DNA of 34,936 nucleotides from Bacteroidales bacterium (GTDB taxonomy: Bacteria; Bacteroidota; Bacteroidia; Bacteroidales; UBA932), in NCBI GenBank assembly GCA_017464245.1, contig JAFUDV010000049.1:1-34936 (forward strand), read 5' to 3'. Position 1 is the first letter of the stretch. Each line of letters starts with the position of its first letter. A program made the position numbers and the translations under genes. Positions 1 to 34,936 of this stretch are shown piece after piece. The notes below the pieces were generated by a model that was given only the letters and a program-made list of their open reading frames with translations, ran no database searches and was not told where the DNA came from.

Positions 1-711
1 GCGCAACAGCCAGGCCTGTCGCGAGGATCTGCGCTCCTCTGCGCGGCGGCCATTGTCTGTCGAGGATGTCCTGGAACAGAGTCGGAGGCTCGGGAGATCT
101 ACCGCACGGACGATCTCGTCGGCGAAGGACGTATTCAGGAAACGCTCATAGAAGAATGGGCGCGTATCACCGGGTGCTGGTTCGACGATGCCCGGCTGTA
201 TTTGTCCTCTCTTTCGCATGCCTATGACTTCGGCACGGAGAGTACCGTCTTTTTCGATGTAGACCAGCGCTTGGTCCGCAAATTCATTACCCTGAAGCAC
301 TACAATGTTCTGCGGCTGGCTTTGGATCGGATCATCATCCACAACGCCATTTTCCCGGATGATTACATGAAGGTAATCGGTTTCGGCCGAGATGAGGAAA
401 CCCGCTTCGGAGTTTTAATCGAACAACCGTATGTCGAAGGTGTCCCCGTCCCAGAGACAGAAAGGATGGACTTCATGCACAAACTGGGATTCGAAGACGC
501 CGGCGAAGACTTCGGTATGCACTTGAATTACCGGACGGACAATCTCTATATTGGTGATTTGAACGAGTATAATCTCTTGAAAGGCGAATCCGGGATTCAT
601 GTTTTCGATTGCGATTGCCGCCTGAATGTCCCGACGCTCGGATGTAATGGCTCGTGGCAGATTCCGGTGCCTTTGATAGACTTCTCAAAACCCTGCTATT
701 TCTCAAGGTAA
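1..711 (+). pseudogene. polyvalent-protein kinase domain, 3' part, probably frameshifted
   Basis: The reading frame is open from the window edge to TAA at 709-711. Family features seen are a VRKF segment that could hold the ATP-binding lysine, HNAIFPDDYMKVIGF, VLIEQPYVEG, a DLNEYNLL segment like the HRD/catalytic loop, and VFDCDCRLN in place of DFG. I recognise this as the kinase domain found at the C-terminus of polyvalent proteins of Bacteroidetes conjugative elements and phages. Upstream of about position 94 the family-like sequence (NSQACREDLRSSARRPLSVE, then DVLEQSRRLG) is in the frame starting at position 2, which stops at 149-151. From about 94 on it is in the frame starting at position 1. 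This suggests a net one-base loss, so the gene is probably a decayed remnant, although a sequencing error is possible. The N-terminal part lies outside the window. The TTG at 202 is unlikely to be a true start. Confidence 0.65.
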
Positions 712-1010
712 AGTGTGATCTGTCGTTTCAAGGTAAGTGAAGATGGGTATAGATTGCATCTGTTTTCAAGTGAAGTTGCTCCTCGTCTTCATCAGAATTC
801 ATCTTCCCATGGCTGTTGAATGACATCAATTTTTACTCCTATTTTACACCCGGTTTCATCTTCCATCTGTGTAAATATTTGACTATGAGTGATTTGTAAA
901 TACGAGTTATTCTCTCACCTACCGCACGAAAGAGATAGTTTCGAAAGAGGCTGTCTCTTTTCGTTGTTGACACAAGTGATTGAGTGATAGTGTGTTGTGA
1001 GCCCTAATAA
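712..1010. other. AT-richer intergenic DNA without a gene
   Basis: No credible coding frame is seen. The composition is visibly more AT-rich than the rest of the window. A short word, TCAAGGTAA, occurs at the kinase gene end and again just downstream. CATCTTCC occurs twice around 812-865. An imperfect inverted repeat (CGAAAGAGA at 927-935 with TCTCTTTTCG at 954-963) is present without a following T-run, so it is not a clear terminator. The stretch may be part of the same decayed mobile element as the kinase remnant. Confidence 0.5.
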
Positions 1011-1011
1011 C

Positions 1012-1103
1012 GTGCTCGTACCGGTCCAATGTCGGGACCGGTACGGGCATTTAGGGGCCGTTTTTCGCTTGTATGGGTCCCGCCGATGGACCTGTACGGG
1101 CAC
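1012..1103 (+). repeat. tandem pair of related hairpins (candidate structured RNA)
   Basis: Hairpin 1 pairs TGCTCGTACCGGTCC (1013-1027) with GGACCGGTACGGGCA (1035-1049): 15 pairs with one G-U wobble and a 7-nt loop. Hairpin 2 pairs GTATGGGTCC (1071-1080) with GGACCTGTAC (1088-1097): 10 pairs with two G-U wobbles and again a 7-nt loop. The stems share a core, and two differences turn C-G pairs into wobble pairs, so pairing is kept in RNA. The pair sits directly upstream of the first copy of the 226-bp repeat. The function is unknown. Confidence 0.55.
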
Positions 1104-1124
1104 CGGGATGACAATGTGGAAAGC

Positions 1125-1350
1125 GTACAAGTCTGACTTGTACAGGATTTCTTTTGCAGAACGGTGCTTTTGTGTACAAACCTCGCAGATTCGGCCGATA
1201 TCGACCCGATCCCGGAAGGTTTGAGCAGAAAATCCCGTCCAGAAGCGCCTCTACGTGTACAAACGAGATTTGTACATCGCGGCCAAAACTGCACCGGGCG
1301 AATTCACCTCTAAGACACCGGATTTGCACCTATCCCCGGTGTCAATGAAT
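1125..1350 (+). repeat. 226-bp non-coding repeat, copy A
   Basis: This segment aligns along its length with 1641-1868. The first 54 bases match at 42 positions without a gap. Conserved words include CTTTTGTGTACA, TTGAGCAGAAAA, TTGTACATCGCG and GTC(A/G)ATGAAT. It holds two palindromes with the same arm word: GTACAAGTC-T-GACTTGTAC at 1125-1143 and TGTACAAA-CGAGA-TTTGTACA at 1256-1276. No convincing protein is encoded. It could be a REP/MITE-like mobile repeat or a structured RNA. Confidence 0.7.
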
Positions 1351-1432
1351 AGGAGATTGTGAAGTAAAAATGGGAGGAGGCTGACCGCAGGGCTTGGACC
1401 TCAAAATCAGGATACCTGGGTGTACGGACGCA

Positions 1433-1585
1433 ATGCAAAACCGGCCCGCGGGACAACAAACTGATCTGAGTGAAACAGCCGTGTTTTTGTTGACAGCGAT
1501 ATTTACCGTCGCATTCTGCGTCTCGGTTTATTTGTTGATGCGGAAACGCTTCCCGAGTCTTTGCGCTTTCCTCTGTGGGAGATAA
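1433..1585 (+). CDS. possible 50-aa single-pass membrane peptide
   Basis: The frame from ATG 1433 would encode a peptide with one hydrophobic stretch (about residues 16-37, ETAVFLLTAIFTVAFCVSVY) followed by LLMRKRF, a plausible positive-inside anchor. It lies between the two repeat copies. There is no clear ribosome binding site, no close promoter box and no recognised family, so it may be a chance frame in intergenic DNA. Confidence 0.2.
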   Translation: MQNRPAGQQTDLSETAVFLLTAIFTVAFCVSVYLLMRKRFPSLCAFLCGR

Positions 1586-1640
1586 GAATGGGTATGACGT
1601 CGTAGCCGAAGAATTGTCCTTGTATATAAGGCCCGCCAGT

Positions 1641-1868
1641 GTTCAAGTCCGGCTTGTGCGGGAGATCGTTCGCAGAGCGGCCCTTTTGTGTACATGTCTC
1701 GAAGAATTCGCCCGATTCCCGCCCGGTTTCGGAGGACTTGAGCAGAAAACCTAGGCCGGAAGCATATCCCGGTGTACAAGCGAGACTTGTACATCGCGTT
1801 ACAGAACTCTGCCTGCCAAATCCACCTCGCAGTAACCGTACTTGCGCTGATTCCGGGTGTCGATGAAT
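1641..1868 (+). repeat. 226-bp non-coding repeat, copy B
   Basis: This is the diverged second copy of the element at 1125-1350, in the same orientation and 516 bp further on. Its second palindrome is TGTACAAG-CGAGA-CTTGTACA (1773-1793). Relative to copy A, the innermost A-T pair has become G-C, a compensatory change that keeps the stem. In the first palindrome (1641-1659) three bases differ: two leave G-U wobble pairs and one makes a mismatch. The retained pairing suggests that the folded form matters. Confidence 0.7.
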
Positions 1869-1910
1869 ATGAGAGAGGCACCGGTCCTTTTTCTTTTCCG
1901 GGAATTGCAT

Positions 1911-1918
1911 TAACTTTA
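1911..1918 (+). promoter_or_regulatory. -7-like promoter box
   Basis: TAACTTTA differs from the Bacteroidetes consensus TAnnTTTG at the last base only. It lies 48 bp before the ATG of the small lipoprotein gene. No good -33 element was found. Confidence 0.35.
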
Positions 1919-1966
1919 CGACCGGAAAGAAAGGGGCTGTTCCCGGTTTAACCAGTTCAACGTAAT

Positions 1967-2329
1967 ATGAAGCATCTTGTCGTTCCGGCCGTGGTCCTGG
2001 CCTTGCTGGCCGGTTCCTGCGGCTCCCGTGCCTCGAAGGGCGCGATCACAGAGGAAATGGCCTTCGAGGGGGTCAGCAATTACTGTCACGAGGCGGTTGA
2101 CTGGAGCGTGGCGGAGGAAAACCCTTCGCTGATGGAGCTGTCGATGGGCGAAGAAACGGACACCGAGTACCAGGTGGTTTTCCGCAGCTATACGGGGGCG
2201 CTGACCTATTTCCATGTGGACAAGGCCAGCGGCGTAACCCGGATGGAAGAGTATGTCCCGTTCCTCGATATCCGGAACGAGGCCGGAACCATCGACCTGT
2301 ACGATTATCTGGAAAAGAAAGCCGAGTAA
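1967..2329 (+). CDS. small hypothetical lipoprotein (120 aa)
   Basis: The N-terminus has a lipoprotein signal: MKHLVV, a hydrophobic core and the lipobox LAGSC with the lipid-bearing Cys at residue 18. The rest is acidic and soluble (EEMAFEGVSNYCHEAVDW near the start, LDIRNEAGTIDLYDYLEKKAE-like end). I do not recognise a characterised family; similar short lipoproteins are common in Bacteroidales. The ATG at 1967 is the only start that gives the complete signal peptide. It is probably anchored in the periplasm-facing or outer membrane. The same frame stays open for 42 codons after the TAA and encodes a hydrophobic tail (see the next entry). Confidence 0.75.
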   Translation: MKHLVVPAVVLALLAGSCGSRASKGAITEEMAFEGVSNYCHEAVDWSVAEENPSLMELSMGEETDTEYQVVFRSYTGALTYFHVDKASGVTRMEEYVPFLDIRNEAGTIDLYDYLEKKAE

Positions 2330-2336
2330 CCGCCTG

Positions 2337-2458
2337 ATGGACCTGAGAAAGAGACATTCCGTCAAGGCACGGCTGCGGGCTTTTACCATCTGGCAGGAAC
2401 TGGGGTACTGTCTCTGGTGGGCGTCGCGGCCTTCCTCGTCGCTTATTTCAGGCAATAG
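2337..2458 (+). pseudogene. possible frameshifted small membrane protein
   Basis: Eight bases after the lipoprotein stop, ATG 2337 opens a frame beginning MDLRKRHSVKARLRAFT, which looks like the basic start of a small inner-membrane protein. The matching hydrophobic end, GVLSLVGVAAFLVAYFRQ followed by TAG at 2456-2458, is in a different frame. That second frame is the one of the upstream lipoprotein gene. The two halves would join by a shift within about 2385-2405. It could be a small gene broken by a frameshift, a programmed shift, or a coincidence. Confidence 0.3.
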
Positions 2459-2461
2459 CGC

Positions 2462-4411
2462 CTATTCGAAGTAGTAGCCGTATCCGGCTTTCGTGTGGAG
2501 ACGTTCCGCCAGCGGGCCCAGCTTGGCCCGGATGCGGCGGATGTTCACGTCCACGACGCGCTCGCCCACGATCACGTCCTTGGGCCAGACCAGGTCCAGC
2601 AGTTCACTGCGGGAGTACACGTGGCCCGGATTGGACGTAAAGAGGCTCAGGAGTTCGAATTCGGTCCGGGTCAGGTCCAGGGGCGTCCCGTCGATGGTCG
2701 CGGCCTTCTGGACGACGTCGATCCGGAGGGCGCCGGATTCGGGCACGCCGTCGCGCTTCCCCAGCTTGGCCTCCACCACGTTGATGACATAGTCGCCGCA
2801 TTTCTCGCACTCGCGGACCAGGTCGATGAAGATGGTGCCCACGGCGAAGCTGTACACGCCTTCATCGACATCTTCCGTGTTCCGGGTCCTGAGGGTGTTG
2901 CGGAGGGCGTCGATACGGTTCTCGAAGTCCTGCGACGTCTCGTATTCCCCGTCGCCCCGGAGAACGGCCTCCATGCTGCCCATGGCACCGTCCAGGAGCG
3001 TGAACATCTCGGCGATGCCCTGCTCCTGCTCCGCCGTGAACACGGCTTTCTGGCTGCGCTTGCGCTCCATGACGCGGGACAGGTTGAAGAGGCTGTCGCC
3101 GATGCTCTCCAGTTCGCTGACTTCCCGGAGCAGGCTGCGGACCTTCCGCTTGGTATCGTCGCTCAAGTGGGCGTTGCCCACCTGGGCGAGGTAGCCGCCG
3201 ATTTCGCTTTCCAGGCGGTCGCTCATTTCCTCCATCTCCTTGATCCGCTGGGCCTTCTTCGCGAAAGCGTCTCCGTCGGCCGTGGCGTAGAGTTCCCTGA
3301 CCTCGGTGAACATGCTCCGCATGCGCTCGGCAAAGAGCCCGGTCTCCTTCTGTGCCTGGAAGACGGCAAGTTCCGGGGTCTTCATGATGCCGCCCTGGAT
3401 GTACTTGAGCTTGAAGCCCTCGTCGCCGGCCTTCTGCGGGATCAGCTTGCTCACCACCTTCTCCAGCTGCGGGATGAACCAGATGAGGATGAGCGTGTTG
3501 GTGACGTTGAACATGGTGTGGAAGGTCGCCAGGACGAAGGACAGGCGGGCGGGGCTCTGGGCCGACGCCTGCGGGTCCACGCCCACCAGGTGGCAGGCCG
3601 CATTCACGAAGGGATAGAAGATGGCGAGCACCCAGAGCACGCCGAAGACATTGAATACCAGGTGCGCCAGGGCCGCCCTCCGGGCCTGCGTGTTGGCCGA
3701 CAGGGCCGCGATGTTGGCCGTGACGGTGGTGCCGATGTTCTCGCCCATCACCAGCGCGATGCCCTGGTAGATCGTGATGACGCCGCTGGTGCAAAGGACC
3801 ATCGTGATCGCCATCAGCGCGGCAGAGGACTGTGCGATGCAGGTCAGGATGCCGCCGATGAGGATGAACAGCAGGATGGTCCAGTAGCTTCCGGAGTCGA
3901 AGGAGGCGAAGAAGCCCACCACCCCTTCGTTCTCCGCGAGGTTCATGTCGCGGCCCGTGGCGTTGAGCGTGCCCAGGGCGAAGAACATGAACGCCAGACC
4001 GAAGAGGAAGTCGCCCAGATAACGCTGCTTCCGCATCTGGATCAGGATGATAGCGATCAGGAAAACGGGCCAGACCAGGTTGGCGATATTGAAGGAGAAG
4101 CCGGCCGACATGATCCAGGCCGACAGCGTCGTGCCGATATTGGCACCCATGATGACCGAGATGGCCTGCGACAGGCTCAAAAGCGCGGCATTCACGAAGG
4201 AAACCGTCATCAGGGTGGTGGCTGCGGAAGACTGGACCGCGACGCACACGAGCATACCGGTGAGTACGCCGGTGAAGCGGTTCGTCGTCATGGCGCCCAG
4301 GATGTGCCGGAGGCCCGGTCCCGCCATCTTCTGCAGGGCTTCGCTCATCACCTTCATGCCGTACATGAGAAGGGCGATGCAGCCAAGGAGTTTCAATACG
4401 GTGAGAATCAT
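2462..4411 (-). CDS. Na/Pi transporter-PhoU-winged-helix fusion
   Basis: A single 649-aa frame with three parts. Residues about 1-325 are a NptA/YjbB-type Na+/phosphate cotransporter with two inverted repeats, each bearing the family motifs: QSSAATT 60-66 with GANIGTT 89-95, and QSSAA 194-198 with GENIGTT 223-229. Residues about 345-550 are a helical PhoU domain (SDRLESEIGG, ELESIGDSLFNL, VRECEKCGDYV). Residues about 562-649 are an OmpR/PhoB winged helix: LDLTRTEFELLSLF, GHVYSRSELLDLVW, the recognition helix RVVDVNIRRIRAKLG, and the wing end TKAGYGYYFE. Transporter-PhoU fusions are known. The DNA-binding tail is the unusual addition, and I do not know of a described example. There is no receiver or kinase domain. 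The inferred role is to take up phosphate, sense flux through PhoU, and regulate promoters from the inner membrane. The phosphatase gene lies just upstream on the same strand. Confidence 0.93.
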   Translation of the reverse strand: MILTVLKLLGCIALLMYGMKVMSEALQKMAGPGLRHILGAMTTNRFTGVLTGMLVCVAVQSSAATTLMTVSFVNAALLSLSQAISVIMGANIGTTLSAWIMSAGFSFNIANLVWPVFLIAIILIQMRKQRYLGDFLFGLAFMFFALGTLNATGRDMNLAENEGVVGFFASFDSGSYWTILLFILIGGILTCIAQSSAALMAITMVLCTSGVITIYQGIALVMGENIGTTVTANIAALSANTQARRAALAHLVFNVFGVLWVLAIFYPFVNAACHLVGVDPQASAQSPARLSFVLATFHTMFNVTNTLILIWFIPQLEKVVSKLIPQKAGDEGFKLKYIQGGIMKTPELAVFQAQKETGLFAERMRSMFTEVRELYATADGDAFAKKAQRIKEMEEMSDRLESEIGGYLAQVGNAHLSDDTKRKVRSLLREVSELESIGDSLFNLSRVMERKRSQKAVFTAEQEQGIAEMFTLLDGAMGSMEAVLRGDGEYETSQDFENRIDALRNTLRTRNTEDVDEGVYSFAVGTIFIDLVRECEKCGDYVINVVEAKLGKRDGVPESGALRIDVVQKAATIDGTPLDLTRTEFELLSLFTSNPGHVYSRSELLDLVWPKDVIVGERVVDVNIRRIRAKLGPLAERLHTKAGYGYYFE

Positions 4412-4415
4412 GATA

Positions 4416-4446
4416 CAAAAATACTTTTCTTGCCGGTTCTGTGCAA
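4416..4446 (-). promoter_or_regulatory. promoter of the transporter-wHTH fusion gene, nearly leaderless
   Basis: On the minus strand TATTTTTG (4423-4416) is a perfect TAnnTTTG -7 box. A TTG (4446-4444) lies 20 bp upstream, at the spacing expected for a -33 element. Only 4 bases separate the -7 box from the ATG at 4411. The transcript should therefore begin at or very near the start codon. Confidence 0.65.
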
Positions 4447-4449
4447 TCC

Positions 4450-4461
4450 CCCGCGCGCGGG
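4450..4461. promoter_or_regulatory. perfect 12-bp GC palindrome next to the Pho-box-like repeat
   Basis: CCCGCGCGCGGG is a perfect palindrome lying exactly between the direct repeat (4462-4479) and the -33 element. It has no T-run on the minus strand, so it is a poor terminator for the phosphatase gene. It may be part of the operator or chance GC-rich sequence. Confidence 0.3.
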
Positions 4462-4479
4462 TTTAACAATATTTTAACA
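4462..4479 (-). promoter_or_regulatory. Pho-box-like direct repeat (7-4-7)
   Basis: TTTAACA-ATAT-TTTAACA reads as two identical 7-mers at an 11-bp period. PhoB/OmpR-type winged helices bind such head-to-tail repeats. The PhoP boxes of Bacillus subtilis are TTAACA-like hexamers about 11 bp apart, which this matches. It is centred about 59 bp upstream of the fusion gene's start codon, upstream of the -33 element, a position suited to activation. It follows the phosphatase stop codon. Binding by the adjacent winged-helix fusion is an inference. Confidence 0.6.
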
Positions 4480-4483
4480 CGGA

Positions 4484-5212
4484 TTACCGGCAGGAAGCCG
4501 TCAGGCGCCGGAATTCCTCCCGCGCCAGGGCGACCTGGGCCCGGTAGCGGAGACTGGTCTGCAGACGGGCGTAGCCGATGCAGGCGGCCGTGGCGCTGGC
4601 GTCTACGTCGCTCTGCCAGTGGCAGCCCGCGATGACGCGGCTCTCCCCGGAGACGAAGGCGCGGGCGAACAGCGCTTCAGCAGCCTTCGGGTTGATTTCC
4701 GAGAGCACCAGGGCGGCGCTCCAGGCACGGATCGTATGGCCGGAGGGGTAGGAGCCTTCCGTGGCCAGCCAGGCATCGTCCTGCGGGAAGATGGACGGCT
4801 CGTGGAAGCGGGCGTACGGGCGCATCCGGAAGTAATGGGCCTTGGGGCGGAAGCGGATCTGCTCGATGGTGGAGACCCCGTTGACGAAGGCACGGTAGAT
4901 TTCCGGTGTCTTCTCGGGGGAGATTTCCAGGCCGAAGGGCACGCTGTAGATGGTCCGGAGCGTGTCCAGGTCCCAGATGGCGTCGCGCTTGGCGACGGCC
5001 AGGCGCTCCGGGTCCAGCCGCTGCGTCTTCCCCCACATGTACCGCATGATGTCGTGCGTGAAAGCTTCTCCGATGGTGTCCGGCGGGGCAGGGAGGCACT
5101 GCACGAGGTCCGGAAGGTCCTCCTCGGCGAAATACAGTTCGACGGCGGGCTGGGCTTGGAGGAGGACGGCGCCGAGCAGCAGCGCGGACAGGGTGGAGAA
5201 GAGGGATTTCAT
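4484..5212 (-). CDS. class A non-specific acid phosphatase (PAP2 superfamily), secreted
   Basis: The protein has 242 aa with a signal peptide ending near LLQAQ (residues 17-21), so it should be periplasmic. The complete three-part PAP2 signature is present: K124-x6-R131-P132 (KAHYFRMRP), PSGH at 156-159 and SR-x5-H-x3-D at 191-202 (SRVIAGCHWQSD). His198 is the expected nucleophile and His159 the acid/base. The spacing and the secreted form match bacterial class A acid phosphatases (PhoN/PhoC type), which release Pi from many phosphomonoesters. The gene lies 72 bp upstream of the Na/Pi transporter fusion on the same strand, so released phosphate could be taken up by the neighbour. Confidence 0.93.
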   Translation of the reverse strand: MKSLFSTLSALLLGAVLLQAQPAVELYFAEEDLPDLVQCLPAPPDTIGEAFTHDIMRYMWGKTQRLDPERLAVAKRDAIWDLDTLRTIYSVPFGLEISPEKTPEIYRAFVNGVSTIEQIRFRPKAHYFRMRPYARFHEPSIFPQDDAWLATEGSYPSGHTIRAWSAALVLSEINPKAAEALFARAFVSGESRVIAGCHWQSDVDASATAACIGYARLQTSLRYRAQVALAREEFRRLTASCR

Positions 5213-5238
5213 GACGCTTCGCTAAGGTTTTCTTGCCG

Positions 5239-5246
5239 CAAAAGTA
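5239..5246 (-). promoter_or_regulatory. -7 promoter box of the acid phosphatase gene
   Basis: TACTTTTG on the minus strand is a perfect TAnnTTTG match. It ends 26 bp before the ATG at 5212. No TTAACA repeat was found near it, unlike the downstream fusion gene. Confidence 0.55.
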
Positions 5247-5299
5247 CAGATTCCGGTGCGAATTATCAAACGAGGCGTCCCCATTTTCAGAAAAAAGGT

Positions 5300-5307
5300 T
5301 ATCTTCG
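5300..5307 (+). promoter_or_regulatory. -7-like box of the serine hydrolase gene, nearly leaderless
   Basis: TATCTTCG fits TAnnTTTG except for one base and ends 5 bp before ATG 5313. It is divergent from the phosphatase promoter in the same 100-bp gap. Confidence 0.45.
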
Positions 5308-5312
5308 CATCC

Positions 5313-6641
5313 ATGAGTGCGAAAGCGAAACGGATCCTGTACGGCGTGCTGGCCGTGGTGCTGGCGGCCGTCATCGGCGGCTGCCTCTATCTGAACAGCC
5401 TGATGCCCATCATTACCGGCTATGCTGCCAAGAACCTGGCCTCGGCCGTCTTCGTTTCCGGCCGGGAGGCGGCCGACGTGGAGGCCCTGGACCTGCATTT
5501 CTCCTTCATCCAATACACGCGGAACACGGTGGACTATGAGAATCGTACGGTCACGAGCCGCTTCCTGTGGGCCAAGTCCACGGCGGTCTTCCGGGAAGGC
5601 TGGGGCGTGACCCTTCTCCGGGGAAAGACGGTGGAGCAGCTGAAAGCGGATCGGTTCCCGCTGCCGCCCGCCGAAAGGATCGCGGAGCGGCTCCAGACCG
5701 GGGATTCCGCGCTGCGGGCACGTCTGGATCCCATCGCCAGGGCCGTCGTGGACGACCATGCCTACAACGGCACCGCCTTCGCCTTCGTCGTGCTCCACAA
5801 GGGCGCCGTCGTCGCGGAACACTACGGAAAGGGCATCACGGCGGAGACGCCGCTCCTGAGCTGGAGCATGGGCAAGTCCTTCGTCAACGCCCTCGCCGGC
5901 ATCATGGCCCGGGACAGCCTCGTGGACATCCATGCCCCCATGGACATTCCCGAATGGCAGGCCGACGGCCGCAAGGACATCACCCTCAATGACCTCCTGC
6001 AGATGCAGGGCGGTCTCGAATGGAACGAGGACTACGGCAACCGTTCCGACGTGAACCTCATGCTGCACCGGGAGCAGGACATGGGCCGGTTCGCCCTCCT
6101 GAAACCCCTGGAGCGCAAGCCCGGTACCCACTGGTATTATTCCAGCGGCAGCACCAATATCGTGATGCGTTACCTCCGCGGGAGATTCCCGTCCGACACC
6201 GCGTTCCTGTCCTATATCCGCGAGCGGCTGTTCATGCCGCTGGGCATCTGGAACGCCTGCTTCGAGCCCGACATGAGCGGCACGCCGGTGGGCTCGTCCT
6301 ACCTGTATGTCACGGCGCGCGACTTCGCCCGCTTCGGGGAGATGTATCTGGAAGACGGCTGCGTGGAAGGGGAGAGGATCCTCCCGGAAGGGTGGGTGGA
6401 ATATACCTCCACCCCGGCCTCCGACAGCCAGGGTTGCTACGGCGCCTTCTTCTGGCTGAACCGGGGGCACACCTTCCCCGATGTCCCGGAGGACATGTTC
6501 TCCTGCCAGGGTCACGACGGACAGGAAATCATCATCATCCCCTCGAAGGACCTGGTGGCGGTCTTTCTCGGCTATTCCCCCAAGCCCGGACGCGTCATGG
6601 ACTTCAACGGGGTCATCCGGGATGTCCTGGCGGAGTTGTAA
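5313..6641 (+). CDS. membrane-anchored serine hydrolase, class C beta-lactamase family
   Basis: From ATG 5313 the protein has 442 aa. An N-terminal membrane anchor (residues 8-28) places the catalytic part in the periplasm. Family motifs are the SxxK tetrad S185-M-G-K188 (LLSWSMGKSF), the tyrosine motif Y276-S-S (WYYSSGSTN) and an HDG triad at 401-403 (GHDGQEI) in place of KTG. This is the serine beta-lactamase/D-aminopeptidase/esterase fold (Pfam Beta-lactamase), and such proteins usually act on peptides or esters and seldom confer resistance. I chose ATG 5313 because the upstream TTG at 5256 would lie before the promoter box. The gene is divergent from the phosphatase and ends 6 bp from the convergent transporter gene. 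Confidence 0.88.
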   Translation: MSAKAKRILYGVLAVVLAAVIGGCLYLNSLMPIITGYAAKNLASAVFVSGREAADVEALDLHFSFIQYTRNTVDYENRTVTSRFLWAKSTAVFREGWGVTLLRGKTVEQLKADRFPLPPAERIAERLQTGDSALRARLDPIARAVVDDHAYNGTAFAFVVLHKGAVVAEHYGKGITAETPLLSWSMGKSFVNALAGIMARDSLVDIHAPMDIPEWQADGRKDITLNDLLQMQGGLEWNEDYGNRSDVNLMLHREQDMGRFALLKPLERKPGTHWYYSSGSTNIVMRYLRGRFPSDTAFLSYIRERLFMPLGIWNACFEPDMSGTPVGSSYLYVTARDFARFGEMYLEDGCVEGERILPEGWVEYTSTPASDSQGCYGAFFWLNRGHTFPDVPEDMFSCQGHDGQEIIIIPSKDLVAVFLGYSPKPGRVMDFNGVIRDVLAEL

Positions 6642-6647
6642 ATTCGG

Positions 6648-8006
6648 CTATTCCTTTATTCTCAAATACTTCCACCCGATGACCGGGAGGACGAAGGCGA
6701 TGATGCAGGCGATGGTCCAGAAGATGGACACGGGGCCGAAGTCGTACACGCCTTCGGCGGCGTTGCCTTCGATGAGGAAGCCGGAGACGATGGACTGCAG
6801 GCCGGCCGCGGCGTAGCTGGAGATGCCCACGATGCCCAGGGCGGCGCCGGTGGCCTTGCGCGGGACGAAGTCCAGGGCCATCAGCCCGGCGACGATGCAG
6901 AACACCACGCTGAAGGCCATGCTGAAGAGGGCGATGTACAGGATGTTCATCCAGTAGCCGCCGCCCGTGAACAGGAACAGGGACAGGGTGACGACGGTGA
7001 TGGCGCCGGCGATGACCACGGGCCTGGCCCTGTTGCCGCCGAACAGGCGGTCGGAGATCCATCCCGCAAGGAGGTTGCCCACCACGCCGAAGGCCTCCGA
7101 AATGCCGATGATCTGGGTCGCGCTCTCCAGGGAGAAGTCCTTCTGTTTCTGGAGGAAGAGCACGCCCCAGTCGCTCACCGCGTGCTGGGTGATGTAGATG
7201 AAGGCGCTGGAGATGGCGATGACCCAGATGCCGGGATGGCGGAATACCCATTTCTGGAGTTCCTTCGTGGGCTTCCGGTCCAGGGTCTTCAACGGCTCTC
7301 CAGCGAGCTCCTGCACGGTCGGAAGTCCTTTGCTTTCCGGCGTGTCCGAGATGAATACCAGGGCGATGACGGTGCCGATGACGCCGGCGATGGCGGCGGC
7401 GATTAAGCCCCACTGCCAGCCCGCGACCGCCACGATGAAGCCGGTGACGATCATCGTGAGGGCCTTGCCGAAGGACGGCGTGGAACTGAAGATGCTGTAC
7501 ATGGTCCCGCGCCGGTTCAGGGGGAACCAGCGGGACAGGCTGATGGTCCCGGGCGGCGACCCCATGGACTGGGCCCATCCGTTCACGCCCCACAGGAGGG
7601 CGAAGGACACCAGCATCACGACGGAGCCGATGCCCAGCGGCCCGTGCAGCAGGCCCATGATTCCCAGCACGAGGTTGATGACGGCCGATACGCCCAGTCC
7701 CCAGGCCATGAAGCGGCGGATGTTGCAGTAGTCCGCGATGAACCCGTTGGAGAACTTCCCGGCCGCATAGACGAAGTAGAAGACGGACCCGATGACGCCG
7801 AGCTCTCCGGCGGTGAGGACGCCCCCGTCGATGACGGGCTGCTTCACCACGCCGAGGGTCATGCGGCACACATAGTAGAAGATATAGGCCGTCGTGACGC
7901 CCCAGAACGTCCTGGTCCTGAGACGCTTGTATTCTTCGTCCACCCGCTCCGCGGGCACCTTCTCCGCGGAAGGCTTGCTGATCCGGAAATAGCTGTACAG
8001 TGACAT
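6648..8006 (-). CDS. MFS transporter, organophosphate:phosphate antiporter family (GlpT/UhpT-like)
   Basis: The 452-aa protein, the usual length of this family, has 12 likely membrane helices. Family-like segments are YIFYYVCRMTLGVVKQPVI in helix 1, GKFSNGFIADYCNIRRFM at the loop 2-3 signature, WGVNGWAQSMGSPPG and WFPLNRRGTMYSIFSS. This is the OPA family, which swaps sugar phosphates or glycerol 3-phosphate for inorganic phosphate at the inner membrane. The substrate cannot be told. The gene starts 12 bp after the HAD phosphatase gene on the same strand, so the two may form an operon that imports and dephosphorylates an organophosphate. Confidence 0.9.
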   Translation of the reverse strand: MSLYSYFRISKPSAEKVPAERVDEEYKRLRTRTFWGVTTAYIFYYVCRMTLGVVKQPVIDGGVLTAGELGVIGSVFYFVYAAGKFSNGFIADYCNIRRFMAWGLGVSAVINLVLGIMGLLHGPLGIGSVVMLVSFALLWGVNGWAQSMGSPPGTISLSRWFPLNRRGTMYSIFSSTPSFGKALTMIVTGFIVAVAGWQWGLIAAAIAGVIGTVIALVFISDTPESKGLPTVQELAGEPLKTLDRKPTKELQKWVFRHPGIWVIAISSAFIYITQHAVSDWGVLFLQKQKDFSLESATQIIGISEAFGVVGNLLAGWISDRLFGGNRARPVVIAGAITVVTLSLFLFTGGGYWMNILYIALFSMAFSVVFCIVAGLMALDFVPRKATGAALGIVGISSYAAAGLQSIVSGFLIEGNAAEGVYDFGPVSIFWTIACIIAFVLPVIGWKYLRIKE

Positions 8007-8013
8007 GGCGGGG

Positions 8014-8021
8014 CGAAGTTA
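8014..8021 (-). promoter_or_regulatory. -7-like box overlapping the HAD stop codon
   Basis: TAACTTCG on the minus strand overlaps the TAA of the HAD gene and ends 7 bp before the ATG of the antiporter gene. It could give the antiporter a second, nearly leaderless transcript. It has one mismatch to the consensus. Confidence 0.3.
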
Positions 8022-8633
8022 CAGATTCCTTTCGATACAGGCGCCGAGGTCCGTCCCCTGCACGTACAGGGCGGCTTTCCAGCCGGCGGCGAGAGCGCCG
8101 TCTACGTTGCGCTGCGAGTCGTCGATGAATAGGATCTCCCCGCCGGGAAGGCCGATTTCCGCGGCCGCCGCGTCGAAGATGGCCCGGGAAGGCTTCATGA
8201 GCTTCATCCGGCTGGAGATGAACTCCTTCCGGAACACCCGCTGCCAGTCCAGCCCGTTCTCCTCGTAGATGTCATGCATCCGTTTCACGGAGATTTCGTT
8301 GTTGTTCGAGAGCCCATACACGGCATATTCCCGCGAAAGCCGCTCCAGCAGGGGCACTTTCGCCGGGTCCATCCCCGTCAGGAGTTCCGCCATCGCGCGG
8401 TCCACGTCGGCCGGCACGCAGCCGGGACGGGATTCGCGGAGGATCTCCGCCCGGAACTCGTCGGCCGTCACCCGGCCGGCTTCCATCTCTCCGTAAATGC
8501 CTTTCTGGTGGCTCAGGTCCAGGATTTCCGTAATCCGCTCATAGCCGAGAACCTCCCGGAAGGCCTTTACGCAACGGTCGAAATCCAGGTCGATGAGGAC
8601 TCCGCCCAGGTCGAATACGATCGCTTTCACCAT
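8019..8633 (-). CDS. HAD-family phosphatase (YihX-like)
   Basis: From ATG 8633 the protein has 204 aa. HAD motifs are in order: VFDLGGV with nucleophile Asp8, GLSNNN as motif II, KLMKPSRAIF with the motif III lysine, and ILFIDDSQRNV as motif IV. The residue two after the nucleophile is Gly, as in the YihX-like subgroup. The cap is helical (C1 type), so the substrate is probably a small sugar phosphate or nucleotide in the cytosol. ATG 8633 is preferred over starts further upstream because the -7 box lies directly before it. The antiporter gene follows after 12 bp. Confidence 0.9.
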   Translation of the reverse strand: MVKAIVFDLGGVLIDLDFDRCVKAFREVLGYERITEILDLSHQKGIYGEMEAGRVTADEFRAEILRESRPGCVPADVDRAMAELLTGMDPAKVPLLERLSREYAVYGLSNNNEISVKRMHDIYEENGLDWQRVFRKEFISSRMKLMKPSRAIFDAAAAEIGLPGGEILFIDDSQRNVDGALAAGWKAALYVQGTDLGACIERNL

Positions 8634-8641
8634 AACGCCTG

Positions 8642-8649
8642 CAAAGGTA
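8642..8649 (-). promoter_or_regulatory. -7 promoter box of the HAD phosphatase gene
   Basis: TACCTTTG on the minus strand is a perfect TAnnTTTG match ending 8 bp before ATG 8633, which implies a very short leader. Confidence 0.55.
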
Positions 8650-8736
8650 CGCATTCTTTCGGAAAAGGAAAGCCCGTCGGGACGGCACAGAATGTGTACG
8701 GGAGGGGGAGAAACGGCGGGGTTGTGGAAAAATACG

Positions 8737-8744
8737 TATATTTG
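8737..8744 (+). promoter_or_regulatory. -7 promoter box of the M23 gene pair
   Basis: TATATTTG is a perfect TAnnTTTG match, 23 bp before the TTG start at 8768. Confidence 0.6.
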
Positions 8745-8767
8745 CAGACTGCACTGAAACGATCGCA

Positions 8768-9733
8768 TTGGCACAAAAAGGAAAATACAGGCTGAATCCG
8801 GAGACCCTGATCGTCGAACTGAAGGCGGAGAAGCATCACCGGCTCCTCAAGGCACTTGGCGTGCTCCTGGGGGGAGCGGTGCTGTTTGCGCTGTATGTGT
8901 GGCTGTACGGGCATGTGCTGGGGAACGACCTGCCCAAGACGGCCATTCTCAAGCGGCAGAGCGCCGACTGGCTGTCGCGCCTGGAGCAGATGGAGGGACG
9001 GCTGGACCGGGACGAGGAAGTGCTGTCCCTGCTGGAGGTGCGGGACGACCGGATCTACCGGTCCGTCTATGGCATGGACGAGATCCCTGCCCAGGTGCGC
9101 AGCGACGTGCCCGGGGTCGAGAACCGTTATCCGGCGCTCGCCGCGATGGACCGGAACAATCTCCTGCGGCGCACCGCCGCCCGGCTGGACGGCCTCTCCA
9201 AGGCGGCCTATGTCCAGTCCAAATCCTTTGACGAAGTGTCGGCCCTGGCCGATGCCGCCGGCGACAAGGCGGCCCACATCCCGGCCATTCCGCCCATGTC
9301 CACGGCTCCCGGCTCCTTCACCCTCACGAGCCCCTTCGGCGTCCGCTCGGACCCTATCACGGGGGCGGGGAAGATGCACACCGGCATGGACTTCGCCTGC
9401 CCGCCCGGCAATCCCGTCTATGCGACGGGGGACGGGGTGGTCATCCTCGTGGAGAACGATTTTTACGGCTACGGAAACCACATCGAGGTGGACCATGGCT
9501 TCGGTTATGTCACCCGTTATTCCCACCTGTCGGACATGTACGCCTACGTGGGCCAGAAGGTCCGGCGGGGCGACTGCCTGGGCACGAGCGGGCGCTCCGG
9601 CCGCGTGACCGGACCGCACCTGCACTACGAAGTGATGTACCGGCATGATTACGTGAATCCGGCCGCTTATATGGACCTGGACATTTCCCCCGAGGACTAT
9701 GCCGCGATGGTCCGCAAACCTTTCCGCCGATGA
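8768..9733 (+). CDS. M23 family metallopeptidase with N-terminal membrane helix
   Basis: The 321-aa protein has a cytosolic start, one membrane helix (about 31-50), a coiled or helical stalk and a C-terminal LytM/M23 domain (about 185-300). Zinc ligands are H204 and D208 (HTGMD) and the second histidine of HLH (284-286). The additional active-site His is present at 253 (YSHL). Such enzymes cut peptidoglycan cross-links or activate amidases at the inner membrane. The start is TTG at 8768, which yields the typical MAxKxKYRLNPETL beginning; no in-frame ATG gives a comparable protein. Its stop overlaps the next gene's start (ATGA). Confidence 0.9.
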   Translation: MAQKGKYRLNPETLIVELKAEKHHRLLKALGVLLGGAVLFALYVWLYGHVLGNDLPKTAILKRQSADWLSRLEQMEGRLDRDEEVLSLLEVRDDRIYRSVYGMDEIPAQVRSDVPGVENRYPALAAMDRNNLLRRTAARLDGLSKAAYVQSKSFDEVSALADAAGDKAAHIPAIPPMSTAPGSFTLTSPFGVRSDPITGAGKMHTGMDFACPPGNPVYATGDGVVILVENDFYGYGNHIEVDHGFGYVTRYSHLSDMYAYVGQKVRRGDCLGTSGRSGRVTGPHLHYEVMYRHDYVNPAAYMDLDISPEDYAAMVRKPFRR

Positions 9734-10641
9734 ACAAGCGCTCTTTCAGGACCCGGAAGATGCTGGGCGGCATCCTGCGTTACCTCTCCGCGACGGTGAC
9801 GGTGGCCGTCCTGTTCTATGTCGTGCTGGCCCTTTTCTTCTCCACCGAGGAAGAGAAGAAGCTCCGGCAGGAGAATGAACTGTACGCGGCATACTACCCG
9901 CAGCTCAAGGAGAAGGAAAGGCTCCTCTCCGATGTCGTCCGGGGCCTGGAGGCCAAGGACGACGCCCTGTACCGGCAGATTTTCCAGTCCGAGGCCCCTT
10001 CCGTGGACGCCGTCACGGCGGCCGACCTGATCAGTGTATCCGACTCCCTGTCGGAGAACTTCTTCCTGTCCTATTCGGCCTCCAAGGGAGAAAGCCTCAT
10101 GAAGATGGCGGGGAACGTGGAGGACAACTTCGGGGAAATCTTCCGGGCCCTCGCGGCGCGGAAGGACACCATTCCGCCCCTCTCCCTTCCGATCAAGGGC
10201 ATGTCCTATGTCCAGACCGGTGCTTCTACGGGATTGAAGCACAATCCGTTGTACAATGTGGACATCCGGCATGACGGAATCGACCTGGTTGCCCCGCAGG
10301 GGAGCCCGGTCTTCGCTTCCGCCGCCGGCGTGGTCCGCAGCGTCACCCGCTCCAATAAGGGACTCGGCAACATCGTTGAAATCGACCACCGGAACGGCTA
10401 CCATACGCGGTACGCCCTGCTGGGGGATATCTCCGTCTCCCAGGGAAGGACGGTGAAGCAGGGACAGAAGATCGGCACCGTGGGCATCTCCTCCACGACT
10501 TTCGCCCCGCACCTGCATTACGAAGTCCTCCGCGGCGGGGAGGTCCTGGATCCGGTCCATTTCCTGTTCGCCTCCGTCTCTCCGGAGGAGTATGCACGGA
10601 TGCTGTACCTGGCCGTCAGCACCCGGCAGTCGTTGGATTGA
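9730..10641 (+). CDS. second M23 family protein, possibly altered active site
   Basis: The 303-aa protein overlaps the previous gene by 4 bases (ATGA), so translation is probably coupled. It has the same layout: a membrane helix about 19-37, a coiled stalk (residues 38-80) and an M23 domain about 170-280. H181 and D185 (HDGID) and HLH 261-263 are present. The histidine expected in the YxHL segment is missing; the equivalent position reads RYALLGD. That residue helps stabilise the reaction, so the protein may be weakly active or a regulator like the degenerate LytM factors. The two proteins may work as a pair. Confidence 0.87.
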   Translation: MNKRSFRTRKMLGGILRYLSATVTVAVLFYVVLALFFSTEEEKKLRQENELYAAYYPQLKEKERLLSDVVRGLEAKDDALYRQIFQSEAPSVDAVTAADLISVSDSLSENFFLSYSASKGESLMKMAGNVEDNFGEIFRALAARKDTIPPLSLPIKGMSYVQTGASTGLKHNPLYNVDIRHDGIDLVAPQGSPVFASAAGVVRSVTRSNKGLGNIVEIDHRNGYHTRYALLGDISVSQGRTVKQGQKIGTVGISSTTFAPHLHYEVLRGGEVLDPVHFLFASVSPEEYARMLYLAVSTRQSLD

Positions 10642-10650
10642 TTTTTTTCG

Positions 10651-10658
10651 TATCTTTG
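10651..10658 (+). promoter_or_regulatory. -7 promoter box of the MerR-family gene
   Basis: TATCTTTG is a perfect TAnnTTTG match. It overlaps the region of ATG 10660, so that ATG is too close to be the start, which supports ATG 10681. Confidence 0.55.
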
Positions 10659-10680
10659 TATGATTTCATTAGATACACAT

Positions 10681-10998
10681 ATGGCCAAGCTGTTATACTC
10701 GATGGGCGAAGTGGCGGACCTGCTGGGGGAGAACGCCTCCGCCGTCCGCTACTGGAGCAACTACTTCGACAAGTTTATCAAGCCCGCCCGCAACGCCAAG
10801 GGCAACCGCCTCTTCCATCCCGAGGACGTGGACACGCTCCGGCAGGTCCAGTTCCTGGTGAAGAAGCAGGGCCTGACCCTCGAGGGCGTCACCGCCCGCC
10901 TCACGGAGGACCGCCGCAGCGTGGAGAGCCGCGTGAAGGCGCTCGAGTCCCTGAAATCCATCCGGGCCCAGCTCGTGGAAGTGCGCAAAGCCTTATGA
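10681..10998 (+). CDS. MerR-family transcriptional regulator, short form
   Basis: From ATG 10681 the protein has 105 aa. It has the MerR winged-helix start YSMGEVADLLGENASAVRYW (about 5-24) and the second half GNRLFHPEDVDTLRQVQFLV, followed by a short helix. There is no effector-binding domain. This short MerR protein is commonly found beside an M23 peptidase and a Nif3 gene in Bacteroidetes, though its targets are not known to me. The stop overlaps the next start (ATGA at 10995-10998). Confidence 0.88.
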   Translation: MAKLLYSMGEVADLLGENASAVRYWSNYFDKFIKPARNAKGNRLFHPEDVDTLRQVQFLVKKQGLTLEGVTARLTEDRRSVESRVKALESLKSIRAQLVEVRKAL

Positions 10999-11768
10999 GG
11001 GTGCGGGACATCATATCGGCCATCGAGCAGTTCGCCCCGCTGTCCATCCAGGAGGGCTGGGACAACAGCGGCCTGGCCGTCGGTTCCCCCGGGGACGAGG
11101 TCCATGGGGTGCTGGTCGGGTTCGACTGCACGGCGGAACTCATCGATGAAGCCGTTGCAGAGGGCTGCGACATGGTGGTGACGCATCATCCTCTTATCTT
11201 CCATGGAATCAAGCGTTTGTGCCCGGGCGATCCCGTGAGCGACGCCGTCATCCGCGCCGTCCGCGCGGGAGTGGCCGTGTATGCGGCCCACACCACGGCC
11301 GACAAGGTGCTCGCCGGAGTAAGCGGGGCGATGGCCCGCCGGCTGGGCCTTCAGGACATCGCGATCCTCGAGGACGAAGGTGGGTACGGCCTGGGTGCCG
11401 TGGGAACGCTGCCCAAGCCCATGACGGGGGAGGAAGCCGCCGTCTATGTGAAAGAGAAGTTCGGCTTGAAAGGGCTCCGCGCCTCCCGTCCCGTGGAGCG
11501 GATCGAGCGTGTGGCGATGTGCGGCGGGTCCGGCGGATCCGAGATCGACGCGGCCCGCGCCGCGGGCGCCCAACTGTACATCAGCGCCGACATTTCCTAC
11601 CACCATTTCTTCACTCCGGAGGGATTCATGCTGATGGATATCGGCCATTTCGAGAGCGAAGTGGAGATTGTGGACATATTATCCGCGGTTATCAGGGAAA
11701 AATTTCCTACCTTTGCAGTTCGCAAAAGCGGCAACCTCGGACGGAGCAATCCGGTCCGATACTTTTGA
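10995..11768 (+). CDS. Nif3-like dinuclear metal centre protein (GTP cyclohydrolase I type 2 family)
   Basis: The 257-aa protein begins MRVRDIISAIEQFAPLSIQE. Metal-binding residues typical of the Nif3/YbgI family are visible: H64-H65 (THHPLIF), H99 and D103 (AAHTTAD), H218 and E222 (DIGHFESE). The biochemical role of the family is still uncertain despite the GTP cyclohydrolase label. A frame opening further upstream at 10638 runs through the MerR gene and is not used. The length is that of the short form without the inserted PII-like domain of larger homologues. It is cytosolic and forms a block with the flanking MerR and zinc-ribbon genes. Confidence 0.92.
   Translation: MRVRDIISAIEQFAPLSIQEGWDNSGLAVGSPGDEVHGVLVGFDCTAELIDEAVAEGCDMVVTHHPLIFHGIKRLCPGDPVSDAVIRAVRAGVAVYAAHTTADKVLAGVSGAMARRLGLQDIAILEDEGGYGLGAVGTLPKPMTGEEAAVYVKEKFGLKGLRASRPVERIERVAMCGGSGGSEIDAARAAGAQLYISADISYHHFFTPEGFMLMDIGHFESEVEIVDILSAVIREKFPTFAVRKSGNLGRSNPVRYF
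11708..11715 (+). promoter_or_regulatory. -7 promoter box inside the end of the Nif3 gene
   Basis: TACCTTTG is a perfect TAnnTTTG match, 72 bp before ATG 11788. It could start a separate transcript for the zinc-ribbon protein and perhaps dnaB. Confidence 0.4.
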
Positions 11769-11787
11769 AATACATAAATCGATTTAT

Positions 11788-12603
11788 ATGGCAACCAAGA
11801 AACCCGTCAAGAAAGCGGATGTGCAGATCGACCAGCACGAAACTTTCGTATCCCTCCAGAAGAATTTCGCGGATTCCGACATGTCCGTGGAGGAGAAGCT
11901 GAAGACCCTCTACGAACTTCAGAAAGCCGACTCGGAGATGGACAAGATCGTCCTCCTCCGCGGTGAACTGCCGGCCGAGGTGGAGGCGCTTGAGACCGAG
12001 ATCGCCGAGCTCAAGGCCCGTTCCGCCCAGGTCGCCGCCGTCATCGAACAGCTGAACCGGAACATCGCCGACGCGAAGCTCTCCATCGCCGAGCACGAAA
12101 GCACCGTGGAGAAGTACCAGCGCCAGCTCGAGACCATCACCAACAGCCGCGAGTACGATTCCCTGAACAAGGAGATCGAGAACCAGGACCTGCTCCGCCA
12201 GATCGACGAGAAGAACATCGGCGACACCCGTTACGAGATCGCCGCCCGCAAGGATGAACTGGATTCCCTGAAGGACCACATCACCATCCGCACCGAAGAC
12301 CTCGAGGCCAAGAAGCAGGAGCTTTCCGTGATCGTGGAGTCCACCGCCAAGGAAGAAGCCGTCCTCCAGGAGCGCCGCGACGCCTGCGCCGCGAAGATCG
12401 ACGCCCGCACCATGAGTGCCTACGAGCGCATCCGCCAGAGCGTGCACAACCACCTCGCCGTGGTCTCCGTGTACGGCGGCAACGCCTGCGGAGGCTGCTT
12501 CAACACCATTACCCCGCAGCGCCTGGTGGAGGTCGCCTCCAACCGCAAGCTCATCATCTGCGAGCACTGCGGCCGGATCATCATCAACCCTGACTTCGAT
12601 TAA
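11788..12603 (+). CDS. coiled-coil protein with C-terminal C4 zinc ribbon (CT398-like)
   Basis: From ATG 11788 the protein has 271 aa. After a basic start (MATKKPVKKADVQ) there is a long antiparallel coiled coil (about 45-205). A zinc ribbon with CGGC and, about 25 residues later, CEHC (Pfam zf-RING_7 type) ends the protein. Homologues occur throughout Bacteroidetes and other phyla next to Nif3 genes, and a role in nucleic-acid or secretion complexes has been suggested but not proven. The upstream in-frame extension to 11668 overlaps the Nif3 gene and was left out. Confidence 0.9.
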   Translation: MATKKPVKKADVQIDQHETFVSLQKNFADSDMSVEEKLKTLYELQKADSEMDKIVLLRGELPAEVEALETEIAELKARSAQVAAVIEQLNRNIADAKLSIAEHESTVEKYQRQLETITNSREYDSLNKEIENQDLLRQIDEKNIGDTRYEIAARKDELDSLKDHITIRTEDLEAKKQELSVIVESTAKEEAVLQERRDACAAKIDARTMSAYERIRQSVHNHLAVVSVYGGNACGGCFNTITPQRLVEVASNRKLIICEHCGRIIINPDFD

Positions 12604-12614
12604 AGCCCCCTCCC

Positions 12615-14117
12615 ATGCCTGACATTTCCCGCAAGAAGAAGGATCAGGCAGTCAATCTGGAGGCCCTGATGGGGAACAGACCCCCGCAGGCGCCGGACGT
12701 GGAAGCGGCTGTCCTGGGTGCGATGCTGGTGGAACCGTCGGTCATCGACGAGTCCATGGAGGAGCTTGCGCCGTCCTGTTTCTACGACCCCAAGCACCGG
12801 ATGATCTTCGAGGCGATGTCCGCACTCGTGAACGAGCACGTGGCCATCGACCTGATCTCCGTTTCCGAGAAGCTCCGCGCCCTGGGCAACCTGGAGATCG
12901 TGGGCGGACCGGTGGTGCTTGCGGGCTTGTCGCAGAACATCGGCGCGGCGGCGCATATCGAGTACTACCTCAAGATCCTCAAGCAGAAGACCATCCAGCG
13001 CGACCTGATCACCGCTTCCTACGAAATCCTCCGGGAGTCCTTCGACGAGACGGTGAAGGTGGACAACCTCATCGACGACGCCCAGACGAAGGTCTTCGAC
13101 GCCATCCAGATGGGGGAGAAGCAGGATGTCCGGGATATCGGCTCCATCATCAACTCGGTGATGGACAACCTGCAGGAACTGCAGAACATCACCGGCCCAT
13201 CCGGTGTCCCCTGCGGCTATCCGTCCATCGACAAGGTGACCGGCGGCTGGCAGAAGTCCGACCTCATCATCCTGGCGGCCCGTCCTTCCGTGGGAAAGAC
13301 CGCGTTCGCCCTGAACATCGCGCGCAATGCGGCGGTGGACCACAACATGCCGGTGGCCGTGTTCTCCCTGGAAATGTCGGCCGACCAGCTGGGCAAGCGT
13401 CTCATCACCACCGAGTCCGGCCTCGCCGGCGACAAGATCCGGGGCGGCGTGAAGCTGGAACCCTACGAGTGGGAGCAGCTGGAGGTGACCCTGAAGAACC
13501 TCGCCAAGGCTCCGCTCTACATCGACGACACCCCGGGCATCCCCATCATGGAGTTCCGCTCCAAGGCGAAGCGCCTGGTCAAGCAGAAGCAGGTGCGCCT
13601 GATCGTGGTGGACTACCTCCAGCTGATGCAGGGCCCCGTGGAGCTCCGCGGCATGCGCGAGCAGGAAGTCGCCGCCATCTCCCGTACCCTCAAGGCCACC
13701 GCCAAGGAACTGAACATCCCGATCATCGCCCTCTCTCAGCTCTCCCGCGACGCGGTCAAGCGCACGGGCGGCACCGGAAAGCCGCAGCTGAGCGATCTCC
13801 GCGAGTCCGGCTCCATCGAGCAGGACGCCGATATGGTCATTTTCATCCACCGTCCCGAGTTCGTGGGCCTGTCCGACGACCCGGCCGACAAGGAGAAGGC
13901 CATCATCATCATCGCCAAGCATCGCAACGGCGAGGTGTGCGACATCGAGATGAAGTACAAGGCCGGCCAGGTCAAGTTCGTGGAACCCGACCAGTCGCTG
14001 GACATCCAGGCCTCCCGGACCTACGTGAGCGCCGCCAGCGAGCCGGCGGGCCAGCCCGCCCCCTCCCCGGTGCGGGACGACTATAATTTCGACAACGATC
14101 CCAACCAGCAGTTCTGA
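12615..14117 (+). CDS. dnaB: replicative DNA helicase DnaB
   Basis: The 500-aa protein has the usual DnaB length. The N-terminal domain begins PPQAPDVEAAVLGAMLVEPS. The RecA-like C-terminal domain has Walker A ARPSVGKTAFALN (about 222-234), Walker B LIVVDYLQLM, and the LSQLSRDAVKRTGG and DLRESGSIEQDAD motifs. It unwinds DNA ahead of the replisome as a hexamer. No intein interrupts it. The last bases overlap the start of the DUF3108 gene (TGATG). Confidence 0.97.
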   Translation: MPDISRKKKDQAVNLEALMGNRPPQAPDVEAAVLGAMLVEPSVIDESMEELAPSCFYDPKHRMIFEAMSALVNEHVAIDLISVSEKLRALGNLEIVGGPVVLAGLSQNIGAAAHIEYYLKILKQKTIQRDLITASYEILRESFDETVKVDNLIDDAQTKVFDAIQMGEKQDVRDIGSIINSVMDNLQELQNITGPSGVPCGYPSIDKVTGGWQKSDLIILAARPSVGKTAFALNIARNAAVDHNMPVAVFSLEMSADQLGKRLITTESGLAGDKIRGGVKLEPYEWEQLEVTLKNLAKAPLYIDDTPGIPIMEFRSKAKRLVKQKQVRLIVVDYLQLMQGPVELRGMREQEVAAISRTLKATAKELNIPIIALSQLSRDAVKRTGGTGKPQLSDLRESGSIEQDADMVIFIHRPEFVGLSDDPADKEKAIIIIAKHRNGEVCDIEMKYKAGQVKFVEPDQSLDIQASRTYVSAASEPAGQPAPSPVRDDYNFDNDPNQQF

Positions 14118-14965
14118 TGAAGCCTCTGTTCCGTTTCCTCCTCGCCGCCGCGCTCCTTGCCGGCACCGCCCTCTCCGCTTCCGCGCAGGGGAAGTGCCTG
14201 CCGTCCCGTCCGGACGGGGTACTGCCCTGGATGAGCGGGGAACAGCTCGAATACGCCATTTCCTATAACTGGCATGCCGTCCAGACCGACGTCGCCCGGG
14301 GCATCCTGTCCGTGGGCCAGGAAAACCTGAACGGCGAGCGTGTCTGGCATTCCAAGCTGTCGGTGAAGACGGCCCCTTTCTTCGACGTCTTCTTCAAGCT
14401 CCGCGAAGGGTTCGAATCCTGGTTCGCCCTGCAGGGCATGGAACCCCGCCAGTTCCTGAGGGACAGCCGGGAAGGCGATTATTTCGCCGTCAACCGCTAT
14501 CTGTACGACCGCCGGGCAGGCCTCATCCATGCCGCCCTGAGCTATCCGGACGAGAACAAGACGGTGGACATTCCCTACGGCGCCTGCACCTATGACGTCA
14601 CGACGCTGTTCTCCTATGCCCGCCAGATGGATTACGATGCCCTGAAGCAGGGTGCCCGGTACAACATCTCCTTCGCCATCGACGACAAGGTCCAGGTGCT
14701 CACCCTGACCTACCGCGGAAAGGAGAACAAGTATGTCAAGGGGGTGGGTACCGTCGCCACCCGCAAATTCGGACTCTCCCTCCTGAAGGGCGAGGTGTTC
14801 GAGGGGGACGAGGACGCCGTCCTCTGGTTTTCCGACGACGACAACCGGGTCCTTGTGGCCTTCATGGCCCCGCTCAAGGTGGGGGCGATGAACGGCCGCC
14901 TGAAATCCTACGGGACGCTGGCCCATCCGTTCGACGCCCTCATTTCCACCAAGAAAGTCAAATGA
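14117..14965 (+). CDS. DUF3108 domain protein, secreted
   Basis: The 282-aa protein starts with a signal peptide (LLAAALLAGTALSASAQ). The mature part matches the DUF3108 pattern: GEQLEYAISYNWHAVQTDVA near the start, then KLSVKTAPFFDVFFKLREGF and DKVQVLTLTYRGKE. The family is periplasmic, predicted to be beta-rich, and has no known function. It overlaps dnaB by one base and the next gene by four, so the three genes are probably co-transcribed. Confidence 0.88.
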   Translation: MKPLFRFLLAAALLAGTALSASAQGKCLPSRPDGVLPWMSGEQLEYAISYNWHAVQTDVARGILSVGQENLNGERVWHSKLSVKTAPFFDVFFKLREGFESWFALQGMEPRQFLRDSREGDYFAVNRYLYDRRAGLIHAALSYPDENKTVDIPYGACTYDVTTLFSYARQMDYDALKQGARYNISFAIDDKVQVLTLTYRGKENKYVKGVGTVATRKFGLSLLKGEVFEGDEDAVLWFSDDDNRVLVAFMAPLKVGAMNGRLKSYGTLAHPFDALISTKKVK

Positions 14966-15378
14966 AGGAGCAAGTGATGCATACGGGCAGGATCGTGGAC
15001 ATGAACCCGCAGTTCACGACGGTGCGGATCGTTTCGCATTCCGCCTGCTCGGAGTGTCACGCGGCCGGCCTGTGCGGCATGGCCGAATACACCGAGAAAG
15101 CCATCCAGGTCCCTGCCGACCGCCATGCCGCCTACGGCGTGGGGGACGAGGTGGACGTGGTCCTGGAAGCGTCGATGGGCATGAAGGCGGTATGGCTCGC
15201 CTATTTCCTCCCGCTGGTGGTCCTCCTCGCCGTGGCACTCGGGCTCATCGCCCTGGGCGTGCACGAACTGTGGGCCGGACTTGCCGGCATCGCGGCCGTG
15301 GGCGTCTGGTACCTGGGCCTGTGGCTGTTCCGGGACCGGCTCCGCAACGAATACGTCTTTACCATCCGATCGAAATAA
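14962..15378 (+). CDS. rseC: SoxR-reducing system protein RseC family
   Basis: The 138-aa protein has a cytosolic N-terminal part with cysteines at 29, 32 and 38 (CSECHAAGLC), followed by two membrane helices (about 75-98 and 104-122). This is the RseC/SoxR-reducing system family, which in Bacteroidetes regularly precedes the rnf genes. It probably helps the Rnf complex or delivers electrons from it. The start overlaps the DUF3108 stop (ATGA). Confidence 0.92.
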   Translation: MKEQVMHTGRIVDMNPQFTTVRIVSHSACSECHAAGLCGMAEYTEKAIQVPADRHAAYGVGDEVDVVLEASMGMKAVWLAYFLPLVVLLAVALGLIALGVHELWAGLAGIAAVGVWYLGLWLFRDRLRNEYVFTIRSK

Positions 15379-15396
15379 ACTCTAACTAAACCTTAT

Positions 15397-16290
15397 ATGA
15401 CAAGTACAATCATCTGGACCATTGCGATCATCACCGTCCTCGGACTCGTGCTGGCGCTCGTCCTCTACCTTGTGGCGAAGAAGTTCAAGGTGGAGGAGGA
15501 TCCGCGCATCGACGAGGTGGAGAAGGTGATGCCCGGTGCGAACTGCGGCGGTTGCGGCTTTGCCGGCTGCCGGGCGTTCGCCGAGGCGGCGGTGGGGGCT
15601 CCGAACCTGGACAACAACTTCTGTCCGGTGGGCGGCAACGACGTCATGGCGAAGGTGGCGGCGATCCTCGGCTACGAGGTGAGCGCGAAGGCCCCCCAGG
15701 TGGCCGTCGTCCGCTGCAACGGAACCTGTGAGAACCGCCCCAAGGTCAACGAGTACGACGGTTTCGCCTCCTGCAAGGTGAAGGCGGCCCTGTACAGCGG
15801 CGACACCGCCTGTGCGTTCGGCTGCCTGGGCTGCGGGGACTGCGCGGCCGCGTGCCAGTTCGGCGCCCTCACGATGGACCCCTCGACCGGTCTCCCGGTC
15901 GTGGACGAGTCCAAGTGCACCGCCTGCGGGGCCTGTGCCAAGGCCTGCCCCAAGCGCATCATCGAACTCAGGCCCAAGGGCCCGCGCGGCATGCGTGAAT
16001 TCGTCTCCTGCGTGAACCATGACAAGGGACCCGCCGCGAAGAAGGCCTGCGCCGCCGCCTGCATCGGCTGCGGCATCTGCGTGAAGACCTGCACGCACGA
16101 GGCGATCGTCCTCGACAACAACGTCGCCTACATCGACCCGGCGAAGTGCAAGCTCTGCCGCGAGTGCGAGGCGATGTGCCCGACCGGCGCCATCCACGGG
16201 GTGAACTTCCCGAAGCCCCTGGACAAGGACGCCGTCAAGGAACGCATCAAGGCTCGTCAACAAAAAGCAAAGGAGGCCGCCCATGTCTAA
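15397..16290 (+). CDS. rnfB: Rnf complex subunit RnfB (ferredoxin-type iron-sulfur protein)
   Basis: The 297-aa protein has an N-terminal membrane helix (about 5-27). A 4Fe-4S domain has cysteines 50, 53, 58 and 76 (GANCGGCGFAGC). Four ferredoxin-type motifs follow, with CxxCxxCxxxC groups starting at 143, 174, 222 and 251. RnfB receives electrons from reduced ferredoxin and hands them to the membrane subunits. It is the first gene of the Rnf operon, 18 bp after rseC. Confidence 0.96.
   Translation: MTSTIIWTIAIITVLGLVLALVLYLVAKKFKVEEDPRIDEVEKVMPGANCGGCGFAGCRAFAEAAVGAPNLDNNFCPVGGNDVMAKVAAILGYEVSAKAPQVAVVRCNGTCENRPKVNEYDGFASCKVKAALYSGDTACAFGCLGCGDCAAACQFGALTMDPSTGLPVVDESKCTACGACAKACPKRIIELRPKGPRGMREFVSCVNHDKGPAAKKACAAACIGCGICVKTCTHEAIVLDNNVAYIDPAKCKLCRECEAMCPTGAIHGVNFPKPLDKDAVKERIKARQQKAKEAAHV
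16270..16276 (+). promoter_or_regulatory. strong Shine-Dalgarno site for rnfC
   Basis: AAGGAGG lies 6 bases before ATG 16283, inside the end of rnfB. Bacteroidetes genes mostly lack such sites; here it probably lets ribosomes re-initiate at the 8-base gene overlap. Confidence 0.6.
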
Positions 16291-17629
16291 ACGTACATTC
16301 TCCATCGGCGGAGTCCATCCGCACGACAACAAGATTTCCCGCGAGTGCGCGATCGAGCCGCTTCCGCTCTCTCCGACCGTGTACCTGTCCATGTCCCAGC
16401 ACATCGGCGCGCCGGCCAAGCCGGTCGTCGCGGTAGGGGACAAGGTGAAAGTAGGCCAGGTGGTCGCCGAACCGGGCGGCTTCGTGTCCGCGTTCATCCA
16501 TTCCTCCGTTTCGGGAACGGTCAAGTCCATCGGCCCCCGCAAGGACCTCGCCGGCAACCCGCAGACCTGCATCGAAATCGCCGTGGAAGGCGACGAGTGG
16601 CTGGAAGGGATCGACACGTCCGATACCCTCGTCACCGGGATCCCGGCCGACAACAAGGCCATCATCGACAAGATCCGCCTCGGCGGCGTCGTGGGCCTGG
16701 GCGGTGCGACCTTCCCCACGCATGTCAAGCTTTCGCCGCCTCCGGGCTCCAAGTGCGAGCGCGTCATCATCAACGGCTGCGAGTGTGAACCGTACCTCAC
16801 CTCCGACTACCGGACCCTTCTCGAGAAGGGCGAGCAGGTGGTCGTGGGCGCCGCGATCCTCCGGCAGGTCATGGGAGGCGTTCCCTGCACCATCGCCATA
16901 GAGGAGAACAAGCCCGAGGCCGTCGCCCACATCCAGGACGTCATCCGGAAGCTCGGCTACGAGGGCATCGAGGTGATGGTCATGAAGATGATGTATCCGC
17001 AGGGCGGTGAAAAGCAGCTCATCGACGCGGTCATGCACCGACAGGTGGGATCCGGCGCGCTGCCCATCTCCGTGGGCGCGGTCGTCCAGAACGTCGCGAC
17101 GGCCCTCGCCGTCTATGACGCCGTGCAGAAGAACAAGCCCATCGTGGACAATTCCGTCACCGTGACGGGCGAGTGCTTCCCCAGGCAGGCGAACCTGCTC
17201 GTGCGCGTGGGCACCCCGCTCTCCTACATCATCGACTATCTCGGCGGTGTTCCGGCCGATGCCGTGAAGGTCATCAGCGGCGGTCCCATGATGGGCCGTG
17301 CCGTGGCGAACCTCGATGCGGCCACCGTCAAGGGAACCGGCGCCCTGCTCTTCCTCACGGAGAAGCAGACCCGCCGCCAGCCCGCCTCCGCCTGCATTCG
17401 CTGCGGCAAGTGCGCGGACGCCTGCCCGATGGGCCTGGAGCCGTTCCTGCTGAACCGCCTCGTGAAGGTGAACGACCTGGAGCAGCTGGAGGCCAATGCG
17501 GCCCAGGACTGCATCGAGTGCGGCTGCTGCCTGTATTCCTGCCCGGCGCACATTCCGCTGCTGGACAATATCCGGATGGGCAAGGGCGCCGTCCTCGGCG
17601 CCATCCGTGCCCGCGCCGCAAAAAAATGA
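16283..17629 (+). CDS. rnfC: Rnf complex subunit RnfC
   Basis: The 448-aa protein has a barrel-sandwich start (HIGAPAKPVVAVGDKVKVGQ) and an NADH/FMN-binding Rossmann-like part resembling the 51-kDa subunit of complex I (VVGLGGATFPTHVK, INGCECEPYLTSDY). Two 4Fe-4S motifs follow, near residue 370 (CIRCGKCADACP) and 409 (CIECGCCLYSCP). It is the cytosolic NAD-reducing module of ferredoxin:NAD+ oxidoreductase. The length is usual for the short type without a C-terminal repeat extension. It overlaps rnfB by 8 bases. Confidence 0.96.
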   Translation: MSKRTFSIGGVHPHDNKISRECAIEPLPLSPTVYLSMSQHIGAPAKPVVAVGDKVKVGQVVAEPGGFVSAFIHSSVSGTVKSIGPRKDLAGNPQTCIEIAVEGDEWLEGIDTSDTLVTGIPADNKAIIDKIRLGGVVGLGGATFPTHVKLSPPPGSKCERVIINGCECEPYLTSDYRTLLEKGEQVVVGAAILRQVMGGVPCTIAIEENKPEAVAHIQDVIRKLGYEGIEVMVMKMMYPQGGEKQLIDAVMHRQVGSGALPISVGAVVQNVATALAVYDAVQKNKPIVDNSVTVTGECFPRQANLLVRVGTPLSYIIDYLGGVPADAVKVISGGPMMGRAVANLDAATVKGTGALLFLTEKQTRRQPASACIRCGKCADACPMGLEPFLLNRLVKVNDLEQLEANAAQDCIECGCCLYSCPAHIPLLDNIRMGKGAVLGAIRARAAKK

Positions 17630-17635
17630 CATCGT

Positions 17636-18619
17636 ATGAGTAAACTGATCGTTTCCCCTTCACCCCACATCCATTCCAAGGACTCCACCCGGTCCCTGAT
17701 GCTGGATGTCGTGATCGCGCTCCTGCCCGCCGTTCTCTGCTCCTTCGTGTTCTACGGATGGAGGGAGATCCTCGTGATGGCGGTGAGCGTGGGCTCCTGC
17801 CTCCTGCTGGAGTGGGCCGTCACCCGCTATATGCTCAAGAAACCCTCCACGCTCGGCGACCTTTCCGCCGTCGTGACGGGTATCCTCCTGGGCCTGAACC
17901 TGCCGTACACCACCCCCTGGTGGGTCGTCGTCATCGGTGCGGTCGTCGCCATCGGCGTCGCCAAGATGACCTTCGGCGGACTGGGCCAGAACATCTGGAA
18001 CCCCGCCCTCGTGGGCCGCGTGTTCCTCCTCGTCTCCTTCCCGACCTACATGACCACCTGGTCGCAGCCGCAGGGCCTCTTCGGGGCCGACGCCGTGACC
18101 GGTGCCACCCCCCTCGGCGTCATCAACGAGGGGTTGATGGGCGGTGCGTCCGTGAAGGATATCATGGCTGAACATGGCTACGATTATGGCCAGATGCTGT
18201 TCGCGAACATCGGCGGTTCCGCCGGCGAGGTGTGCGCCATCGCCCTTCTCCTCGGCTTCGTGTACCTGTGCTGCCGCCGCGTCATCAAGCCCTGGATCAC
18301 CCTGACGATCTTCGCCACGGTGGCCCTTACGGCCCTCATCTTCTGGGGCGTCAACCCCGACCGCTTCACCGGTCCCGTCTTCAACCTCCTCACCGGCGGT
18401 CTCATCCTCGGCGCCTGCTTCATGGCCACCGACTACGTGACCTCCCCGATGAGCCTCTGGGGCGGCGTGGTGTTCGGCGTGGGCATCGGCTTCCTCACGA
18501 TGATGATCCGTTACTTCGGGTCCTATCCGGAAGGCGTTTCCTTCGCCATCCTGATCATGAACTCCTTCGTTCCGCTGATCAACATGGCTTTCAAACAGAA
18601 AAAGTTCGGGAGGAAGTAA
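17636..18619 (+). CDS. rnfD: Rnf complex subunit RnfD
   Basis: The 327-aa integral membrane protein has about nine to ten helices. The flavin attachment motif T-G-A-T lies at 155-158, in ADAVTGATPLGVI, with Thr158 the likely covalent FMN site. It belongs to the NqrB/RnfD family and carries electrons and ions across the inner membrane. It starts 6 bp after rnfC. Confidence 0.96.
   Translation: MSKLIVSPSPHIHSKDSTRSLMLDVVIALLPAVLCSFVFYGWREILVMAVSVGSCLLLEWAVTRYMLKKPSTLGDLSAVVTGILLGLNLPYTTPWWVVVIGAVVAIGVAKMTFGGLGQNIWNPALVGRVFLLVSFPTYMTTWSQPQGLFGADAVTGATPLGVINEGLMGGASVKDIMAEHGYDYGQMLFANIGGSAGEVCAIALLLGFVYLCCRRVIKPWITLTIFATVALTALIFWGVNPDRFTGPVFNLLTGGLILGACFMATDYVTSPMSLWGGVVFGVGIGFLTMMIRYFGSYPEGVSFAILIMNSFVPLINMAFKQKKFGRK
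18608..18616 (+). promoter_or_regulatory. Shine-Dalgarno site for rnfG
   Basis: GGGAGGAAG ends 4 bases before ATG 18621 and overlaps the end of rnfD. Confidence 0.5.
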
Positions 18620-18620
18620 G

Positions 18621-19190
18621 ATGGCAGCCGTATCCAATCTCAAGAACATGGTGACGGTCCTCGGCCTCACCTGCCTGCTGTGCTCCGCCGTCCTGGGCGG
18701 TGCCTATGCCCTCACGAAGGATCCCATCGACGCTGCGGCCAAGGCGAAGACCGACAAGGCCGTAGGCGCGGTCCTTCCCGCCTTCGACGAGACCTCCTAC
18801 GAGAGCGTCGAGGCCGATGGCAAGTCCTACAACTATTACAAGGCCGTCAAGGGCGGGGAGACCGTCGGCTATGCCGTCGAGTCCACCGTCGTCGGTTTCG
18901 GCGGCCCGCTGTCCCTGATGGTGGGCGTGACCCCGGCCGGTGTGGTGTACAACACCTCCGTCCTCTCGCATTCCGAGACCCCGGGCCTCGGCGCCAAGTG
19001 CAACACCGACGCCAAGTTCATGGCCCAGTGGGAGGGCTTCGACCCTTCCGCGAAGATCCTCTCCGTCAAGAAGGACGGCGGTGACGTTGACGCCATCACG
19101 GCTTCCACCATCACCTCCCGCGCCTACACGGAGGCAGTGAAGAACGCCGTGAACGCCGTTAAGAAACTGGAGGAGAAAGACCATGAGTAA
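18621..19190 (+). CDS. rnfG: Rnf complex subunit RnfG (FMN-binding)
   Basis: The 189-aa protein has one N-terminal membrane helix (about 10-30) and a periplasmic FMN-binding domain (LSLMVGVTPAGVVYNTSVLS, SETPGLGAKC). The flavinylation site reads DAITASTITS (TAST at 160-163) where many homologues have SGAT; Thr163 is the likely attachment residue. Flavinylation needs an ApbE transferase, which is not in this window. It is 2 bp after rnfD. Confidence 0.95.
   Translation: MAAVSNLKNMVTVLGLTCLLCSAVLGGAYALTKDPIDAAAKAKTDKAVGAVLPAFDETSYESVEADGKSYNYYKAVKGGETVGYAVESTVVGFGGPLSLMVGVTPAGVVYNTSVLSHSETPGLGAKCNTDAKFMAQWEGFDPSAKILSVKKDGGDVDAITASTITSRAYTEAVKNAVNAVKKLEEKDHE
19169..19175 (+). promoter_or_regulatory. 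Shine-Dalgarno site for rnfE
   Basis: GGAGGAG lies 7 bases before ATG 19183, inside the end of rnfG. It repeats the pattern seen at rnfC and rnfG. Confidence 0.5.
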
Positions 19191-19773
19191 GAATCTGAAA
19201 CTCATCACGGAAGGCCTGGTCAAGAACAACCCGACCTTCGTCCTGCTGCTGGGCATGTGTCCGACGCTGGCCACGACCACGTCGGCCATCAACGGCCTGT
19301 CGATGGGCCTTGCGACGCTTTTCGTCCTGGTCCTTTCCAACATGGCCATCTCCCTCATCGCACCGGTGGTTCCGGACAAGGTCCACATCCCGGTGTACAT
19401 CGTGGTGATCGCCACCTTCGTCACGCTGCTGCAGCTCCTGATGCAGGCCTATACCCCGGGAATGTACGAGACCCTGGGCCTGTTCATCCCGCTCATCGTG
19501 GTGAACTGCATCGTCCTGGGCCGCGCGGAGGCCTTCGCGAACAAGCACGGCGTCCTCGAGAGCGCCTGTGACGGCCTGGGCGTCGGCCTCGGCTTCACCT
19601 GCTCGCTCACGGTGCTCGGCCTCGTCCGCGAGATCCTGGGCTCCGGCTCCGCCTTCGGGTTCAACTTCATCGGCGGAAACGACGGCATGCTCGCCTTCGT
19701 CATGGCTCCGGGCGCCTTCCTGTGCCTGGGCTACCTGATGGTCCTGTTCAACAAATTCTTCAAGAAAGACTAA
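19183..19773 (+). CDS. rnfE: Rnf complex subunit RnfE
   Basis: The 196-aa protein has six likely membrane helices. The start MSKNLKLITEGLVKNNPTFV and the segment LLGMCPTLATTTSAINGLSM are typical of RnfE/NqrD. It is one of the two homologous ion-channel subunits that face opposite ways in the membrane. It overlaps rnfG by 8 bases. Confidence 0.96.
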   Translation: MSKNLKLITEGLVKNNPTFVLLLGMCPTLATTTSAINGLSMGLATLFVLVLSNMAISLIAPVVPDKVHIPVYIVVIATFVTLLQLLMQAYTPGMYETLGLFIPLIVVNCIVLGRAEAFANKHGVLESACDGLGVGLGFTCSLTVLGLVREILGSGSAFGFNFIGGNDGMLAFVMAPGAFLCLGYLMVLFNKFFKKD

Positions 19774-19776
19774 GCC

Positions 19777-20379
19777 ATGGAGTACTTCCTGATTATCATC
19801 TCGGCGATCTTTGTCAACAACATCGTCCTCGCGCAGTTCCTCGGAATCTGCCCGTACCTGGGTGTCTCCAACAAGCTTTCGACGGCCTCCGGCATGTCGA
19901 TGGCCGTGTGCTTCGTCATCACCCTTGCGACCCTGGTGACCTATCTCATCAACCAGTACCTTCTCGTCCCGTTCCAGCTCGAGTTCCTGCAGACGATCGC
20001 CTTCATCCTGGTGATCGCCGCCCTCGTGCAGATGGTGGAGATCGTGCTCAAGAAGGTGAGTCCCTCCCTCTACCAGGCCCTTGGCATCTTCCTTCCCCTG
20101 ATCACCACGAACTGCGCCGTGCTCGGCGTGGCGATCACCGTCGTCACGAAGGAGTTCACCTTCGGCCTTCCCTCCCACATGCTGAACCTCGGTGAAGCGC
20201 TGGTCTATGCCTTTGCGACCTCCCTGGGCTATGGTCTTGCCATGGTCATCTTCGCCGGCATCCGCGAGCACCTGGCGATGAACGACGTCCCCAAGGCGTT
20301 CAAGGGTGTCCCGATCGCCCTGGTGAGCGTGGGCATCCTCGCGCTGGCCTTCATGGGCTTCAGCGGAATGGTTAAATAA
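19777..20379 (+). CDS. rnfA: Rnf complex subunit RnfA
   Basis: The 200-aa protein has six membrane helices. The segments [20 protein letters not shown] and [15 protein letters not shown] are RnfA/NqrE hallmarks; the conserved cysteine is part of the iron-sulfur site shared with RnfE. It starts 3 bp after rnfE and ends the operon. No hairpin plus T-run terminator follows in the 32-bp gap, so the outer-membrane genes downstream could be read through. Confidence 0.96.
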
Positions 20380-20411
20380 AACATCTTAACAACTTTTAAA
20401 TCATTTGCGAT

Positions 20412-20855
20412 ATGAAAAAGACACTGATTCTCATGGCAGCTATCCTCGGTTTTGCCGTGGTGGCTTCCGCGCAGCCCCGTGCCATCGGCCTCCGTGCCGG
20501 TTACGGCGGTGAGTTCTCTTATCAGCATGGCCTCGGCGGCAACTTCGCCGAACTGGATCTCGGTTGGTGGCATAATCACATCAATCTCGTAGGCACCTAT
20601 GATTTCATCCTGGGCGGCAATGGCCAGGTAAACGTGTATCTGGGACCTGGCGCCCAGCTGTCCATCTGGAATGACGCACCTGCGAACAAGTCCTATGTGA
20701 ATGTCGGTCTGGCCGGCCAGTTCGGTGTGGAATGGAACATTCCGCAGATCCCGCTGCAGCTTTCCCTGGACTGGAGACCGGTCTTCTATTTCCTGGAGAA
20801 TGGGCGAGGCTTCGGTTACGACAGCGTCGGCCTGGGCATCAGATACCGCTTCTAG
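20412..20855 (+). CDS. small outer-membrane beta-barrel-like protein
   Basis: The 147-aa protein has a signal peptide ending in VASAQ. The mature part has alternating, glycine-rich strands and ends in the C-terminal aromatic pattern YDSVGLGIRYRF typical of outer-membrane barrels. Its length suits an eight-stranded barrel. I do not recognise a characterised family. The next gene is a paralogue, 1 bp after the stop. No consensus promoter box was found; CATTTGCG just before the ATG is only a partial match. Confidence 0.75.
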   Translation: MKKTLILMAAILGFAVVASAQPRAIGLRAGYGGEFSYQHGLGGNFAELDLGWWHNHINLVGTYDFILGGNGQVNVYLGPGAQLSIWNDAPANKSYVNVGLAGQFGVEWNIPQIPLQLSLDWRPVFYFLENGRGFGYDSVGLGIRYRF

Positions 20856-20856
20856 C

Positions 20857-21354
20857 ATGAAAAAGGCGCTATTGATCGTGGTGGCCCTGCTGGGCCTCTC
20901 CTTCGCTGCCGCGGCGCAACCGAAGGCCATCGGTGTCCGGGGCGGCCTGTTCGGCCGTGCGTTCAACGGTGAAATCAGCTATGAGCACTGGTTCACCATG
21001 TTCGACAACGACTACGACTTCCTGGAGGCCGAACTCGGCGTGTTCGGCGGCAACGGCTTCAAGGCTACGGCGATGTACAACTTCACCTTCGCCCAGCCGG
21101 AGTTCACCGACCGCGGCGAGTGGGCTTTCTATGCCGGCCCCGGCGTCGTGGGCGGCTATGGCACCGGCGTGAACAAGAACGACGAGGTGGTAGCGGCTCC
21201 GTTCGTGGGCCTCGCCGCCCAGCTGGGCCTGGAGTACACCTTCTGGTTCCCGCTCCAGCTTTCCGTGGACTTCCGTCCGACCTTCATGATTCCCGCGTTC
21301 ATGAACCGCACCAACTGGTACGGCTTCGCCCTGTCGGCCCGGTACGCGTTCTAG
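20857..21354 (+). CDS. small outer-membrane beta-barrel-like protein, paralogue of the preceding gene
   Basis: From ATG 20857 the protein has 165 aa. It resembles its neighbour in the signal peptide (MKKALLIVVALLGLSFAAAAQ against MKKTLILMAAILGFAVVASAQ), in the mature start PKAIGVRGG against PRAIGLRAG, in the late QLGLEYTFWFPLQLSVDFRP segment and in the aromatic end ALSARYAF. The pair probably arose by tandem duplication. An in-frame extension to 20701 overlaps the previous gene and is not used. The stop overlaps the stop of the convergent GH89 gene by 3 to 4 bases. Confidence 0.75.
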   Translation: MKKALLIVVALLGLSFAAAAQPKAIGVRGGLFGRAFNGEISYEHWFTMFDNDYDFLEAELGVFGGNGFKATAMYNFTFAQPEFTDRGEWAFYAGPGVVGGYGTGVNKNDEVVAAPFVGLAAQLGLEYTFWFPLQLSVDFRPTFMIPAFMNRTNWYGFALSARYAF

Positions 21355-23498
21355 TCCGCGAGCCAGGCGTCGATGTCTTTCTGGATGCGCCGGGCGACCT
21401 TCCGGGTCTTGCCCACGGGCTTCGAAGGATAGACGTCGCGCCGCTGGTTCCAACCCTGTTCGAAGGCTTTGAGATCCGTCTCGAAGCCTTCTTCGTTGAA
21501 CGGCCGGTCCTCCCGGACGCTGGCCAGGGCTTCGTTGAAGAAGATGTCCCACCGGCCCTGGTAGTAGTCCTTCACGAGGCCGTTCCACATCCGGTTCGCG
21601 TAGTCGTTGAGGATGGGGCCGCCCCAGATCGTGAGGAGGGTGCGGGCGTTGGTCTCATAATAATCCTTTTCCGCCTCGTCGGTGCCCAGGGCGCGGGCGT
21701 CGGCGATCCATTTCCCGAGAAGGAAGTCCGGGTGCGTGCCCAGGAGGTCGTCGATGTCGGCGAAAATGCGGTGGGACTTGTCCACGAGGGCTTCCATCTC
21801 CGTGAGGTCCTTCGCCTTGTATGCGGCGGTGAACGCATCCCGGACCTGCCAGAAGAAGTTGGCCAGCCACTGGGAATAGAAGTTCACCAGGTCGTAGTTG
21901 TAAGCGTCCCGCCGGGACTTGTGCGAAAGGAGTTCTTTGCAGCACGCAAGCAGCAGGTCGTTGTCGTAGGTGTAGTCCGGCTTGGTGTAATAGGTGCCGT
22001 GGCCCTCGAAGGTGGGCCGGGCGTCGATCTGGGTGCCCAGGCCGTAGTAGGCGCTGTCGTGGTAGATGCTGTCCACGAGCGTTTTCCAGGTTCGCTCGAC
22101 GCCGGCATCGGCCTTTCCGAAGCGGGTGCGCGCCCAGTCGCGGGTCCATCCGTCCACGTCGCCTTCCGGCATCCAGGGGCGCTCCAGCAGGTACTCGAAG
22201 ACCTGCGGGCTCACGTCGAAGGACTCCAGGGTGGACCCCACGCCGGTGAAATTGTCCCCGGCGTCCGCCATCGTTGCGGAGAGGCGGGCCTCCAGCTTGT
22301 GGAGGTCGCCCACGAGGGTGGTGTTGCCGCCGAAATTGCCCAGGTAGCACCAGACATAGGGCTGGCCGAAGAATCCGTCGCAGGTGCGCCAGACTTCCGT
22401 GTTTTCGCAGAAATAGTCCAGCAGCACGAGCCGGTCCTGCGGGACGGCGGAGAGGTAGGCGTTCAGGCGCTCCGTCGTCCAGTTCTTGCGCTTGTAGTAG
22501 AAGACCCAGGACATCTGGAGCCAGCGGGCCTCGGGATCGGCCGCCTCCAGGGACTCGAACAGGTGCCGGGAAACCGTCCGGAGGTATTCCGGGTCCCAGC
22601 TGGGCGGGTCCATCTCGTTGAACGGGTCCACGCCGTAGATGTGGTCGGTCCCGTACAGGGCCTCCTGCTTCTCCAGGAAGCTCTTCTGGATGCGCGGGAA
22701 CAGGGGATCCTCCGAGTTGAGGAAGAAAGTGGGCGTGAAGCCGCACCAGGAACTCAGGTTCTGGATGTCCGCCTCGGGGTGCAGTTCCGCGATCCGGCCG
22801 GGAACATGCCCCGCGAAACCGGGCAGCACCGGGGTCATGCCCAGCTCCCGCTCCCGGGTGACGATGCGGCCCTGCAGGGCTTTCTGGCCTTCCAGCCAGG
22901 AGACCGGCAGCGGTCCCTGGAAGCCGTCCAGGTTGGCCATCCGGTGCCAGGGGAGATGGGCCGGTCCGCTGAAGTAGGAGCGGATCTCTTCGTCCGTCAT
23001 CCCGAATTCCTTCCAGACCTCGTACCACACGGCTTCCTGGCCGGTGATGGCGAGCGGCAGGGTGACGCCGTTCAGGGCCATCCAGTCGATGAAGCGCTCC
23101 CACTGCTTCCAGCCCCACCAGGGCATCGTGTAGCCGTAGGTGCAGTAGTTCAGGAAGAACCGGTCGTTCACCCGCGCTTCGCGGCGCACAGCCTCTTTCA
23201 CGCGCGGCAGGCGCCAGGGCAGCTGGACGGGCTGGTCCTCGAACCAGGACACATGGACATGGGCCACGTGCTTGAGGTACCAGTTCAGGCCCATCGCCTG
23301 GGAATTCACGTTGTTGCCGGTGATGCGGACTTTCCGTCCGGCCTGCTCCACCTGGAAGAAGTCCTTCTCCGCAGGGGATTCGACGAATTCGAAGCGGGCG
23401 GCTTTCCGGCCCAGGATCCGGCGGGCCAGGTCGTCGGCCGGGGAGGCCTGCAGCAGGGTGCCTGCAAAGAGCAGCGCGAGGAGGACAAGTCTTTTCAT
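21351..23498 (-). CDS. GH89 alpha-N-acetylglucosaminidase (first copy)
   Basis: From ATG 23498 the protein has 715 aa with a cleavable signal (MKRLVLLALLFAGTLLQAS). The NAGLU/GH89 layout is an N-terminal small domain, a TIM barrel from about residue 110 (NDRFFLNYCTYGYTMPWWGW) and an all-alpha C-terminal domain. By family knowledge the acid/base is Glu295 (DPFNEMDPPSW) and the nucleophile Glu425 (GSTLESFD). It releases terminal alpha-linked GlcNAc, found on mucin glycans and heparan sulfate. There is no lipobox, so it is likely periplasmic or soluble. The ATG follows the upstream gene's TGA after one base, so translation is probably coupled. Confidence 0.95.
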   Translation of the reverse strand: MKRLVLLALLFAGTLLQASPADDLARRILGRKAARFEFVESPAEKDFFQVEQAGRKVRITGNNVNSQAMGLNWYLKHVAHVHVSWFEDQPVQLPWRLPRVKEAVRREARVNDRFFLNYCTYGYTMPWWGWKQWERFIDWMALNGVTLPLAITGQEAVWYEVWKEFGMTDEEIRSYFSGPAHLPWHRMANLDGFQGPLPVSWLEGQKALQGRIVTRERELGMTPVLPGFAGHVPGRIAELHPEADIQNLSSWCGFTPTFFLNSEDPLFPRIQKSFLEKQEALYGTDHIYGVDPFNEMDPPSWDPEYLRTVSRHLFESLEAADPEARWLQMSWVFYYKRKNWTTERLNAYLSAVPQDRLVLLDYFCENTEVWRTCDGFFGQPYVWCYLGNFGGNTTLVGDLHKLEARLSATMADAGDNFTGVGSTLESFDVSPQVFEYLLERPWMPEGDVDGWTRDWARTRFGKADAGVERTWKTLVDSIYHDSAYYGLGTQIDARPTFEGHGTYYTKPDYTYDNDLLLACCKELLSHKSRRDAYNYDLVNFYSQWLANFFWQVRDAFTAAYKAKDLTEMEALVDKSHRIFADIDDLLGTHPDFLLGKWIADARALGTDEAEKDYYETNARTLLTIWGGPILNDYANRMWNGLVKDYYQGRWDIFFNEALASVREDRPFNEEGFETDLKAFEQGWNQRRDVYPSKPVGKTRKVARRIQKDIDAWLAD

Positions 23499-23499
23499 G

Positions 23500-24834
23500 T
23501 CAGAGGTTTTCAAGGGATTCGAAGTCGATCTCCGGCGCAGTTCCGCCGCCGGTGCGGGTGAATGCGGTGCCGTATTCCGTCCGTTCGTCGAAGAAACCGC
23601 AGTTCCTGAGGAGGAACTGTGCGCCGTCGGAGGCGCCGTACAGGTCGCCGCGCATGCCGGTCCGGCCGGTGTTGTCGCAGGAGAACCGGGCCGATGTCAC
23701 TTCCTTCCAGCTCCCGTCCTTCAGGCGGACCCACTGGTTGCCGAACCGGACGCTGCGGGTGTGGAAGCCGGTATTGGGGTCGAAGCATTCCAGGAAGGAA
23801 TAGGCCCCCTTGTACCAGGTGTCGGTATGCGGACGGCGGAAGGAGGCAAGCAGGTGCCAGTTTCCTTCCTCGTCCCGGAAGTAACCGGTGTAGTCGGTGT
23901 TTCCCTTGCCGTCGGGGTGGACATGGACCAGGGTTCCGTAGGTCTTCCCGGGCTTCCAGGGATAGTCCATGAAACTCTGGCCGCCGGAGCCTTCCCCGCC
24001 GAAGTCCTGCGCCGTCACCCCTGCGCCCTTGCGGAGCGTCGTGATGCGCATGTCCTCGGGGATGGCGCCGGGATTGTCGGTCTCATAGGGGCTCCAGACG
24101 GAGAAGAGGACCGTATTGGGACCGTCCGTATGGGTCTGGATGCCCATGTAGCCTTCCTTGAATCCGGTGAGCATGTAGTACGTGGCCGGTACGGCGCCCT
24201 CTTCCGGTACGGTGGCCTCGTTGTAGAACCACTCGGCGTCGCCCGCCGGGAAGTCATAGAACAGGTGCACCGACGGGCCGCGGCGGTACCAGTAGCAGTC
24301 GTCCACCTTGTCCTCCGGCGTGAAGTTCAGCTCGCCGGACAGGGCGGGTCCGGAGGCATAGAAACGGGAGATCCGGAAAAACTGGGCGCCGGAGGGCTTG
24401 GCCTCGCTGCCCTGGATGTCCACCCGGACATACCCGGGCTCCTTCACTTCGAACTCGCCGATGTCATAGGCGCCCGGCTGGGCGACGTCCACTTTTCGAG
24501 ACTGGCCGTTGCAGGTGAAAGTGAGCCGGCCGGACTGGGTGCCGGCCGGCTGGGCGGCCTGGAACGCCAGGTGGAGGGTCCCTTTCCCCTCGGTCCGGAA
24601 GTAGAGTGAAAGGACCGTGGCGGGATCGTCCCAGGACAGGACCGTTCCTTTATAGGTATCGATGATCCGGGGCGCTTCCTGATAGAAGGAACCGCCGGCG
24701 GATGTGACGAATACGTTGCCTCTGAAAGGGATGACGCGGGCGTCCGGCGAAGGCTCATAGGGCTCGGCGGGCTGGGCTCCGCAGGCTGCAGCCAGCAGGA
24801 CCGCCGGCAGCAGGGATTTGAATAGAATATGCAT
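23500..24834 (-). CDS. DUF3472 (with DUF5077) lipoprotein
   Basis: The 444-aa protein begins with a lipoprotein signal (lipobox LAAAC, Cys18). The N-terminal part (about 30-160) is like the DUF5077 carbohydrate-binding-like domain. The C-terminal part (about 190-435) matches DUF3472, for example DCYWYRRGPSVHLFYDFP, GYMGIQTHTDGPNTVLFSVW and GTLVHVHPDGKGNTDYTGYF. The function of DUF3472 is unknown; it is often found in Bacteroidetes polysaccharide loci. Here it is coupled to a GH89 gene and divergent from SusC, so it may bind or modify the same alpha-GlcNAc glycan. Confidence 0.85.
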   Translation of the reverse strand: MHILFKSLLPAVLLAAACGAQPAEPYEPSPDARVIPFRGNVFVTSAGGSFYQEAPRIIDTYKGTVLSWDDPATVLSLYFRTEGKGTLHLAFQAAQPAGTQSGRLTFTCNGQSRKVDVAQPGAYDIGEFEVKEPGYVRVDIQGSEAKPSGAQFFRISRFYASGPALSGELNFTPEDKVDDCYWYRRGPSVHLFYDFPAGDAEWFYNEATVPEEGAVPATYYMLTGFKEGYMGIQTHTDGPNTVLFSVWSPYETDNPGAIPEDMRITTLRKGAGVTAQDFGGEGSGGQSFMDYPWKPGKTYGTLVHVHPDGKGNTDYTGYFRDEEGNWHLLASFRRPHTDTWYKGAYSFLECFDPNTGFHTRSVRFGNQWVRLKDGSWKEVTSARFSCDNTGRTGMRGDLYGASDGAQFLLRNCGFFDERTEYGTAFTRTGGGTAPEIDFESLENL

Positions 24835-24852
24835 AATCTTTCAATCTTAGCC

Positions 24853-24860
24853 CAAAGATA
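24853..24860 (-). promoter_or_regulatory. -7 promoter box of the DUF3472-GH89 pair
   Basis: TATCTTTG on the minus strand is a perfect TAnnTTTG match, 18 bp before ATG 24834. It diverges from the SusC promoter about 50 bp away, so one regulator could control both sides. Confidence 0.6.
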
Positions 24861-24903
24861 GCTTTTTCCCGTCAATAAGCGGACAATGTCGATTAAAAAT
24901 TCT

Positions 24904-24911
24904 TATATTTG
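24904..24911 (+). promoter_or_regulatory. -7 promoter box of the susCD operon
   Basis: TATATTTG is a perfect TAnnTTTG match. The predicted leader before ATG 24961 is about 45 nt, longer and more AT-rich than for other genes in the window. Confidence 0.6.
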
Positions 24912-24960
24912 TGTTGAGGAATAATAAAATTCTACCTAATATTCTCTAACTGTTTTCCGT

Positions 24961-27900
24961 ATGAAAAGATTCTTTGCAGCACTCTTGTTCCTGGTTGTCA
25001 GTATGATGGCCTGGGGACAGACGGCGGTGCACGGTGTCGTCCAGGATCCGTCCGGACAGCCCATCGTCGGAGCCGGAATCCTTCAGGTGGGTTCCACGAC
25101 CAACGGCGTCGTGTCCGACCTGGACGGTACTTTCACCATCAGCGTGCCCTCCAACGCCACGCTGGATGTCTCCTGTGTGGGCTATGTGTCCAGGCAGGTT
25201 CCCGTGAACGGCCAGACCCGTCTCACCGTCGTCCTCGAGGAGGACGCCGAGATGCTGGACGACGTCGTGGTCGTCGCCTTCGGTAAGATGAAGCGCGAAG
25301 CTTTCACCGGATCGGCGGGCGTGATGAAGTCCGACGACCTCCTCAAGTCCCAGGTCTCCAACGCCGCCCAGGCCCTCGCGGGCCGCGTGGCCGGTGTCCA
25401 GATCACCAATTCCTCCTCCCAGCCGGGTGCATCCCCGCAGATCACCATCCGTGGCGTCGGCTCCATTTCCTCGGACACCGAACCGCTCATCATCGTGGAC
25501 GGCATGCCTTATGACGGCGATATCAACCTCATCAACTCCAGCGATATCGAGTCGATGACCGTCCTGAAGGATGCGGCCTCCAACGCCCTGTACGGCGCCC
25601 GTGGCGCGAACGGCGTCATCATGATCACCACCAAGCGCGGCCAGAGCGGCCACGCCAAGGTCTCCGTGGACGCCAAGTGGGGCGTGAACCAGAACGGTCT
25701 TCCGCACTATGAGACGGTGAACACCCAGCAGTTCTACGAGCTCTACTACCAGATGCTCTACAACAACTACTCCACCCTCACCGACGCTGACGGAAACCGC
25801 ACTTACACGGACGAGCAGGCCCACGCTCTCGCCAATTCGCGCCTGACCGATTCCTCCACGGGCGTCGGACCGGGATATATGGTGTACACGGTTCCGACCG
25901 GCCAGGACTTCATCCTCAAGGGCGGCTCCATGAACCCGAACGCCTCGCTCGGAGCGTTCTATGAGAGTGACGGCAAGACTTTCTGGCTCCAGCCGGACAA
26001 CTGGGAGAAGATCGGCCTGCAGAACGGCCTTCGCCAGGAGTACAACGTTTCCGTTTCCGGACAGTCTGACAAGGTGAACTATTTCGCCTCCATCGGCTAC
26101 CTGAGCAACGAAGGTATCCAGGAGGGCTCCCTCCAGCAGCGTACCACGGCGCGTATCAAGGCCGACTATCAGGCCAAGCCCTGGCTCAAGGTGGGCGGCA
26201 ACTTCGGCTATACGCACTACGACCTGTCCCAGACCTCCGAGGGCGTCATCGGCTCCGGAACCATCTGGCCTGTCATCCAGTCCCAGGCTCCCATCTATCC
26301 GGTGTACTTCCGCGACGCGAACGGCCGTGTGCTCACCGACAAGTGGGGCGAGCCCATGTTTGACTTCGCCCAGCAGTATGGCCTGAGCCGCGCCGGCGGA
26401 GTGGGCGGCAACGCCGTGTTCTCCAACAAGTACGATGACAACACCACCGACGGAAATGCATTCACCGTGGGCGGTTTCGCCGATTTCAAGTTCCTGAAGG
26501 ACTTCACCTTCACGGTCAACGTGAACATCTACGACTACGATCGCCGGGGCACTTATGTCACCAGCCCGTTCGTGGACCATTACACTTCCTCGAACGACAA
26601 CGGCTACCTGTACAAGAGCGCCAGCCGCACTTTCACCTACAACACCCAGCAGTTGCTGAACTATGCGAAGGTATTCGGTGACCATGATGTCAACCTGATG
26701 CTCGGCCATGAGTACTACAACTACAAATACGAGTACATGGGCATGTCCGGAAAGAACTTCGGCATCGACGGCGTCACCGAAATCGACGCCGTGCTACAGA
26801 AAGACCCCGACCCGTCCTCCGAGTCCAGCGTTTACAACAACGAAGGCTATTTCGCCCGGGCGCTGTACAACTACGCCGGCAAGTACTATCTGTCCGGCTC
26901 CTTCCGTCGCGACGCCTCCTCCCGGTTTGCCAAGAACCACCGCTGGGGTAACTTCTGGTCCGTCGGCGGCGCGTGGATCGTGTCCAAGGAAGATTTCTTC
27001 CACATCCCGTGGGTGGACACTTTCAAGATCAAGTTCTCCGTGGGAAGCCAGGGCAACGACAATATCGGAAACTACCTGTACGCCGACTCCTATAACCTCG
27101 TGAACAGTGACAACAAGGTCGCTTTCCAGTGGAGGCAGAAGGGTAGCGAGGACATTACCTGGGAAACCAACACCAACTACAACGGCGGTATCGAGTTCGA
27201 ACTCTTCAAGGGCCGTCTGAACGGATCCGTGGACTATTTCTACAGGAAGACCTCCGACATGCTCTTCTCCCTGAACACTCCGCCGTCCTCGGGCTATACC
27301 AGCTACTATACGAACCTCGGCGACATGCGCAACCGCGGTGTCGAACTGGACCTCAACGGGACGCTGGTGCAGACCCGGAACTTCGTCTGGAACGCCAACT
27401 TCAACCTCTCCTTCGTGAAGAACAAGGTGCTCAAGCTTCCGGATGACATCAAGAAGACCGTCGTGGACGGGTACCACGGTTACGTGAACCTGGACGGTTC
27501 CTTCGTTTCGAAGTACAAGTACTTCGTCGCCGAAGGCCTGCCGCTTTATACCTGGTACTATCCGGAGTATGCCGGCGTGGACAAGGAAACCGGCGAGGCC
27601 CTGTACTACGTGGACGAACTGGATGCCGAGGGCAATGTGACCGGCCGCACGACGACCAACAATCCGAGCAACGCCACCGACTACCGTCTTGGCGATGCGA
27701 TGGCGCCGCTGTTCGGCGGTTTCGGAACCACCTTCCAGTTCTACGGCTTCGACCTGTCCGTGAACCTGAACTTCCAGATCGGCGGTCTCGCCCGCGATTA
27801 CGTGTACGCCTCCCTGATGCACACCGGCGCCGCCACGGCGACCAACTGGCACAAGGACATCTTCAAGGCCTGGACCCCGACGAACACGAATACCGACGTG

Positions 27901-28191
27901 CCTCGCTTCAAGGATAACGAGACCTTCGGCCAGAACGCCCTGTCCTCCCGTTTCATCACCAATGCAAGTTACCTGAACCTGCAGAACGTGAACTTCGGTT
28001 ATACCCTGCCTTCCAAGCTGACGCGCCGGATGGGCATCGAGACCGTCCGCATCTACTTCTCCGGCGAGAATCTTGGATTCGTTTCCATGCGGAAGGGCTT
28101 CGACCCGCGCTACAACATTGCCGGTTACACCAATCCGGAACTCTATTCCCCGATCCGCACCCTGTCGGGCGGCATTAACCTGGTATTCTAA
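24961..28191 (+). CDS. SusC-family TonB-dependent outer-membrane transporter
   Basis: The 1076-aa protein has a signal peptide (residues 1-20), a carboxypeptidase-regulatory-like domain (about 22-98, VHGVVQDPSGQPIVGAGIL), a TonB-box-like DDVVVVAFG near 105, a plug domain (about 110-225, ending YGARGANGVIMITTKRG) and a 22-stranded barrel. The end GGINLVF is a barrel terminus. It imports oligosaccharides with its SusD partner, using TonB energy. The start matches the family, and the gene is first in an operon with susD, a lipoprotein and a GH89 gene. Confidence 0.96.
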   Translation: MKRFFAALLFLVVSMMAWGQTAVHGVVQDPSGQPIVGAGILQVGSTTNGVVSDLDGTFTISVPSNATLDVSCVGYVSRQVPVNGQTRLTVVLEEDAEMLDDVVVVAFGKMKREAFTGSAGVMKSDDLLKSQVSNAAQALAGRVAGVQITNSSSQPGASPQITIRGVGSISSDTEPLIIVDGMPYDGDINLINSSDIESMTVLKDAASNALYGARGANGVIMITTKRGQSGHAKVSVDAKWGVNQNGLPHYETVNTQQFYELYYQMLYNNYSTLTDADGNRTYTDEQAHALANSRLTDSSTGVGPGYMVYTVPTGQDFILKGGSMNPNASLGAFYESDGKTFWLQPDNWEKIGLQNGLRQEYNVSVSGQSDKVNYFASIGYLSNEGIQEGSLQQRTTARIKADYQAKPWLKVGGNFGYTHYDLSQTSEGVIGSGTIWPVIQSQAPIYPVYFRDANGRVLTDKWGEPMFDFAQQYGLSRAGGVGGNAVFSNKYDDNTTDGNAFTVGGFADFKFLKDFTFTVNVNIYDYDRRGTYVTSPFVDHYTSSNDNGYLYKSASRTFTYNTQQLLNYAKVFGDHDVNLMLGHEYYNYKYEYMGMSGKNFGIDGVTEIDAVLQKDPDPSSESSVYNNEGYFARALYNYAGKYYLSGSFRRDASSRFAKNHRWGNFWSVGGAWIVSKEDFFHIPWVDTFKIKFSVGSQGNDNIGNYLYADSYNLVNSDNKVAFQWRQKGSEDITWETNTNYNGGIEFELFKGRLNGSVDYFYRKTSDMLFSLNTPPSSGYTSYYTNLGDMRNRGVELDLNGTLVQTRNFVWNANFNLSFVKNKVLKLPDDIKKTVVDGYHGYVNLDGSFVSKYKYFVAEGLPLYTWYYPEYAGVDKETGEALYYVDELDAEGNVTGRTTTNNPSNATDYRLGDAMAPLFGGFGTTFQFYGFDLSVNLNFQIGGLARDYVYASLMHTGAATATNWHKDIFKAWTPTNTNTDVPRFKDNETFGQNALSSRFITNASYLNLQNVNFGYTLPSKLTRRMGIETVRIYFSGENLGFVSMRKGFDPRYNIAGYTNPELYSPIRTLSGGINLVF

Positions 28192-28196
28192 TTTGA

Positions 28197-28202
28197 AAGG
28201 AG
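28197..28202 (+). promoter_or_regulatory. Shine-Dalgarno site for the SusD gene
   Basis: AAGGAG lies 8 bases before ATG 28211. It supports ATG 28211 over an in-frame start inside susC. Confidence 0.5.
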
Positions 28203-28210
28203 AAAGAATC

Positions 28211-30109
28211 ATGAAGAAAATGTTTGTCACGCTGGCTGTAGCGCTCCTCGTCTTCTCCGGATGTATCAAGGAAACCTATCCGACCACGTACGTGCTGGCG
28301 GACCAGATCGGCCAGTCCGAATCCGCCCTGGACGGCATGGTCAACGCCATCTATACCACCATGGCCGGCTACAAGAATAGCGACGGCGGCCTGGAAATGA
28401 TTTCCTATGGCGGCATGCGCGTCATGCTGGAGCATACGACCTCCCAGATGGTTTGCTCCGGTGCCAATGGTTACAACACGATGGGCGCCTATGCGCAGCT
28501 CAATATCGCGGCCACCGGCTCCAACCGCGGCCTGTATCCTTCCTATCTGTACTATGCGTACATCAAGAACGTGAACGACATCATCGGCATCCTTGCTCCG
28601 CAGGAGAACCTGGATGATGCGAAAAAGGCCATTCTGGGTCAGTGCTACGCCTATCGGGCCCTCTATTACATGGATCTCGTCCAGATCATGGAATGGAAGA
28701 AGCCCACGGACTCCCGCTACAAGTGGGTGGATCCCAAACTTGGCCCGGACGCCCTCGTCAACCTGGGTGTTCCGATCGTGACCGACGAGACCCCGTCCGA
28801 ACAGTTGGCGAACAATCCCCGTGCGACGGTGGACGAGGTGTACACCCTGATCCTTTCCGACCTCGGAAAGGCGGAGAGCCTGCTGGACGGTTTCGTCCGG
28901 ACTGACAAGGTCCAGCCCGACCTGGGGGTCGTATATGGCCTTTATGCCCGTGCCTACACCAACCTCGCTTCCCGCGTGAAGACCGCTGCGACCTACAAGG
29001 ACGAGGCCGATTACTGGAAGAAAGCGGCAGACTATGCCGACAAGGCCATCAGCACCTCCGGCTGCACCCCGTTGACCGAGGACCAGTGGACGGATCCGGT
29101 GAACGGCTTCAACAACCGCAATTCCCAGAATTCCTGGATGCTCGCCACGACCATCTCCGAGTCCAATACGGCGGCCGCCTCCACGGAATCCTTCGTCTTT
29201 GCCATGATCATGGGCACGGAAACCGATTTCTCCGTGTATGGTTGGCGTGTGGGGCGTTCCCTCGCCCGCAACTGGTATGAGCGGCTTTCCGACAACGACT
29301 GGCGCAAGAAGTCCTGGCTGGCTCCGGAATTCTTCTATGAGTCCACCAACCAGGTCCCCGGTGGAAAGTATCTGGTGGAGAAGGATGCTTCCGGCAACCT
29401 GCTGAACAACAAGTGGGCGAAAGGCAGCAATTCCAGCAATGCCCAGGAAGACTGGTCTGACGACTATGACGGAACCGGCACCCACAGTTACCGGCTTACT
29501 TCCAGCCCGTCCTGGATCCGCTCCCGGATCAACAAGTACTATGGATTCCAGGGTTGGCCCTGGCTGTATGTGAACATCAAATTCCGTCCGCACAACGGAG
29601 CTTACAATGTATATACGACCGGTGGCGCCACGGATTATCCCTGCATGCGCGTAGAGGAAATGTACTTCATCAAGGCCGAGGCCCTCGCCCATGCACAGGG
29701 TGTTGGCGCCGGCAAGGCGGCACTGGAAGAGATCGTGAAGACCCGCAACAGCACCTATACTTGTACGGCGACCGGATTGGACGATTTCATCGAAGAGATG
29801 TACTTCCAGAAAGGAATCGAATTCTGGGGCGAGGGTGTGCCTTACTTTGACGCCAAGCGTCTGGAACGGGGCATCCACCGGGCCTACCTGGGAACGAATC
29901 TGGAGCGCTACCAGCATGGCTTCGACATCGACGGCCCCTACACCGGCCAGACCCCTGGCTGGAACCAGGCCGAGCTGAATGCCAACCCTGCCATCTTCGA
30001 CTACAACAACCCGCACACTCCGCAGGCGAGCCTGTATGTGTGGGCCGGTAACGACGACTTCCGCCCGTACTATGGCTGCGAGATCGACACGGAGGGCATG
30101 AAGTATTAA
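28211..30109 (+). CDS. SusD/RagB-family glycan-binding lipoprotein
   Basis: From ATG 28211 the protein has 632 aa. The lipobox VFSGC gives Cys18. TPR-like helices of the SusD fold are visible, such as GQCYAYRALYYMDLVQIMEW and DEVYTLILSDLGKAESLLDG. The C-terminal part has MRVEEMYFIKAEALAHAQGV and the IEEMYFQKGIEFWGEG family segment. It sits on the cell surface over the SusC barrel and captures the glycan. An in-frame extension to 28073 runs inside susC and is not used. Confidence 0.94.
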   Translation: MKKMFVTLAVALLVFSGCIKETYPTTYVLADQIGQSESALDGMVNAIYTTMAGYKNSDGGLEMISYGGMRVMLEHTTSQMVCSGANGYNTMGAYAQLNIAATGSNRGLYPSYLYYAYIKNVNDIIGILAPQENLDDAKKAILGQCYAYRALYYMDLVQIMEWKKPTDSRYKWVDPKLGPDALVNLGVPIVTDETPSEQLANNPRATVDEVYTLILSDLGKAESLLDGFVRTDKVQPDLGVVYGLYARAYTNLASRVKTAATYKDEADYWKKAADYADKAISTSGCTPLTEDQWTDPVNGFNNRNSQNSWMLATTISESNTAAASTESFVFAMIMGTETDFSVYGWRVGRSLARNWYERLSDNDWRKKSWLAPEFFYESTNQVPGGKYLVEKDASGNLLNNKWAKGSNSSNAQEDWSDDYDGTGTHSYRLTSSPSWIRSRINKYYGFQGWPWLYVNIKFRPHNGAYNVYTTGGATDYPCMRVEEMYFIKAEALAHAQGVGAGKAALEEIVKTRNSTYTCTATGLDDFIEEMYFQKGIEFWGEGVPYFDAKRLERGIHRAYLGTNLERYQHGFDIDGPYTGQTPGWNQAELNANPAIFDYNNPHTPQASLYVWAGNDDFRPYYGCEIDTEGMKY

Positions 30110-30129
30110 CCCAGTAAAATGCAACGAAC

Positions 30130-31017
30130 ATGAAAACGATAACAAGACTGATCCTGCTCTCCGCCCTGGCGGTCTTCGCGTCCTGCAAGGATGACGAGGG
30201 AATGGGCGGTGGTTCCGCCTCCTCGGGATCCAGCACCGAAGGATTCTTCTTCAAGCAGGCTTTCAACTACAACCTGACATCGGATCCGGTCGTCGAGGTG
30301 CCTGTGGTCCGGTTGGGTACGGAGGGTGACCTCGCGGTTGAGGTGACCGCATCCGGTTCTTCCGAATTCACCGTCCCTTCCCAGGTCGTCATCAAGAACG
30401 GAGACCGGATGGGTGCGCTGGTCGTGACCTATGACCCGTCCAAACTCAGTTTCAACCAGGTTTATGAAATTGCCCTGAGTATCAAGGACTATACTTCCAT
30501 CTACGGTTATCAGAATGCGACGGTCACGATCGAGAAGCCGACTTCCTACTACAAGTACGGCGCGGGCACGATCGTCGAGGACTGGTGGGGAGAACAGGAA
30601 GACAAGGAGATGTTCGTCCGCGAATTCGCGGAAGATGTCCTCCAGTGCTACCTGCCTCAGTGCTGGGGCCATGATTCCGGCGGCCCGGACAAGTATCCGG
30701 TCCAGGATTATGTGTTCTACTGGAATACCAAGACCAACAAGGTCTATGTCCCGTTCCAGTACATGGGCTGTGAGGACTGGTGCATCGCCGACCAGGGTGC
30801 CATCGCCTGCAAGTTCGGCGGCCCCGGTTACAAGGAAGGCAGTGCCGAGTGGCGTTCCTACATCGACACGTATTACACCACTTGCGCTTATCCGCAGCCG
30901 CACTACGATCCCGAAAAGAAGGCGTTCTACCTGTCCGATTCCGCCGCATGCAGTCCTGCGGACGGTTCTGTCGCCTACGGTACGCCGGGACGTCCTGATG
31001 TCTTTACGCTCGAGTAA
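30130..31017 (+). CDS. surface lipoprotein, putative glycan-binding (SGBP-like)
   Basis: The 295-aa protein has the lipobox VFASC (Cys19) followed by an acidic and glycine/serine-rich linker (KDDEGMGGGSASSGSS), a pattern linked to export to the cell surface. Residues about 40-125 look like a beta-sandwich of the Calx-beta/DUF4843 kind (VPVVRLGTEGDLAVEVTAS). The rest (about 130-295) is rich in Trp, Tyr and Cys (DYVFYWNTKTNKVYVPFQYM) and is not recognised. The position after susD suggests a surface glycan-binding protein. Its TAA overlaps the ATG of the GH89 gene. Confidence 0.75.
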   Translation: MKTITRLILLSALAVFASCKDDEGMGGGSASSGSSTEGFFFKQAFNYNLTSDPVVEVPVVRLGTEGDLAVEVTASGSSEFTVPSQVVIKNGDRMGALVVTYDPSKLSFNQVYEIALSIKDYTSIYGYQNATVTIEKPTSYYKYGAGTIVEDWWGEQEDKEMFVREFAEDVLQCYLPQCWGHDSGGPDKYPVQDYVFYWNTKTNKVYVPFQYMGCEDWCIADQGAIACKFGGPGYKEGSAEWRSYIDTYYTTCAYPQPHYDPEKKAFYLSDSAACSPADGSVAYGTPGRPDVFTLE

Positions 31018-33233
31018 TGGAAAGGATATCCTGTTTGTTTGCAGCAGCCGCCGTCTTCGTGATGGCGGCTGCCTGCACTCCGAAGGGTCCGGCGGACCCG
31101 GAGGTGGAGGCTGCGAAGGCTTTGGCCGAGCGTGTCGTGGGACCGCAGCAGGCCCGTCACTTCGTCTTCGAGAAGGCGGAAGGGGAGGGCGATTTCTTCC
31201 GTCTGGAGCAGCGCGGCGGAAAGCTCGCCGTCATCGGCAATGACGCGAATTCCATGGCCGTGGGCCTGAACCACTATCTCAAGTACTATTGCCATGTGGA
31301 GTACGGCTGGCTGCTGGGCGACACGTTCACCCTTCCCAAGAAGCTGCCGGCCGTGCCGGAGCCGGTGGAAGCATCGGCCCGGGTGAAGGACCGCTTCTTC
31401 CTGAACTACTGCACCTACGGGTACACGATGCCCTGGTGGCAGTGGGCCGACTGGGAGCACTTCATCGACTGGATGGACCTGAACGGGATCAACCTCCCGC
31501 TCGCCATCACCGGCCAGGAGTCCATCTGGTACCAGATCTGGACCGAGATGGGTCTCACCGACGAGGAAGTACGGAACTACTTCACCGGCCCGGCGCACCT
31601 GCCGTGGCACCGGATGCAGAACATCGACCGCTGGTTCGGCCCGCTGCCCCACAGCTGGCTGGACGGCCAGTTGGAACTCCAGAAGCGGATCACGGCCCGG
31701 GAGCGCGAACTGAACATGAAGCCGGTCCTTCCGGCCTTCTCCGGCCACGTGCCGCGGGAACTCTCCCGCCTGTATCCGGACGCGCCCATCACCAAGAACG
31801 AGGACTGGTCCGGCTACCAGCCGGAGTACGCCTGCACCTTCCTGGACCCGATGAGTGACCTGTTCACCGAGATCCAGCGCAAGTTCGTGGAGAAGGAGAC
31901 GGAGATCTACGGGACCGACCATGTGTATGGCATCGACATCTTCAACGAACTCACCCCGCCCAGCTGGGAGCCCGAGTACCTGGGCCGCGTGAGCCGGCAG
32001 GTGTACGAGTCCCTGGAGAAGGCCGACCCGGACGCCACCTGGCTCCAGATGGGCTGGCTCTTCTACAACGAACGGAAATACTGGACCGAGGACCGCGTGG
32101 AGGCCTATCTGACCTCCTTCCCGAAGGAGCGCCAGATCCTGCTGGACTACTTCTGCGACCGGCAGGAGGTGTGGAAGCGCACGGACAGTTTCTACGGCGT
32201 GCCTTACATCTGGTGCTATCTGGGGAACTTCGGCGGCAACACCGCCCTCGTGGGCAAGTTTGGCGACCTGAATGAGAAGATCGAGAACGCCCTCGTGAAC
32301 GGAGGGTCCAACATGAGCGGCGTGGGCGCCACCCTGGAGGGCTTCGACTGCAACCCGTATGTCTATGAGTACATCTTCGAGAAGGCCTGGACCCTGCCGC
32401 AGCACAAGGATGTGGCGGCCTGGACCGAGGGACTCGCCGACCAGCGCGTCGGCTTCGGGGACCCGAAGGCCTGTGAGGCCTGGAAGATTCTCGTGGACAG
32501 CGTGTATGTCGATTCCAGCACCCCGGGACAGGCGTCGTTCGTGAACCAGCGGCCCGCCATCGGCCGGACCCGGACCTGGTACGGCAACGCGCGGCTGCTG
32601 TATGACAACAAGCACCTGTGCGAGGCCCTGGGCCTGCTGCTGGAGGTGGACGGGAAGAACAGCGCCTATGCGTTCGACCTGGCGAACCTGACCCGGCAGT
32701 TGCTGGCGAACCGGTTCGACGCCCTCAAGAAGCAGTACGAGGCCGCCGTGGCGGAGAAGGACCGGGAGACCATGAAGACCGTCTCCGCGGAGATGCTGGA
32801 GATCATCACCGACATCGACACCGTGATCGGCACGCACAGCTATTTCCTCACGGGCAAATGGATTTCCGACGCCCGCAGCTGGGGAAAGGACGATGTGGAG
32901 AAGGCCTACTTTGAGCGCAACGCCCGCAACCTCATCACTACCTGGAGCGACAAGGACATGCTCCTGAACGACTACGCCTCCCGTACCTGGAACGGCCTCA
33001 CCGGCACCTTCTACAAGGTCCGCTGGGAAAAGTTCTTCGCGGCGGTGAACGTTGCTCTGGACAAGGACGGTACCTTCGACGAGGAGGACTACAAGGCCTT
33101 CTCCGATGACGTGACGACCTTCGAGAAGCAGTGGTGGGACGAGTGCCTGCACACCTTCCCGGCGCAGCCCGTGGGCGACGCCAAGACCGTGGCGGCACAG
33201 CTGTACGCGAAGTACCGGGACCGGATTATCTAG
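31017..33233 (+). CDS. GH89 alpha-N-acetylglucosaminidase, lipoprotein (second copy)
   Basis: The 738-aa protein has a lipobox MAAAC (Cys20) followed by TPKGPADPE. The GH89 layout equals that of the first copy: KDRFFLNYCTYGYTMPWWQW at the barrel start, acid/base Glu311 (DIFNELTPPSW) and nucleophile Glu441 (GATLEGFD). The two copies are clearly related but differ in many positions, so they may prefer different linkages. As a lipoprotein in the susCD operon it probably acts on the cell surface or at the outer-membrane face. Its end overlaps the convergent gene by 8 bases. Confidence 0.95.
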   Translation: MERISCLFAAAAVFVMAAACTPKGPADPEVEAAKALAERVVGPQQARHFVFEKAEGEGDFFRLEQRGGKLAVIGNDANSMAVGLNHYLKYYCHVEYGWLLGDTFTLPKKLPAVPEPVEASARVKDRFFLNYCTYGYTMPWWQWADWEHFIDWMDLNGINLPLAITGQESIWYQIWTEMGLTDEEVRNYFTGPAHLPWHRMQNIDRWFGPLPHSWLDGQLELQKRITARERELNMKPVLPAFSGHVPRELSRLYPDAPITKNEDWSGYQPEYACTFLDPMSDLFTEIQRKFVEKETEIYGTDHVYGIDIFNELTPPSWEPEYLGRVSRQVYESLEKADPDATWLQMGWLFYNERKYWTEDRVEAYLTSFPKERQILLDYFCDRQEVWKRTDSFYGVPYIWCYLGNFGGNTALVGKFGDLNEKIENALVNGGSNMSGVGATLEGFDCNPYVYEYIFEKAWTLPQHKDVAAWTEGLADQRVGFGDPKACEAWKILVDSVYVDSSTPGQASFVNQRPAIGRTRTWYGNARLLYDNKHLCEALGLLLEVDGKNSAYAFDLANLTRQLLANRFDALKKQYEAAVAEKDRETMKTVSAEMLEIITDIDTVIGTHSYFLTGKWISDARSWGKDDVEKAYFERNARNLITTWSDKDMLLNDYASRTWNGLTGTFYKVRWEKFFAAVNVALDKDGTFDEEDYKAFSDDVTTFEKQWWDECLHTFPAQPVGDAKTVAAQLYAKYRDRII

Positions 33234-34188
33234 CGGAGAGCGACATCAGCAGCTGATACTGCTGGTTCACCGCTTCCGAGAATGAATTGTCGAGGATGGC
33301 ATCCGAAAGGGTGCCATCCTCCGTTTGGATCCGGAGGGCGGTGATATGTCCGTAGGCGAGCTCCCGGAGCTGGTCCATGGACGGATACAGATACAGGAAG
33401 TTGACCTCGTCACGCGTCTGGGGAAGGGTGATCTCCCCGCCCCCTTCCAGGACGAAGGTGACGGGGGAGTCCGGGGTGATGGTGTACTGCCTCTCCGTCC
33501 CGAGCTGGAAAGCCAGGTCGATGTCCTCGGAGGCCGTTTCCTTATAGTAGAGGTGGCTCAGGATGATGTTGTATTTGAATTCCCTGCCGTCGGCGACGAG
33601 GGGATTGGACGCCGTCAGGATGCTGTTTTTCTGGTCGATGCGGCCGGCGGGTTCCACGGTGAGGTCGATGGTGGCCGCGGCGGCCTGTTCGATGGCCTCG
33701 CAGTGGCGCTTGAGGAGGCCGGAGAAGCTGCTGTCGTCCCGGAAACTGAACTGAAGGTAGTCGTCGGGATTCCAGCCGGTGACCAGTTCCAGGGCCTTGA
33801 CCCCGCGGAGGAGCTTCTCCATGTCGGCGGGTTCCAGCGCGTAGCGGAGCCGGTTCAGGTACAGGCCGTCCTCCAGGCGGGACTTGGTGGGGTTGTCCGT
33901 GCCGATCTGGTCCGCCCGCACGATGGAGCCGCCGGGGAGGGTTGCGCTCATTTTCGTGCCCTTGGGGGCGGTGAAGGGCGTTTTCCCCCGCAGGTCGATG
34001 AACAGCTGGTACAGCGCGGAACCGTCCTCGAAGCCCACTTTTTCCACGCGGATTTCGAAGTCTTCCGTTTTCTCGAAAGTGGTGGAGACATGGGTGAGTC
34101 CGCCGGACCGGTAGTTGGTCCGGATGGACTGGGCGGACAGGGTGAGGGCCGATGCAAGGGCGGCGGCGGACAGGAGGAACTTTCTCAT
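33226..34188 (-). CDS. secreted protein of unknown function (320 aa)
   Basis: From ATG 34188 the protein has a signal peptide (MRKFLLSAAALASALTLSAQ). The mature part is a mix of predicted beta strands and a helix (residues 150-175). No catalytic motif or known family is recognised. The -7 box directly upstream supports ATG 34188 over the in-frame ATG at 34200. It is probably periplasmic. Its last 8 bases overlap the GH89 gene end, so the two convergent transcripts share their 3' ends. Confidence 0.8.
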   Translation of the reverse strand: MRKFLLSAAALASALTLSAQSIRTNYRSGGLTHVSTTFEKTEDFEIRVEKVGFEDGSALYQLFIDLRGKTPFTAPKGTKMSATLPGGSIVRADQIGTDNPTKSRLEDGLYLNRLRYALEPADMEKLLRGVKALELVTGWNPDDYLQFSFRDDSSFSGLLKRHCEAIEQAAAATIDLTVEPAGRIDQKNSILTASNPLVADGREFKYNIILSHLYYKETASEDIDLAFQLGTERQYTITPDSPVTFVLEGGGEITLPQTRDEVNFLYLYPSMDQLRELAYGHITALRIQTEDGTLSDAILDNSFSEAVNQQYQLLMSLSAR

Positions 34189-34197
34189 AATCGGCAG

Positions 34198-34205
34198 CAA
34201 ATATA
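34198..34205 (-). promoter_or_regulatory. -7 promoter box of the unknown secreted protein gene
   Basis: TATATTTG on the minus strand is a perfect TAnnTTTG match ending 9 bp before ATG 34188, which implies a very short leader. The alternative ATG at 34200 would overlap the box. Confidence 0.55.
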
Positions 34206-34237
34206 CACATTTGATGCCGTTGGAAGGAAATTTTTCG

Positions 34238-34245
34238 TATCTTTA
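34238..34245 (+). promoter_or_regulatory. -7-like promoter box of the PPC-domain gene
   Basis: TATCTTTA differs from TAnnTTTG at the last base. The preceding TTTTTCG is identical to that before the MerR-gene box at 10651. Confidence 0.45.
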
Positions 34246-34266
34246 TCGGAACTAACGACACGGACT

Positions 34267-34689
34267 ATGTACCAATACCGCACTTCCGGCGACAAGTATG
34301 TCCTGAGCCTGGACAACCATGTGGAGATTTCCGCGGCGCTCGCCGCCTTCTGCCAGGAACTGGACATCTGCTGCGGCGCCGTCTATGGACTCGGCGCCAT
34401 CAGCGAGGCGACCTTCCGCTTCCTGGACCCCGCCACGAAACAATACGTGGACAAGACCTTCTCCGAACAGATGGAGATCACGAACCTGACCGGCAACATT
34501 TCCCGGAAGGACGGCAATGTGTACCTGCACCTGCATATCACCGCCAGCCGGCGGGACTACACCTGCATCGGCGGCCACCTGCTGACCGCCCGTGTGAACG
34601 GGGCCTGTGAACTCGTGGTGGAGCGCTTCTCCTGCGAAGCCGGCCGCCGCTTCGACGCGGAGACGGGCCTGAACCTGTATGATTTCTAA
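34267..34689 (+). CDS. PPC/DUF296 domain protein
   Basis: The 140-aa protein consists of one PPC (plant and prokaryote conserved, DUF296) domain. Typical segments are YVLSLDNHVEISAALAAFC, GAVYGLGAISEATFRFLD, VYLHLHITASRRDYTCIGGH and the late AETGLNLYDF. The histidines of HLHI and GGHL can bind a metal in some members. Bacterial members form trimers; their role is not established, though the domain is called DNA-binding from its plant AT-hook relatives. It may be co-transcribed with the dicarboxylate transporter gene 15 bp downstream. Confidence 0.92.
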   Translation: MYQYRTSGDKYVLSLDNHVEISAALAAFCQELDICCGAVYGLGAISEATFRFLDPATKQYVDKTFSEQMEITNLTGNISRKDGNVYLHLHITASRRDYTCIGGHLLTARVNGACELVVERFSCEAGRRFDAETGLNLYDF

Positions 34690-34704
34690 AACCATCGACC
34701 TGAT

Positions 34705-34936
34705 ATGAGCTTCGTCATGATCATCGAGCTGCTGATCGTCCTGGCAGCACTCTATGTGGGCTCCCGTTACGGGTCCCTCGCTCTCGGCGCCATTTCCGGC
34801 ATCGGCCTGGCCATCCTCGTGTTCGGCTTCGGCCTCAAGCCCGGCACCCCGCCGACGGACGTCATCTACATCATCATCGCGGCCGTCACCTGCGCCGGCA
34901 CCCTCCAGGCGTCGGGCGGTATGGACTGGATGATCC
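34705..34936 (+). CDS. anaerobic C4-dicarboxylate transporter, DcuA/DcuB family (5' part)
   Basis: The first 77 codons are present and the gene runs past the window edge. The visible part is hydrophobic and matches the family start: IIELLIVLAALYVGSRYG, GLAILVFGFGLKPGTPPTDV and TLQASGGMDWMI. These transporters exchange fumarate, malate or aspartate for succinate at the inner membrane during fumarate respiration. That suits an anaerobe with an Rnf complex. DcuA and DcuB cannot be told apart from this part. Confidence 0.88.
   Translation, partial: MSFVMIIELLIVLAALYVGSRYGSLALGAISGIGLAILVFGFGLKPGTPPTDVIYIIIAAVTCAGTLQASGGMDWMI

Follow-up and report, generated by a model that had tools for sequence, protein, structure and literature searches.

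A gene joining an NptA-type phosphate transporter, PhoU and the PhoB effector half in uncultured Bacteroidales, with a Pho-box-like repeat in its own promoter

Results and discussion

A transporter, PhoU and a PhoB-type winged helix in one open frame

The window, by which we mean the whole 34,936-nucleotide stretch of Bacteroidales DNA analysed (contig JAFUDV010000049.1 of assembly GCA_017464245.1), carries on its minus strand a gene that runs without a single internal stop from a phosphate transporter through PhoU into a DNA-binding domain (Table 1). An earlier note, made from the sequence alone, had claimed such a continuous frame ending in a complete OmpR/PhoB winged helix, and a Pfam scan of the protein bears it out, with two stretches each of PF02690 Na_Pi_cotrans (E 1e-51) and PF01895 PhoU (E 2e-9) followed by PF00486 Trans_reg_C at residues 575–648 (model positions 1–77 of 77, E 2e-20).

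Table 1. Features of the fusion locus, in window coordinates
Feature	Position	Strand	Description
Fusion gene, Na/Pi transporter + PhoU + PhoB-type winged helix	2462..4411	-	649 aa, open frame
NptA/YjbB-type Na/Pi transporter part	3431..4411	-	residues 1-327; TIGR00704, PF02690
PhoU part	2762..3331	-	about residues 361-550; PF01895, two stretches
PhoB-type winged helix (PhoB effector half)	2465..2737	-	residues 559-649; NF053854, PF00486
Recognition helix RVVDVNIRRIRAKLG	2516..2560	-	residues 618-632; from alignments
Pho-box-like repeat TGTTAAA-ATAT-TGTTAAA	4462..4479	-	7-bp direct repeat, 11-bp period, 51-68 bp before the ATG
TATTTTTG, match to TAnnTTTG (-7 element)	4416..4423	-	38 bp past the box, then the ATG
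PAP2-family (acid phosphatase-like) gene	4484..5212	-	73 bp upstream of the fusion; PF01569, E 4e-13

The transporter part is an Na/Pi cotransporter of the NptA/YjbB type, with two Na_Pi_cotrans repeats that carry QSS motifs. TIGR00704 matches residues 2–327 (E 8e-66) at 222.8 bits, which passes its cut-off of 210.1, phmmer matches this part to SLC34A2, and the motif residues Q60-S61-S62 and Q194-S195-S196-A197-A198 are invariant in all 48 aligned sequences (locus L255 was left out of this alignment). The PhoU part holds the two repeats of a PhoU domain protein, with E433, E435, S436, D439, E536, G539, D540 and N544 invariant in the same 48 sequences, and matches the full-length PhoU model TIGR02135 weakly, below its cut-off.

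The remaining C-terminal part, hereafter the tail, finds its best NCBIfam match in the Bacteroidota PhoB model NF053854, residues 559–649 aligning to model positions 135–225 of 225 (E 4e-28). This match spans the last 91 positions of the model and leaves the receiver part unmatched, and its 98 bits fall below the whole-protein cut-off of 270. Against the E. coli PhoB effector structures 1gxp and 3t72 (E about 1e-13) the recognition helix aligns throughout, so that the tail has both the complete Trans_reg_C domain and the recognition helix of an OmpR/PhoB winged helix. The Pfam scan of the protein found no Response_reg match, hence no PhoB receiver, and neither HisKA nor HATPase_c, hence no kinase of the CbrA type. 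With a transporter family and a winged helix in one frame, the protein combines a membrane-spanning region and a DNA-binding domain in one polypeptide, as a transmembrane transcription regulator (TTR) does.

Across nine pairs of copies with an intact recognition helix the tail had dN/dS of 0 to 0.14 (a tenth pair was saturated), and by this measure the tail of intact-helix copies is under purifying selection. Where one or both helices of a pair were degenerate, the six pairs compared gave 0.04 to 0.19, which suggests some constraint even on those tails. Elsewhere in the window, at 202–711, a short frame matches Kinase-PolyVal (PF18762, E 3e-19), described in Pfam as the kinase domain of polyvalent proteins.

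The fusion recurs across genomes, genera and projects

Searching for the same domain order in other genomes, as the earlier note had suggested, revealed full-length fusions in at least 17 of the 101 genomes of the genus (at least 21 genes, 59–88% identical to the window's protein apart from its own copy), with one split copy and one contig-edge copy in two further genus genomes; a homologue is present in at least 89 of the 101. Among the matches listed for the family (299 genomes), fusions occur in at least 4 genera, and the order (393 genomes, E 1e-140) added one fusion from another family (L293, genome G761, 654 aa). Extending the search to 395 genomes drawn from the whole phylum, at E 1e-150, returned homologues in 4 genomes, all of the same order, and a tail in the window only. 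From 80 loci in named genome records, 74 genes could be extracted (all but L199, L241, L245, L247, L254 and L271), and 45 of these are fusions, 31 of them new and 14 already in our first set. Their sources are MAGs of uncultured Bacteroidales that several projects produced, mostly from ruminants to judge by the titles, and also from horse faeces. Because the same domain order recurs in so many genomes, genera and projects, the fusion is no chance, frame artefact or misassembly, and the frame break that the earlier note had named as a danger is excluded.

Within a single PhoB branch the tails fall into three clades: A, to which the window's tail belongs, B, and C (from genus g4, family f55 and three named loci). 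Conservation has limits, so that the expectation of a fusion kept among relatives stands for many genomes and fails for others: the tail is absent from many close relatives, including one whose protein is 85% identical to the window's. The recognition helix likewise is intact in 24 of 40 first-set fusions and 18 of 30 new ones, and degenerate in 16 and 12 respectively, about two in five. Missing in many close relatives and decayed in that share of copies, the tail is dispensable in places.

We found no conserved neighbourhood around the fusion, flanking genes varying between genomes. Homologues of the window's PAP2-family gene, at 89–90% identity, are located one (L043), two (L107) or three (L044) gene places ahead of three other fusions. 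These are clade-B fusions only 63% identical to the window's, and this disparity in identity makes transfer of the PAP2 gene between lineages possible.

A Pho-box-like repeat upstream of a putative -7 element

The upstream DNA of the fusion contains a 7-bp direct repeat with an 11-bp period and, between it and the ATG, a match to TAnnTTTG, which we take to be the Bacteroides -7 element. None of 200 shuffles of the window's upstream DNA equalled the score of the repeat. A PHO box consists of two 7-nt direct repeats with a 4-nt gap (PMC4415409), and the repeat has this form, judged by sequence alone, at the promoter of its candidate target; it lies inside positions 4440–4490, the DNA that the earlier note had singled out for a binding assay.

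A strict box pattern derived from fusion promoters, TTAMAATNNWGTTAMA, gave 25 matches in 70 genomes against 3 for the reversed pattern, and 17 of the 25 stand directly upstream of a fusion gene. In the window's 2.37-Mb assembly the only strict match is the fusion's own box, a looser pattern likewise gave one, and neither pattern found a second box that would indicate a wider Pho regulon there. The other eight strict matches (in G016, G020, G033, G034 and G077, two in G095 and a second site in G028) have no -7 match 36–38 bp further on and no phosphate genes as judged by eye from translations; all but the G028 copy we take as chance. The G028 site (G028:C55:25620-25635, equivalent to L051:5621-5636; also L173) lies 2.9 kb upstream of a fusion, at the end of a membrane-protein-like gene and in DNA resembling the fusion's promoter, and looks like a duplicated promoter fragment.

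Spacing to the -7 match is narrow: among the 36 fusion promoters scoring at least 11, many of them near relatives, the distance is 36–38 bp in 35, the exception being L040 with 27 bp.

Box and recognition helix are kept or lost together

Each tail received a recognition-helix score by comparison with the free PhoB proteins of the genus, with a threshold of 37 that was chosen after the first set had been seen, and each box a score from a matrix trained on 10 fusions (L061 and L074, with short upstream DNA, were left out of box scoring, and L152, with no PhoB frame, out of helix scoring). Of the first-set promoters, a box was found in 18 of the 24 that belong to intact-helix fusions, and in none of the 16 of degenerate-helix fusions or the 32 of tail-less genes. 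Independent pairs on the tree gave about 5.5 for and 0 against an association of helix and box, of 9 (median p 0.03; 0.06 without the matrix-training rows), and a threshold-free rank correlation of helix score with box score reached 0.55 over 42 rows but was weak without the training rows (rho 0.29, p 0.11). The new rows from named records, scored with thresholds fixed, repeated the pattern, the box occurring in 11 of 18 intact, 0 of 12 degenerate and 0 of 21 tail-less rows (Fisher p 6e-4 for intact versus degenerate fusions). The earlier note had raised the fate of the DNA-contact residues in homologues: the recognition helix is intact in the majority of fusions, and the degenerate copies are without a box by score.

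A motif-free test asked for any direct repeat 33–41 bp before the -7 match, a range picked after the box-to-(-7) distances had been measured, in 112 promoters (37 of 149 were removed as near copies or too short, and L293 was placed among the intact by eye). Repeats of period 11 occurred in 14 of the 33 promoters of intact-helix fusions, in 2 of the 27 of degenerate ones and in none of the 52 of tail-less genes, and no other period from 8 to 15 ever exceeded 2 in any group. The contrast also appears within single genomes: G057 (L049, L036) and G003 (L044, L046) each hold two fusions, one with an intact helix and a box and one with a degenerate helix and no box.

The two period-11 matches in the degenerate group, L039 and L205, have GATAAA as their common repeat. 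With L040, L041 and L100 they make up a clade-A subgroup whose recognition helix is altered (e.g. VDGSIRDIR) and whose promoters share GATAAA near the usual place, possibly through a switch of DNA specificity.

The box threshold is missed by 6 of the 24 intact-helix fusions of the first set and by 7 of the 18 of the second. A diverged clade-A box is present in two of these 13 (L194 and L197) and a clade-C box in four (L117, L249, L270 and L273), while no box was found in L038, L043, L104, L113, L114, L220 or L237. All five clade-C fusions examined (these four and L293) have a period-11 repeat resembling TGTAACC-N4-TGTAACA, ending at a steady 31–32 bp before the -7 match; this is 5 bp nearer than elsewhere, half a helical turn, and is not what one activation geometry common to all clades would lead one to expect.

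Other phosphate genes in the assembly and genus

The earlier note had also held that sensor kinase and receiver are absent; beyond the missing domains in the protein itself, we found no other OmpR-type winged helix (PF00486) in the window's assembly, of which the fused tail is the only one. PstC was not found there either, so that neither the PstSCAB transporter, judged by PstC, nor a separate PhoB was recognised, and PHO4/PiT was likewise not found. The assembly is 84.7% complete, and the lack of another regulator, of a second box and of Pst or PiT is accordingly a statement about the assembly. No phosphate transporter was recognised in it apart from the fusion and one other NptA-PhoU gene, which is 40% identical to the fusion and has no tail. 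Across the genus PstC occurs in 7 of 101 genomes, among which are none of the 19 fusion genomes, and PiT in 2 of 17 fusion genomes searched.

Free PhoB (at least 240 bits) was counted by eye in 2 of 19 fusion genomes and 29 of 82 others (Fisher p 0.051), which is only suggestive of mutual exclusion between the fusion and free PhoB. By an eye comparison of match lists, at least 11 of the 31 free PhoB genes adjoin an NptA-PhoU gene. In eight genomes (G012, G022, G031, G046, G058, G059, G076 and G079) a second class of NptA-PhoU gene, 35–43% identical to the window's, stands beside free phoB, in divergent orientation in 7 of the 8. In G015 (C36) and G067 (C29) free phoB adjoins a PHO4 (PiT-type) gene whose open frame is long (747–755 aa), perhaps another transporter-regulator pair.

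These counts bear on the possibility that the box serves another regulator, such as free PhoB, and that the fused winged helix has some other job. Free PhoB does coexist with the fusion in those two genomes, and the transporter-phoB-phoR operon of L062 described below has a box at the same distance from its -7 match, so that the promoter may predate the fusion; yet the window's assembly offers no other domain of this family to bind the box, and the box tracks the integrity of the fused helix. We regard this reading as very improbable, and continue with the fused tail as the likely ligand of the box.

Origin of the fusion

In four of 37 tail-less neighbourhoods (L059, L062, L064 and L130), some of the 37 being cut by contig ends, a phoB-like gene (225–231 aa) and then a kinase gene come after the transporter gene, in the same orientation. 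By Pfam, the L059 regulator consists of a receiver and a winged helix, and the L059 and L064 kinases of HisKA and HATPase_c. A motif test found such a PhoB-like gene plus kinase gene directly downstream beside these four tail-less copies only. The L062 operon has a box 37 bp before its -7 match, the best-scoring repeat pair of L064 lies 48 bp away, and L059 and L130 have no box by score. With a transporter-phoB-phoR operon present in the genus, the fusion looks like that operon cut down to the transporter and the PhoB effector half, and it probably arose from a transporter-PhoU gene and the effector half of a neighbouring phoB, with the receiver lost and phoR dispensed with. Tail-less, operon and fused states coexist in one genus, which thereby records a possible route from a two-component to a one-component membrane regulator.

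A tree of the core protein (without L050, L073 and L074, short or split, and L121, for which nothing passed the filter) forces at least nine changes of tail state, and constraining the tails to one clade was not rejected (p-AU 0.52). So patchy a distribution, together with the tail-less relative at 85% identity and the degenerate helices in 16 of 40 first-set fusions, would suit a passenger tail, the relic of an old fusion that is being lost from a transporter that works without it. What speaks for a tail in use is its low dN/dS in the nine intact-helix pairs, the joint keeping or loss of box and helix (the window's copy has both), and the lack of a tail remnant 3' of the stop in any of 33 tail-less genes, a search run without a positive control. 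On this balance we give the passenger reading little credence and retain a working tail as the preferred one.

A proposed mechanism

We think it quite likely, from the pattern across sequences, that the fused transporter binds the Pho-box-like operator at its own gene from the membrane and thereby controls its own synthesis. In the proposed scheme the cytoplasmic PhoU domain would be joined directly to the PhoB DNA-binding half, and two fusion proteins would occupy the box together, each with its winged helix on one repeat and next to the other's, much as E. coli PhoB occupies its own box. Binding of the tail to the box is suggested by the loss of helix and box together. Occupancy of the box would then activate the fusion's promoter, to which the location of the box upstream of the core promoter points.

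A PhoB effector domain from which the receiver has been removed can bind DNA constitutively (PMC4415409). The tail would on that ground need no kinase, and tethering and the adjoining PhoU would remain as its controls. The same finding, that receiver-less effector domains bind DNA alone (PMC4415409), would also serve a winged helix acting off the membrane as a soluble factor, made by proteolytic release or from an internal start codon. An ATG does occur within 26 codons past the PhoU end in 20 of 41 fusions, against which no start-codon position in that stretch is common to more than 17 of the 41; we consider a soluble factor rather improbable, and prefer binding from the membrane.

PhoU, together with transport state or cytoplasmic phosphate, would gate this binding, the gene being switched on when phosphate is low, and the transporter part would import phosphate. 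The direction of transport matters here: Salmonella and E. coli YjbB is reported to be a phosphate exporter (PMC11389368), but since the assembly yielded neither PstC nor PiT, import seems the likelier direction in this case. The sign of control could also be the opposite, the tail binding the box but repressing, as negative autoregulation that limits phosphate uptake or export. Autoregulation alone leaves the sign unfixed, a membrane-tethered repressor is possible, and export by YjbB (PMC11389368) would fit it. Yet the box ends 36–38 bp before the -7 match, upstream of the expected -33 element and in a position that is activator-like, and an assembly without PstC or PiT needs some importer. 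PhoB domains, moreover, are mostly activators. Repression is thus unlikely in our judgement, and activation of the gene's own promoter stays the preferred reading.

The evidence ties the tail to its own promoter, and not DNA binding to transport. Our fuller proposal is tentative, one we hold to be possible without leaning towards it: that a whole phosphate circuit has collapsed into one protein, in which PhoU would gate a tethered PhoB effector on a single operator, its own. Such a transport-gated one-component homeostat would derive from a Pst-free transporter-phoB-phoR operon, its helix and operator changing together into lineage-specific operators (TGTTAAA, TGTTACA and TGTAACC). How the state of a transporter reaches PhoB via PhoU and PhoR is a long-standing question of phosphate signalling. 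With kinase and receiver gone, three parts in one polypeptide and one candidate operator, one could ask of one reconstituted protein whether its transport is coupled to DNA binding.

Comparison with known systems

YjbB of E. coli and Salmonella has its transporter before its PhoU domain, the order also seen here, and NptA-type transporters (TIGR00704, PF02690, PhoU) share it. Proteins of this kind stop after PhoU, whereas the fusion continues into a PhoB-type winged helix; YjbB is reported to export phosphate (PMC11389368), whereas import by the fusion is our reading. A 2026 survey of PhoU proteins set aside those with Na_Pi_cotrans domains (PMC13170248).

With the PhoB-PhoR-PhoU-Pst system the fusion shares a phosphate transporter, PhoU, the PhoB DNA-binding domain and the repeats of a Pho box. 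It differs in lacking the receiver, in an assembly where a separate PhoB and PstC were not found, in holding transporter, PhoU and effector in one protein, and in the one box found, with no regulon. In B. fragilis the pstC promoter is reported to be a binding target of PhoB (PMC3547664).

CadC, ToxR, hybrid TTRs and Rsp resemble the fusion in uniting a membrane span and a DNA-binding domain in one polypeptide, but in the fusion it is a transporter and PhoU that make up the membrane part. The earlier note had pointed out that the tethered winged helices of CadC and ToxR are N-terminal; a C-terminal arrangement has a precedent, as gonococcal Rsp has a C-terminal DNA-binding domain, like the fusion (PMC10269533). 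Hybrid transmembrane regulators with DNA-binding domains are reported to be common in Bacteroides, and a survey of 50,302 TTRs has no PhoU in its main text and the word "transporter" once, in the references, though its supplement may list such proteins (PMC10269533).

CbrA and CrbS, in which an SLC5 transporter is joined to a histidine kinase, are alike in linking a transporter to a signalling output (PMC8871633). Their output is a kinase with a separate response regulator, that of the fusion the DNA-binding domain itself; in function, no known system comes closer to the fusion than transporter-kinase proteins of the CbrA sort. Our literature search found no description of a transporter-PhoU-winged helix protein. 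The earlier note was not aware of a described case, which overstates the novelty of the tether, a C-terminal DNA-binding domain on a membrane protein having precedent, and is sound for the transporter-PhoU membrane part and the box: one-protein membrane regulators are a known kind, and what appears new is one made with a transporter and PhoU whose own promoter bears a box.
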